From Ignavibacteria bacterium RIFCSPLOWO2_12_FULL_56_21 (lineage in GTDB: Bacteria > Bacteroidota > Ignavibacteria > UBA10030), in assembly GCA_001802945.1 (NCBI GenBank), contig MHAK01000091.1:1-49523 (forward strand): DNA of 49,523 nucleotides, read 5' to 3'. Below are positions 1-49,523 of the stretch, one piece after another. The notes under the pieces are model-generated. The model searched no databases and was not told the origin of the DNA. It was given only the letters and a program-made list of their open reading frames with translations. Made by a program: the position numbers and the translations under genes. The stretch's first letter is position 1. Each line of letters opens with the position of its first letter.

Positions 1-1140
1 GTCGGCGCGGCCTGAAGTAGGAGGGCCGGGGCTGATGACCCCCAGTATCCGTTTCTCGAGTTTCGGCCAGATATTGTCGTACACCCATTGATACATCCGA
101 AGCCGTCCGCCCTCGGTGGTGTCCCAATCGTATTCGGTCGCCATCGACCGTATGTCGAGGTAAGAATTGAATAACGGCATTCCCGGCAGGTCGAGTTGCG
201 CGGGGGCGAGCATTACGCGATCGTCGAGGCCTGCCAGCATCGTCGCAAGGTTGATCGTTTCTCCTACTCCGGGATCGTAGACCACGGCGCCCGAAAACCA
301 ATGTCCGAATTTTCTCATGAGAAAATTTATCGCCGTAATGCCGTCGAGTTGGAGATAGACCGTATCGACATGTTTCGCCATTTCACTCCGCCAAAACTCA
401 TTCGGGAAGTCTGACCATTCGATATACACACTCGGCTTCGAACGATTGATGATGCCCTGCATGCTCAGGAGAGAAAGAGTCATCATATCTTCATAGGAAC
501 TGTCGACCCGGAAGGACGGCTGCCACGAATATTGTCGATTATACATTCTCGTGGGGACTCTGAGGACATAGATGCGATCGTTCTGTGGGAATTTTGGGAA
601 GTAGATTCCTTGCGTCCACACGGGGAGAGTCGCAGGTTTCTCCACCGGGGATGGGTCGGGGAGAGGAATGTAACTTGATCGCCAATACGCATCGACGCGG
701 AATCGTGTAAGGACGCTATCGTCGTAACTCACGGTGACCCAGAGGGAATCTATGGCCGCGTTGATCCGAACAAGCATCCCGTCAGCCCCGGAAGGTATGG
801 AGAGCAAGAGCTCGGCCTTTTTCTGTGTGCCGCCGGCCCACTGGAAGGAACCGATATCCTGCCACTCTTCGTTTGCGAACCATCCTTCACCCTGCACGGC
901 GTTTGCCTCCTGGGTTCCGAAAGTCAATTCGCCCATGGGTAACGCCAGGTGGTCGATGAATGTGAGGGAGTGAAATGCGACGGCGCGTTCCCTCGCATCA
1001 CTCTCCGTCGTGATCACCCTGCTGAACTCAAATGTTATTCTCTGAGCCTGGACATGAAGCACCGGTGCTACAACGGAACAGAGCAAGCACGCGTGAAGGA
1101 GATGCCGTACTGGCGGGAGACCAAAGCATGAGGTCCTCAT
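1..1140 (-). CDS. GxGYxYP-family secreted protein, N-terminal part (runs off left edge)
   Basis: Open minus-strand frame of 380 codons from an ATG at 1140 to the window edge with no stop, so the 3' part is missing. The start is supported by a GAGGAGG ribosome site about 10 bases upstream. The first ~33 residues are a signal peptide ending near HVQAQ. Residues ~35-140 look like a beta-sandwich. From about residue 205 the frame carries DSSYEDMMTLSLLSMQGIIN followed by RSKPSVYI, the pattern of the N-terminal domain of putative glycoside hydrolases called GxGYxYP (a TLQGLVNR-like motif in other members). The part that would hold the GxGYxYP motif itself lies outside the window. Known of the family: Bacteroidota and related bacteria, secreted, enzymatic role proposed but poorly defined. 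Inference: a secreted glycan-active protein. Confidence 0.7.
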   Translation of the reverse strand, partial: MRTSCFGLPPVRHLLHACLLCSVVAPVLHVQAQRITFEFSRVITTESDARERAVAFHSLTFIDHLALPMGELTFGTQEANAVQGEGWFANEEWQDIGSFQWAGGTQKKAELLLSIPSGADGMLVRINAAIDSLWVTVSYDDSVLTRFRVDAYWRSSYIPLPDPSPVEKPATLPVWTQGIYFPKFPQNDRIYVLRVPTRMYNRQYSWQPSFRVDSSYEDMMTLSLLSMQGIINRSKPSVYIEWSDFPNEFWRSEMAKHVDTVYLQLDGITAINFLMRKFGHWFSGAVVYDPGVGETINLATMLAGLDDRVMLAPAQLDLPGMPLFNSYLDIRSMATEYDWDTTEGGRLRMYQWVYDNIWPKLEKRILGVISPGPPTSGRAD

Positions 1141-1190
1141 TGAAGTACTCCTCCTCTCCGAATGACGATCAAGCAGCGACAAAACGAACG

Positions 1191-1223
1191 CGCCTCCGCG
1201 ACGATGTTCGTCGATCGGAGGCG
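1191..1223 (-). terminator. Strong hairpin in the leader of the GxGYxYP gene; possible terminator or attenuator
   Basis: CGCCTCCG (1191-1198) pairs with CGGAGGCG (1216-1223). Inside it CGACGA (1199-1204) pairs with TCGTCG (1208-1213) around a 3-base loop, giving a 14-bp stem with one 2-base bulge. On the minus strand a short T-rich stretch (CGTTCGTTTTG) follows. It lies about 50 bases before the ATG at 1140 and could terminate read-through from the sigma/TonB genes or attenuate the downstream gene. The rest of the 331-base gap 1141-1471 shows no coding frame I would defend. Confidence 0.5.
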
Positions 1224-1391
1224 ATGATCTCAAGGAGCCCGCGTGTTGCTCCGGCTGCACAAATATCCCCGAGAGAACGTACCTAATCAGGGAGCTAGAC
1301 GCAATGCGAATTCCCAGAAGTGAGAATTGACAGCGAATCTCCTGAGCATGTGTACTCTTCGAAGTGACAACAGGTGCATTGTGAAAAGCGA

Positions 1392-1418
1392 AGCGCCCAA
1401 ACGAGAAGCATGGGCGCT
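1392..1418 (-). terminator. Hairpin after the TonB-domain gene
   Basis: Perfect 8-bp inverted repeat AGCGCCCA (1392-1399) / TGGGCGCT (1411-1418) with an 11-base loop, 54 bases beyond the stop of the TonB-domain gene. On the minus strand it is followed by TCGCTTTTCAC, a weak U-tract, so it probably ends the sigma/anti-sigma/TonB transcript. Confidence 0.5.
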
Positions 1419-1471
1419 GCTCTTGAACGACTGTACACGAGACGGGACGAACGGAGGAGGTTAAGCTGACG

Positions 1472-2164
1472 TTATTGACTTACGTGCCACGTCACGAGCT
1501 TCCATTCTCCAGCGGGACTCTGCATGAACACGATCGTATGAAATCGATGTCCTTTGCCTGCGCCAGGCCTTGTCTTCAACATAAGATAAGCGGACGTGTG
1601 CGAGTCGTCAGTGATAAGGCGCGACATTTCCGCTGTGCTCGACTTTCCCTCGACGAACATGCCGGACTTCCGCTTGTCCGCAAGCAGTCCCTTCAAATGT
1701 TCCAACTTGTTTCCCACCACGACATAGGCCTCGTGTCCGATAAAGGAGTTCACATCCGCCGTCATTTCCCCGCGGAGGATCTTGAGTACGTTCTCCTTGA
1801 GTTGGAACACCTCCTCGGAACCGGAAACATACGAATCCGCGCCCAGCGTGAACTTGAACGGGACGGTCACTTCCGCGGTGACCGGCTTGCCGTTGTCAGT
1901 TGCCGGAGTGAATTCCCACTGCCGTACCGCCTCCATCGTGGCGTTCGTGAACTCCTCACGACTGCTCTTCACCACTTCAACGTTCGCGACCTTTCCTTGT
2001 TCGTCCACCCGGACTTTGAGGTGGACTTCCCCTTCGATTCCGGCTTGCTTAAGTATGGCCGGATATTTCGGGTCCACGCGTTTCTTTACCTCCTGCGTAT
2101 GTCCCGTTCCACCGAGCAGTGCGGTGGATACCACGATGAGAATACAGCGGCGGACAGTGCTCAT
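1472..2164 (-). CDS. Secreted TonB C-terminal-domain protein with a C-terminal extension
   Basis: The start is taken as ATG at 2164 because AAAGGA lies just upstream and the product then begins with a clean signal peptide (MSTVRRCILIVVSTALLG...HTQ). A longer TTG start at 2200 would overlap the anti-sigma gene. Residues ~25-105 are a TonB_C domain: the core DPKYPAILKQAGIEGEV, the VDEQGKV hairpin and the typical W-x-F-x-P (WEFTPA) followed by VTVPFKF. There is no proline-rich linker and no uncleaved N-terminal anchor of the kind classical TonB needs to contact ExbB/ExbD. A further ~110 residues, unlike TonB, end in a SnoaL/NTF2-like pattern (GEWKLVTWHV). Position behind an ECF sigma factor and anti-sigma factor suggests co-regulation. 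Function is inferred: a periplasmic stand-in for TonB, or a protein that uses the TonB_C fold for binding. Confidence 0.75.
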   Translation of the reverse strand: MSTVRRCILIVVSTALLGGTGHTQEVKKRVDPKYPAILKQAGIEGEVHLKVRVDEQGKVANVEVVKSSREEFTNATMEAVRQWEFTPATDNGKPVTAEVTVPFKFTLGADSYVSGSEEVFQLKENVLKILRGEMTADVNSFIGHEAYVVVGNKLEHLKGLLADKRKSGMFVEGKSSTAEMSRLITDDSHTSAYLMLKTRPGAGKGHRFHTIVFMQSPAGEWKLVTWHVSQ

Positions 2165-2192
2165 TGGTTGATTCCTTTCATTGACGAGCCGG

Positions 2193-2597
2193 TCATTCAA
2201 CGTTGTTTGCAGTTATCACGATTTCCCGAAGCTTCGTAACATACACTGTCTCCCGATCCCTTGGCTGTAGCCCGAGCTGGATCGCAAGGATCATGGCCGC
2301 AGCGAGTGTGCAGACGAAAAGCGCCGCAATGGGAAATCGAACGGATACATGCCTCGACCACAATTCGGCCAGCAGATGCAAGCGAGGAGTCGTCGCTTTG
2401 GCAATGTGTTTGTCCGTTGAAGGGTCTTCCGTCTGGCGCAGTCTCTCAAATGATGCGTTGAGAAGCTGAAGCTGCATGTAGTATTTCCTGCACTCTTCAC
2501 ACCCTCCGAGATGTGCAAACACTTCCGCTGATTCCTCGCTCGTGACCTCGCTATCGGCAAGTCTGCCGATCTGCTTCCGGCTTGCTTCGCAATTCAT
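2193..2597 (-). CDS. Zinc-finger anti-sigma factor
   Basis: 134 residues. The N-terminus has the ZAS/zf-HC2 signature H29-x3-C33-x2-C36 (HLGGCEEC) with an additional early cysteine at residue 3, the zinc site by which such proteins hold ECF sigma factors. One hydrophobic segment (about residues 90-110) would anchor it in the inner membrane, with a short periplasmic tail. It overlaps the sigma-factor gene by 4 bases, so the pair is translationally coupled. Established for the family: it sequesters the cognate sigma factor until an envelope or redox signal releases it. Confidence 0.88.
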   Translation of the reverse strand: MNCEASRKQIGRLADSEVTSEESAEVFAHLGGCEECRKYYMQLQLLNASFERLRQTEDPSTDKHIAKATTPRLHLLAELWSRHVSVRFPIAALFVCTLAAAMILAIQLGLQPRDRETVYVTKLREIVITANNVE

Positions 2598-3148
2598 CGT
2601 ATTCTCCTCGATTCCAGATATGGTGCCAACTGTTTGATCAACGCCTTGCGCGCCTTGTGAATACGCGACTCGACGGAGCTTATTGTATCTCCCGTGATCG
2701 TGGAAATTTCCGCGTATGAAAGCTGTTCAAAATGGCGAAAGACAAGGACTTCGCGATATTCCACCTTGAGCCGGGAAAGACATTCTTCCACGAGCTGGAC
2801 CGTCTCCTTTCCGACCACGGTATCGTGCGGTGTGACTTCATCCCATACGTCATCCGTCAGTTCTACAGTTCCGTTGGACCGGGTTGCACGCAGCACCCCG
2901 TAGACTTCGTTCCGAGCAATCGTAAATATCCAATAATAGAACGACTCGGGCTTGTCGAGGAAATGCACCGACTCCAGCGCTTTTGCGAAGGTGGACTGGA
3001 TAACATCTTCCGTCGCCGTTCGTTCCTGGAGAAGGCGGTAGCAATAGCCGTACAGTCGGCGCTGGTACTTGCCGTACAATGCGCCGAAGGCTTCCCGGTC
3101 ACCCTTCAGAAAGCGATGTATGAGCGCTGCATCGTTGTGATTGTGCAC
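2594..3148 (-). CDS. ECF-type RNA polymerase sigma factor
   Basis: From GTG at 3148 the product has 184 residues and begins directly with sigma region 2 (AALIHRFLKGDREAFGALY), the usual ECF N-terminus. A longer TTG start at 3256 would add a non-conserved stretch and lies inside an inverted repeat. Region 2.2-2.4 continues to FYYWIFTIARNEVYGVLR. Region 4 (about residues 125-175) has LSRLKVEYREVLVFRHFEQL and a helix-turn-helix ending SSVESRIHKARKAL. No strong ribosome site is seen. A TATACT-like -10 element lies about 20 bases before the GTG (plus-strand 3167-3172), but no matching -35 box is convincing. It is coupled to the anti-sigma gene (4-base overlap). Probable targets are envelope genes, perhaps including its own operon. 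Confidence 0.88.
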   Translation of the reverse strand: MHNHNDAALIHRFLKGDREAFGALYGKYQRRLYGYCYRLLQERTATEDVIQSTFAKALESVHFLDKPESFYYWIFTIARNEVYGVLRATRSNGTVELTDDVWDEVTPHDTVVGKETVQLVEECLSRLKVEYREVLVFRHFEQLSYAEISTITGDTISSVESRIHKARKALIKQLAPYLESRRIR

Positions 3149-3240
3149 GAGATCGTCAGATGTTCCAGTATAGTAGTAAGATGGAAAACGGGGGAAAAAC
3201 TTGCTTGCTGAGGTCTTTGAGGAAGGGATCAAGAGGCAGA

Positions 3241-3348
3241 CTAGTGCCGTTTCCAATAATTAACCCTGCATACCACTTGAATAAAAGCATTGGAAACGTG
3301 CACTAGTGCTCGCTCCCACACAAACTTTAATAGTGGGAGCGGCACTAG
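3241..3348. repeat. Compound inverted-repeat element between the barrel gene and the sigma gene
   Basis: Two nested inverted repeats share a CTAGTGC unit. Arm 3241-3257 (CTAGTGCCGTTTCCAAT) pairs with 3289-3306 apart from one extra base. Arm 3303-3319 (CTAGTGC plus GCTCCCAC) pairs with 3333-3348 (GTGGGAGC plus GCACTAG) around a 13-base loop. The second hairpin contains the stop codon of the barrel gene. On the minus strand it could slow or end transcription, but no clear U-tract follows. Confidence 0.65.
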
Positions 3349-4601
3349 AAAAAGACTCTCATCCAGAGCTCAAAGCGCTGGCGTGCCTGACGCGACCCAA
3401 ACTCGGATGTCTCCGATCCCAACAAGAGGGTAGGCCAGAATATGAACTCGGAGTTCGTGGCGGGTTTGTAGCTGACGGGAGCCGCCACCAGTAAACTCCC
3501 GTCATTCACATTGACAAGAGCAAAGACTGAGGGAGTCACATACAACCAATCGAAAGGCTCAGGATGGAGGGCTTTTACATACACGTAATCGCGCATCAAC
3601 GTGCTTGTGTGGAAAAAGCTCTGATTGGTTTGCAGGGCATGTTGAACGGCCGCAGGCGTCCCTGCATCCGCCGCAGCGAGCAAGAACGAGCGATAGGACT
3701 TAAACTCCGGCTCGTTCATGCCGGTCCCGTTACGATAATACTCAACGATGACCGTTGTGTTCGTCGAGCTCAGGAACCGAATCCCCGTCAACACATTGAG
3801 CGCATCCGTCGGCTCCTGCTTCGCGACTCCGTTGATAACAACAGATCTGGAAGCCCGACGCGCCAGGGATGCTTCTCCGTGAACTTCCAGGTTTTCCAGG
3901 ATATTGGCCGACAGATCGATTCCGTACCGGTCAGGAGCGTTTGCACTTTGATACGTCATCACGTCAAAGTCGGTGTCCCACATGAGCGCGGAAAGTTTGA
4001 CCGCTACGTCGGTATTGCCGAGATCTCCAAATCGGTCATTCAACGAAGGTCCGGGAGGAACAACGACGACGAGGGCCGAGAACGACTGCACCGGCCCGGA
4101 AGTATAACTTCCCACGTACTCAACGTGAGCCGACAGCAGCCCGGCTTGCGCCAATTCAGGGTTCTCAGGATCCTTTGCAGGATTCACGAATCCGACAGGG
4201 TTGAACGCATAGCCTTTGCCCCAAGTGTATACGGACTTACCGGTCTGGAAGGAGGTCTGAATGGAAGGGCTGTAGCGGGCGAACGCCTCGAAAAGGTCCA
4301 TGCTCGACCGACGATCGTCATAATAAGTGCCGTGCAACCTCATCTGAAAGCCGACGTCTGACATGGTGTACGCGGCGTTGAGATACGGCTCCAGACGGTA
4401 TTGACTCGCTGTGGAGGGAATGCTCTGCTGAAAGAACTGCAAACGAGCTATCGGGGAATTCGCTGCAAACCTCAGGACTGTGTACTTTGCGTCCAGATTT
4501 CCGTTCCACTCCACGTTCGGCTCTTCGTGTGAAACCGTTCCCTCTTCCTGGCCAACAAGAATCTGCACAAGCATGACGGTCAGGAGCGTCAGCTTTTTCA
4601 T
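3345..4601 (-). CDS. Outer-membrane beta-barrel protein of the export operon
   Basis: 418 residues with a signal peptide (MKKLTLLTVMLVQILVG) and alternating-pattern strands throughout. It ends in RQRFELWMRVFF, the C-terminal aromatic typical of proteins inserted by BamA. Stretches such as QTGKSVYTWGKGYAFNP and the porin-like repeats of Y/W-rich strands resemble DUF1302-like barrels, but I do not recognise an exact family. It overlaps the LolA-like gene by 4 bases and closes the operon that starts at 9565. The neighbours (ABC transporter and periplasmic carrier) suggest it is the outer-membrane station of a lipid or lipoprotein route. That role is inferred from context only. Confidence 0.75.
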   Translation of the reverse strand: MKKLTLLTVMLVQILVGQEEGTVSHEEPNVEWNGNLDAKYTVLRFAANSPIARLQFFQQSIPSTASQYRLEPYLNAAYTMSDVGFQMRLHGTYYDDRRSSMDLFEAFARYSPSIQTSFQTGKSVYTWGKGYAFNPVGFVNPAKDPENPELAQAGLLSAHVEYVGSYTSGPVQSFSALVVVVPPGPSLNDRFGDLGNTDVAVKLSALMWDTDFDVMTYQSANAPDRYGIDLSANILENLEVHGEASLARRASRSVVINGVAKQEPTDALNVLTGIRFLSSTNTTVIVEYYRNGTGMNEPEFKSYRSFLLAAADAGTPAAVQHALQTNQSFFHTSTLMRDYVYVKALHPEPFDWLYVTPSVFALVNVNDGSLLVAAPVSYKPATNSEFIFWPTLLLGSETSEFGSRQARQRFELWMRVFF

Positions 4602-5356
4602 CGCAGGCTTCCCAATCGACCCATGAAGTTAAGCGTGAAAGCTTCATCCGGCAACGATCTCGATTTGATGCTGCGGTATGTAAGGAGAGAGCGGTAGCCT
4701 TTATAAAGAGGGCTGTATGTCTCGATGATCGAAGGCCGAACCAAGCCGTTCCCAAAATCCTTCATCTGCTTGAATTCAAGGGTCTTGATAAGCATGCCGG
4801 ATGCAGAATAGGCCTCTACCTTCCGAAGCGACGTTCCGTCTTTTGTAACCCACATCTTCAGCCTATCATACGCAACAGTTGGGCTTTTTGCTTTCAGATC
4901 AAGAATGGTCTCTTCATCCGACCCGCCTGCAAGGCTCGCGTTGTATTCTTCGGCATACTCCAGTTGCATGATGTCTGCATTATTGAAAACGCCCCCCGTC
5001 ACAGATTGCAAGCTCGTGATCCGCACAGGCTTGTTAACGTTGGGAATGTAGAGCCACATGTTTTCACCCACGCGCAAGGTTGCCCGCCCTTTTTCGCTGG
5101 CAGGAGCCAAATACAACATGGCGATCTTGTCTTTTCCCTTCTTGATCGTGAAGAAGGAGAATTCCTTCTTGGATCCGTTCGGTTCTTCGTTCACGATTGT
5201 GCGGTAGGCCTCATACGAATTCGGCAACAGACTCTCGTCGATACGTCTCAGGAGATCGTTAGCGTCCTGGGCAGACAGAGTCCCACTCGCAAGGACGAAG
5301 AGGAGAACTGCAAGAAAGACGCGCATGAGAAGGTTCCTGCGGAGCTCGATGTTCAT
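4598..5356 (-). CDS. LolA-like outer-membrane lipoprotein-sorting protein
   Basis: 252 residues. A signal peptide begins at an internal Met (MRVFLAVLLFVLASGTLSAQ). The start at 5356 gives a 4-base overlap with the permease gene. The internal ATG at 5326 has a better AGGA site and is a real alternative. The body matches the LolA-like family often linked to RND/MMPL or FtsX exporters: ENMWLYIPNVNKPVRI, then SVTGGVFNNADIMQLEY, then LKMWVTKDG and KTLEFKQMKDFG. Known for the fold: an 11-stranded half-barrel that carries acyl chains across the periplasm. It sits between permease and barrel genes, which fits a carrier between the two membranes. Confidence 0.82.
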   Translation of the reverse strand: MNIELRRNLLMRVFLAVLLFVLASGTLSAQDANDLLRRIDESLLPNSYEAYRTIVNEEPNGSKKEFSFFTIKKGKDKIAMLYLAPASEKGRATLRVGENMWLYIPNVNKPVRITSLQSVTGGVFNNADIMQLEYAEEYNASLAGGSDEETILDLKAKSPTVAYDRLKMWVTKDGTSLRKVEAYSASGMLIKTLEFKQMKDFGNGLVRPSIIETYSPLYKGYRSLLTYRSIKSRSLPDEAFTLNFMGRLGSLR

Positions 5357-6582
5357 ACATGACCCAACGCATCGACGGGTTCCATCGATGCTGCCCGGGA
5401 TGCCGGCTGGACGCTTGCGAGGAGCGAAATGAGCGTGACAATCGCGACGGTCATCATCACTTCACCCACGGGGACGCTGGGAACCAAGGACACGTCCATA
5501 GTGCCGAACCGGAATTCGATGCTCATCGCTCGCAATGTCCCGATGATTCCCACTCCAATCACCGTGCCCACGATTGTGCTGACCAATCCCATTGCCAATC
5601 CCTCAATGAGAAACATCAGCCGGATTCTCGCTGGAGGCGTCCCCATGGCTGCAATGGTTCCGATCTCGCTGACGCGTTCAAACACCGACATGGTCATGAT
5701 GTTCAGAATGCTGACGAGGACAATGGAGATGAGGATGAATTTCACCACGAGCACCAGGAGGTCGACAATCCTCGCAATGGTGGCGAAAGGGGACAACTGT
5801 TCCCATGTGTGAACTTCCGCGGATACGTTTGACGCGGCAAACGACTTGCGGAGCGTTTCTGCCGACGTCTTCAGTTCGTCGAAACTCTTGAGCTTCACCG
5901 CGACCTCATTGATCTCGGATTGATCCATCCTCAAAAGGTTTATGGCGTCGTCAATGTGCACATATCCGTCCTTGCCCGTCGGGCCGACCACGCTTTCGAT
6001 GACTCCGCCGACGCGCACCGGGATGCCGTTCACGGACCCTTCCCGGTTTGTCGCTATCAGCACAATATCATCGCCGACACGCAACCCCAATCCTTTCATG
6101 AGCGTTGCCGGAACGACCACTTCGCCGCGCTGCACGATCTCCGGAGCCCCGTCTGTCCGGGAGATTCGTTTCGCCAGATCGGTGACTGTTCTCATTTCAC
6201 GGTCCGGCCGGATCGCAGTCAGGCGGATATTCGAGGTTTGGGCATAATTGCTGATCATCGCACCGAATTTGATGCGGGGACTGAACGCTTCCACTTCCCC
6301 CATGCCCTCCAACGCACGTCGCACCGTAGCATACTGAGAATCTGCCAGAAAGAGATGGAGCGGCGTGTTATCGATCGACTCCACGTAACCTGTGGCGTGG
6401 ATCTGCAGGTCGCCCATTGAACCGTTGGTGATCGTCCCGATCATTTGCGATCGGAAGGAGATCGCCAGACCGCCGAAAACAATGACCAACACCACTCCGA
6501 AAGCGATGAGTGAGGAGGTGAGAAGCGTGCGGCGACGATACCTCAGAAGGTTGCGGAACGCGATCTTTACAAGATGGATCAT
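5353..6582 (-). CDS. FtsX/LolE-type ABC transporter permease
   Basis: 409 residues with the MacB/FtsX topology. One N-terminal membrane helix (about 20-42) is followed by a ~230-residue periplasmic domain (MacB_PCD) and three C-terminal helices (about 275-297, 325-347 and 375-392). The family signature after TM2, VSEIGTIAAMGTPPARIRLM, and the C-terminal PASRAASMEPVDAL are both present. Such permeases do not import solutes: they pull lipoproteins or peptides from the membrane or work mechanically on periplasmic partners. The gene overlaps the ATPase gene by 4 bases upstream and the LolA-like gene by 4 bases downstream, so all three should be made together. A homodimer is likely because only one permease gene is present. 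Confidence 0.9.
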   Translation of the reverse strand: MIHLVKIAFRNLLRYRRRTLLTSSLIAFGVVLVIVFGGLAISFRSQMIGTITNGSMGDLQIHATGYVESIDNTPLHLFLADSQYATVRRALEGMGEVEAFSPRIKFGAMISNYAQTSNIRLTAIRPDREMRTVTDLAKRISRTDGAPEIVQRGEVVVPATLMKGLGLRVGDDIVLIATNREGSVNGIPVRVGGVIESVVGPTGKDGYVHIDDAINLLRMDQSEINEVAVKLKSFDELKTSAETLRKSFAASNVSAEVHTWEQLSPFATIARIVDLLVLVVKFILISIVLVSILNIMTMSVFERVSEIGTIAAMGTPPARIRLMFLIEGLAMGLVSTIVGTVIGVGIIGTLRAMSIEFRFGTMDVSLVPSVPVGEVMMTVAIVTLISLLASVQPASRAASMEPVDALGHV

Positions 6583-7274
6583 GGCCGTCGCGCCTTTCCC
6601 GAGGGTAACAGTGCACCATCCTCCAATGAGAAGATGACTTCTGCTTCACCGACGATCTTTGGGTCATGGGTGGAGAAAATGAAGGTCGTTCCAAGAGATT
6701 TCTGCATTGTGTGCATGATCTCGATGATGCGGAAGGCCGTGGCGTGGTCGAGGTTGGCCGTCGGTTCATCCGCAAGGACGACCTTGGGATTCGTCACAAG
6801 CGCACGCGCAACGGCCACGCGTTGTTTCTGTCCACCGGAGATCTGGTTTGGGTATTTGTTCTTCTGGTCCAGCATGCCCACAGATTCCAGAAGTGTTTGG
6901 ATCCGGTCTGCGCGCTCGCGGGAGGACGTGTGACGCAGCATCAGAAGCGGGTACTCGACGTTTTCGTAGACGGTCAAGACCGGGATCAGATTAAAGTTCT
7001 GAAAGATGAAGCCAATCGTGTTGCTGCGGAACGCAGCCCCTGCCGTTCTGTCAAGTGTCGCCACGTCAACGCCGTCTACCAATACTTTCCCGGTCGTCGG
7101 CTTTGCCAATGTGCCGATCAAATTCAGTGCTGTCGACTTACCGCTTCCGGAAGGCCCTACGAACGACACAAAGGACTCTCGTTCAATGGCGAGTGACACG
7201 TCTTTGAGCGCAACAACAGGCACCTCGCCCGTACTGTACACTTTTCCGACCCGTTCCAATTGTATCAGGCTCAT
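6579..7274 (-). CDS. ABC transporter ATP-binding protein, LolD/MacB type
   Basis: 231 residues, the usual length for this class. Walker A GPSGSGKST is at residues 40-48, the Q-loop in FIFQNFNLIPVLT, the signature ISGGQKQR at 145-152, Walker B VVLADEPT with the catalytic Glu at 170, the D-loop NLD and the H-loop in FIFSTHDPK. The sequence is closest to ATPases that pair with FtsX-like permeases (LolD, MacB, FtsE). It starts 15 bases after the TonB-dependent receptor gene ends and overlaps the permease gene by 4 bases. Confidence 0.93.
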   Translation of the reverse strand: MSLIQLERVGKVYSTGEVPVVALKDVSLAIERESFVSFVGPSGSGKSTALNLIGTLAKPTTGKVLVDGVDVATLDRTAGAAFRSNTIGFIFQNFNLIPVLTVYENVEYPLLMLRHTSSRERADRIQTLLESVGMLDQKNKYPNQISGGQKQRVAVARALVTNPKVVLADEPTANLDHATAFRIIEIMHTMQKSLGTTFIFSTHDPKIVGEAEVIFSLEDGALLPSGKARRP

Positions 7275-7288
7275 TGTGTGTCTCTCGA

Positions 7289-9565
7289 TCAGAATTTAGC
7301 GGAAAGGCCGATCACCGGTAAAAGGCCGAAATCATACCGGGGCGTTGATGTCATTGTGCCAGCGTTGTCGACCTTGTATGTGTACGCCAGAATATTCTCA
7401 CGGTTGTAGAGATTCCACAGGTCAATATATGCGACGAGCGTCCATGAAGCGAATCGAAACGTCCTGTCGAGACGAACGTCAAGCTTGTGATACGAGGGAT
7501 ATCGGACCGAATTGCGCAATCCGTCCACTACGACGTACGTCCCATTTCTGAGGGTAATGTCGGCGACCGGCGTGTACGGGTTGCCCGATGCATACTGGAA
7601 TTTGACGCCGAGTTGCCACGTGTCATTGAGCTCGAAGCCCGCCAGCACATTCAAGATGTGAGGACGGTCAAATTCGAAGTTGTAAAGCGCAAGTTCATCG
7701 TCGTCGCGGCGCTTTGCGACCGAATAAGAATACGATATGCTTCCAACAAGGCCGGATGTGTATTTCTTCTGTACAGAAACCTCTACGCCCTCGGCATATC
7801 CGCTTCCGGCGTTCGTAAGCACCCCCGACGTGTCGCTGCCCGTCACAAGACCGCGCAGATCCTTGCGATAGACCTCAAGCGTCCCGCGCGTGTCGTCGCC
7901 AAAAAGAAATCCAACGCCAGCGATGGCATGAATTGCCCGGCTGCTCCGGAGGGATGTGTTGGCCGGATCCTGCGCCATCTGATATGAAGCAGGCGTCTGG
8001 TAAAACGTTCCGTAGGCAGCGTTAAACGATAATGCCTCGGTCGCGTCAACGGACAAAGACAGGCGCGGGCCAATGGTGCTTTCTTGAGTCACAGAGAAGG
8101 CGTCGTACCGCACGCCTGTCGTGAGGGCAACGATCGGGATCGGACGCCACGTGTCTTGAAAGAACAGCGAGACTTTCCTGCCCGCTTCCGGAAGATAGGA
8201 GATGGATGACGCGGGCACGATCTGACCGGTCCTTGTTGTATCGGCCGGTTTCCACGAAATCTGTTTTGCATCTATCCAGCTGACGTTGACCCCGAACTTC
8301 ATCTCCAGGCTGGGGACCGCTTGATAGGAAACGGTACTCTTCATGCTGAAGCTGTTTTCGACGATCTCTTCACCTCGCAGAGAGCGGTCAATCTCGGTTC
8401 CCTGCAGCGTATTCCAGCCGTTGCCCGAATACGAGATCGTAGTCAAAGCAAACGCTTGCGGACCGAGCAGGGCGCGCCAATTCACGCCCAGCGCGTCCCC
8501 ATAGTCATCACGCGCCAGATACGGGTAAGATGACAATGACCCGGATTCTTTGATGGACCCCGTTCGTGTGATCTGGTCCAGATATGCAAATCCAACGAAG
8601 CTCAATCGATGATCAACATTCAGGTCGTACGTGAACTTTCCCACCAAGTCATAATACTGCGGAGCTGCCGGCCGATTCAATAAGCTCGTCAGCAGGTCGA
8701 AGAACCCCCTCCGTGCCGACACGATCATCGTCCCTCCACCCGGCAAAGGTCCGTCGACCATTGCGCCAAAGCCGCCCAGGTTACCATTCACGTCCGTGTT
8801 GTGGGATTCCTTGTTTCCCTCGGCGAGAGACATGTTGAACACGGAGGACAGCTTGTCCCCATACTGGGCGGGAAATCCACCTGTCATGAACTCCACGTCT
8901 TTCAGCAGTGCCGGATTCACAATGCTAATGATGCCCATGGATTCCCCGGTCCTTGCAAAATGGATGGGGTTGTAGATCTCGATGTTGTCGAGCAGCGTGA
9001 GGTTTTCGTCGGGACTTCCGCCCCGTACAATAAGTTGCGCACTCTTTCCGCCCGCGGTCGCGACACCTGGAAGCGACTGCATGACGCGAAATATGTCTTC
9101 CGCTGACCCCGCCGATCGTCGGATCTCATTTGAGGTCAGGGTTCTATAGCTTACCGCGTGTTCTGCCGTCTTTTGAAAGTACCCCCCGGTGACGGTAACC
9201 CCATGCATTTCGATGTTCGTTGGACTCAGGTCGATCGAAATACGCGTCACGCGCGAAGTGATCACCGTAACTTCATCGACAGTGGATGGAAGATATCCGA
9301 CTAGTGTTGTCCTCACTTGATAACTACCAGGCGCAACATCGCGAATAATGAAGTATCCCAAGCTGTCTGAAGAAGTCCCCCACCGTGTGCCGGCGACCAT
9401 GACATTGGCAAAAGGGACCGGCTGTTGTGTACGTGCGTCACGTACTTCGCCGGAAATCGTACCCCGGGAAGACTGCGCCAGAATGATTGACGTCTCCGTA
9501 ATTGAAAGTGAGAGAACGAACAGCAATGCAGCGATCAGGTGAGTGCGACGCTTTTTCGAATTCAT
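7289..9565 (-). CDS. TonB-dependent outer-membrane receptor, first gene of the export operon
   Basis: 758 residues. Signal peptide (~1-30), a carboxypeptidase-regulatory-like domain (~33-115; GTISGEVRDARTQQPVPFAN), a plug domain (~130-245; SAGSAEDIFRVMQSLPGVAT then LIVRGGSPDENLTLLDNIE) and a 22-strand barrel ending in LLPVIGLSAKF. The plug motif VRGG and the terminal Phe are intact, so it looks functional. Such receptors take up siderophores, vitamins or oligosaccharides with energy from TonB. Being first in an operon with a LolD/FtsX/LolA-like set is unusual for a simple uptake receptor. Two palindromes lie upstream at 9599-9613 and 9635-9647. Confidence 0.92.
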   Translation of the reverse strand: MNSKKRRTHLIAALLFVLSLSITETSIILAQSSRGTISGEVRDARTQQPVPFANVMVAGTRWGTSSDSLGYFIIRDVAPGSYQVRTTLVGYLPSTVDEVTVITSRVTRISIDLSPTNIEMHGVTVTGGYFQKTAEHAVSYRTLTSNEIRRSAGSAEDIFRVMQSLPGVATAGGKSAQLIVRGGSPDENLTLLDNIEIYNPIHFARTGESMGIISIVNPALLKDVEFMTGGFPAQYGDKLSSVFNMSLAEGNKESHNTDVNGNLGGFGAMVDGPLPGGGTMIVSARRGFFDLLTSLLNRPAAPQYYDLVGKFTYDLNVDHRLSFVGFAYLDQITRTGSIKESGSLSSYPYLARDDYGDALGVNWRALLGPQAFALTTISYSGNGWNTLQGTEIDRSLRGEEIVENSFSMKSTVSYQAVPSLEMKFGVNVSWIDAKQISWKPADTTRTGQIVPASSISYLPEAGRKVSLFFQDTWRPIPIVALTTGVRYDAFSVTQESTIGPRLSLSVDATEALSFNAAYGTFYQTPASYQMAQDPANTSLRSSRAIHAIAGVGFLFGDDTRGTLEVYRKDLRGLVTGSDTSGVLTNAGSGYAEGVEVSVQKKYTSGLVGSISYSYSVAKRRDDDELALYNFEFDRPHILNVLAGFELNDTWQLGVKFQYASGNPYTPVADITLRNGTYVVVDGLRNSVRYPSYHKLDVRLDRTFRFASWTLVAYIDLWNLYNRENILAYTYKVDNAGTMTSTPRYDFGLLPVIGLSAKF

Positions 9566-9598
9566 GAAGTCCTATGGAGTCCGACACGGAGCTTGTTG

Positions 9599-9647
9599 AA
9601 CGGTTTAACCGTTATCTATGAGATGCGTTCACATTGAAAACGTTTCA
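9599..9647 (-). promoter_or_regulatory. Two candidate operators upstream of the TonB-dependent receptor operon
   Basis: AACGGTT-T-AACCGTT at 9599-9613 is a perfect palindrome around one central base. TGAAAACGTTTCA at 9635-9647 is a near-palindrome one base short of the TGAAAACGTTTTCA type bound by LacI-family proteins. Both lie within 85 bases of the receptor start codon. The regulator is unknown, and the spacing to a promoter could not be fixed. Confidence 0.4.
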
Positions 9648-9730
9648 CCGCAAAATGAGAAAGAGGGAAGAAAGATCGGAAAGTACAAGTAAGCAGCAGG
9701 AGGTCGAGGGAGCTGTGAAGCAGCAGATAT

Positions 9731-10033
9731 TTAAGGCGTGATGTTCAAGGATAGGAGTATTCGCTTGCCCTCGACAATGTTTTCTTTCTTGCGGACATCA
9801 GCCTTGAGGGGCAATACGTATCCGCCGGATGTCTTGTCCGGAAAGATCGAGGTTCTCCACGTTGTAGCTCCAACGGTAACAACTACCGGAAGAGAACCCC
9901 AACCCCTGCGATGCTTTCCGTACTTCGACGTGATTTCGGCCGATGAACGTTTGTCGAGCGTAATGAAATGCCATCCGGCGATGCCGGGGTGCACCCAGAC
10001 CTCAGCGCGAATTTCATAGTGTGGGCTAGGCAT
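9731..10033 (-). CDS. DUF1905 family protein
   Basis: 100 residues covering one complete DUF1905 domain: VWVHPGIAGWHFITLDKRSS, then RRGWGSLPVVVTVGATTWRT, then SIFPDKTSGGYVLPLKADVR. The family consists of small beta-barrel proteins of unknown function found in many bacteria, sometimes fused to a YdeI-like domain. It follows the GH88 gene by 11 bases and is probably cotranscribed, though nothing in the sequence ties it to glycan use. No clear Shine-Dalgarno site is seen. Confidence 0.85.
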   Translation of the reverse strand: MPSPHYEIRAEVWVHPGIAGWHFITLDKRSSAEITSKYGKHRRGWGSLPVVVTVGATTWRTSIFPDKTSGGYVLPLKADVRKKENIVEGKRILLSLNITP

Positions 10034-10044
10034 GGGAAGAATAT

Positions 10045-11229
10045 CTACCGCGATGCACTCATCCGTCGATGCTTCAGAAGTGCTTCCAGGAAATAGTAAT
10101 CCGCATAGATCAGCGTGACGTCGACCTCTGCATTCGCCGGTTTGCTGGTCACTGAATGAAGTGTGATCCCCCGTGACGGACTTCCTGCGGAAGAATATGG
10201 GGCGGAAGCAAGGGACCGAAGAATTGATTCGGCCGTGGCAAAGAGTCTCTGTGAGTGTGGTTTGTCCTCTGTATAGGTGCTGAGTTCAAGAAGTCCGCAT
10301 GCGGCAATGGCTGCGGCGGATGCGTCGCGAGGTTCGTTCGGGATCCCCGGAGCTTTAAAGTCCCAGTACGGAACATGGTCTGCGGGCAGGTTGTCAATGA
10401 AGTATCCCGCCGCCCGCTGCGCCGTGTGCAAGAATCGACTATCGCGCGTAAACCGGTAGGCCATCGTAAATCCGTAGACCGCCCACGCCTGACCACGCGA
10501 CCAGGTAGAGCTATCCGAATATCCCTGGGCCGTATACCCGCCAATCACACGACCCTCTGTGCTGTCGTAGCTTATCACGTGGAACGTGCTTCCGTCCGGA
10601 CGAAAGTGGTTTTTCATCGTCCGCTCAGCGTGGCTCATGGCAATCCGGTACAGGCTTGAATCGGCCCCGTTCTGAACCGCCCAGAATAACAATTCAAGAT
10701 TCATCATGTTGTCCACGATCACCGGATACTCCCATTTCGGATTATCCCACGACTTGATGCATCCGACCCGCGGATTGAACCGTTTCACAGCAGTGCGCGC
10801 TGCCTGAAGTACGACCCTCCTGTATGCCGGATTCCCGGTAAGCCTGTACCCGTTTCCGTAACTGTTAAAGATCATGAATCCGATGTCGTGATTATCGATG
10901 AAGTACTGCATCGGTTCCAGTTTCTCGGTCCAGCGCTCCGCAGCAGAACGGAAATGAGGGTCCTTTGAATATTCATACATATGCCAGAGACAACCCGGAA
11001 AGAAACCCGACGTCCAGTCGGTGATGGGAATCGTCTTCCACGCCCCGTCAGGATTTGTCGCCCGGGGAAAGCGAAGACTGTCGCCAAGCTCCAAGATGCT
11101 CCTTCGAAGCTGTGCGTCGGCGTGGACGAAGACCTTTGCGCTTATGTCGCGCATGTCCTGGGCGACGGCGGGGCAAAAGCCGGCAATCAAAAGAACGAAG
11201 AGGGTGATTCTTGAGCAATTGGATATCAT
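10045..11229 (-). CDS. GH88 unsaturated glucuronyl hydrolase
   Basis: 394 residues with a signal peptide (~1-24, ending PAVAQ), so the enzyme is periplasmic or secreted. The (alpha/alpha)6-barrel signatures of GH88 are present: HDIGFMIFNSYG with Asp115, VDNMMNLELL with Asp173, then GYSDSSTWSRGQAWAVYGF and PRDASAAAIAACGLLEL. In characterised unsaturated glucuronyl hydrolases the two Asp at these places (Asp88 and Asp149 of the Bacillus enzyme) are catalytic. The reaction is hydration of the 4,5-unsaturated uronic acid at the non-reducing end of fragments made by polysaccharide lyases, which then open to the keto acid. The upstream neighbour is a lyase-family protein, 12 bases away, so the two probably act in sequence. 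Confidence 0.9.
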   Translation of the reverse strand: MISNCSRITLFVLLIAGFCPAVAQDMRDISAKVFVHADAQLRRSILELGDSLRFPRATNPDGAWKTIPITDWTSGFFPGCLWHMYEYSKDPHFRSAAERWTEKLEPMQYFIDNHDIGFMIFNSYGNGYRLTGNPAYRRVVLQAARTAVKRFNPRVGCIKSWDNPKWEYPVIVDNMMNLELLFWAVQNGADSSLYRIAMSHAERTMKNHFRPDGSTFHVISYDSTEGRVIGGYTAQGYSDSSTWSRGQAWAVYGFTMAYRFTRDSRFLHTAQRAAGYFIDNLPADHVPYWDFKAPGIPNEPRDASAAAIAACGLLELSTYTEDKPHSQRLFATAESILRSLASAPYSSAGSPSRGITLHSVTSKPANAEVDVTLIYADYYFLEALLKHRRMSASR

Positions 11230-11241
11230 CGGTCTTCTCAG

Positions 11242-12459
11242 TTAGAACGACGTCAAGTACAACACGTGCGACCTGTCCGCGATCCGCTGTTTGCCTGCAA
11301 GCTGTACTGCAAGCTGGCTGTACTCCGTGGCGCCAAATTTGCTCGACGCTTGCTGTAAAAGCGAGTAATATGCAGTGTCCCAGTTGAATTTTTTGATCTG
11401 CTTCCAGGTCCAAGTTTTCTCTCCGCGCAGATAGGGCAGAACCCAATCGAGAGCCCCACGCAACGTTCGGCCGTCCGGGGAACGGTACTTCCAGAGGTCA
11501 ACGCCCGCATGTTCTGCTAGCCACGCCAAACGAAAGAACGCTTCGAGGTTAAAGAAGACATAATGTGCCGACGTCGTTCTTCGGAGTTCGTGCGGCTGTC
11601 CACCATCCGGTTCGATCTGGTCGTCGACGGCTTGGGATCGGGCTTTCAGGAATATTCGTTCAGCCGCGATCGGATCATTGACAAACAAGGCAATCGATCC
11701 CGCCTGCACAGCAAACCAGACGCTGATGTTGTTCTCGAAATTCGATGCGGCAATTGCCCGTGGAGCAGTGGTGAGCCAGCGCACATACTCTCGAAACCAG
11801 TAGGTCAGGCCGTTCTGATCGGCCGTGGTCCAGGAGGGCGAGCCGGCGAGGAGCCCGGCTGCATCGCACACCAGTCCCAGGTTCCGCGTCTCGATCGTCC
11901 CGGCGGGCCTGCCGTCGTCCATTCCCTTCACGGCCTGCGCATGATTCAGGTTCGGATTCATGGCTGTGGCGGTGTCGAGGAACCACGTACGGATCACGTG
12001 CGATGCGCGGGCGGCGTAGCGTTCTTCGCCGAAGATGAAATACGCGAGCCCCAGCGTGTGGGCCGCTTCGATCATCGACCCGCAGTACGTTGCGTCCGTG
12101 ATAGTCAGGATCTCCGGGTTGGGCTCACCGTCTCTGTTGACGTAAGGTAGTCCGTCCGGTTTGGTCGTATCGGGCCAGAAGTACCTGGCAAGACTCATGT
12201 AGTCGTGCTTGTCGCCGCTGGGAGGGATTTGCTGCTTGTCCATGACGGACCGAAGCGGTTCGCTCATGGCGGCATCGGCATCTTTTCTGAGCTGGTTCAG
12301 GGCAGGGATCAATTCCGGTGTACCCGATCGGTATGCGTCGCGCGCGCGAACGACAGCATGTGCATCGTACGAAAAAATGCGCGGTTGGGCCGCGAGCTGA
12401 TGAAACACGCATGATGAGGAGGCGAGTACGAGAAAGACACCGAATGAACGTCGAATCAT
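11242..12459 (-). CDS. Alginate-lyase-family (alpha/alpha-toroid) protein
   Basis: The start is set at ATG 12459: a GGAG site lies about 9 bases upstream and the product then opens with a signal peptide (MIRRSFGVFLVLASSSC...QLAAQ). A longer frame begins at 12534 but lacks both. About 405 residues. Motifs of the Pfam alginate lyase domain are clear: PPSGDKHDYMSLARYFWPD, NLNHAQAVKGMDDGRPAGTI (with the conserved N-x2-H), then TIETRNL and DGGQPHELRRTTSAHY. The family contains PL5 alginate lyases and related enzymes on other uronate polymers, so the substrate is open. With GH88 directly downstream, a uronic-acid polysaccharide is likely. A cysteine in the signal region could make it a lipoprotein, but the lipobox is poor. 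Confidence 0.85.
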   Translation of the reverse strand: MIRRSFGVFLVLASSSCVFHQLAAQPRIFSYDAHAVVRARDAYRSGTPELIPALNQLRKDADAAMSEPLRSVMDKQQIPPSGDKHDYMSLARYFWPDTTKPDGLPYVNRDGEPNPEILTITDATYCGSMIEAAHTLGLAYFIFGEERYAARASHVIRTWFLDTATAMNPNLNHAQAVKGMDDGRPAGTIETRNLGLVCDAAGLLAGSPSWTTADQNGLTYWFREYVRWLTTAPRAIAASNFENNISVWFAVQAGSIALFVNDPIAAERIFLKARSQAVDDQIEPDGGQPHELRRTTSAHYVFFNLEAFFRLAWLAEHAGVDLWKYRSPDGRTLRGALDWVLPYLRGEKTWTWKQIKKFNWDTAYYSLLQQASSKFGATEYSQLAVQLAGKQRIADRSHVLYLTSF

Positions 12460-12533
12460 GTGATGCTCCGTTGCACGGCATTGATCTGGGCTGTCAGAGA
12501 GTGATCCGAGTGCCGTGTCGGGATCACCAATCA

Positions 12534-12827
12534 TTATTTCTCGAAGCCAATCGTCAGCTCTAACATGGCGAAGAAGTGAGTAAGCGGGTCATAGTCTTTC
12601 CTTGTCGGGGAATCTCTGTAGTCTTCAGTTACAATGGCCGCACCTGTGAGAAGTCCAACTCCCACCGAAAATGGAGTAGTAAATCGCCATCGATATCCCA
12701 GATTCATAGACGATTCATCGCAATCCTCCTTCGATTATCCTGTCCGCATCGTACCAAAGTCAACGGGGTTTGCTGCATTTCCTTGGTATGAAGCAGTTTT
12801 CAGGTTGAACGCGATTCGTTGAATAAC
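12534..12827 (-). pseudogene. Remnant of an outer-membrane beta-barrel gene
   Basis: Directly after the kinase stop codon the minus strand stays open in one frame for 294 bases apart from a single TAA at 12735-12737. Before the stop it reads AFNLKTASYQGNAANPVDFG. After it, it reads SMNLGYRWRFTTPFSVGVGL and on to FFAMLELTIGFEK and a final stop at 12534. Alternating aromatic strands and a GF-ending C-terminus are typical of small outer-membrane barrels. The frame has no start codon or signal peptide at its head. An ATG at 12707 could make a 57-residue piece, but nothing shows it is used. I read it as the 3' end of a lost barrel gene. Confidence 0.55.
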
Positions 12828-12828
12828 T

Positions 12829-15492
12829 TCACTGCACCTGCCCTCTTTTGTTTTGTCCTGCTTGCCATTGTGCGATAATGTCGCGATGACTCTGTACGCT
12901 TGTCAAGTATCGCTCTCTCAGGTCACGATCGCTTATCTTCGCTGCACACGACTGAACTTCCTGATATGCCATCTCGCAATACTTGCCTGCCGTGGCGACA
13001 TCGCCTATCCTTGCATTGATCCGAGAAAGATTCCACCAAACCTCGATGAGCTGTGGTGAGATCGATGAACTTTTGAGCCACTCCTCGACTTGGCGTGAAT
13101 GCCGGATTGCCGGGGATCTCAAGCCTGCATTCACCTCACCGAATGCAAGCCAGGACATAGCGGTCATTGCGCTCTGCTGCTCCCCAACGTGCCGGTATTT
13201 GTCGACAGCGTCCTGAAGATACCGCACTGCCTTGGCATAGTCCCCGCTGCGCAACTCTGCTTGTCCGAGAGTCTGAAGAGTCAGCGCCTCCAAAAAGAGG
13301 TCGTCGGACTCGCGGCTCATCTTCAGGCCGCGATCCAGGTACGCCAGTGATTGTTGGTCCTCGTTCAACATTCCGTACAACGATCCCATATTAATGAGCG
13401 ACTGCATTTCACCGCGGCGATCTCCAAGCGTTTGACATATTGTGAGGCTTTGCAGAAAATAGTCCGATGCCTTTGCGTAGTCGCCCAGCGTGAAGTAAAC
13501 GGCTCCGATGTTGTTGACCGCGTTTCCTTCGTCCACCTTATTTTCTGACAACCGGCAAATAACGAGGCTCTCTTCATAGTATTCGAGCGCCTTTGCATAA
13601 TCTCCTTGAGTATCGTACAAGACTCCAAGGTTATTGAGCAACAGACCCTTGCCGCTCGGGTCGTCCAATTCCTCCTTGATCGCCAAGGCCCTTTGATAGA
13701 ATTGATGTGCCTCTACAAACTTGTTCTGAGATAGATAGACATTCCCGATTCTTGTAAGAGAAACACCGATCCCGTTGCGGTCGTCCAATTCTTCAAACAT
13801 CTGAAGACTGGCGGTTAAGTGCTCACGTGCCTCGGCATAATCAGAATTCTTCCATCGAACACTTCCAAGACTCAGGTGGCAGTTGGCTTCTTCGAGAGAA
13901 TCACCCTTGTTTCGTGCCGCATGTAGCGCATGTTCATAGATGCTCTGGGCGCGTTCGTAATTTGCTTCATGTTCAAAGGTTTCTCCAATCCCAAGAAGAG
14001 GGAGTATGAATGTCGAATCGAGGCCGATCGATTTCTCAAACAGTCCGCGCGCAACTGCGACGTCACTTTTGGATTGTCTCTTCGCAAACACGTACTTGGC
14101 TCGGAGGTAGAATTCATACGCCCGCGGATCGACTACTCGTGCAGCGGTGATCCCTCTTTCCACAACTGCTGAAGGATTCAAATGCAGAGCACCGATGATC
14201 GCCTCTGCGAGTTCGCCCTGCAGCCCCGCCGCCTTCGACTGGATGTGATCCGCCCAGATCGTCTTGCCGGTTGAAGCTTCGATAATCTGAGCCGTCAGGC
14301 GAAACTGATCACCCTCCCTCTTCAAAGTCCCGTCCAGCACATACCGGACCCTCAGCCGTTCTGCGATGTTTTCAATCGGAAGGGTCGCGTTCTGCACGGT
14401 CAATACGTCATTCATCGGGGCTACACGCACCAAACCCGCCTTCGCCACATCAACGATGAGGTCTTGTGTGATCCCGTACGAATAGGGCTCGTCCGTCTCG
14501 GGCCCAAGATTCTTGAGGTAGAGAATGGCTATGGAGTTCTCAAACGCATGGACTTTGCCCGGCGATTTCCAGGCCCAATACCCTGCAGCCAGTGTTACCG
14601 CCAAGACCGCTGCAATCCCTCTATAAAGAAGGCGCCGATGCTTGCTTGGGATTCTCCCCGTCTCCCGGGATAATTGTGTTCCCGATGCGTATGATTCCAA
14701 GTCAGCGATGAATTCAGAAACGGTCTGGTAACGATCCTTCGATTCCCTTGCCATCGCCCTCCGACAGATGCTCTCGATCGCCTCAGGCACTTCAGGCCGA
14801 TGCTCCCGCATCGGCTTCGGATCCTCGTTCAGTATCGAGTAGATGAGGGCCTGCTCGTACTCGCTTTCGAATGGCCTCTTTCCTGTTATCATCTCATAGA
14901 GCACAACTCCCAGAGACCAGATGTCCGACTGGTATCCCACCTCGTCACCCCTGGCTTGTTCGGGAGACATATAGGCCGCCGTCCCAAGCGTTGATCCCGA
15001 CTTCGTCAGAAGAGAACGGCCGGAGAGTTTTGCCAGCCCAAAATCAACAATCCTCGGTATGCCGTCGCTGCCCACCATGATATTGGCCGGCTTGATATCC
15101 CGGTGAACGATGCCCCCCTCATGGGCTTTCCGAAGTCCTTGGGCGACCTGACCAGCGATGTCGATTGCTGTGTCGATTGGCAACGGCCCGCGGTCGATCA
15201 GTTTGTTCAGCGGCTCGCCGTCATAGCAATCCATGACAATGAAGAGCCGATTGTCAGATGTTTCTTCAATGTCATGGATGGTGCAAATATTGGGATGCTG
15301 GAGGGCCGAAGCCGCCTGGGCTTCGCGGACGAAGCGTGATTTCGCCACGTCGTCCCGCGTGAGATCTGGAGAGAGAAACTTGAGCGCTACTATACGTTTG
15401 AGACGAACATCTTCGGCCTTGTAGACAGTACCCATGCCGCCGCCGCCCAACTTCTCCAGTATTCTGTAATGCGATATTGTTTGGCCGATCAT
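12829..15492 (-). CDS. Transmembrane Ser/Thr protein kinase with TPR repeats
   Basis: 887 residues. An N-terminal Hanks-type kinase domain (~8-270) has all key residues: glycine loop GGGGMGTVYKAED (16-28), Lys38, Glu57, HRDIKPANI with catalytic Asp132, DFG at 150-152 and SPEQARG at the activation segment end. One membrane helix is at ~291-308. An extracytoplasmic domain of the TolB/FlgO-like type (~318-440; SIAILYLKNLGPETDEPYSY) follows, then about ten tetratricopeptide repeats with the YA(K/E)A pattern (for example GDYAKALEYYEESLVIC). The TPR part would bind protein partners in the periplasm or, if topology differs, the cytoplasm. Similar kinases are common in FCB and Acidobacteria genomes. 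It stands alone upstream of the lyase/GH88 genes with only the pseudogene between. Confidence 0.93.
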   Translation of the reverse strand: MIGQTISHYRILEKLGGGGMGTVYKAEDVRLKRIVALKFLSPDLTRDDVAKSRFVREAQAASALQHPNICTIHDIEETSDNRLFIVMDCYDGEPLNKLIDRGPLPIDTAIDIAGQVAQGLRKAHEGGIVHRDIKPANIMVGSDGIPRIVDFGLAKLSGRSLLTKSGSTLGTAAYMSPEQARGDEVGYQSDIWSLGVVLYEMITGKRPFESEYEQALIYSILNEDPKPMREHRPEVPEAIESICRRAMARESKDRYQTVSEFIADLESYASGTQLSRETGRIPSKHRRLLYRGIAAVLAVTLAAGYWAWKSPGKVHAFENSIAILYLKNLGPETDEPYSYGITQDLIVDVAKAGLVRVAPMNDVLTVQNATLPIENIAERLRVRYVLDGTLKREGDQFRLTAQIIEASTGKTIWADHIQSKAAGLQGELAEAIIGALHLNPSAVVERGITAARVVDPRAYEFYLRAKYVFAKRQSKSDVAVARGLFEKSIGLDSTFILPLLGIGETFEHEANYERAQSIYEHALHAARNKGDSLEEANCHLSLGSVRWKNSDYAEAREHLTASLQMFEELDDRNGIGVSLTRIGNVYLSQNKFVEAHQFYQRALAIKEELDDPSGKGLLLNNLGVLYDTQGDYAKALEYYEESLVICRLSENKVDEGNAVNNIGAVYFTLGDYAKASDYFLQSLTICQTLGDRRGEMQSLINMGSLYGMLNEDQQSLAYLDRGLKMSRESDDLFLEALTLQTLGQAELRSGDYAKAVRYLQDAVDKYRHVGEQQSAMTAMSWLAFGEVNAGLRSPAIRHSRQVEEWLKSSSISPQLIEVWWNLSRINARIGDVATAGKYCEMAYQEVQSCAAKISDRDLRERYLTSVQSHRDIIAQWQAGQNKRGQVQ

Positions 15493-15917
15493 GGGGACAC
15501 TCCTGAACCTTCACAACCCGTATGCCCCGAGACGGTAACAGACTGCTTACCGAGGAGGGTCATCGCTCAGCAATGTGACACAAGAAAACGAAAAAGCCGC
15601 TGCCGGCATTCGCCAACAGAGGCTTCTGCCCCCATCTCTACACACAATCCTACCTGCACATTGGAGTCCCTGCTGAAAACTGCGATAGTCTATGGCTCAT
15701 TTGCCCGCAATATGGGAATGTTGACCTGGATAGTCAAGTTGGGAGGCCTGACGATATCACAATCGATCCCAAACGAAAACACAATCGCCCAAGCTTCTTA
15801 CGGGACGTCGCTCATTCCTTACGGCCGTGACTGTAGAAGTCTCTACGACTCGTCCCTAGCTCGCGCGATAACCCCGAGCGCCTGCCCGCCCCAGTGAATC
15901 CGGCTATGCAGGCGGGA
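15493..15917. other. Non-coding gap upstream of the kinase gene
   Basis: No frame here has a credible protein on either strand. It should hold the kinase promoter (minus strand), but I could not pick out convincing -35/-10 boxes. Near 15882-15916 there is imperfect GC-rich complementarity (GCCTGCCCGCC against GCAGGCGGG) leading into the hairpin at 15918-15961. Confidence 0.5.
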
Positions 15918-15961
15918 GTCCCGTCCCAAAACAGCACGTCCCATCCTTGAGGGGACGGGAC
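15918..15961 (-). repeat. GTCCCGTCCC inverted repeat behind the GIY-YIG gene
   Basis: Perfect 10-bp arms GTCCCGTCCC (15918-15927) and GGGACGGGAC (15952-15961) with a 24-base loop that contains a further GGGACG-like copy. It begins 6 bases beyond the stop of the nuclease gene. No U-tract follows, so it is more like a REP element than a terminator. Confidence 0.6.
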
Positions 15962-15966
15962 GAGTA

Positions 15967-16254
15967 TCAACATTTCTTTCGGCGACGGGCGAGTCGTTTA
16001 AGCTCTCCGAATGCTCCACAAATGAGGGTTTCTTTTTTCGCACGGGTCCAGCGTTTGACTTGGCGTTCGCGGCGGAAAGCTTCCTTATATGTCTGAAATT
16101 CTTCTTCGTATACAACCGCAATTGGCGGATCTGCTCTTGTCGTCTTGCACCCTCTACCCGAAAAATGATCGGCATATCGCTGCAACTTGGATCTCGTAGA
16201 TCCAAGATACAGTTTTCGCGAACGGAGACGCAAGACGTAGAACCAGGCGGGCAT
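15967..16254 (-). CDS. Small single-domain GIY-YIG nuclease
   Basis: 95 residues with one GIY-YIG domain and nothing else. The first motif is degenerate (FYVLRL, Tyr6) and the second is YLGST (16-20). Then come RYADHFSGRG and EEFQTYKEAFRRERQVKRWT, which matches the ...A..RE..IK.W... helix of the UPF0213/YhbQ-like group. The C-terminus is strongly basic (KRLARRRKKC), which fits DNA binding. A GAGGGG ribosome site lies 8 bases before the ATG. The gene follows the tRNA-Asn on the same strand and is framed by palindromic repeats on both sides. Function of the group is poorly known; structure-specific DNA cleavage is the family expectation. Confidence 0.82.
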   Translation of the reverse strand: MPAWFYVLRLRSRKLYLGSTRSKLQRYADHFSGRGCKTTRADPPIAVVYEEEFQTYKEAFRRERQVKRWTRAKKETLICGAFGELKRLARRRKKC

Positions 16255-16305
16255 ATGGTTCCCCTCGTATGGGACCTTCGAACCGCCTTCGGCGGGCTCA
16301 AGTCA

Positions 16306-16394
16306 GTTCGACTCACCGTCAATTGGGGCTCCGAAGGAGCTGTGAGCGAACCCCACCACAAAAAGATCCACCTTTGCAGTGGGGTGAGTCGAAC
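16306..16394. repeat. GTTCGACTCACC inverted repeat between tRNA and GIY-YIG gene
   Basis: GTTCGACTCACC (16306-16317) and its exact complement GGTGAGTCGAAC (16383-16394) enclose a segment with an inner GCTCCGAAGGAGC hairpin and a GGGG...CCCC pair. Just left of it, GAACCGCCTTCGGCGGGCTC adds a further palindrome. The composition resembles REP elements built on CCTTCGGCG and TTCGACTC. Confidence 0.6.
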
Positions 16395-16396
16395 AG

Positions 16397-16468
16397 CTCC
16401 GCGGGTAGGATTCGAACCTACAACCCTCCGGTTAACAGCCGGATGCTCCACCATTGAGCTACCGCGGA
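16397..16468 (-). tRNA. trnN: tRNA-Asn (anticodon GTT)
   Basis: On the minus strand a full cloverleaf can be folded. The 7-bp acceptor TCCGCGG/CCGCGGA is followed by a D-arm (AGCTCAATGGTGGAGC), then anticodon stem TCCGG/CCGGA with loop CTGTTAA (anticodon GTT at 16436-16434). The T-arm GTAGG-TTCGAAT-CCTAC precedes discriminator G at 16397. No CCA is encoded. 72 bases. The first 12 bases of its 5' region (GCTACCGCGGAA on the plus strand) are repeated at 16533-16544. Confidence 0.95.
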
Positions 16469-16494
16469 ATTTTCTTCTTTAAATATGCGCGTAT

Positions 16495-16544
16495 GCCCTG
16501 ACCGAGTTCGCCGAAGGCGAACGAGTCGAAGGGCTACCGCGGAA
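16495..16544. repeat. REP-like palindrome with a copy of the tRNA 5' end
   Basis: 16495-16534 is an imperfect 40-base palindrome: GCCCT...AGGGC outside and GTTCGCC-GAA-GGCGAAC inside. It runs into GCTACCGCGGAA (16533-16544), an exact copy of 16458-16469 at the 5' end of the tRNA-Asn. The pattern matches extragenic palindromes of the CCCTTCGACTC...GGTCAGGG kind. Confidence 0.65.
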
Positions 16545-16550
16545 AGAAAA

Positions 16551-16577
16551 ACCCACGACAAAAATCGCCTCGTGGGT
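16551..16577 (-). terminator. Rho-independent terminator (minus strand)
   Basis: ACCCACGA (16551-16558) pairs with TCGTGGGT (16570-16577) around an 11-base loop. Reading the minus strand, the stem is followed at once by TTTTTCTTT. It would stop minus-strand transcription coming from the SIS/MFS/ROK side, antisense through the plus-strand gene at 16680-17345, before the tRNA. Confidence 0.75.
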
Positions 16578-16679
16578 GAAGTAATATACGTACCAAGCCC
16601 CGAAGAAGCAAGAATCGGGCCAAATCTGTCTGTTGAGAGGTGAAAGATACGTTCGTACGTTACTCCATACAGCACAATC

Positions 16680-17345
16680 ATGAATCCTATGCCCAAACTC
16701 ACGCCCAAGATCATCCTCGAAGGTACTCGCCTCACGCTGAAGACTGAGATCGCCTTTGCGCTTAACGAACATCCCCGGATCGTTGGTCTGCGCAAGTACC
16801 GTTATCATTCTCCCATCATCTCTGCGGAGTGGTGCGCATTCACGAACTTTCCGTGGGGACGCGGCTTGATCAATTTCGAACCAGCCGAAGAGCAGCTCGC
16901 AATGGAGGCGTACCAGGCATGGGTTCGCGTGCTCGAACTCCAACGCTACTATTCGTGGATCATTGACCGGTTCCACCTGTCGACGCAGGCGTACCAATTC
17001 CAGCGGTATGGGAAACGCTATGACTTCGGCTGGCTGGAGGAACGACTCTTGCCCCTCAATGTCCGGCTCATCCTGTGCACTCGGGAAGCCGCCTCGTTCG
17101 CGGCTGCTCGTGAAGAACGGCTTAAAGTCTCGGGAAATCCGAGTCAGTACGACAACTTGGACATCTTTCTCCGTGAACAAGATCTGCTGCTTGAACTTGC
17201 AGCCCATTCACGTCTGCCGATGCATGTGGTGGATGTGTCGAACAGCGACGTGACACATGCGGTGGGACGGATCGCAGACTGGATGGAGACGTCGGGAGGA
17301 CTGACCATGCCCGGAGAAGCGGCCGTAGCAACTCCTAATTCGTGA
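16680..17345 (+). CDS. Thymidylate-kinase-like P-loop protein with a degenerate Walker A
   Basis: 221 residues. The start of the fold reads PKIILEGTRLTLKTEIAFAL. Gly15, Lys21 and Thr22 are where a P-loop (G-x4-G-K-T) would be, but the second Gly is Leu20. A DRF motif (Asp96-Arg97-Phe98) follows WII, as in dTMP kinases, and the later LRLILCTRE-like strand plus REERL helix fits the LID/nucleotide-kinase core. No strong ribosome site lies before the ATG; a second Met is at residue 4. It is isolated on the plus strand between a tRNA and the convergent SIS gene, 16 bases from the latter's end. Family assignment is by motif only; activity as a true kinase is uncertain because of the missing glycine. 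Confidence 0.65.
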   Translation: MNPMPKLTPKIILEGTRLTLKTEIAFALNEHPRIVGLRKYRYHSPIISAEWCAFTNFPWGRGLINFEPAEEQLAMEAYQAWVRVLELQRYYSWIIDRFHLSTQAYQFQRYGKRYDFGWLEERLLPLNVRLILCTREAASFAAAREERLKVSGNPSQYDNLDIFLREQDLLLELAAHSRLPMHVVDVSNSDVTHAVGRIADWMETSGGLTMPGEAAVATPNS

Positions 17346-17361
17346 TTCTCCCTTCTGCGAA

Positions 17362-18123
17362 TCACACTCCCGCTACTCTTCTTTTATACTCCACCAACGC
17401 CTCGTTCAATCGCTCTCTCGCCGTCGTATCGCCGGGAATGTTGTGTGATGGATGAATCGACAACTTCACGCCCCGGCCCGCAAGGATTTCTGCGACAGTT
17501 GTGATCGTCATCCAAACAACGGTCACGAACGCCATCGTTGAGACCGGCCCCACTTTGTCGCGGTGATTCTCCAGAGATACAGAAGCATCCTGCAGCGGCG
17601 TGCACGAATCGATGACGATGTCGGCCACTTCGAAAAGAGTCTTCCCGCACGAATGGCGCGTTTTCTTGCCGGCGGATTCCTGGGCCGAACCGCTAACGAT
17701 CACCTTCATGCCTCGCTTCTTCGCTTCCAGCGCAACGTCGATGTTCACGTTGTTGATCCCAGTGTGGGAAAAGATCCACATCGTGTCCCGCCGATCGAAT
17801 GTATATGCCTTCATGATCTCGACGCCGTATCCCTCGGCCCGTTCGAGAAAGAGGAATTGGTGGATCCCCATTTCGCCCGTGACGCGCGTAAAGAAGGTAA
17901 GGGGTAATTCGATGATGGGATGGAATCCGACGAATCCTCCGATCCTCGGGTACATTTCCTCGATCGGCAACGTCGCGTGTCCGCACCCGAACGTGTGCAC
18001 CCATCGACCAGCCTGGATGCTGTCCGCCATGACAGAGGCTGCTGAGCGGATGTTGTCGAGTTGCGTCCGCTCAATGCGGTCCATAACGTTGCGAACGTTC
18101 GAGAGCCATTGTTGAGAGAGCAT
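17362..18123 (-). CDS. SIS-domain sugar-phosphate-binding protein (UPF0309-like)
   Basis: The start is set at ATG 18123, which has an AGGA site. A longer frame from 18207 is coded by repeat sequence and is unlikely. About 253 residues forming one SIS domain: VHTFGCGHATLPIEEMYPRI at the start of the fold, the phosphosugar loop FSHTGINNVNIDVALEAKKR, then VIVSGSAQES and ADIVIDSCTPL. SIS proteins isomerise or bind phosphorylated sugars (GlmS, GmhA, MurQ). The UPF0309 group often sits beside sugar kinases and transporters, as here with MFS and ROK genes upstream. Probable role: handling an amino-sugar or hexose phosphate. Confidence 0.82.
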   Translation of the reverse strand: MLSQQWLSNVRNVMDRIERTQLDNIRSAASVMADSIQAGRWVHTFGCGHATLPIEEMYPRIGGFVGFHPIIELPLTFFTRVTGEMGIHQFLFLERAEGYGVEIMKAYTFDRRDTMWIFSHTGINNVNIDVALEAKKRGMKVIVSGSAQESAGKKTRHSCGKTLFEVADIVIDSCTPLQDASVSLENHRDKVGPVSTMAFVTVVWMTITTVAEILAGRGVKLSIHPSHNIPGDTTARERLNEALVEYKRRVAGV

Positions 18124-18170
18124 GCGAGATCCTGGTCTGCTATGAAAGAGAATATCTTGGTAAAAGAGCG

Positions 18171-18215
18171 AACCGCGAATGAACGCGAATGACCATTCAC
18201 TATTCACTATTGACC
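18171..18215. repeat. CGCGAAT / ATTCACTATT repeat between MFS and SIS genes
   Basis: Two copies of (C/A)CGCGAAT (18173-18180 and 18183-18190) run into ATTCACTATTCACTATTGACC. The last residues of the MFS protein (VNSE) and its stop codon are read from this repeat. The CGCGAAT unit is the same as that flanking the GxxExxY gene at 39.7-40.3 kb. Confidence 0.55.
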
Positions 18216-19375
18216 AGCTTTGGCTTTCGTAAAGCGTAGCTCTTCATCCCCACAAGCAATGTCACCGACAGGCAAAGAAGCACGCCGATGAGGTAGCCCG
18301 GAAACACGCCGATTCCCCACGCTTGTGATGCCGCACCGACGCCATAGTTGAGGGCCATGTTTCCGGTCAGAGCTATGATCAATGCGATGCCGATCGCTGT
18401 GCCGGTCAAACCGGGGAAGAGTTCGGCGATGAACGACACAATGACGGGAAAAGCGGCGGCGAAGCCGATTCCCAGCAAGACCATTGCTCCTGCGGCAAGA
18501 TAAGCGTTCGTGGTCAGTGCGAGAAGGAGCGTACCGACTCCGGCGGTCGCAAGACATCCAATGAGCACAGTCCTGGGTTGAGCACGACGAAGTGCCCACC
18601 CGAGTACAAGTCGGGCTCCTGTTAGGCTTCCAGAAAGGACCGTCAGCATGAAGATCGCGATCTCGGGCTCGAGTCCGCTAGACCCCTGAAAGTAGGCAGG
18701 CGTCCAATTGCTGACGAGCCCTTCTGCGGCGCTTTCGAAAAAGAGGATCATGGCGAGTAGGATCAGCGTTCTATCGCGCACCAGCGTCATGGCCATTGCA
18801 AGTGGAAAGCCCTGATGCTGTTTGGGGGACGGAAACCTGATGGCGAGCATATACGCCAGCGGCAACAGTATGGCAAGAGCAAACCAGCTGATGATTTCCA
18901 TCGGCGTGACGGTCCGGAGGAGCAGGCTGGTCAGGGCGGGCATGCCGAGCGCCCCTACGCCAAAGAAAACGCCGAGCAGGCTGAGCCGGGCGCTTTTGCT
19001 TTCTCCGCTGATATCCGCCACTAGGGCATTCGTTCCTCCGTTCAGCACGCCTCCACCCAGACCGATCACAAAGAAGGCAGTCTGGACGATGGGGAATGAC
19101 TCTGCGCGTGCGACCATCAGGAAACCGGCCGAAAGGATCAGGGCGGCGGTCGCCAGGGGAGACTTGTAGCCGAACCGGTCGACGACGGGGCCAAAGATCA
19201 GAGATCCGGTAAGTATGCCGAAGGGGAGAAGCGCCGCCAGCGAACCTATGCCCATTTGGTCGAGTGAGAAGCGCTGGGCAAGGAACGTATTGACTGTTCC
19301 CAGCGAGAGCATGGCCATACCGAACAGGGTCATGCCGGCGCAGGCGGCGGCGAAGACTTTGCGAGTGCTATACAT
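18200..19375 (-). CDS. MFS sugar transporter (FucP-like)
   Basis: 391 residues with 12 predicted membrane helices. The A-motif of the major facilitator superfamily is recognisable after TM2 (GPVVDRFGYKSPL), and helix 4/5 has VIGLGGGVLNGGTNALVAD. This is the arrangement of the FucP/glucose-galactose type, which carries monosaccharides with H+ or Na+. No signal peptide. It lies between the ROK kinase and the SIS-domain gene on one strand, suggesting uptake of a hexose that these enzymes then process. The start at 19375 has no obvious ribosome site; ATGs at codon 15 and 21 are alternatives. Confidence 0.88.
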   Translation of the reverse strand: MYSTRKVFAAACAGMTLFGMAMLSLGTVNTFLAQRFSLDQMGIGSLAALLPFGILTGSLIFGPVVDRFGYKSPLATAALILSAGFLMVARAESFPIVQTAFFVIGLGGGVLNGGTNALVADISGESKSARLSLLGVFFGVGALGMPALTSLLLRTVTPMEIISWFALAILLPLAYMLAIRFPSPKQHQGFPLAMAMTLVRDRTLILLAMILFFESAAEGLVSNWTPAYFQGSSGLEPEIAIFMLTVLSGSLTGARLVLGWALRRAQPRTVLIGCLATAGVGTLLLALTTNAYLAAGAMVLLGIGFAAAFPVIVSFIAELFPGLTGTAIGIALIIALTGNMALNYGVGAASQAWGIGVFPGYLIGVLLCLSVTLLVGMKSYALRKPKLVNSE

Positions 19376-19422
19376 CGAGGCACCGTTCCATGGAGTTGTG
19401 AATGGTCGATGCTAAAAGAATT

Positions 19423-19499
19423 CCCACGAAGAACACGAAGCGTGTGTGTTGGAAAAGTGGAAAAAATAGGACCAAAAACTCTTCGTGCACCTTCGTGGG
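19423..19499. repeat. CACGAAG inverted repeat between ROK and MFS genes
   Basis: CCCACGAAG (19423-19431) pairs with CTTCGTGGG (19491-19499), and a second CACGAAG / CTTCGTG pair lies inside (19434-19440 and 19481-19487). The 40-base centre is A-rich. It fills most of the 146-base gap between two genes read in the same direction and could fold in the transcript. Confidence 0.6.
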
Positions 19500-19521
19500 T
19501 AATATTTTCTTTCCCTGCTCT

Positions 19522-20496
19522 TCACTTATTCCCGCTCGCGACCCGGGTATCGCCCTGCACCAACGCCGCCGCTCCGTACAGCGCCGCATCGCTACCCAGT
19601 TCCGATGCCAGGAACTGCACTGTGCGCATGCTGATCGGCTGCGCCCATTTGGCGGCTTCGCGACGAATGTCCTCAAGAAATCGGACTGCCGGACCGAAGA
19701 TCCCTCCGCCAAAAATAATCCTCTCAGGATTGAAGAGACTGACGAAGTTCGCTGCCGCGCTTCCCCACGACTGGATCGCGCCATCGATGGCTTCGCGAGC
19801 GATGGTATCGTTCGCATCAAATGCCGCGAACACGTCGTGTGCCGTTATGGCGTCTGGATCGCGTCCGGAGAGTATGCCCCGGTACGTGCTTCGTTGTGTC
19901 AGAAGTTCTCGGGCCACTGTAGCGATCCCTTCTCCTGAAGCGTGGTACTCGAAGCAACCGCACTGCACGTATTCTTCCCGAAAGGGTTGACGGAGGGACA
20001 TCCAGCCGGTTGCTCCGGCGATGTCCTGTGCACCGCGAATAACGCGTCCGTCCGCAAGTATGCCTGCACCGATTCCCGTACCGACGGCCAGGAAGATCGC
20101 ATTTGAACATCCGCGCGCCGCCCCTTTCCAGTGCTCACCCAGAATGGAACAGGCCCGGTCGCTGTCGACAACGACCCTGCATTCGGCCGATGCGAGTGAT
20201 CGTGTCAACTCTTCGCGCAAGGGGTAGTCGCCCCATCCCTGTATGTTGGGAGCCCAAACTCGTCCGGTATCTGTGTGCGCAATTCCCGGCACGGAGACAC
20301 CCACCCCCGAGATGCGGTGCTTTCGTGCCGAGCTTTCGTTGAGCAGTTCGCGCAGAAGTCCGGCGATGAGTATGCCGACGTCCGGTCCTTTTCTGTTCGA
20401 GAGTGGGGCGATCTTTCGATCGAGCAGTTCGCCGGATTCGTCAAAAAGACCGCCGGCAAGCTTCGTTCCACCAAGGTCAAGACCAATGACAGCCAT
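19522..20496 (-). CDS. ROK-family sugar kinase with an altered zinc site
   Basis: 324 residues. The N-terminal phosphate motif is LDLGGTKLAGG (6-16), then VSVPGIAHTDTGRVWAPNIQ, the catalytic region VDSDRACSILGEHWKG with Asp113, AVGTGIGAGILADG and the adenosine motif IIFGGGIFG. ROK kinases phosphorylate glucose, fructose, mannose, allose or N-acetyl sugars. Most carry a zinc site of the form GH-x(9-11)-CxCG(N/K)xGCxE. Here the His position is Trp155 (GATGWMSL) and the cysteine cluster is reduced to QCGC (169-171) and FEYHASG, so the site is at least partly lost. No Shine-Dalgarno site: the stretch upstream reads CCTCC on the coding strand. It is divergent from the LacI gene. Confidence 0.88.
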   Translation of the reverse strand: MAVIGLDLGGTKLAGGLFDESGELLDRKIAPLSNRKGPDVGILIAGLLRELLNESSARKHRISGVGVSVPGIAHTDTGRVWAPNIQGWGDYPLREELTRSLASAECRVVVDSDRACSILGEHWKGAARGCSNAIFLAVGTGIGAGILADGRVIRGAQDIAGATGWMSLRQPFREEYVQCGCFEYHASGEGIATVARELLTQRSTYRGILSGRDPDAITAHDVFAAFDANDTIAREAIDGAIQSWGSAAANFVSLFNPERIIFGGGIFGPAVRFLEDIRREAAKWAQPISMRTVQFLASELGSDAALYGAAALVQGDTRVASGNK

Positions 20497-20644
20497 AAAT
20501 CAAGGTAGGAGGGGGTTGCGTGAGAATCAAAAAATCAGATTAAATCTTGCGTGAAGTCCTGCCCGTGGAAGCGCTTTTTTGGGGCCTTTGCGTGAGTCGG
20601 TTCTCAGAAACAAGAGCTCTTCTGCTTATTGATCTCATTGCCTC

Positions 20645-20686
20645 TTGACATCTTCCCCGAAGTTGTATAACATCGAACCGGTTCGA
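20645..20686 (+). promoter_or_regulatory. LacI-gene promoter with palindromic operator O1
   Basis: TTGACA (20645-20650), 15 bases, then TATAAC (20666-20671) form a plausible promoter. Immediately downstream, at the expected transcription start, lies the perfect 14-bp palindrome TCGAACCGGTTCGA (20673-20686). A CG-centred palindrome is the normal operator form for LacI-family regulators, so autorepression is likely. The region also separates the divergent ROK gene, which may be controlled from the same operator. Confidence 0.65.
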
Positions 20687-20761
20687 ATTGAACTGCCCGC
20701 GATTTCCCTGATACCCTGAGGTTCTTTCCATTCCCTGTCAAGAATTTTCACTTTTGACATA

Positions 20762-20772
20762 AACCGGTTCGA
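20762..20772 (+). promoter_or_regulatory. Second operator O2 at the LacI start codon
   Basis: AACCGGTTCGA repeats the right 11 bases of O1 and contains the 8-bp palindrome AACCGGTT (20762-20769), ending 5 bases before the ATG. It takes the place where a ribosome site would be and is preceded by another TTGACA (20754-20759). The centres of O1 and O2 are 86 bp apart, about eight helical turns, which would allow DNA looping. Confidence 0.6.
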
Positions 20773-20777
20773 CAACT

Positions 20778-21833
20778 ATGGCGACGAGAAGGCCGACAAT
20801 TCGGGATGTCGCAAAGAAGACCGGATTGTCTGTGTCGACCATATCGCTCGTTCTCAACGAGCAGGAAAATGTCAGCGACGAGACGCGCCGAAGGGTCAAG
20901 AAAGCGATCTCCGAGTTGAAGTATCACCCCCGTCGAAGCGCCCGCGGACTTGCGTCACAGACCAGCGGCAACATAGGCTTCATACTCACCGAAGATCACT
21001 TCCTTCAAGCAGAACCGTTCTACACAAAGGTCTTCCTCGGCACCGAGTTCGAAGCGCGTCGTCATCAATATTATGTTCTGCTGACGACTGTGGACAAAGG
21101 ACGGAAAAGCAACCGCGATATTCCGCGTTTTCTTCTCGAGCACAATGTCGACGGCATCATCATTGCCGGTAGGATCAGTCCAGGATGGATCGACGAATGT
21201 CTCAGCCGCGACCTTCCGGTCGTGCTCATCGATTTCGAAGAACCTTCGCGGCGGGTTTCCACCGTCATGATCGACAATCGCGCCGGCGCTCTGTTGGCTG
21301 TGGATCACCTTGCGAGTCTTGGTCACGCGCGTATCGGCCTGATCGCCGGCGATATCGGTCATCCGAGCATCGCAGAACGTATTGCGGGTTTTGCGGCCGG
21401 ACTGAAGGCACATGGCATTGAGATGCGCCCGGAATGGACCATCACGGACCAACCTGAGACGGGAATCGAAAACGGCGCCACAGCGGCGCGCAAACTTTTC
21501 TCGTCGGTGAACGGCCGGCCGACTGCGATCTTCGCGGCAAACGACGCCATGGCGATCGGATGCCTGCAGACGCTCAAGGAGCTGAAAATCGCTGTTCCGC
21601 GCGACGTCGCGCTGGTGGGATTCGACGACATCGAGGCCGGGCTTCACGTCGAACCCCGGTTGACGACCATACACGTACATAAAGAGGAACTCGGCGCGAT
21701 CGCAGCGCGTCGGCTTGTCGAATTGATTGCAGCAGGATCGCCGTCCGTGACCCGCACAACGGCGGCGGTGGATCTTGTCGTGCGGGAGTCTTCGGGCGGT
21801 CCGATAACGGTGACCGTCTCCAAAAGGGCTTGA
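20778..21833 (+). CDS. LacI-family transcriptional regulator
   Basis: 351 residues. The N-terminal helix-turn-helix is textbook: TIRDVAKKTGLSVSTISLVL (7-26), then the hinge with YHPRRSARGLAS. The effector domain is of the periplasmic-binding type: GNIGFILTED, DGIIIAGR, VVLIDFEE, AVDHLASLGHARIGLIAGD, FAANDAMAIGCLQTL and VALVGFDDIE. A sugar or sugar phosphate is the usual effector. Two AACCGGTT-type sites lie before the gene, one against its start codon, so it probably represses itself and, from the shared region, the divergent ROK/MFS/SIS genes. Whether it also controls the large plus-strand locus is not shown: I found no full copy of the palindrome upstream of 21914 or 23512. Confidence 0.93.
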   Translation: MATRRPTIRDVAKKTGLSVSTISLVLNEQENVSDETRRRVKKAISELKYHPRRSARGLASQTSGNIGFILTEDHFLQAEPFYTKVFLGTEFEARRHQYYVLLTTVDKGRKSNRDIPRFLLEHNVDGIIIAGRISPGWIDECLSRDLPVVLIDFEEPSRRVSTVMIDNRAGALLAVDHLASLGHARIGLIAGDIGHPSIAERIAGFAAGLKAHGIEMRPEWTITDQPETGIENGATAARKLFSSVNGRPTAIFAANDAMAIGCLQTLKELKIAVPRDVALVGFDDIEAGLHVEPRLTTIHVHKEELGAIAARRLVELIAAGSPSVTRTTAAVDLVVRESSGGPITVTVSKRA

Positions 21834-21913
21834 TCGGCGTATTACTTTAAGCCACAGCTCGGCACTTTTTTCATCACAGTTTCATTTCACACATCATTTT
21901 CAGGAGGTGCTCC

Positions 21914-23371
21914 ATGAATAGGCGTACACAATTGTTGTGGGCGCTGTGTTGTGTCGGCCTGATGAGCGTTTGGGTATCGGCTCAAACGACCAATCTGCTC
22001 CCGATGGGCGGATTTGAAAGCGGGAAGCCGTCGCTGTACAGTGCGGAACAGGGAGCGGGGGCGGTGCTGACGTGGGCGACGGACCAGATGCATTCCGGGA
22101 CGCGTTCGCTGAAGATCGCGAAGGCGAGCACGGGCGCAGCATCGCGGTGGGTGTCAGGGAACAACGTTCGGTATTGGGTAGAGAACATACCGAAGGCAGT
22201 GGATATCAAGATCGGTGCGTGGGTGAAGACGTCGGGTGTGAACACGAGCCCTGCGACAGCGGATGCGAAGTGGCAGGTGAAGTTCGCGTTCTACGACACG
22301 AACATGGTGATCATCGGAGCGCCGGTGGCGTTGGACGTGGACCAGAGCGTGGCGACACGCGACTGGTATGCGGACACGAACGGCGTGGCAAGCCTGCAGC
22401 TGCCGAAGGACGCCTACAAGCTGATCATCTCGGCCGAAGCGGGCGCGAACGCGACCGGGACGGTGTGGTTCGATGACTTCATCTTCATAGGCCGCGCCGG
22501 TGCATGGGCGGGTCAGAACTGGAACGGGTTCGTGGATGCCGACAGCGGGTGGCAGTATTGGATCGCTCCCGTCGGCGGCAACGACGGAGAGACCTACTTC
22601 CCGGGTTCGGGAGTGGTCGACGGCGTGGCGCGGACGGGCACCTCATCGCTGAAGATCTCGGCGCCGGCGGGTCACCCCTCGGGTGAGCTCGTGTGGTTTA
22701 CCGAGACCGTGCCGGTGACGGCGGGCAAAGCGTATGTGCTCAGCTCATGGGTGAAGACGAGCCAGATCAGGAAAGACTCGGTGTTCAATGCCGAATCGCA
22801 GCTGGGCTACACGGTGACATGGCACAGCAAGGCGTTCAGCGACGGCGGAGGATGGAATGAATTCGCCGGCGCCGACTACCGGTTCACACTCAAAGACACA
22901 GCCACCGACTGGACACAATATTCAACCATCTTTACCGCACCGGTCGGTGCGACTCACGTCTCCGTCAGGGCACGCTCGTGGCACATCTGGTCCGGCGTCT
23001 CCTGGTGGGATGATTTCGCGCTCCGCGGACTTGAGGCTTTGACGACAGGCGTTGAGGAACAAAAACTTCCTCCAACAGCTTCGGCCACACCGACGGAGTA
23101 CGCACTCGCGCAGAACTATCCGAACCCCTTCAACCCGGCAACCGTGATCGAGTTCAGTCTGCCGGCGGAAGGTCCTGTGCGTCTGGATGTGTTCAACGTG
23201 CTCGGTCAAAAGGTGGCAACGCTTGTAGATGAGGTCAAGTCTGCCGGAACGTGGAAAGTCCGCTGGAATGCGGCGAACTCATCCGGCAGGACGCTCGCCA
23301 GCGGTCTCTACTTCTACCACCTCACCGCTCCGGGTGTCATGATCACCAAGCGGATGGTTCTGCTTAAGTAA
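21914..23371 (+). CDS. T9SS-sorted surface protein with two carbohydrate-binding-like jelly rolls
   Basis: 485 residues with one of the best ribosome sites of the window (AGGAGGTG, 21902-21909), hinting at strong expression. Signal peptide ~1-23 (VWVSAQ). Two similar beta-sandwich modules follow (~25-195 and ~205-375), each with the pattern of CBM4/9-like domains: GGFESGKPSLYS..., HSGTRSLKIAKAS, IGAWVKTSG and WFDDFIFIG; then TGTSSLKISAPAG, LSSWVKTSQ and WWDDFALRG. The C-terminal ~85 residues are a type A T9SS sorting domain (YALAQNYPNPFNPATVIEFS ... MITKRMVLLK), removed when the protein is anchored at the surface. No catalytic domain is visible, so a binding role is inferred. Confidence 0.85.
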   Translation: MNRRTQLLWALCCVGLMSVWVSAQTTNLLPMGGFESGKPSLYSAEQGAGAVLTWATDQMHSGTRSLKIAKASTGAASRWVSGNNVRYWVENIPKAVDIKIGAWVKTSGVNTSPATADAKWQVKFAFYDTNMVIIGAPVALDVDQSVATRDWYADTNGVASLQLPKDAYKLIISAEAGANATGTVWFDDFIFIGRAGAWAGQNWNGFVDADSGWQYWIAPVGGNDGETYFPGSGVVDGVARTGTSSLKISAPAGHPSGELVWFTETVPVTAGKAYVLSSWVKTSQIRKDSVFNAESQLGYTVTWHSKAFSDGGGWNEFAGADYRFTLKDTATDWTQYSTIFTAPVGATHVSVRARSWHIWSGVSWWDDFALRGLEALTTGVEEQKLPPTASATPTEYALAQNYPNPFNPATVIEFSLPAEGPVRLDVFNVLGQKVATLVDEVKSAGTWKVRWNAANSSGRTLASGLYFYHLTAPGVMITKRMVLLK

Positions 23372-23410
23372 CTCCTCGCTTCGCGATGTCGTGGGGCTGT
23401 GAATGCAATG

Positions 23411-23455
23411 CCGGCAGCGGTTGTCGTCTCGACGGCCGTTGCCGGATGTTTTTCT
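23411..23455 (+). terminator. Rho-independent terminator after the surface binding protein
   Basis: CCGGCAGCGG (23411-23420) pairs with CCGTTGCCGG (23436-23445), 10 bp including one G-U pair, with a 15-base loop. It is followed by ATGTTTTTCTCTT. It separates the binding-protein gene from the receptor operon that begins at 23512, which must then have its own promoter in 23446-23511. Confidence 0.8.
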
Positions 23456-23511
23456 CTTCTGCTATGAACCGGCAGTCCGTTTCGTTCCACTCACTCTGAC
23501 GGCCGTACTCT

Positions 23512-26184
23512 ATGCAACGACTGACCATTCTTTTCATCCTCGTTGTGCTCCCGTTGAACCTGGTCTGGCCGGGGTCCACCGGCAAGATCGCCGGCCGCGT
23601 TCTCGATGCCGTAACCAAAGAGCCTCTTATCGGCGTCAGCGTCATGATCGAAGGGACGCGCCTCGGCGCTGCAACGGATGTCGATGGAATGTACACCATC
23701 CTCATCGTGCCTCCCGGGACCTATGTGGTCCGAGCATCCGCCATCGGATACCACCCCGCGTCCATGACAAACGTGAAGGTCTCTGTGGACCTCACCACGA
23801 AGGCCGACCTTGAGCTGACCGAGACGACGATACAGTTGAACCAGGAAGTGATCGTCGTCGCCCAGCGTCCCATTGTCCAACGCGACCTTACGTCGTCATC
23901 CGCCAAGGTCGATGCGGAGCAGATCAAGGCGTTCCCGGTCGAAGACGTGGCAGGATTGGTGAACCTTCAGGCAGGCGTGGTCGAAGGTCACTTCCGCGGC
24001 GGCCGCTCAGGAGAGGTGCTGTATCTGATCGACGGCATTCCCGTGACCGATGCGTATTCCGGCGGAGCGGGCATCACCGCTGAGAACCATTCCATTCTTG
24101 AACTTGAAGTCATCAGCGGAACGTTCAACGCGGAGTATGGACAGGCCATGTCCGGCGTTGTGAACCAGGTGACCAAAGAGGGATCCCGGAAGTTCCAGGG
24201 CAGCGTATCCGTGTATGGCGGCGATTATGTCAGCGGCCGTGATAATCTCTTTCTTGACCCCGATTCTGCACGACGCGGCAACCTGACAAACGAATTGTAT
24301 CCCGCGGACACGTATCAGAAGCTTCGTCCGAACGACATCGCGGATGTGCAAGCGAGCCTGAGCGGGCCGCTGATCGGAGAGGACATATCGTTCTTCATCT
24401 CCGGACGATTGTACAACAATGAAGGATATCTCTACGGACGCCGGATATTCCTGCCGACGGATTCCACGGATTACAGCTCGAACGACCCGTCCCGCTGGTA
24501 TCGTGGCGGCACCGGGGATAACGCGTATGTTCCGATGAATCCTGATAAACGCTCGACGATCCAGGGCAAGTTCACGTTCAGGGTCAGTGGCGCAAACAAG
24601 CTGCAATTGAACCTGATGCATCAGGACCGCACATGGCGCTCATACGATCATCGCTACAAGTACACTCCGGATGGAGCGTATCGCAACACGTCCACCGCCA
24701 GGATGGCGAGCGGAACGATGACGAGCACCGTGGGCGAAGCGACTTTCCTCGACCTTCATGCGGCATGGATCAGCAACCGGGAAAATATGTTCGTGTACGA
24801 AGACCCATACGACACCCTGTTCCCGGTCTACACTCGCCGGCTTTCCACCGGAGGGTCCGCATTCTTCACCGGCGGCGCGGAGGACCTTCACCTCCATCGG
24901 GAAACGCAGACTGTTATCGGCAAAGCGGACCTCCTCAGCCAGCCGACGCAACAGCACCAGATAAAAATGGGAGTGGAAGGTAAATGGTACCGGGTGTGGG
25001 TCAACAACTACGGGATCCAGAACGACCAAAGCACCAACTATCGTCCCCAGCCGGTGTACTTCGGACGTTCGGAATTCGCATCGGTCGTACTCTCTCCCCG
25101 TCAGTTTGCGGCGTATGTTCAGGACAAGATGGAATTCGACGACCTCATCGTCAATGTCGGTATCCGCGTCGACCACTTTGATTCTCAGGCAAGAATACTC
25201 ACAGATCAGCTCACGCTCAGCAGGCCGAAGCAGACGAAAGCGGCGCCGTTCGAATTCCAGGCCAGTCCGCGGTTCGGCCTGGCTTTCCCGATCACCGACC
25301 GCGGCGTTTTACACCTCTCCTATGGACATTTCTTCCAGATTCCGTCGTTCGACCTGCTGTTCCTGAACCCTTCCTACAATATCAATGCGACGGAATCATT
25401 TCAGGTCGGGAATCCCGGACTGAGGTCAGAACGGACGGTCGCCTATGAGCTCGGGTTGCAGCAACAACTCACCGACGATATTGGACTCGACGCTACAGTC
25501 TACTCGAAAGACGTGCGCAACCTCATCGGCACGCAGATCTTTGATATTGGCAACGGGAACAAATACTCGCAGTATGTGAACCAGGATTATGGGACGACGC
25601 GCGGCTTCATTCTTTCGTTCGAAAAACGGATGGGCGACGGTTTTGGAGCTTCTCTTGATTACACATTCCAGATCGCGAAGGGGAACGCCTCCGACCCGAA
25701 TTCGGTGTTCCTCGACAATCAGACCGACCCGCCGCGAGAAAGCCAGCATCAGCTTGCCCCACTCGATTGGGACAGGCGGCACTCGCTGAACCTTTCCATG
25801 ACATGGGGAAACAGCCAGGATTATACGGTCACTCTCATTACCCGCTTGGGGAGCGGATTGCCGTATACGCCGGCCCTGCAGAACCAGCGGACCGGCCTGC
25901 TCAACAGTGAAAACAGGCCGATGGTCTTCACTGCCGACATCTATGCGACGAAATCGATCCCTTTGCAGGGGGCCCAGATCAATGTGTTTGCGAAGGTGTA
26001 CAACGTGTTCGATTCGGAGAACGAGCTGGATGTGTTCACCGACACCGGCCGCGCGAACTACAGCCTGCAATCGGGTTACTCCGGCCGGCCGCGCGGTGTG
26101 AATTCCATAAAGGAATTCTACACGCGACCCGACTTCTATTCAGCGCCCAGACAAGTGATCATCGGATTCGAGGTGTCGCTATGA
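23512..26184 (+). CDS. TonB-dependent receptor of the glycan locus
   Basis: 890 residues. Signal peptide ~1-20, carboxypeptidase-regulatory-like domain ~24-110 (GKIAGRVLDAVTKEPLIGVS), plug ~120-240 (VEDVAGLVNLQAGVVEGHFR with RGGRSGEVLYLIDGIPV), then the barrel, ending YSAPRQVIIGFEVSL. Compared with SusC it is shorter (SusC is ~1000), and the gene is not followed by susD. Instead it overlaps by 4 bases a gene for a 1083-residue secreted protein and is then followed by a PorV-like gene. By context it imports oligosaccharides into the periplasm. A role in iron or vitamin uptake cannot be excluded from sequence alone. Confidence 0.92.
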   Translation: MQRLTILFILVVLPLNLVWPGSTGKIAGRVLDAVTKEPLIGVSVMIEGTRLGAATDVDGMYTILIVPPGTYVVRASAIGYHPASMTNVKVSVDLTTKADLELTETTIQLNQEVIVVAQRPIVQRDLTSSSAKVDAEQIKAFPVEDVAGLVNLQAGVVEGHFRGGRSGEVLYLIDGIPVTDAYSGGAGITAENHSILELEVISGTFNAEYGQAMSGVVNQVTKEGSRKFQGSVSVYGGDYVSGRDNLFLDPDSARRGNLTNELYPADTYQKLRPNDIADVQASLSGPLIGEDISFFISGRLYNNEGYLYGRRIFLPTDSTDYSSNDPSRWYRGGTGDNAYVPMNPDKRSTIQGKFTFRVSGANKLQLNLMHQDRTWRSYDHRYKYTPDGAYRNTSTARMASGTMTSTVGEATFLDLHAAWISNRENMFVYEDPYDTLFPVYTRRLSTGGSAFFTGGAEDLHLHRETQTVIGKADLLSQPTQQHQIKMGVEGKWYRVWVNNYGIQNDQSTNYRPQPVYFGRSEFASVVLSPRQFAAYVQDKMEFDDLIVNVGIRVDHFDSQARILTDQLTLSRPKQTKAAPFEFQASPRFGLAFPITDRGVLHLSYGHFFQIPSFDLLFLNPSYNINATESFQVGNPGLRSERTVAYELGLQQQLTDDIGLDATVYSKDVRNLIGTQIFDIGNGNKYSQYVNQDYGTTRGFILSFEKRMGDGFGASLDYTFQIAKGNASDPNSVFLDNQTDPPRESQHQLAPLDWDRRHSLNLSMTWGNSQDYTVTLITRLGSGLPYTPALQNQRTGLLNSENRPMVFTADIYATKSIPLQGAQINVFAKVYNVFDSENELDVFTDTGRANYSLQSGYSGRPRGVNSIKEFYTRPDFYSAPRQVIIGFEVSL

Positions 26185-29100
26185 GCCGAAACCGATCGTT
26201 GCTCGTTACGCTCGCTGTAGCCGGGTTCATGTCTGCGTCGTGGTCGCAGCGTTTCATCGACCCCAACAAAGGAAACCTCATCTACACCAAGAAGGGGATC
26301 ATGGACGGAAATCTCGTCCGCACCATATTTTTGAACCACGGTGAAGTGGCGCACTATCCGGACAAACCGTCCGGCGAATGGCCGAAAGGTACGGGACATC
26401 AGTACATCGACGGCGTGGCCGTGATCGTGCAGTCGGAAACCCGCGACTCGACCGGAGCCGTCATCCATCCGCTCGAAACGAACTATCGGGAGTTCAACCG
26501 TAAGGACCCGGTAACCCGAATTCCCTGGGGCTGGGAACCGCTACCCGGGTACGCGCGCCAGACGCAAGACGAGCCGGCGATGAGCAGCAAACCGTCGACA
26601 TGGCCCCCGTTCTGGCCCGACCGGAGCCCGGAATGGAACGGCCTCTGGAACGGGTTCTTCGGACGCGGCATTCTCAATGCGGACCTCGAGACATATTTCC
26701 GGATGGACGACGCGGCCGACAAGCAATACGCGTACCGACCGGATCCGACTGATACGACGCGGGGCGGTCTTGGACTGCAGGTGGCTGTCCGCGGATTTCA
26801 ATGGTCCCAGGTGCTCGCTTCGGAAGTGATCTTCTGGTACTACGAGATCACGAACATTGCGAAGCAGGATTACACCAAGACGGTGTTCGCGCAGTACGTC
26901 GATTGGGGCATCGGCGGCACCGACGACTCCAGCGACGACGCCGGACTGTTCGACACTCAGCTGGACATTGCGTATGCCTTCGACGGCGACGGGATCGGAT
27001 CTCCCGCGAATTGGTCCCCCGTGGGGATGGCCGGATACGCCTTCCTGGAAAGTCCGGGCATCACCAAGGATTCTCTGGGGCTTCCGCACAACCTCGACGA
27101 TGACGACGACGGCATAGTGGACGAAAGCCGGGACAATGACGCAGGCCTGAAGATCGAAGGACGGTCGAACGTGATCGCGGACTTGAACAACCGGTACACG
27201 ATGAGCAAGTTTCTGTCGTTCTATTCCCTGCTTTCGATGAACGAAATTGTCGCCGTACAGCAAGGAGTCTGGTGGACGGGTGATGAGAACGCGAACTGGC
27301 GAATATTCACGGACATCGACAACGACGATGTGTGGGAGGAGGGAGAGCCGTTGAACGACGATGTGGGGTCGGACGGCCTCTCACCGTTCGACGATGCGTA
27401 CGCCGGTCCCGATGCCGACAGCACGCAGGGGAACGGTCGCCCCGACCAGGGAGAACCGAACTTCGGAATTCTGGACAAGGATGAATCGGACCAGCTCGGT
27501 CTGACCGGCTTCAGCATCTTTCCGGTGCATTTTTATGAGCTTCACAATGACGAACAGAACTGGAATGTGCTGACGACGCCCATCGATACCACTGGTTTTC
27601 AACAGTTGAACGACGTCAATTTGGGAATGTACTTTTCGGCGGGCGCACGCCGCGATCAATCGAGCGGATTTCCGGGGAATCTTTTCCCGCTGCGACAGTT
27701 GCAGACGGAGCGATTCTCCATGGCGCTGCTTTTCGGCGACGACCGGAATGACCTGGTGCGCCGCAAGCGGACCGTGCAGCAGATCTACAATGCTAATTAC
27801 CGGTTCGCAAAGCCGCCGGACAAGCCGCTTGTCACTGCGATCCCGGGCGACCACAAGGTGACGTTGTACTGGGATGATCGCGCGGAACGGTCGTTCGACC
27901 CCTTCCTCCAGCAATATGATTTCCAGGGGTACCGCATTTACCGGAGCACGGAACCGAGCTTCCTGGAAAACCTCATTATTACGGATGCCTACGGCAAGGC
28001 GACGTTCCATAAGCCGCTTGCTCAGTTCGACCTCGTCGATTCCATTCAGGGACTTCATCCCATAGACATCAACGGTGTGATGTTCGACCTGGGGAGCAAC
28101 ACCGGCCTCCGGCACACGTATGTCGACACCGACGTTCAAAACGGACAGACCTATTATTACGCCGTCGTCTCGTATGACAACGGATTTTACACGATAACAA
28201 CGGACGGCAAGGAAGACGGCATTGCCCCCTCCGAGTGCAGCGCCGTTATTCGGGCGGACCTCAGCGGGAACGTCAAACCGGATGTGAATACGGCAGTCGT
28301 CGTTCCGCGAGCGCCCTCTGCGGGCTATCGTGCGCCGGGTTTTGAAGGGTTGATCTTTCACAATGGACCGGGCACTGGGACATTCACCATCGAGGTTCTG
28401 AATCCAGACTCAGTCAAGTCGGGTCACACGTATCAGGTCACGTTCACCAATCCCACGGCATTCCAGAACAGTCCCAACCCATCGTTCGTCTTGACGGATG
28501 CGTCAGATGCGCGTGTTCTGAGTCCGTCAAAGAACGCCGTAGGCCAGCCGGAAGAGACCGCCATTGTCGATGGGTATATCGGCTACGTGCGCAACGATCC
28601 GGCCATCACTGTGAACTCTGCCCAATCCGGATGGACCGTCGGCAACTCGAACCTGACGGTCAAAATATCTACTCTTCAGACCGACCTGGGATACCAAAAT
28701 GTAGCCGTCTCATATCCTGCGGACTTTGAGGTACGCTTGTCCGACCAGGTTGTGGACACATCGACGCAAACAGGATTCTTCGATACGCCCATACCGACCA
28801 GATTCACGGTGTGGAATGTGACGGAAAACCGGAAGGCGTACTTTAAACTCGCCGACAATCGGTCGGATTCATCGTTCGCCCCCGGCAATGTCCTCATTAT
28901 AGCAACGGGCGACAGTCTGGGGAAGAAGCCTGTCATGGGCAATTACCGGGCCGCTTGGAAGATCGAGCTGTTCGTCGACACGCTTGCCGGTGCTTTGCGT
29001 TTGCCGCAGCCGGGGGATATCTACCGATTTGTCACGACAAAGCCGTTCCGTTCCGGGGAGTCGTTCCAGTTCACCATGCGAACGGCTTCTATCAACAATG

Positions 29101-29432
29101 CAATTGCGGTTAGAGAGCTGGAGAACATTGCGGTTGTTCCGAATCCCTATGTAGGTGCCGCATCCTGGGAGCCGCAGAGCCTCTTCCGCACTGGACGCGG
29201 CGAGCGTCGGGTGCATTTCATCCACCTCCCGGCCCTGTGCACGATTCGGGTGTATACGGTCAGCGGGAATCTCGTGCAGACCCTGACACGGGACGCGGCT
29301 ATCGACGATGGGCAAATCTCCTGGAATCTTGTTTCCCGCGACGGCATGGATGTCAGCTACGGGCTGTATGTGTACCATGTCGAAGCCCCCGGCATCGGGG
29401 AAAAAGTTGGAACATTCGCCATCATCAAGTAA
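26181..29432 (+). CDS. Large secreted surface protein paired with the TonB receptor
   Basis: 1083 residues, no known enzymatic domain recognised. Signal peptide ~1-22 (FMSASWSQ). Residues ~25-560 form a large unassigned region rich in Trp and Tyr (PPFWPDRSPEWNGLWNGFFG). It holds several acidic calcium-type loops (NLDDDDDGIVDESRDNDAG; DIDNDDVWEEGEPLNDD; GPDADSTQGNGRPDQGEPN). A fibronectin-III-like module follows (~575-690: PLVTAIPGDHKVTLYWDDRA ... GQTYYYAVVSYD). The last ~90 residues resemble a T9SS sorting domain (VVPNPYVGAASW ... YGLYVYHVEAPG). It is translationally coupled to the receptor gene. Inference: an outer-surface glycan-binding partner that takes the place of SusD. Confidence 0.75.
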   Translation: MSRNRSLLVTLAVAGFMSASWSQRFIDPNKGNLIYTKKGIMDGNLVRTIFLNHGEVAHYPDKPSGEWPKGTGHQYIDGVAVIVQSETRDSTGAVIHPLETNYREFNRKDPVTRIPWGWEPLPGYARQTQDEPAMSSKPSTWPPFWPDRSPEWNGLWNGFFGRGILNADLETYFRMDDAADKQYAYRPDPTDTTRGGLGLQVAVRGFQWSQVLASEVIFWYYEITNIAKQDYTKTVFAQYVDWGIGGTDDSSDDAGLFDTQLDIAYAFDGDGIGSPANWSPVGMAGYAFLESPGITKDSLGLPHNLDDDDDGIVDESRDNDAGLKIEGRSNVIADLNNRYTMSKFLSFYSLLSMNEIVAVQQGVWWTGDENANWRIFTDIDNDDVWEEGEPLNDDVGSDGLSPFDDAYAGPDADSTQGNGRPDQGEPNFGILDKDESDQLGLTGFSIFPVHFYELHNDEQNWNVLTTPIDTTGFQQLNDVNLGMYFSAGARRDQSSGFPGNLFPLRQLQTERFSMALLFGDDRNDLVRRKRTVQQIYNANYRFAKPPDKPLVTAIPGDHKVTLYWDDRAERSFDPFLQQYDFQGYRIYRSTEPSFLENLIITDAYGKATFHKPLAQFDLVDSIQGLHPIDINGVMFDLGSNTGLRHTYVDTDVQNGQTYYYAVVSYDNGFYTITTDGKEDGIAPSECSAVIRADLSGNVKPDVNTAVVVPRAPSAGYRAPGFEGLIFHNGPGTGTFTIEVLNPDSVKSGHTYQVTFTNPTAFQNSPNPSFVLTDASDARVLSPSKNAVGQPEETAIVDGYIGYVRNDPAITVNSAQSGWTVGNSNLTVKISTLQTDLGYQNVAVSYPADFEVRLSDQVVDTSTQTGFFDTPIPTRFTVWNVTENRKAYFKLADNRSDSSFAPGNVLIIATGDSLGKKPVMGNYRAAWKIELFVDTLAGALRLPQPGDIYRFVTTKPFRSGESFQFTMRTASINNAIAVRELENIAVVPNPYVGAASWEPQSLFRTGRGERRVHFIHLPALCTIRVYTVSGNLVQTLTRDAAIDDGQISWNLVSRDGMDVSYGLYVYHVEAPGIGEKVGTFAIIK

Positions 29433-29444
29433 GGCGGACATACC

Positions 29445-30485
29445 ATGAAGGGACTCTCGCTCTGGTTCGTGGCGGCGCTCTCGTTGACGGCAGCGTCCAC
29501 CTCTTCCGGACAGTTTACCAACAGGAATGTGTCGAAATCCGGGACGACCGCCGCCTCATTCCTGGAGATCCCGGTGGGTGGACGTGCGATCGCCCTCGGG
29601 TCGGCGTACGCGGCTGTGACTGGTGACGCATCGACGCTGTACTGGAATCCGGCGGGTGCAGCGCGGTTGGAGGGCACCCACATTCTCTTCTCCCACAATG
29701 CCTGGTTCGCAGACCTGCGGTTCGATTACGCAGCGACGACAATTGGCCTGGGAGATGTTGGGACGCTCGGCCTTAGCCTGACCTCGCTCAGTTCCGGCGA
29801 CATGCCGGTGCGGACAGTCGACCGTCCGGAGGGAACCGGCGAACTCTTCAACACGTCGAGCATAGCAGTCGGGCTACATTATGCGCGGAATCTGTCGGAC
29901 AGGTTCTCGATCGGTTTCACGGGCAAATACATCAGGGAAAGTATCTGGCACATGCAGGCCCAGGCGTTTGCCGTCGATATCGGAGCTTTGTTCACGACCC
30001 CATTTTTCAACGGGCTACGTATCGGCGCGCTCATCTCGAACTTCGGCACCGATCTCAAGCTTGAAGGACGAGATACGCGAACGTTCATCCGTGCAGACGA
30101 ACGCTATATGGGGAGCAACGACAGAATCCCGACGAACATCGAAATGGATACTTGGCCCCTGCCGCTGAATTTTCAGTTCGGCGTTGCAACAGACGTAGTA
30201 AAGGACGAGGCGTACCGACTGACAGTCGCAGTCGATGCGCTGCATCCGAGCGACAACTACGAGAGCGTCAATGTCGGCGGAGAGTTCGCATTCTCAGAGC
30301 TTCTGTTCATCAGGGGTGGATACCGGTCCCTTGGCCTGTTCGACCGCGTAGGAGGCTTCACATTCGGCGGCGGAATACTCACTGAGCTGTTCAGTGACGG
30401 TCTTCGGGGGAGCGTAGATTACGCGAATGCCAACTACGGCCGTCTGAATGCCGTGCATATACTAACTGTAGCAGTCATTCTGTAG
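29445..30485 (+). CDS. PorV/PorQ-family outer-membrane protein
   Basis: 346 residues. Signal peptide ~1-23 and a FadL/UPF0164-like barrel. Conserved starts of the family are clear: FLEIPVGGRAIALGSAYAAV, then GDASTLYWNPAGAARL and the C-terminal pattern VDYANANYGRLNAVHILTV. In T9SS bacteria PorV shuttles cargo with a C-terminal sorting domain from the translocon to the attachment complex, and PorQ-like paralogues exist. It lies 12 bases after the 1083-residue cargo-like protein. That suggests a dedicated PorV-type partner, though a substrate channel is also possible. Confidence 0.85.
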   Translation: MKGLSLWFVAALSLTAASTSSGQFTNRNVSKSGTTAASFLEIPVGGRAIALGSAYAAVTGDASTLYWNPAGAARLEGTHILFSHNAWFADLRFDYAATTIGLGDVGTLGLSLTSLSSGDMPVRTVDRPEGTGELFNTSSIAVGLHYARNLSDRFSIGFTGKYIRESIWHMQAQAFAVDIGALFTTPFFNGLRIGALISNFGTDLKLEGRDTRTFIRADERYMGSNDRIPTNIEMDTWPLPLNFQFGVATDVVKDEAYRLTVAVDALHPSDNYESVNVGGEFAFSELLFIRGGYRSLGLFDRVGGFTFGGGILTELFSDGLRGSVDYANANYGRLNAVHILTVAVIL

Positions 30486-30528
30486 ATTGTCGTTTGTGTG
30501 CCAATTCTTCTTCGGTAGAATATCCTCA

Positions 30529-31854
30529 ATGTGCACTTTCTGGAAGCACGTTCTCCGCGGTACGTTTTCATTCTTGGCATTGAGTTTCGTTGTACTCCCG
30601 GGTTGCCGCGAACATAGCCCGGATACTGCTCCGGTAACCGACGTCGTCACCCTCACCTATTGGCCCGCACCAAATCCGCAGGAAGTGGCTTTTGCCGACA
30701 CGATCGTGCGGCAGTGGAACCGGCTTCATCCTCGCATACAGGTCCGGATGCAATCGATTCCCGTCAGTGTCTCGACTGAAGAAGTCTTGCTCGCCGCGAT
30801 TGCCGGAGGCACAACGCCGGACATCTGTTCGAATATTTGGCCCGGAGCCCTCCATGAATACACGCGCGCAGGGGGACTCCTGAGACTCGATCGATTCGCC
30901 GATTTCGACTCGGTCGCGCGATCACGAACACCGGACCCGCTGCTTCAAACGTTCCGATCGCCGGACGGCGGATTCCATCAAATGCCCTGGAAAACGAATC
31001 CTGTGATGATGTTCTACAACAGGACGCTGTTCGAAGAATCGGGCGTCGAACTCGCACCGCGGACGTATTCCGAATACTTTGCGGCGGCGCAGAAACTCAC
31101 GCGCGACCGGAACGGCGACGGCATCATCGACGTGTGGGCGGGGGAGCGCGACATCCGGCCGATCTGGTGGCAGAGATTGTTCGACGTATTCCCGTTCACG
31201 ATCGCCGCATCCGGAGGACGAACGCTGTTCGAGCAGGGGGAACCCGCGTTCGCCACGCCCGCAACTGAGGGAGTGTTCGCCTTCTTCCAGCGCTGCTATG
31301 CGGAAGGATACTACCCGCATACGTATTTTGCGGGCGGAGATCCCTTTATTCTGGAAAAGAAAGCGACGCAATTCTCGGGTCCTTATCTCGTCGCCACGCT
31401 GCAATCGCTCGCTCCCCGATTGAGGTTCGGCGTCGTTCCTCTGCCGGTGCCCGACGATCACACGGGTCCCGTGCACACCTACGGCGATTACAAAAATATT
31501 GCGATCTTCACGACGACGCGGTACCCCGCGGAGGCCTGGGAATTTGTGAAGTTCATGGTCGACGCCCGGCAAGACCTGCTGCTGTTGACGGTGGCGAACC
31601 AGCTGCCCGTCAGGGGCGACCTTCTTACCAATCGGATGTTCGCTCCGTATTTTGAAAAAAATCCGATGATCAGGTCGTTCGCGGAACAGGTGCCGTACAC
31701 CAGAGGAGTGGATGCGGCGCCGGACCTCAAAGAACTGTTCGACGCGTTGTCGCAAGAGTACGAATCGTGCGCGGTCTACGGCCGAAAGACTCCCTCGCAG
31801 GCCGTGCTCGACGCCCAAGAACGGATCCGGGCGATCGTGGACTGGAATCGATGA
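30529..31854 (+). CDS. Extracellular solute-binding lipoprotein of an ABC sugar importer
   Basis: The start is taken as ATG 30529, giving a lipoprotein signal peptide with lipobox LPGC (Cys26). An upstream TTG at 30487 would add 14 residues. About 441 residues of the family 1 (MalE/UgpB) type: TLTYWPAPNPQEVAFADTIV, AIAGGTTPDICSNIW, MPWKTNPVMMFYNRTLFEES and GGDPFILEKKATQFSGPYLV, then the usual YPAEAWEFVKFMV. It also contains GDGIIDVWAGERDI, a calcium-like loop seen in some binding proteins. It binds an oligosaccharide in the periplasm and hands it to the two permeases that follow, the first overlapping by 4 bases. The ATPase gene is not in this window and may be shared (MsmK/UgpC-type). Confidence 0.92.
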   Translation: MCTFWKHVLRGTFSFLALSFVVLPGCREHSPDTAPVTDVVTLTYWPAPNPQEVAFADTIVRQWNRLHPRIQVRMQSIPVSVSTEEVLLAAIAGGTTPDICSNIWPGALHEYTRAGGLLRLDRFADFDSVARSRTPDPLLQTFRSPDGGFHQMPWKTNPVMMFYNRTLFEESGVELAPRTYSEYFAAAQKLTRDRNGDGIIDVWAGERDIRPIWWQRLFDVFPFTIAASGGRTLFEQGEPAFATPATEGVFAFFQRCYAEGYYPHTYFAGGDPFILEKKATQFSGPYLVATLQSLAPRLRFGVVPLPVPDDHTGPVHTYGDYKNIAIFTTTRYPAEAWEFVKFMVDARQDLLLLTVANQLPVRGDLLTNRMFAPYFEKNPMIRSFAEQVPYTRGVDAAPDLKELFDALSQEYESCAVYGRKTPSQAVLDAQERIRAIVDWNR

Positions 31855-32741
31855 ATGCCCATTCGCACACGGACACGCCGCGCCATGCGGACCGCGTCGG
31901 GTACGCCCTCGTGTCGCCGTATGTCGTATTCTTCCTGCTCTTCGTCGGATACCCGCTGATCTTCTCGTTCGTCCTGATGTTCCATCGATGGAACATCGTC
32001 ACGCCGATGGAGTGGATCGGTCTCCGCAACTTTGAACGTTTGTTGGGCGACCCGCTCTTCTATGCGTCGATCACCAACACCTTCATCTTCCTCTTTGTTC
32101 ACATCCCTCTCCAGCTTGCGGCGGCCCTGGGAATCGCCGTCCTGCTCAACATGAACGTACGATTCCGCGGCTTCTTCAGGACCCTGTATTTCCTGCCGGT
32201 TGTGGTCTCCGGAGTTGTCGTGACGATACTCTGGCAGCAACTGTATGCGTACGACGCGGGTTTGCTGAACAGGTTGATGACGGCTCTGGGTGCGGCGAGA
32301 ATTCCCTGGCTCGTCAACCCGGACATCGCCATGGGGTCGATCGCCATCATGGCAACGTGGAAAAATGTCGGAATATACATAGTCCTGTTTCTTGCCGGAC
32401 TGCAAAATATTCCGTCGGAACTGTACGAATCGGCGAGCCTGGACGGGGCGTCCCCGGCCGCAAGATTCTTCCGGATCACGCTTCCGATGCTGAACCCGAC
32501 CGTCGTGGTAGTGCTCGTCCTGTCGACGATCGGCGGATTCTCGCTCTTTATCGAGCCGTATGTGCTCACAGGAGGAGGTCCGATGCAAAGCACTCTGTCG
32601 GGTGTCCTCTATATATATTACCAGGCGTTCAATTTTGGCCATATGGGATATGCCGCGACGCTCGGCTTCGTACTCGCCGTTCTCGTGTTCGCCGTGGTCG
32701 TTCTGCAACGGAAATCGGTGGAAACGGAGGGAACCGTATGA
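31851..32741 (+). CDS. ABC sugar permease, MalF/UgpA type
   Basis: 296 residues from the ATG that overlaps the binding-protein stop (ATGA). Six membrane helices, starting VGYALVSPYVVFFLLFVGYP. The EAA loop that contacts the ATPase is SELYESASLDGASPAARFFR followed by ITLPMLNP. This is the first of a heterodimeric permease pair; it ends in a 4-base overlap with the second. Substrate: an oligosaccharide or sugar alcohol glycoside, by context a mannoside. Confidence 0.94.
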   Translation: MNAHSHTDTPRHADRVGYALVSPYVVFFLLFVGYPLIFSFVLMFHRWNIVTPMEWIGLRNFERLLGDPLFYASITNTFIFLFVHIPLQLAAALGIAVLLNMNVRFRGFFRTLYFLPVVVSGVVVTILWQQLYAYDAGLLNRLMTALGAARIPWLVNPDIAMGSIAIMATWKNVGIYIVLFLAGLQNIPSELYESASLDGASPAARFFRITLPMLNPTVVVVLVLSTIGGFSLFIEPYVLTGGGPMQSTLSGVLYIYYQAFNFGHMGYAATLGFVLAVLVFAVVVLQRKSVETEGTV

Positions 32742-33547
32742 AACGCGGCCTTCTCTATGCCGTCCTGATTGCGGGCGCCGTGGTGTTCGCCTATCCGTTC
32801 CTGTGGATGTTCGCATCGTCGCTCAAGCCGGAGGCTGAGATCGGCGGGTTCGGACTTTGGTCGTCGTCCGCAGGATTTCACAATTATGCCGAGGTCTTTT
32901 CGCGAATTCCCATCGGCCGCGCCCTCTTCAACAGCATTCTCACGTCGACGATCAGCACGACCTCCGTCATTGTGTTCGGTTCGATGGTCGGTTATGCGCT
33001 TGCCCGGTTGAATTTCCGAGGGCGTGACGGACTGTATTATCTGATCCTGTTCACGATGATGGTGCCGTTCCAGGTCACGCTGATCCCGCAATACGTGCTG
33101 ATGGTCGCCCTCGGCATTACCGATACCTATCTCGCGATTGTGGCTCCCACGCTCCTGAGCGCATTCAGCATTGTGCTGTTCCGCCAATTCTTCCGAGGAA
33201 TTCCGCAGGCCTTTATCGACGCAGCCCGGATCGACGGATGCTCGGAATGGACGATCCTGCGCCGCATTATCTTGCCGATGGCGCGGCCCGTCGTTGTGAC
33301 AGTCGCCATCCTGACCTTCATGACGAGCTGGAATGAGGTGCTGTGGCCCCTCATCGTCGTCCGGGAGCGCTCACTTATGACCATGCCGCAGCTCGTTACG
33401 TTGTTCACGATCGGCGGCGAATCGGAAGCTCTGCTCGGATTACAACTCGCGGCCGCGACGCTGCTCGCATTGCCGATCATCGTCGGCTACAGCTTCTTTC
33501 AGCGGTCGTTCATCGAAAGCATGGCGTCCGCAGGCATCAAAGGATAA
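32738..33547 (+). CDS. ABC sugar permease, MalG/UgpE type
   Basis: 269 residues from the ATG that overlaps the previous stop codon; longer frames upstream run within the first permease gene and are rejected. Six membrane helices, beginning LLYAVLIAGAVVFAYPFLWM followed by the family's ASSLKPEAE. EAA loop: QAFIDAARIDGCSEWTILRR then IILPMARPV. It ends 6 bases before the foldase-like gene. Confidence 0.94.
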   Translation: MKRGLLYAVLIAGAVVFAYPFLWMFASSLKPEAEIGGFGLWSSSAGFHNYAEVFSRIPIGRALFNSILTSTISTTSVIVFGSMVGYALARLNFRGRDGLYYLILFTMMVPFQVTLIPQYVLMVALGITDTYLAIVAPTLLSAFSIVLFRQFFRGIPQAFIDAARIDGCSEWTILRRIILPMARPVVVTVAILTFMTSWNEVLWPLIVVRERSLMTMPQLVTLFTIGGESEALLGLQLAAATLLALPIIVGYSFFQRSFIESMASAGIKG

Positions 33548-33553
33548 CTGCGC

Positions 33554-35077
33554 ATGATGCCGCTGTTCCTTGCACTGCTGACGGCAGCTCAACCTATCGT
33601 CGGCGACACTTCGGTCGTCGCGCGTGTCGGCGGCATCGCCATCACCGCCGACGAACTCCTGACCAGCTACGAGTTCGGTCCCGCCTTTGTCAAGCGGTCG
33701 CCGGACCGTCTGCGGCGCCATCTGGAGTACATGATCAATGAGCGCCTGCTTGCGCTGGAAGCATTGCGGCTCGGGTTCGACACGACCTCGTTTGTGAGTG
33801 AACGTCGTGAAGCGTTGGCGGAGGATCTGGCGGTCGAACAGCTGTATCGGGACGTCATCCTCTCACGCGTTCACCTTTCGGACGACCAGATCGCGCTTGA
33901 TGCTGTTCGCGCGGGGACGACGGTACTCATGCGATGGATCTATTGTCCGACAGAGACCGAAGCACTGCGCGTCCAGAACGATCTTCTTCGTGGAGCGCCA
34001 TTCGATTCGTTGTTCGCCAGGAACCTGGATTCGTTGATCAGCGAAGGGAGCCGGTCGCTCGAAACGACAGTACTGAGGCTTGAGCGGGACAATCCGATCG
34101 TTGCCGCCGCTCTTGAGAGGCTTCACGAGGGCGAAAGTTCCGGCCCCATCCGAGGGCCCGACGGCGTCTATATCTTTCATCTTGACCGCATGATGCGAAA
34201 TCCGTTGATCACGCAAACGGAGGCAGCAAAGCTTCGTCATGACGCCGTCGCCATGCGAAGCCGGATGATTGCGGATAGTCTTGCAGAAGGATATGTACGT
34301 GCGAAGATGATGGAATCCAACCCCGTCATCAAAGCCGAAGGCTTCAACATCGTTCGTGCGTTGATCGGCGATCGGGGACTATCCCACGATACACGTGTGC
34401 AGTGGAATATTCCGACTACCTACTGGACAGAAGCCGGCCCGCAGCCGATCAGCACTTCCGGCACAATGATGGACAGGCCGCTGGTGACGTTCGGGGCAAG
34501 AACATTCACTGTGCGCGATTATGCGCGATGGTATGACATTCGGCAGTTCCAGCTCGATACACGCTCGCCCGAAGCTTTCAACAGCAGCGTGAAACGGACG
34601 GTCTGGAAAATGGTGCAGGACAGGCTCTTAAGCGAAGAAGCATCGTCGCGAGGCATGTTCGAACGAACGGATATCGTGCTCCGCTCGCGCGAGTGGAGAA
34701 CGAAGCTCCTGTATCTCGCCGGTCGGTCGCATGTAATGCGTTCGATCCAGATTACGGACAACGACCTTCGACAACGATATTCACGGGAGAGAAAGCGCCT
34801 GAGAGACGGATCGGGTCAAATACCTGCTTTTGAAGCAGTCCGGCAGAGATTGTGGGAGGTCGAATACGCTATGCGGGAATCCCGCACGTTAAACGATGCG
34901 ATCGCCGGGTTGCGAAAGAGAACGGGAGTCTGGGTTGACGAGACAAAAGTGAAGGAACTGCAAGACAGCATTCCGGCCGACTCGAGACCTCTTGAAGCGG
35001 TCTTCTACAAGCCGGGCGGAACGTTTCCCCGTGTCGCATTTCCGACAATAGACGAAGCGTGGGAGCGGCTGAAGTGA
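33554..35077 (+). CDS. SurA-like peptidyl-prolyl isomerase / periplasmic chaperone
   Basis: 507 residues. A short signal-like N-terminus (MMPLFLALLTAAQPIVG) precedes a SurA_N-like helical domain (~20-110; VVARVGGIAITADELLTSYE, LEYMINERLLALEALRLG). A parvulin-like rotamase domain (~115-215) follows, with LMRWIYCPTETEALRVQNDL, APFDSLFAR and GPIRGPDGVYIFHLDRM. A second alpha-helical part with a repeat of the N-domain theme (~290-410; TFTVRDYARWYDIRQFQ) comes last. Known role: helping outer-membrane and secreted proteins fold. It is embedded in the transporter/glycosidase operon (6 bases after the permease), which suggests it serves the large barrel or secreted proteins of this locus. Confidence 0.82.
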   Translation: MMPLFLALLTAAQPIVGDTSVVARVGGIAITADELLTSYEFGPAFVKRSPDRLRRHLEYMINERLLALEALRLGFDTTSFVSERREALAEDLAVEQLYRDVILSRVHLSDDQIALDAVRAGTTVLMRWIYCPTETEALRVQNDLLRGAPFDSLFARNLDSLISEGSRSLETTVLRLERDNPIVAAALERLHEGESSGPIRGPDGVYIFHLDRMMRNPLITQTEAAKLRHDAVAMRSRMIADSLAEGYVRAKMMESNPVIKAEGFNIVRALIGDRGLSHDTRVQWNIPTTYWTEAGPQPISTSGTMMDRPLVTFGARTFTVRDYARWYDIRQFQLDTRSPEAFNSSVKRTVWKMVQDRLLSEEASSRGMFERTDIVLRSREWRTKLLYLAGRSHVMRSIQITDNDLRQRYSRERKRLRDGSGQIPAFEAVRQRLWEVEYAMRESRTLNDAIAGLRKRTGVWVDETKVKELQDSIPADSRPLEAVFYKPGGTFPRVAFPTIDEAWERLK

Positions 35078-35098
35078 TCACAATCGAGAAAGACCCAA

Positions 35099-35230
35099 AA
35101 GACAAACGCCAAGATGCCAAGAGCACATAATATGGCAGCGTCCGCCAAGGACGCCAAGAAGAATTGTATGATGAGACCAGGTTTCTTGACACATCTTGAC
35201 GTGCTTGGCATTCTTGGCGTCTTTGCGTTG
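35099..35230. repeat. GCCAAG/CTTGGC dispersed repeat, inverted pair, overlapping a gene start
   Basis: Left arm 35099-35126 (AAACGCCAAGATGCCAAGAG), a middle copy 35139-35161 (CCGCCAAGGACGCCAAGAAG) and the inverse right arm 35198-35230 (GTGCTTGGCATTCTTGGCGT, CTTTGCG). The right arm lies in frame within the next gene and codes for the hydrophobic core of its signal peptide. A related copy is at 41728-41757. Confidence 0.7.
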
Positions 35231-37735
35231 AACGGAATAGCACTTCCAGGTCTTCTCGCAACGGCCCAGGATCCGCTTCGCTATTCCTTTGCAGGCCGCC
35301 GCGGGCAGGTGGAAGTTGGCGGGCCATTCGCCGCAGCCGAGTTCCATGACAGTAGGCCTGTTCCTTCGAGGATCGGGTTCTTTCATCCCGTTGCAAACAG
35401 TGTCGATCTCAGCACAGATTATTGGAAACGCGGTGAATCCATACCGCTTTCCATCCGGATCGACGCGGGAAGCTTCTCAAACGTGCTTGCTCGTGAATCG
35501 TGGGAGTATGACCTCAGTCCATTTGGTGTGACGTTCAGGAAGAATGAGGGAACGATCCGGATGTCGGTGTCATATGCCTTTGGTGAACGGCTTCCGGCAA
35601 TGTTCGTGACGACCACCGTCGTCAATGCCGGCGAGGACACGTTGCCAGTCGACATCGTGACTCATCTTTTGTTTGCACTTCGCACATGCCAATCGTACAC
35701 GCGACTCGATTCGTCCACGGTGGATGTCGAAGGTCCGGGCAAAATGGTTACCGCTTCGTTTTCCGAACGCGGGGCTCATCAGGCTGTGACCTTCGTCCGC
35801 AATCTTGGCGCCAGTCCAGTCGCCTGGTCCACCGATGCGGATGCGGCCGGGATCAAGGACAATGGCGAACATGCATGGTCCGGTGTGCGCGATACCGTGC
35901 TCTTCATGGACGGCCGGCGACGGAATGCGGCCCTCTTTCGGTACCGAGCTGACTTGCGTCCGGGTGATTCGGTCGTGGTCGTTCACATGATTGGAAGTAC
36001 CGAAGCCGTAACCATGCCGGAAATCTCACGGAATGCGGACATGCAATGGGCGTCGGATATCGCCCTATTTGAGGGTCGCGTTCGTCATCCGGCGAATCAA
36101 CCCTTTGAATTCACTACGGGTGACCGATGGATCGACCGGACTGCGGCATGGTCGCGCTCGCTTGTCGAAGCGAATCAACACGTTCTGGACGGTTCGCTCG
36201 TTCCGATGCCCTGCCCTGCGGAGTATAACTTCTTGTTCACGCATGACATACTGCTCAGCGGGCTTGGCATCGTCAACGTCGATGGGGAAAGAGTACGGCG
36301 CGACCTGCAATGGATCGTAAAACATGCCGACGGCACAAATATTCCGCATGCTTACTACTGGAGAGATACCTCCTTTCAGACAGAGTATTGCACTCCGTCG
36401 AACTGGAATCATTTGTGGTTTCTGATGCTTTCTGCGCGGTACATCCGGTACACGCACGACACCGCGACAGGACTGACGCTTCTTCCGTATGCAGAACGGA
36501 GTGTTCGCGATCTTTTGACCCAGGTTGGTGCTGATGACCTTGTTCATGCACCGAGACCGGACTGGTGGGACATTGGATGGCGCGACGGACCTCGCGCCTA
36601 TCTCACCGCCCTCATGTCGCGCGCGCTGGATGAGTATGTCGTCTTTCGAACATCGATCGGCCGGAGAGGAGATTCTCTTCAGTGGCTTGAAAACACGTCC
36701 ATTCGCCTCCGAACCGCGCTTCTCAAGCGACTGTGGAACGAGCGATCGGGATACCTGCTCGATAGAAACGGAAATGACATCGATCGTCACATCTTCGCCG
36801 GTCCGCTGATAGCCGCAGTCTACCGACTCCTTCCGCAGGCTGTGCTTGAGCGGCTTGTCAGGACGGCGGAGGGCAAACTGCTGGCACCCGGAGTCGGCAT
36901 TCGTGCCGTCATGCCTGCGAATTTCGACCGCGATTCAGTCAAGCGCTACTACGACATCAAGGGAAACGAGGCAGGGAATACGTACTGGTATATCAATGGA
37001 GGCGTGTGGCCGCACCTCAACGCGTGGTATGCCGTGGCGCTTCACCAGGTCGGACGCACGCAGGATGCGATAGATTTCTTCCGAACAACCATGACGCTCG
37101 ATGGAGTAGCTTCCGGACCATCGGGCATCCCTGCGATGTATGAGTATCGCATGTCGGATGTCTCGTCGAAAGACTTTGGTACCGTCGACAAGCCGTCGTT
37201 CCTTTGGGCGGGCGGATTCAATCTTTTCACGATGTATCAGCTTGCCGGAATTCGCGATGTTCCATGGAATCTCGCATTCGATCCGTCCGTTGCCGCCTGG
37301 CCCACAGTGATTGCCAGTTGGAATTATGGAGGGAAAAACATTCTGACAGTCCGCCCTGGAAAGAACGAACTGTCCGGGATCATGTGCGATGGGGTGCGGG
37401 TGCCTTCCTATGTTCTGCCGTTGGAGTATTTGGGTTCCCAGACCATCGACGTCATTCAGAATGGAATTCCCGCCCCTGTGCTGTCGGAGATAAATGCCGT
37501 CGTGCATCGGGTGTGGAAGAACGAGGCTTTTAAGACGTTGAACATCGAATGTTCTTCTTTCGAAGGACGCACAGTTGAAGCATTTCTGCTCACTCCAAAA
37601 GCAGTTGGCGCAGTGACATTGGACGGGAAAAAGTTGAAAGCAGAACGAAAAGGAAGTTCAAGGAACGAAATGCAGCGTTGGTCCGTGAAATTCCCGGGAT
37701 CTTCACGCACACAACGGCTAAAGATCACATTGTGA
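35168..37735 (+). CDS. Secreted six-hairpin glycosidase-like protein (unassigned family)
   Basis: The start is put at ATG 35168, giving a short signal peptide (MMRPG... to LLATAQ). An ATG at 35114 would add 18 polar residues coded by repeat DNA. About 855 residues. The N-terminal ~280 residues look like a beta-sandwich (super-sandwich type). From ~310 on there is an (alpha/alpha)6 barrel: FTTGDRWIDRTAAWSRSLVE, PCPAEYNFLFTHDILLSGLG, NIPHAYYWRDTSFQTEYCTP, WWDIGWRDGPRAYLTALMSR and NTYWYINGGVWPHLNAWYAV. This layout resembles GH94/GH63/amylo-1,6-glucosidase-type enzymes, but I cannot name a family. Acidic residues in RPDWWDIGWRDG and NGNDIDRH are candidates for catalysis. The next gene starts inside its stop codon. 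Confidence 0.7.
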   Translation: MMRPGFLTHLDVLGILGVFALNGIALPGLLATAQDPLRYSFAGRRGQVEVGGPFAAAEFHDSRPVPSRIGFFHPVANSVDLSTDYWKRGESIPLSIRIDAGSFSNVLARESWEYDLSPFGVTFRKNEGTIRMSVSYAFGERLPAMFVTTTVVNAGEDTLPVDIVTHLLFALRTCQSYTRLDSSTVDVEGPGKMVTASFSERGAHQAVTFVRNLGASPVAWSTDADAAGIKDNGEHAWSGVRDTVLFMDGRRRNAALFRYRADLRPGDSVVVVHMIGSTEAVTMPEISRNADMQWASDIALFEGRVRHPANQPFEFTTGDRWIDRTAAWSRSLVEANQHVLDGSLVPMPCPAEYNFLFTHDILLSGLGIVNVDGERVRRDLQWIVKHADGTNIPHAYYWRDTSFQTEYCTPSNWNHLWFLMLSARYIRYTHDTATGLTLLPYAERSVRDLLTQVGADDLVHAPRPDWWDIGWRDGPRAYLTALMSRALDEYVVFRTSIGRRGDSLQWLENTSIRLRTALLKRLWNERSGYLLDRNGNDIDRHIFAGPLIAAVYRLLPQAVLERLVRTAEGKLLAPGVGIRAVMPANFDRDSVKRYYDIKGNEAGNTYWYINGGVWPHLNAWYAVALHQVGRTQDAIDFFRTTMTLDGVASGPSGIPAMYEYRMSDVSSKDFGTVDKPSFLWAGGFNLFTMYQLAGIRDVPWNLAFDPSVAAWPTVIASWNYGGKNILTVRPGKNELSGIMCDGVRVPSYVLPLEYLGSQTIDVIQNGIPAPVLSEINAVVHRVWKNEAFKTLNIECSSFEGRTVEAFLLTPKAVGAVTLDGKKLKAERKGSSRNEMQRWSVKFPGSSRTQRLKITL

Positions 37736-38742
37736 AAGCAGCGCTTTTTACCCAATCCGGCACTGTGAACGTTGTCGACCGGCCAGAGAAACATCCGGGG
37801 CCGGGAGAGATCGTCATTGCTGTTGAAAGTTGCGGCGTGTGCGGAACGGACCTTCACATTGTCGAAGGCACGTCGCGCTCTACGCCGCCGGTGGTCCTTG
37901 GACACGAATTTGCCGGCGTTATTGAGTCGATAGGACCGGGGGTCACAGACCTGCATCCCGGGCAGAGAATCGCGGCCGACCCGAACATCTCCTGCGGCAC
38001 ATGTAGTTATTGCCGGCGCGGGCTCGTGCATTTATGCGCCCGCTTGAGAGCTCTTGGCGTGGATATCGACGGAGGAATGGCGGAACGCTGCGTTCTTCCT
38101 GCCGCTCAAGCTCATGTGCTTCCCAGGGGATTTCCCGTTGATGCGGCTCCGTTCGTCGAACCGGTTTCTTGCGCCGTCCACGGCATTGACCGGGCCGGCA
38201 TCAAGACCGGAGATACGGTGGTCATCACGGGGGGCGGTACGATCGGCCTGATCATGCTTCAATTGTCCCGTCACGCAGGAGCGTCACAGACGATCGTTGT
38301 CGAGCCGCTGGGTTGGAAACGAGAGATCGCACAGAGGCTCGGCGCAACGATTGCGGTCGACGGTACGAAAGCAAAGGAAGCTGTCCGCGATCTTACGGTC
38401 GACGGAGCGGATGTCGTGATCGAATGTGCCGGTTCGACAACAGCAGTGGATATGGCGCTGGAACTGGCCCGTCGCGGCGGGACCGTCGAAGTGTTCGGCG
38501 TATGCAGGAGTGGTCAATCGGTCTCCGTTGAACCCCACAGTCTCTTCTTCAGAGAATTGACCGTCGTCGGTTCGTACGTCAATCCGCACACGTTCGCGAG
38601 GGCGATCGAAATCCTGGCCGCCGGCATCATCCGGGTTGACGCATTCAGAGTCTCGCGATTTTCCATCGACAACGTGCATAACGCATTCAGTGTTCTGCGT
38701 GACGGCGGGACTCACAAGAGCATGATCGTTCCGGCCTCGTAA
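37732..38742 (+). CDS. Zinc-dependent polyol-type dehydrogenase
   Basis: The start is GTG 37732, overlapping the previous stop (GTGA); an ATG at 37678 lies inside the upstream gene. About 336 residues of the medium-chain dehydrogenase family. Catalytic zinc: Cys37 (CGVCGTDLHI) and His58-Glu59 (GHEFAG). Structural zinc: Cys88, 91, 94 and 102 (CGTCSYCRRGLVHLC). Rossmann motif VITGGGTIGLIMLQL. Closest in pattern to sorbitol, threonine or galactitol dehydrogenases. Together with the PfkB kinase that follows with a 1-base overlap it could make a polyol-to-ketose-to-ketose-phosphate route. That substrate is an inference. Confidence 0.92.
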   Translation: MKAALFTQSGTVNVVDRPEKHPGPGEIVIAVESCGVCGTDLHIVEGTSRSTPPVVLGHEFAGVIESIGPGVTDLHPGQRIAADPNISCGTCSYCRRGLVHLCARLRALGVDIDGGMAERCVLPAAQAHVLPRGFPVDAAPFVEPVSCAVHGIDRAGIKTGDTVVITGGGTIGLIMLQLSRHAGASQTIVVEPLGWKREIAQRLGATIAVDGTKAKEAVRDLTVDGADVVIECAGSTTAVDMALELARRGGTVEVFGVCRSGQSVSVEPHSLFFRELTVVGSYVNPHTFARAIEILAAGIIRVDAFRVSRFSIDNVHNAFSVLRDGGTHKSMIVPAS

Positions 38743-39713
38743 TGGCGAACGCTGAAGTCACATGCGTCGGCGAAGCGCTCGTCGACTTCGTTTCGTCGTC
38801 GCCTACCCGGTCGCTGTCAACAGCCACAGGATTTGTCAAAGCAGCCGGCGGAGCTCCCGCAAACGTTGCCGTGGGCTTGTCGCGATTGGGTATCCGAACG
38901 GAATTCGTTGGCACAGTGGGGGCCGACAGCTTCGGCAGGTTTCTTACCGACGAATTGCGCCGCTTCGGCGTCGGCACACGCGGCATCGTTGCCACGGACG
39001 AGGGGAAAACGCGTCTTGCGTTCGTGGCCGTTTCGAAAACAGGTGAGCGGGATTTCGAGTTTTGGGAACGCCATCCGGCGGGACAACAGCTCCACCGCAA
39101 GGACATCGACGTGCAGCGGGTCGTTCGCTCGAAGATCGTGAACATCGGACCGTTCCTGCTACTCACAAAGCCAGCTCGCACCACTGCGTACGCCGTTGCC
39201 CGGGAAGCGATTCGCCGAGGCAGTTCGGTCTGTTTCGATCCCAACCTCAGAATGTCGCTCTGGCGAGAGCCGGCTGAAGTGAAGAGGCTCGCGCTCAGAA
39301 TGATGCGAATGACGACCGTCCTGCGGATGAACGACGAAGAAGCCCGGTTCTTTACCGGAGCTCGGAATGTACGATCCGCAATCCGTGATCTTCTGGGGCT
39401 TGGCCCCCGGATTGTCGTCATCACGGAAGGAGCGCGAGGCTGCACGTTCGCGACAGAGGACGGGATACGGCGGTTGAAAGGGTTTCGTGTGCGTGCAGTG
39501 GACACGACTGGCTGCGGCGACGGATTTCTCGCGGGATTGCTCGCGGGTATCGTCCGATCCAAGGTTCCCGTCGGCCGATTTTCGGTCTCGGAACTGGCAG
39601 AGGTGTGTCGGACAGCAAATGCTGTCGGTGCGCTTGTGTCGTTGAAACGGGGTGCGATCCCGGCCATGCCGTCGGAGGAAGACGTGGTGGGATTTCTAAG
39701 AGCCCAGTCGTAA
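38742..39713 (+). CDS. PfkB-family carbohydrate kinase (fructokinase-like)
   Basis: 323 residues. Sugar-binding motif GEALVDFVSS, then AGGAPANVAVGLSRLG, FDPNLRMSLW and the C-terminal anion-hole/catalytic signature DTTGCGDGF (Cys in place of the usual Ala, catalytic Asp kept). The pattern GEALVDF...GGAPANVA...DPNLR is that of fructokinases in the PfkB superfamily. The start codon shares one base with the dehydrogenase stop, so the two are translationally coupled. Cytoplasmic, ATP-dependent phosphorylation of a ketose is likely. Confidence 0.92.
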   Translation: MANAEVTCVGEALVDFVSSSPTRSLSTATGFVKAAGGAPANVAVGLSRLGIRTEFVGTVGADSFGRFLTDELRRFGVGTRGIVATDEGKTRLAFVAVSKTGERDFEFWERHPAGQQLHRKDIDVQRVVRSKIVNIGPFLLLTKPARTTAYAVAREAIRRGSSVCFDPNLRMSLWREPAEVKRLALRMMRMTTVLRMNDEEARFFTGARNVRSAIRDLLGLGPRIVVITEGARGCTFATEDGIRRLKGFRVRAVDTTGCGDGFLAGLLAGIVRSKVPVGRFSVSELAEVCRTANAVGALVSLKRGAIPAMPSEEDVVGFLRAQS

Positions 39714-39726
39714 AGCACTGAAAGCA

Positions 39727-39762
39727 GATTCACCCGCGAATCTTCGCGAATCTACGCGAATC
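39727..39762. repeat. CGCGAATC repeat, left arm of the GxxExxY cassette
   Basis: GATTCACCCGCGAATCTTCG continues as CGAATCTACGCGAATC: three CGCGAATC-type units in tandem. Its inverse complement lies at 40227-40259, so the pair brackets the nuclease gene. Confidence 0.75.
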
Positions 39763-39814
39763 AAAGAAGCTGCAAATAGTTATTGAAATAATATTTGGTA
39801 ATTGGGGGGGGAAC

Positions 39815-40204
39815 ATGGGAAAGCTGATCTTCAAGGATGAAGTATACAGCGTGGTCGGCTGCGGCATGGAGGTATACAATCACCTAGGTAATGGCTTCCT
39901 TGAAGCCGTATACCAAGAAGCGTTTGAACTTGAGTTGTCAGATAGAACAATACCGTTTGAATCTCAAAAGTTGCTACCGATATGCTACAAGTCTCGCAAA
40001 CTCAAGAAGCAATACAAAGCCGATCTGGTCATCTCGGGATCAATAATTGTGGAATTGAAGGCTCAATCGCGCCTCACTTCAAACGATCTTTCTCAAATGA
40101 TCAATTATCTCAATGCTGCACAATTGCCATTGGGAATTCTCATCAATGTTGGAGCAGATAAAAATCTTGAATGGAAGAGAGTGGTTTTGTCCACACAAAA
40201 ATAA
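39815..40204 (+). CDS. GxxExxY-family PD-(D/E)XK nuclease-like protein
   Basis: 129 residues, the full length of the family. The name-giving motif is G27-F-L-E30-A-V-Y33. The nuclease core follows: Asp70 (YKADLVISG) and E80-L-K82 (IIVELKAQ), i.e. D-x9-E-x-K. Then come the conserved SQMINYLNAA and LPLGILINVGA segments. Family members are small, widespread in FCB and PVC bacteria and have no proven function. The gene is clearly AT-richer than both neighbours and interrupts an otherwise tight operon. It is flanked by inverted CGCGAATC repeats, which suggests arrival as a unit. A run of eight G (39804-39811) stands 3 bases before the ATG, where the ribosome site would be. Confidence 0.88.
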   Translation: MGKLIFKDEVYSVVGCGMEVYNHLGNGFLEAVYQEAFELELSDRTIPFESQKLLPICYKSRKLKKQYKADLVISGSIIVELKAQSRLTSNDLSQMINYLNAAQLPLGILINVGADKNLEWKRVVLSTQK

Positions 40205-40226
40205 CGGCACGAGATACCACCATACC

Positions 40227-40259
40227 ATTCGTGAAGATTCGCGTTGATTCGCGGGAATC
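40227..40259. repeat. CGCGAATC repeat, right arm of the GxxExxY cassette (inverted)
   Basis: ATTCGTGAAGATTCGCGTTG continues as ATTCGCGGGAATC. Read in reverse complement it is GATTCCCGCGAATCAACGCG..., aligning with the left arm at 39727-39762 with few differences. It ends 21 bases before the next start codon. Confidence 0.75.
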
Positions 40260-40280
40260 ATTTCAATTACAATTCTCTAT

Positions 40281-41672
40281 ATGATCATTCGCTCCACCAT
40301 TGGCCTTCTCCTCGCTCTCGGTTCCTGCGCCCGGGAGCAACCATCGCTCGTGAACACATCCCATCTCCGGCACCTCACGGAACGGATTTCGTTCCAGGGA
40401 GATTCTGTCGACATTATCCGCATTTATGCTGACGCGCCGAAGTACGACTGGGTGGGAGCAGGTGATGAAGGGATCGCTTGCGTCGATGATGCGGCGCGTG
40501 CTGCAGTGTTCTATCTCACCCATGCCAAGCTGATGCAGGACCGCAGCAGTCTCGACAGGGCGCGCGAACTGCTCAAATTCGTTCTTCGCATGGAGACTGA
40601 CGAAGGATTGTTCTACAACTTCATCAGGGAAGACCGTTCCATCAACACTACCGGTTCGACGAGTCTTCCATCGTTCGGATGGTGGGCGGGCCGGGGGATA
40701 TGGTCGCTCGGGCTCGGGTACCGCGTATTCCTCACATCGGACCCGGCTTTCGCGGACGTATTGTCGGAGGCCGTGGAACGTGCATTCCCGCATCTTGACA
40801 CGCTTCTGAACAACTATGGTCATGAGCGGGTCGCGTCCGGCATGCGGATTCCGGAGTGGCTCCTGTATGGTTCCGGTGCGGACGCTACATCAGAACTTGT
40901 GCTTGGACTGATCGAATACGAGAGTGCGCGTCCACAACAGCGCGTGCGCACGTACATTGAGAAGCTGTGCGAAGGCATGATGATCATGCAGGACGGTGAC
41001 ATCGGTACTTTTCCGCATGGCGCGCATCGGTCCTGGGAATCGCGTTGGCATGCGTGGGGAAATAGTCAGACGCAGGCGCTGGCGACGGCTGGGAAGTTGC
41101 TGAAGAACGATCGCATGATCGCTTCTGCGAAACGCGAAGCGGAAGGCTGGTACGGCCGACTGCTCATCCTGGGCAATCAGCGCGAACGGGATTTCGCCGA
41201 CAGCGCAAACCACAAAGAGTATGAACAGATCGCATACGATATCAGGCCGATGGCGGTGGGTCTGTTACGGCTCGGCGAAGCGACGGGGGAGGATCGATAC
41301 GCACGCATGGCGGGATTGGCCGCATCATGGTTCTTCGGCAACAACACGCCGGGTAAGCCGATGTACGACTTTCTCACGGGGCGGGGATACGACGGCATTC
41401 GATCGGGAAGCGAGGTCAATGCGAATTCCGGCGCAGAATCCACGATCGAGGCCCTGTTGACGGTGCTCGAAGTGGAACATTCCTCTGCGGCCAGGCAATA
41501 TCTGTACTGCAGAAAGGGAACCTTGAGAACAACTGCCGACGCATTGACCCGAACCATCACCGACAAAGAAGGGAAGGTGGAAGGTGCGATTCGCATAGAC
41601 CTGCGCCAGGGGCAGATGCAGCTCATCGACCGTGAACAAGCCGAAGCTATGGAAAAAGATGTCACGCAATGA
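40281..41672 (+). CDS. Lipoprotein with a six-hairpin glycosidase-like fold (unassigned)
   Basis: 463 residues with a lipoprotein signal (MIIRSTIGLLLALGSC, Cys16). Helical-hairpin repeats run through the protein: CVDDAARAAVFYLTHAKLM, DEGLFYNFIREDRSINTTGS, PSFGWWAGRGIWSLGLGYRV, WESRWHAWGNSQTQALATAG and MYDFLTGRGYDGIRSGSEVN then ANSGAESTIEALLTVL. The last two recall the C-terminal half of GH9-like and related (alpha/alpha)6 enzymes, and acidic positions in VDDAARA and AESTIEA could be catalytic. I cannot assign a family. The next gene begins within or just past its end. Location: periplasm or outer surface, anchored by lipid. Probably acts on oligosaccharides of the locus. Confidence 0.72.
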   Translation: MIIRSTIGLLLALGSCAREQPSLVNTSHLRHLTERISFQGDSVDIIRIYADAPKYDWVGAGDEGIACVDDAARAAVFYLTHAKLMQDRSSLDRARELLKFVLRMETDEGLFYNFIREDRSINTTGSTSLPSFGWWAGRGIWSLGLGYRVFLTSDPAFADVLSEAVERAFPHLDTLLNNYGHERVASGMRIPEWLLYGSGADATSELVLGLIEYESARPQQRVRTYIEKLCEGMMIMQDGDIGTFPHGAHRSWESRWHAWGNSQTQALATAGKLLKNDRMIASAKREAEGWYGRLLILGNQRERDFADSANHKEYEQIAYDIRPMAVGLLRLGEATGEDRYARMAGLAASWFFGNNTPGKPMYDFLTGRGYDGIRSGSEVNANSGAESTIEALLTVLEVEHSSAARQYLYCRKGTLRTTADALTRTITDKEGKVEGAIRIDLRQGQMQLIDREQAEAMEKDVTQ

Positions 41673-41683
41673 CGCAATGACGG
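41663..41683. repeat. ACGCAATG tandem repeat at a gene junction
   Basis: CACGCAATGACGCAATGACG holds two ACGCAATG units. It provides both the last codons and stop (VTQ-stop at 41672) of the lipoprotein gene and the ATG (41677) of the next gene. Confidence 0.5.
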
Positions 41684-44600
41684 CATTAGCAGAAGTGTGG
41701 GAAAGATCAATTCTCCATGATCTTAGCGCTGTTGGCCGCCTTGGCGCCTTGGCGTTGTGCTGCATGATCGGCACTGATACAATAGTCTGGGCCCAGCAGA
41801 CAGCCATTCCTCGCATCGACCTGATGCCGAATTTTCCTTCCCCGTATCACATGAGGGATTGGAAGGGCGTCGTTCTCGCGTACGACAGTCTGATCTTTCA
41901 AGAAGGGTCGAGCGGACAGTATCTCCCCCTCGTTCAGGTTGTCCCGAATGGCGTGAATTATCCTTCGTATCCCGCCTTCCTGCTGCATTCGTATGTGGGT
42001 ACGACGAACACATCGACGAGCGAAGCCGTTAACGCGCTGCCTGCGCTGGTCGGCGCGACTCTTGCGGGGCACGACATGCGCACGTTCTTCGGACGCGATT
42101 GGGTGACGATGTCGCGGGACTGGTTCAATAACCGTCCGGCCGAGGACGTGTATCTCAACAGCCCATCGTCGTCGAGCGGCGACGACTGGTGGTACGACAC
42201 AATGCCGAACGTCTTCTTCTATCACCTGTATTCCTTGTATCCCGCTGCGGATGAAACACAACGACAATTCCGGTCGGTCGCCGACCGGTGGCTCGCTGCG
42301 CTGAGTGCAATGGGGGGATCCACGACGCCATGGAGCGCACCTGGAGTGAGTCATCGCGCGTGGCATCTCGCGACAATGACTGCCGACGACAGCGGCGTTC
42401 CGGAACCGGAGGCTGCGGGAGCGTTGGGCTGGATCATGTATACCGCATACAAGAACACCGGAGACGCTCGGTATCGCATCGGAGCGGAGTGGGCTCTGGA
42501 GGCCATGAATGCACTCTCCACAAATCCGTCGTACGAGCTGCAGCTCTCCTACGGAGCTTTGACCGCTGCAAAGATGAATGCGGAGCTTGGCACAACGTAC
42601 GACATCGCCAAGCTGCTTGGCTGGTGCTTTGACGTTGGTCCGCTCAGGTCGTGGGGTGCGATGGTTGGAGCGTGGGGAGGGCTGGAGTGCAGCGGACTCA
42701 TCGGCGAAGTCAACGGCTCCAACAATTATGCCTTCGCAATGAATACGTTTCAACAAATTGGCGCGCTTGCACCCGTCGCGCGGTACGATGAGCGTTTCGC
42801 GCGGGCCCTCGGGAAATGGGTCCTCAATGCGGCGAATGCTTCGCGATTGTTCTACTCCGCGTACCTTCCCGATTCATTGCAGGATGGAGAAACCTGGGCC
42901 CGCACATACGATCCCCATTCCGTGATCGCGCATGAAGCGTTGCGTCAGTCCATGTCGGGGGCAAGCCCGTACTCCACAGGCGACGCTATCGCCGGCGGCT
43001 GGGCCGCGACGAATTTCTCCCTGTACAGCGCTTCGTCCGTCGGCTATGCGGCGGCCGTGATCGACACGACGGACGTTACAGGCATACTTCGGCTCGACCT
43101 CTTGAGGACGGATTTTTCTCATGCTCCCGCGTATCCGACATTTCTCTTCTATAATCCGGACTCCCAGGCCCGGTCGATCTCGCTTGCGGTGGGGGACAAT
43201 GCGGCAAATGTGTATGACCTGGTTTCGAACGCCAATCTTGCGACGCTCGTGTCCGGAACGGTCCCCATTCAGGTTCCGTCGGACGCTGCAGTTGTCGCGG
43301 TTATTGTCCCCGCCGACGCCTCCGTGACGTATAGTGAGGGACGCATGATGGCCGGAGGAATCGTTGTCGACTATCATTCCGCTTCTCCCGCCGGGAACAG
43401 ACAACCACGAATAAAAGCGCTTGACGCGGCCGCCGATACGGTCGTCGGCGGTCAAACGATCGAGATCTTTTGCACGGCAACCGACCCGGACCTCGATACG
43501 CTTGAGTACTCCTGGAGTGCAACCGCCGGACCGATCCTCGGGTCGCCGGGTTCGACTGTTTGGCAAGCACCCGATTCGGCGCAAATTGTTGTGATTCGGT
43601 GCACTGTCACAGACAGACATGGCGGTACGGCCTCCGATTCATTGACCATCACCGTCGTTGAACGCATCAACTTTGCTCCGGTCATCCAGTCGATGACCGC
43701 CGATCCTCGCCGCCTCATGCCCGGTGACACGGCCGAAATCCTGTGTTCAGCTTCTGATGCTAACGGCGATTCGCTCAGCTATACCTGGTCTGCATCGTCG
43801 GGTACGATCCTGGGTACAGGAGCCACAGCAACCTGGACGGCCCCCGGATCCTCCGGCAATGCAGCGATTCGCTGTACCGTGCAGGACACGTTCGGGGGCG
43901 TCGATGTCGACAGCATCATGATGATGGTACGGACTGCATCGGCCGGCACCGGATCGCTGATCGCATTCTATCCGTGCGACGGGAATGCGCTCGATGCGAG
44001 CGAATTTGGGCGGAACGGCATCGCCTCTGCCCTGACACCTGCGACGGATGGATGGGGCCGGCTTTCCAGAGCCCTGCTGTTCAACGGGTCCACGAGCAGC
44101 ATCCGCGTCCCCGCCGATTCAACATTGAATTGCCGCACTGCGATCACTGTAGCATTCTGGATGAAGGTGGGTGGATTTCCGCCCCGCGAACAATATCCTG
44201 TGTCTCACGGCAACTGGACCAACCGCTGGAAGGTATCGATCTCGAATCAGCGCGTCCGGTGGACGGTGAAAACTTCCTCCGGCGTGAAGGATCTCGATTC
44301 GGAGAGTACGCTGGTTCTGGATAGTCTTGTCCATGTGACAGTCCGGTATGACGGGGTGGACATGGAGATCTATCTCAACGGAAAACTCGACGCGTTCACG
44401 AGCTGGACGGGGGAGATGCTGACGACCTCGATCGACTTGACGATCGGCCAGGCACTCCCCACGGACAATGCATACGGCTTCATCGGCATCCTTGATGAGG
44501 TCCGCATCTACAATTACGGCCTCGCACCGGAAGCGATTGCGGCTTTGCCCGGCATAGTTACCAGTGTCGTTGGGCAAGAGAGTTCGATCCCGACACAACA

Positions 44601-44856
44601 TCGGTTGTTGCCAAATGTTCCGAATCCATTCAATCCGTCTACACTCATCACATACGACCTTGCACATTTGGACGATGTACGATTGACTGTCGTCGACCTG
44701 CTCGGACGGACAATTGCAGTGCTCGATGAAGGGAAACGTGCCGCAGGCAAACACTCGCTGCAATGGAATGCATCGAGCGGGGCGAGCGGTGTGTATGTGC
44801 TCCAGTTGCAGACTTCCGAGGGACGGGCAGTGCGAAAGATGGTGTACATACGATAA
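41677..44856 (+). CDS. Large secreted glycosidase-like protein with Ig-like, LamG and T9SS sorting domains
   Basis: About 1059 residues from ATG 41677. A GTG at 41632 lies inside the previous gene. The N-terminus (GRLGALALCCMIG ... IVWAQ) acts as signal peptide and is partly coded by repeat DNA. Residues ~55-480 form a helical-toroid-like domain (YDSLIFQEGSSGQYLPLVQV, NYPSYPAFLLHSYVG, ALVGATLAGHDM, SSGDDWWYDTMPNVFFYH, WGGLECSGLIGEVNGSNNYA), perhaps catalytic, with no family I can name. Two Ig/PKD-like modules (~580-750; LEYSWSATAGPILGSPGS and LSYTWSASSGTILGTGAT are near copies) precede a LamG/concanavalin module (~755-940; LIAFYPCDGNALDASEFGRN). The end is a T9SS sorting domain (LLPNVPNPFNPSTLITYDL ... 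VRKMVYIR). Surface-bound glycan-degrading enzyme is inferred. Its stop shares a base with the mannosidase start. Confidence 0.75.
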   Translation: MTALAEVWERSILHDLSAVGRLGALALCCMIGTDTIVWAQQTAIPRIDLMPNFPSPYHMRDWKGVVLAYDSLIFQEGSSGQYLPLVQVVPNGVNYPSYPAFLLHSYVGTTNTSTSEAVNALPALVGATLAGHDMRTFFGRDWVTMSRDWFNNRPAEDVYLNSPSSSSGDDWWYDTMPNVFFYHLYSLYPAADETQRQFRSVADRWLAALSAMGGSTTPWSAPGVSHRAWHLATMTADDSGVPEPEAAGALGWIMYTAYKNTGDARYRIGAEWALEAMNALSTNPSYELQLSYGALTAAKMNAELGTTYDIAKLLGWCFDVGPLRSWGAMVGAWGGLECSGLIGEVNGSNNYAFAMNTFQQIGALAPVARYDERFARALGKWVLNAANASRLFYSAYLPDSLQDGETWARTYDPHSVIAHEALRQSMSGASPYSTGDAIAGGWAATNFSLYSASSVGYAAAVIDTTDVTGILRLDLLRTDFSHAPAYPTFLFYNPDSQARSISLAVGDNAANVYDLVSNANLATLVSGTVPIQVPSDAAVVAVIVPADASVTYSEGRMMAGGIVVDYHSASPAGNRQPRIKALDAAADTVVGGQTIEIFCTATDPDLDTLEYSWSATAGPILGSPGSTVWQAPDSAQIVVIRCTVTDRHGGTASDSLTITVVERINFAPVIQSMTADPRRLMPGDTAEILCSASDANGDSLSYTWSASSGTILGTGATATWTAPGSSGNAAIRCTVQDTFGGVDVDSIMMMVRTASAGTGSLIAFYPCDGNALDASEFGRNGIASALTPATDGWGRLSRALLFNGSTSSIRVPADSTLNCRTAITVAFWMKVGGFPPREQYPVSHGNWTNRWKVSISNQRVRWTVKTSSGVKDLDSESTLVLDSLVHVTVRYDGVDMEIYLNGKLDAFTSWTGEMLTTSIDLTIGQALPTDNAYGFIGILDEVRIYNYGLAPEAIAALPGIVTSVVGQESSIPTQHRLLPNVPNPFNPSTLITYDLAHLDDVRLTVVDLLGRTIAVLDEGKRAAGKHSLQWNASSGASGVYVLQLQTSEGRAVRKMVYIR
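41728..41757. repeat. CTTGGCG repeat inside the signal-peptide code
   Basis: GCTGTTGGCCGCCTTGGCGC followed by CTTGGCGTTG. It has the same CTTGGCG(N)CTT(N)GCGTTG core as 35198-35230 and likewise lies in frame in the signal-peptide region of a secreted protein. Confidence 0.6.
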
Positions 44857-47348
44857 TGGAACGATTAGAACTCAACGGCCCTTGGAAATTCCGCCTGGCC
44901 AGCGCTCCGTATCCTTCCGGTATACCGGACGGACTTGACGAATGGATGCCGGCGAAGGTCCCGGGAACTGTGCACCAGGATCTCATGGCCAACGGAACGA
45001 TCGCCGATCCGTTTGTGGGAATGAATGAGCGGGACGTCCAATGGGTCGACCTGCAACGATGGACGTACCGCCGGGAATTCGTCGTTCCCGCATCATTCAC
45101 GGAATTCCGCACCGTCGACCTTGTCGCGGAAGGCCTCGACACGTACGCCGAAATTCGGATCAATGGAAAGCGGGCAGGCCGGACGGACAACATGTTTGTC
45201 GGCCACAGGTTCGATGTCAAAAAATTTCTCCATGAGGGTGCGAACATTCTGGAAGTGACATTCGATTCTCCGACGAACCGTTCCCGGGCTCTGGAACGAC
45301 GGCTCGGCGCGCTCCAAGTTGCCCAGGAATCGCATCGTGTCTACGTTCGGAAAGCACAGTATTCCTTCAGCTGGGACTGGGGTCCAAAACTGACGACGAG
45401 CGGTATATGGCGTTCCGTTCGATTGGAAGCGGCTGATCATCCGGTACTACGACACCCGTTCGTACGAGTGGGTACTGTCACACAGAAGGAGGCGCGACTG
45501 TACATTTCGGTTGAGGTCGAGCGAACTCGTCGATCGGGTTTGTCCCTGGAAGTCGCGATCACAGGACCTGAGGCGGACGTGCGTCGTCGCGTCAAAGCTC
45601 ACGGCTCCACGGTTCGGCTGGGGTTTTCACTTCCTCAACCCAGGCTCTGGTGGCCGAGCGGGTACGGCTCTCAGCCGCTCTACAAAGCGAACTTCAGTCT
45701 GTATGATGGAGAACAAGTCCTCCAGACAATTCACACGACGTTCGCTGTCCGGACAGTACGGCTCCTTCAGAAGCGCGATCCGGAGGGAAGGTCGTTTGTG
45801 GTGGAAGTGAATGGCGTGCCCATCTTCTGCAAGGGGGCCGATTGGATACCGGCCGATACGTTCCTACCGCGGATCACGGACGAAACATACGTCCGATTGC
45901 TGACACTCGCACGGGATGCGCACATGAACATGGTCCGTGTGTGGGGAGGTGGTATCTATGAACAGGAGATCTTTTACGAAACCTGCGATCGTCTCGGACT
46001 AATGGTGTGGCAGGATTTCATGTTTGCGTGCGGGGAGTATCCCGAGGAACCGTGGTTCCTAAGATCGGTGAAGGAAGAGGCGGAGGAAGTTGTGCGCAGA
46101 CTGAGAAATCATCCGAGCATTGTCCTCTGGTGCGGCAACAACGAATGCGAATGGAATTTCACCAAGGAGAATCCCGGGTTGACTCCCAACGATATGTGCG
46201 GAGCCGGTATTTTTCGGGACCTGTTGCGAAAGGTTGTTCGGGAGCTCGACGGTACTCGTCCGTACTGGCGCAGTTCACCCTTCGGTGATGGACCCCCAAA
46301 CAGCCACTCGAACGGCAACCGGCATCAGTGGGAAGTTTGGAGTTTCTGGAAGGATTATCCGGAATACGAGCTGGACTTCGGTCGATTCATCACAGAATTC
46401 GGGTTCCAGGCTCCTGCGAATGTTGAGACGATGGCCGCGGCCGTGTCCCCTCAAGACCGGCATCCACAAAGTCCGACAATGGAATTTCACAATAAGCAGG
46501 CGGAAGGGACAGAGCGTCTGTTCCGGTTTCAGGCGGCGCACTTTGGCGTGACGACGGATTTCGATGCATTCATTGAGCGGGGCCAGTTGATTCAGGCATT
46601 TGCCTTGACGACCGCGGTCGAGCATTGGCGGCGGAGAAAATTCCGGACTGCCGGGGCCCTGTTCTGGCAGTTGAACGATTGCTGGCCGGTGAGCAGCTGG
46701 TCAGTCATCGACAGCGCCCTGCGACCGAAAGCGGCATACTATGCGGCGAAAAGGTTCTATGCTCCGGTCCTTCTATCGCTCAAACGAACAGATCAGGTTG
46801 TGGAAGCCTGGGGTATCAATGACCGCTTGCGTGCACTCTCAGGCTCTCTCAGGATCCGGGTGCTTTCATTTGACGGACGTGAACTCGAGACGCGGGAAAC
46901 CGATGTTCGGATGACATCGAATTCAGCAGCGAAACTGAAATCGATTGACGTCGCGCGTATTGCCGGTTTTGATCCAGCATCCTCATATATTGCCGCGTAT
47001 CTGTTGGTCGAGAATGAACCGGAATCCGAAAGCCGCGTGTATTTTGCGGAGCCGAAACATGTTCGTTTGCCACGATTTTCGATCGATTCCAGGTTTGACC
47101 GCGATCATCAAGGAGCATATCAACTTTATCTTACCTCGAACACATTGGTGCGGGGATTACGATTCAGGGTGGAAGGTGAAGATACGATCTTCTCCGACAA
47201 CTGCTTCGATATGGACCCGGGCAAGAGGAAAACGGTGACGTTCGTGAGCTTGCTGGACGAGCGTTCATTGCGGAAGCGGCTTCGCGCTGCATCCATGTCG
47301 GAAGGAGTCATCACGGGAAACGTACGAACGGACGTTGGTGCACTATGA
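44856..47348 (+). CDS. GH2 beta-mannosidase
   Basis: 830 residues from the ATG that overlaps the previous stop by one base; longer frames reach back into the preceding gene. Domains: GH2 sugar-binding jelly roll (1-180; LNGPWKFRLASAPYPSG, KVPGTVHQDLMANG, QYSFSWDWGPKLTTSGIWRS), Ig-like domain (~190-290), TIM barrel (~295-600) and C-terminal sandwiches. The acid/base is Glu430 in LWCGNNE, and the nucleophile is Glu514 in RFITEFGFQ. The NNE and TEFG contexts, with GADWIPADTF and VRVWGGGIYE, are typical of beta-mannosidases rather than galactosidases. No signal peptide, so it probably cuts imported beta-mannosides in the cytoplasm, after the ABC importer. Confidence 0.94.
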   Translation: MERLELNGPWKFRLASAPYPSGIPDGLDEWMPAKVPGTVHQDLMANGTIADPFVGMNERDVQWVDLQRWTYRREFVVPASFTEFRTVDLVAEGLDTYAEIRINGKRAGRTDNMFVGHRFDVKKFLHEGANILEVTFDSPTNRSRALERRLGALQVAQESHRVYVRKAQYSFSWDWGPKLTTSGIWRSVRLEAADHPVLRHPFVRVGTVTQKEARLYISVEVERTRRSGLSLEVAITGPEADVRRRVKAHGSTVRLGFSLPQPRLWWPSGYGSQPLYKANFSLYDGEQVLQTIHTTFAVRTVRLLQKRDPEGRSFVVEVNGVPIFCKGADWIPADTFLPRITDETYVRLLTLARDAHMNMVRVWGGGIYEQEIFYETCDRLGLMVWQDFMFACGEYPEEPWFLRSVKEEAEEVVRRLRNHPSIVLWCGNNECEWNFTKENPGLTPNDMCGAGIFRDLLRKVVRELDGTRPYWRSSPFGDGPPNSHSNGNRHQWEVWSFWKDYPEYELDFGRFITEFGFQAPANVETMAAAVSPQDRHPQSPTMEFHNKQAEGTERLFRFQAAHFGVTTDFDAFIERGQLIQAFALTTAVEHWRRRKFRTAGALFWQLNDCWPVSSWSVIDSALRPKAAYYAAKRFYAPVLLSLKRTDQVVEAWGINDRLRALSGSLRIRVLSFDGRELETRETDVRMTSNSAAKLKSIDVARIAGFDPASSYIAAYLLVENEPESESRVYFAEPKHVRLPRFSIDSRFDRDHQGAYQLYLTSNTLVRGLRFRVEGEDTIFSDNCFDMDPGKRKTVTFVSLLDERSLRKRLRAASMSEGVITGNVRTDVGAL

Positions 47349-47412
47349 TAAACACTGGAACGTGGAGATCTCTCCTCGATCACGCAGTCATTGGGAAGGT
47401 GCAGGTGGAAAT

Positions 47413-48879
47413 ATGAATCGTGCAGAATTCACAACCTGGCGTCGTGGACCGTCGATCGATCCCGACCGGGCGCGCGTGTTGTTGAAACCCTTTGTGCCGG
47501 GAGATGATCGCAGGATCAAAGGGATCCTGAAGCGTGTCACGGCCATCAACGACCCGGAAGCGAAAGTGATCCTTGATGCTGTCCGGAAAGAATTCGACGG
47601 CCGGCACAGGGATCAAAACGCGGCATTCGAAAGCCGGTTTGAGAACGTGAAACGGCTATTACCCGCGAAATTCAAACCATCGGATGCACAACGACTCCTG
47701 ATCGGGGCTTATTTTTGCTGCGAATACTCTCTCGAAGCGGCGGCGCTGTTCAATCCTTCCATCGTCCCGCATCCCGATCAAGCCGGAGTGCCGGGTGGAT
47801 CGCTTCGGTTCATCATGAGTCTTCGGGCGACGGGGGAGGGGCATATTTCTTCCATCGAATTCCGCTCGGGACTTGTCGACAGCCGCGGAGACGTGACGGT
47901 GGATCCACCGGGCCGGTTTGTGACCATGGCAAAAGTGGACCCCGATCCGTCCCATGCGAGAACTGACATAGAACGGATGTTGAAAGATGAAGGATGTTTG
48001 GACACGGTCACCAAGGGACTGCTCCGATCTGTGCCGGAATCATTCAAGCGATCGCACCTGAGGACAAAGATCGCCGCCTATAAGAGATCGCACGCGCGTA
48101 TGTCCGAAAGGCAAACCCAGTCTCTTGCGTGGGCAGAAGCGTTGTTGGATTTGAACTATGCGTTTTCATTTTCAATCGATCAGCCTCTCTCGGAACGCGC
48201 CATTTTTCCCGTCTCTTCGTTTGAGAGCAACGGCATCGAGGATGCGCGATTTGTGAAGTTCGTCGAGGACGACGGTGTAGCCACGTATTATGCGACCTAC
48301 ACCGCATATAACGGACGCGCGATCATGCCGCTGATGGTGGCGACGAGAGACTTCCTTCAGTTCAAGATCCGGTCTCTCAGCGGACGCGCCGCCCGCAACA
48401 AGGGAATGGCGCTCTTTCCGCGGAAGATCAAAGGAAAATACGCCGTGATCTCACGGCAGGATGCGGAAAGCCTGTATCTGGTCTATTCGGACAGGGTCGA
48501 TCGATGGGATCGGCCGAGTGTGCTCTTGAAGCCGGCATATCCCTGGGAATTCCTTCAGATCGGGAATTGCGGTTCACCGATCGAGGTCGGGGCCGGATGG
48601 CTGCTCCTGACCCATGGTGTGGGCCCGATGCGGAAATATTGCATCGGGGCGATTCTGCTCGACAAGAACGATCCATCACGCATCCTGAAAAGATTGCGTG
48701 ATCCGCTCATTGCACCCGACGCCACAGAGAGGGAAGGATATGTCCCGAACGTGGTCTACACGTGTGGTGCCTTGGTGCATAACGGACGGCTGGTGATCCC
48801 GTATGCCATGTCCGATTCTGCGACCCGTATTGCAAGCGTTGAGGTAAAGGAGTTGCTGGAAAAGATGGTAGAACATTGA
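47413..48879 (+). CDS. GH130 family beta-mannoside phosphorylase or mannosidase
   Basis: The start is ATG 47413 with GGTGG upstream; the frame is open back to 47335 but overlaps the mannosidase gene. About 488 residues, longer than the ~320-400 of classical mannosylglucose phosphorylases because of a ~150-residue helical N-terminal part (RVLLKPFVPGDDRRIKGILK). The five-bladed propeller follows: FPVSSFESNGIEDARFVKFV, TYYATYTAYNGRAIMPLMVA, NKGMALFPRKIKGKYAVISR, GSPIEVGAGWLLLTHGVGPM and PDATEREGYVPNVVYTCGAL. The family acts on beta-1,4- or beta-1,2-mannosides, either with phosphate (phosphorylase) or water. I cannot tell which because the phosphate-binding residues were not aligned. No signal peptide: cytoplasmic, next to the GH2 mannosidase. 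Confidence 0.9.
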   Translation: MNRAEFTTWRRGPSIDPDRARVLLKPFVPGDDRRIKGILKRVTAINDPEAKVILDAVRKEFDGRHRDQNAAFESRFENVKRLLPAKFKPSDAQRLLIGAYFCCEYSLEAAALFNPSIVPHPDQAGVPGGSLRFIMSLRATGEGHISSIEFRSGLVDSRGDVTVDPPGRFVTMAKVDPDPSHARTDIERMLKDEGCLDTVTKGLLRSVPESFKRSHLRTKIAAYKRSHARMSERQTQSLAWAEALLDLNYAFSFSIDQPLSERAIFPVSSFESNGIEDARFVKFVEDDGVATYYATYTAYNGRAIMPLMVATRDFLQFKIRSLSGRAARNKGMALFPRKIKGKYAVISRQDAESLYLVYSDRVDRWDRPSVLLKPAYPWEFLQIGNCGSPIEVGAGWLLLTHGVGPMRKYCIGAILLDKNDPSRILKRLRDPLIAPDATEREGYVPNVVYTCGALVHNGRLVIPYAMSDSATRIASVEVKELLEKMVEH

Positions 48880-48925
48880 TTTGATGGTATCAGCATTGAA
48901 GCGGACGGAGGGTATTCAAGGACTG

Positions 48926-49090
48926 AATTCCGCAGAATTCTACACCCCCCACCTCAGGAAGTTCAATATTCCCACTCTCATAATTCATGGCGACGATGAC
49001 CAGATGGGACCGATCGGAGCTTCAGCACTCGCTTCCGCTCATCACGGTGGTCCGCTGACGTTAGAAGATGTCGTCGAGTTCTTTAATCTT
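48926..49090 (+). pseudogene. Fused remnants of an alpha/beta hydrolase and possibly a cytochrome c peroxidase
   Basis: A frame open from 48881 carries FYTPHLRKFNIPTLIIHGDD, the C-terminal acid-loop region of chloroperoxidase-type alpha/beta hydrolases, up to GASALASA at 49039. At once it continues as HHGGPLTLEDVVEFFNL (49040-49090). That resembles the C-terminal HDG-x-TLEEVVEFFN segment of di-heme cytochrome c peroxidases. Neither piece has the rest of its gene: no nucleophile elbow and no haem motifs. The frame runs on into the next gene without a stop, so it could be read as one 191-residue chimera. I consider it decayed DNA. Confidence 0.55.
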
Positions 49091-49126
49091 ACTCAACGTT
49101 CATTCTACAAAAACCAGAGGCAGGAG

Positions 49127-49456
49127 ATGAAAAAGGAAGTTGGATTGTGGATCGATCAAGCCAAGGCCGTGATCTTTAGTCTGGCAGATGAAGGGGCTGC
49201 TCTGAAGCGTGTTGCGTTGCAAAAGAACGTCACAGGAGAGAACTCCGACGACCCCAATATCTTTTACAACGAAGTACTCGCCAGCATTCGTGACGCCGAG
49301 TCGATCTTGATCTTCGGCCCAGGAGAGGCCAAAGTCGAGCTTAAACACCGGCTTGAACTTCTGGACCTCCAGGGCCGGATCGTTGGATTTGAAACAGCCG
49401 ATACCATGACAGATAACCAGATCGTTTCGAAAGTGCGGCATCGCTTTGTAAAGTGA
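49127..49456 (+). CDS. Small eRF1/host-attachment-like protein
   Basis: 109 residues from ATG 49127, preceded by an AGAGG ribosome site. It begins MKKEVGLWIDQAKAVIFSL and later has IRDAESILIFGPGEAKVELK and GRIVGFETADTMTDNQIVSK. This is the pattern of a family of ~140-residue bacterial proteins with an eRF1-domain-1/host-attachment-like fold and unknown function. Compared with others I recall, the middle part is shorter by about 25 residues, so an internal deletion is possible. The upstream remnant is in frame with it, but the ribosome site and family N-terminus support the start used here. The 67 bases after the stop to the window end show nothing. Confidence 0.6.
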   Translation: MKKEVGLWIDQAKAVIFSLADEGAALKRVALQKNVTGENSDDPNIFYNEVLASIRDAESILIFGPGEAKVELKHRLELLDLQGRIVGFETADTMTDNQIVSKVRHRFVK

Positions 49457-49523
49457 TCGGCCGGACGAATGGTTTCCACATTAAGGTCATCGTGTCGAAA
49501 TTCATTGGACAACAATAGGTACT

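Follow-up and report, generated by a model that had tools for sequence, protein, structure and literature searches.

A candidate mobile cassette: a GxxExxY nuclease-like gene between inverted arrays of a seven-letter word, with dispersed gene-less copies

Results

The window, the whole 49,523-nucleotide stretch of an Ignavibacteria genome analysed here, carries on its forward strand a gene for a 129-aa protein (39815–40204) identified as GxxExxY/PDDEXK_3 nuclease-like by profile matches. It is flanked by a PfkB-family kinase gene on the left (38742–39713, forward strand) and by the gene of a 463-aa protein on the right (40281–41672, forward strand), both outside the element; the 463-aa product, which the earlier note labelled a lipoprotein, has no Pfam match at E 1e-3. 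As that note described, the nuclease-like gene is AT-rich and its surroundings are GC-rich, with 41.5% GC versus 60.5% in the PfkB gene, 57.7% in the next gene and 55.9% in the window. Two inverted arms bracket it. The left arm (39733–39762, forward strand) holds three CGCGAAT cores at 39735, 39745 and 39755, a period of 10, while the right arm (40227–40255, reverse strand) carries the word array in reverse complement (ATTCGTG, ATTCGCG, ATTCGCG) and reads, in that sense, as CGCGAAT twice and CACGAAT once. Over 29 nt (39733–39761 against 40227–40255) the arms are 86% complementary. A pair of three-core arms in the right order within 900 bp, present once in the real window, was found in 0 of 200 first-order Markov windows; together with mismatched flank pairs and other-ORF controls, this rejects a chance origin of the arms. 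The 21 bases previously given between arm and next start hold when counted from the end chosen there (40259), but the complementary right arm ends 25 bp before the next ATG. The interval from the PfkB stop to the next start codon (39714–40280, 567 bp) sets the maximal extent of an insertion. In several GxxExxY genes a G run (GGGGGG) lies directly 5′ of the start codon, an odd ribosome-binding region (window 39800–39817; also L004 and L011).

A related repeat without a gene had been placed near 18171–18190, and a half-copy with two CGCGAAT cores indeed lies on the forward strand at 18174–18190; no right arm was found within the 601 bases read. Another word run (ATTCACTATTCACTATTGACC) adjoins it at 18190–18215.

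The protein matches PF13366 PDDEXK_3 (5.6e-37, 127.1 bits against a cut-off of 22) and TIGR04256 GxxExxY (1.8e-37, 128.3 bits against 35), the only families found in Pfam and NCBIfam, PF13366 being the sole Pfam match at E 1e-3. With a profile score above cut-off, the GxxExxY motif and a D-ExK site, it belongs to the GxxExxY family. All of 31 aligned relatives share G27, E30, Y33, D70, E80, K82 and Y98, and at least 90% of them keep Q94. A set of E, D, ExK, Q and Y residues is typical of RecB/Cas4-type nucleases, and an active nuclease is expected because the catalytic residues are invariant in relatives, as in nucleases of that type. By sequence, no solved homologue was found (best E 1.1). 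The AlphaFold2 model has a mean pLDDT of 92, with helix 1 spanning H7-24; structurally it is most similar to SSO0001, to lambda-type exonucleases and to restriction-like folds, SSO0001 (4ic1_G) ranking first (Z 9.3, rmsd 4.5, 99 aligned). The fold predicted by the model resembles that of Cas4/RecB nucleases, and its D-ExK site is intact.

The earlier note described a single cassette with CGCGAATC arms. That cassette is present, but the phenomenon is far wider, and elsewhere in this genome there are cassettes with different words. The genome contains ten GxxExxY loci, one of them split into two matches. An inverted repeat between the flanks scores at least 17 in seven of the ten; L003, L004 and L011 (scores 10, 11 and 8) have word runs visible by eye and are counted as misses in the statistics. 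CGCGAAT-like arms alone account for 2/10, and a wider view of the word brings out arms at others; the words differ between cassettes, CACGAAG being common to L007 and L009. At L011 (G000:C58:6785-7066), a truncated GxxExxY gene is fused in frame to the long next ORF, giving an open frame of 878 aa, and CACGAAT words adjoin it.

Among foreign loci, 60 of 78 usable ones (80 named) score at least 18, versus 3.6% of 780 mismatched pairs. Where the flanks were long enough, this score is reached in total by 122 of 202 GxxExxY genes, compared with 7 of 224 other ORFs in those loci. Examples come from Firmicutes (L058), Anaerolineales (L059), Acidobacteria (L060), Calditrichia (L065), Methylophaga (L067), Planctomycetota (L074), Oligosphaera (L076), Treponema (L084), Nitrospinia (L093), Verrucomicrobium (L098), Ignavibacteria (L108) and Rhodospirillales (L121). 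Word arms flank GxxExxY genes in many bacterial phyla. They are not a generic property of genes in these genomes, since other ORFs in the same loci seldom have them. Nor is this a typical phage or plasmid gene (0 of 50,697 phage records and 8 of 72,556 plasmid records).

Words differ from cassette to cassette, yet most fit C-R-C-N-R-A-[GT] (CRCNRAK), repeated every 8–12 bp, most commonly 9 and then 10. This consensus was derived from the listed loci and counted on those same loci, 7 of 153 being left out for short flanks: 115 of 146 loci have an arm with at least two cores on one side or both, 67 of them on both, whereas the reversed control gives 11/146 and chains pointing the other way 38/146, eight of them both-sided. 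Neither side has a CRCNRAK chain at 31 of the 146. In 102 of 180 arms a C directly precedes the outermost core. Sixty new loci, tested separately as a hold-out with one dropped for a short flank, confirm the consensus: 47/59 have an arm versus 6/59 reversed, and 36/59 reach an inverted-repeat score of at least 18 versus 3.1% of mismatched pairs. Across the 202 loci with enough flank, CRCNRAK chains stand on both sides of 92 GxxExxY genes, compared with 1 of the 224 other ORFs.

The two arms of a locus agree chiefly in their words. At variable core positions left and right match at 0.84 within a locus versus 0.48 between mismatched loci, and spacer length is equal in 100 of 118, whereas spacer letters match weakly (0.47 versus 0.35). 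Cores that match between poorly matched spacers favour individually recognised words over one long stem.

We then compared the words with the proteins. Word distance grows with protein distance (Mantel r 0.37, n = 111), a relation that exceeds every permutation even at protein distances of at least 0.5, and in 33 of 41 cassettes with a genome-mate the word is closer to that of the nearest foreign protein than to those of its genome-mates. The inner 40 bp adjoining the arm, though equally linked, shows no relation to the protein (r −0.03), and the value for the outer 40 bp (0.075) lies inside the permutation range. The hold-out loci give a Mantel r of 0.45, the largest permutation reaching 0.22. 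The word follows the protein more than the genome. For the window itself, its word class is marginally enriched among the 20 most similar foreign proteins (8/16 versus 8/37, p = 0.054).

A column scan places residues 5–11, at the start of helix 1, among the standouts for letters 2, 4 and 5, along with others such as 119 and 123. Residue-letter associations were fixed before the 60 hold-out loci were fetched and were tested on the 47 with arms, in tables that ignore ancestry. Residue 10 (T/other) is associated with letter 5 (G/A) at 11,0/10,19 (p = 0.00015, 40 of 47 usable, ancestry ignored), and residue 7 (N,D/K,E) with letter 4 (A/G) at 27,0/0,2 (p = 0.0025, 29 usable), a result carried by two K/E loci. 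Residue 7 against letter 2 gives p = 0.054 (40 usable); for letter 7, residue 28 gives p = 0.013 (44 usable) and residue 113 p = 0.0086 (46 usable). Disjoint pairs of close proteins were then compared across old and new loci together, 158 cassettes with arms in total. Among the 120 columns, residue 7 comes out first for letter 4 (mean −log10 p 4.6, the next 2.3) and residue 10 first for letter 5 (2.35), followed by residues 5 and 11, while no helix-1 residue is at the top for letters 2 and 7. In the first 111 loci the same comparison gives p = 0.0004 for residue 7 and letter 4 and p = 0.11 for residue 10 and letter 5, and for letter 7 it picks out no residue where helix 1 begins. The natural reading is that helix 1 would read the word directly.

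The search of the whole genome for arms, which the earlier note proposed, reveals abundant gene-less repeats. The GATTCGCGNNNATTCGCG pattern, with up to three mismatches, occurs at 397 places versus 46 for its backwards control, overlapping places inside one arm being counted separately. Within 449.5 kb (the window and 20 stretches of its genome) there are 86 chains of at least two cores versus 7 reversed, and 20 of at least three versus 0. Of neighbouring chains no more than 300 bp apart, 16 pairs have the order LR, 6 LL, 3 RR and 2 RL. A gene-less copy consists of a left arm, a short loop and a right arm; such copies are dispersed over the genome and are more numerous than cassettes. Some repeated matches taken for gene-less copies proved to be a tRNA and another palindrome type. 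The commonest arm words in the 449.5 kb are CGCGAAT, CACGAAG, CGCCAAG and CACGAAT. In the same genome, cassettes carry CGCGAAT (L008), CACGAAG (L007 and L009) and CACGAAT (L011), and none with CGCCAAG was seen. As folded single-stranded DNA, two gene-less copies have z scores of −6.6 and −5.4, and the window's left arm alone −2.0.

The expected link between repeat number and the gene family is weak. In 148 genomes of the phylum, the net number of repeats rises only weakly with GxxExxY gene number (rho 0.23, p = 0.006), a count that includes cassette arms and is partly trivial; the correlation is stronger in the window's own class (36 genomes, rho 0.50, p = 0.002) but not significant outside it (0.13, p = 0.16). 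One genome, G088, has by far the most repeats of the 148, with 148 period-9 pattern matches versus 1 in the control, but only 4 GxxExxY matches.

Several other repeats were observed alongside. Gene-less units form tandem arrays in L269 (G054:C1:2009400-2010700) and L270 (G182:C12:219200-220400), with periods of about 211–233 bp and 167 bp. In some CGCAAAG gene-less copies (L255–L261) the words are enclosed by a further inverted repeat, about TAGAACCTATCTCAAAAA, which may be an IS-derived MITE that has fused with the hairpin. A palindrome of another kind (CGCCATCCGATAAATCGGACG...) is dispersed in G026, G027 and G028 (L237 17838-17917, L263–L266). An intergenic tandem array (L240 6170-6290/L267) has the word AACTCC in G027 and GACGTAAGACGT in G026, genomes about 91% alike here, a rapid word turnover of a type other than CRCNRAK.

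Empty and filled sites were compared to follow the gene and its arms. The 13 kb surrounding the gene were matched against 32 genomes (its own and 31 relatives), and the syntenic stretch was read in five relatives (L176–L180). The PfkB gene and the 463-aa gene are kept as a pair in L176, L177 and L179, where they overlap or almost touch, and none of these three informative relatives has a GxxExxY match or arms between them; L178 and L180 have the 463-aa gene and no PfkB match. Gene and arms are missing in 3/3 relatives with the pair, which indicates a gain of at most 567 bp in the lineage of the window. A second site, with clearer edges than that of the window, lies between planctomycete genes that we read from their flanks as leuC and leuD. 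In L088 and L090 a cassette follows straight after the stop of the first gene; L094 is empty there, with another cassette about 560 bp beyond. The empty site reads TAATCGCGGGTTA, which resembles the joined outer ends of both arms and so may either be left over from excision or represent the original target. Similarly, the cassette of G028 is missing from G027 at the same place. In L149/L186, related cassettes occupy two non-homologous sites of one genome, and their similarity stops at the arms. The cassette of G027 (L240 10008-10560) is composite, each of its ends being a complete word hairpin. These comparisons support the earlier proposal that gene and arms are gained or lost together as a unit. 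All junctions were compared between diverged genomes, and in them neither a target-site duplication nor exact ends were established.

A second gene family has a comparable layout. The window's genome contains 14 loci of the PF05635 four-helix bundle (L044–L057), 13 above the family cut-off, of which 12/14 lie between inverted word arms with a score of at least 14 (the 95th percentile of mismatched pairs is 14). Their arm words are of TTAGAAG, GGTGATG, TACATTG and GAAATACG types, and CRCNRAK chains occur in the 350-bp flanks of 0/14. This suggests that PF05635 genes form a parallel system, with an unrelated protein and other words. A 23S rRNA intervening sequence with GACAGAT heptamers, described in the literature (PMC4990558), resembles these loci in layout.

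Discussion

Taken together, these observations point to a small mobile cassette in which the gene of a Cas4/RecB-like PD-(D/E)XK nuclease lies between inverted arrays of a seven-letter word that the nuclease recognises, a reading to which we assign a probability of roughly 0.65. The nuclease would bind its own arms through residues at the start of helix 1 and nick or cut them; the likeliest substrate is a folded single-stranded hairpin at a replication fork, because cutting hundreds of duplex sites would be lethal. Host repair may then copy the unit into intergenic DNA. The cassette would be the autonomous form and the gene-less hairpin a non-autonomous form mobilised in trans, so that the system might work like RAYT and its REPINs, with an unrelated enzyme. 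Several results count against this reading: the weak relation of repeat load to gene number, the loci with no CRCNRAK chain or with both-sided chains pointing the other way, the lack of a leading helix-1 residue for letters 2 and 7, and the marginal enrichment of the window's word class among similar proteins. A broader version of it, which we hold tentatively and at slightly worse than even odds, is that residues 7 and 10 determine letters 4 and 5 of the CRCNRAK words, both in the arms of the cassette and in gene-less hairpins that make up its private family. The cassettes would then be a pan-bacterial mobile class with an evolvable code, and the unrelated four-helix-bundle family would drive a parallel class with its own words, this state having been invented at least twice.

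The main rival, which we consider unlikely, treats the word hairpins as an independent dispersed repeat and the GxxExxY gene as an invader resembling a homing endonuclease, copied into a cut cognate hairpin so that the arms are the two halves of its target. Where G027 has its cassette, G029 carries a gene-less hairpin and G024 a decayed one, and at the site of the G028 cassette G025 carries a hairpin of another word (G029 has about 380 bp of other sequence there); these sites also fit homing, as does the excess of gene-less copies over cassettes, and co-variation of word and protein is expected equally. However, gene and full hairpin are both absent at the window site in three relatives, at leuC-leuD in L094 and at the G028 site in G027; therefore, arms and gene came or went together at those sites. 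Homing also leaves the spread of the hairpins themselves unexplained.

A mobile DNA cassette is likewise favoured over an element acting as RNA, an improbable alternative in which the arms pair in the transcript as a stem, like the 23S rRNA intervening sequences excised by RNase III, and the protein is cargo or acts on RNA. The Coxiella 23S intervening sequence, in the part of its description consulted here, offers a precedent, with a 28-bp stem and tandem GACAGAT heptamers before a four-helix-bundle ORF (PMC4990558), and the two gene-less copies fold well. Against this, arms match in their cores but poorly in their spacers, and therefore the words, rather than the whole stem, are kept, which rejects a pure RNA stem; moreover, the word letter follows protein residues. 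A known RNA family is also rejected, as the elements have no Rfam match and only tRNAs reach the Rfam gathering score in the five sources given.

It is very improbable that the gene encodes a defence protein or toxin whose arms only drive expression or recombination between alleles. Excerpts of one source report PD-(D/E)XK nucleases of the Rpn kind as toxin-antitoxin and anti-phage proteins (PMC10327210), but between the window arms there is no second ORF of at least 80 aa on the gene's strand, and such a role has no place for the association of word and residue. Least probable of all are ordinary intergenic repeats, terminator-like or of the host, that border small mobile genes by coincidence in permissive gaps: such repeats are frequent in this genome, but within the loci compared both-sided chains are almost confined to GxxExxY genes, left and right words agree within a locus, and the protein-word association recurs in the hold-out loci.

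We found no description of the association between arms and GxxExxY genes in the open PMC literature, where the term GxxExxY appears once in each of two papers and the literal word strings tried appear in none. If the mobile-cassette reading is correct, a large protein family without a proven function would gain an enzyme activity, a substrate and a life style, and common intergenic word repeats of environmental bacterial genomes would be explained. It would also provide a small nuclease whose DNA specificity is possibly legible from two residues. An enzyme with a dispersed hairpin is a known kind of system, and there is a real chance that this one merits a class of its own.

Several known systems share single features with the cassette. 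Cas4 proteins have a four-cysteine Fe-S cluster. The window protein resembles them in its D-ExK and QxxxY residues and in its top structural match, SSO0001, which we take to be a Cas4; unlike Cas4, it is 129 aa long and has only two cysteines (16 and 57), too few for that cluster. Rpn/YhgA-like proteins (PF04754) belong to the same nuclease superfamily, but the window protein has no PF04754 match at E 1e-3. Rpn has been linked to RecA-independent horizontal transfer, according to passages of one source (PMC5350276). The 23S rRNA intervening sequence (S23/IVP ORF) is also a small ORF in an inverted repeat with tandem heptamers, as an extract of its description has it (PMC4990558), whereas here the protein is unrelated, the cassette lies between protein genes (PfkB and the 463-aa gene) and no rRNA family is found in the window at the Rfam gathering score. 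Like the MITEs of IS elements, short gene-less inverted-repeat copies of about 50–140 bp occur beside gene-bearing ones; unlike in IS elements, there is no DDE transposase, the ORF between the arms being PDDEXK_3 only, and the terminal repeats are arrays of degenerate words.

The closest resemblance is to the REPtron (TnpA-REP/RAYT), in which enzyme and REP repeats have co-evolved and gene-less inverted doublets fold as hairpins, as described in portions of two sources (PMC3116915; PMC8266576). Here too, an enzyme is tied to many gene-less inverted doublets foldable as hairpins, and co-evolution of enzyme and repeat is seen statistically, so that the analogy with RAYT and REP drawn in the earlier note is apt in architecture. 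Unlike the REPtron, with its HuH/Y1 enzyme and single palindrome, the cassette has a Cas4/RecB-like PD-(D/E)XK nuclease and tandem seven-letter words at a period of 8–12 bp, and a single genome can contain several cassettes that differ in their words. The element lies outside the REPtron class because the defining HuH enzyme is absent. RAYT/REPIN is its nearest working analogue, and if the mobile-cassette reading holds, two-part mobile systems of the REP type arose with unrelated enzymes.
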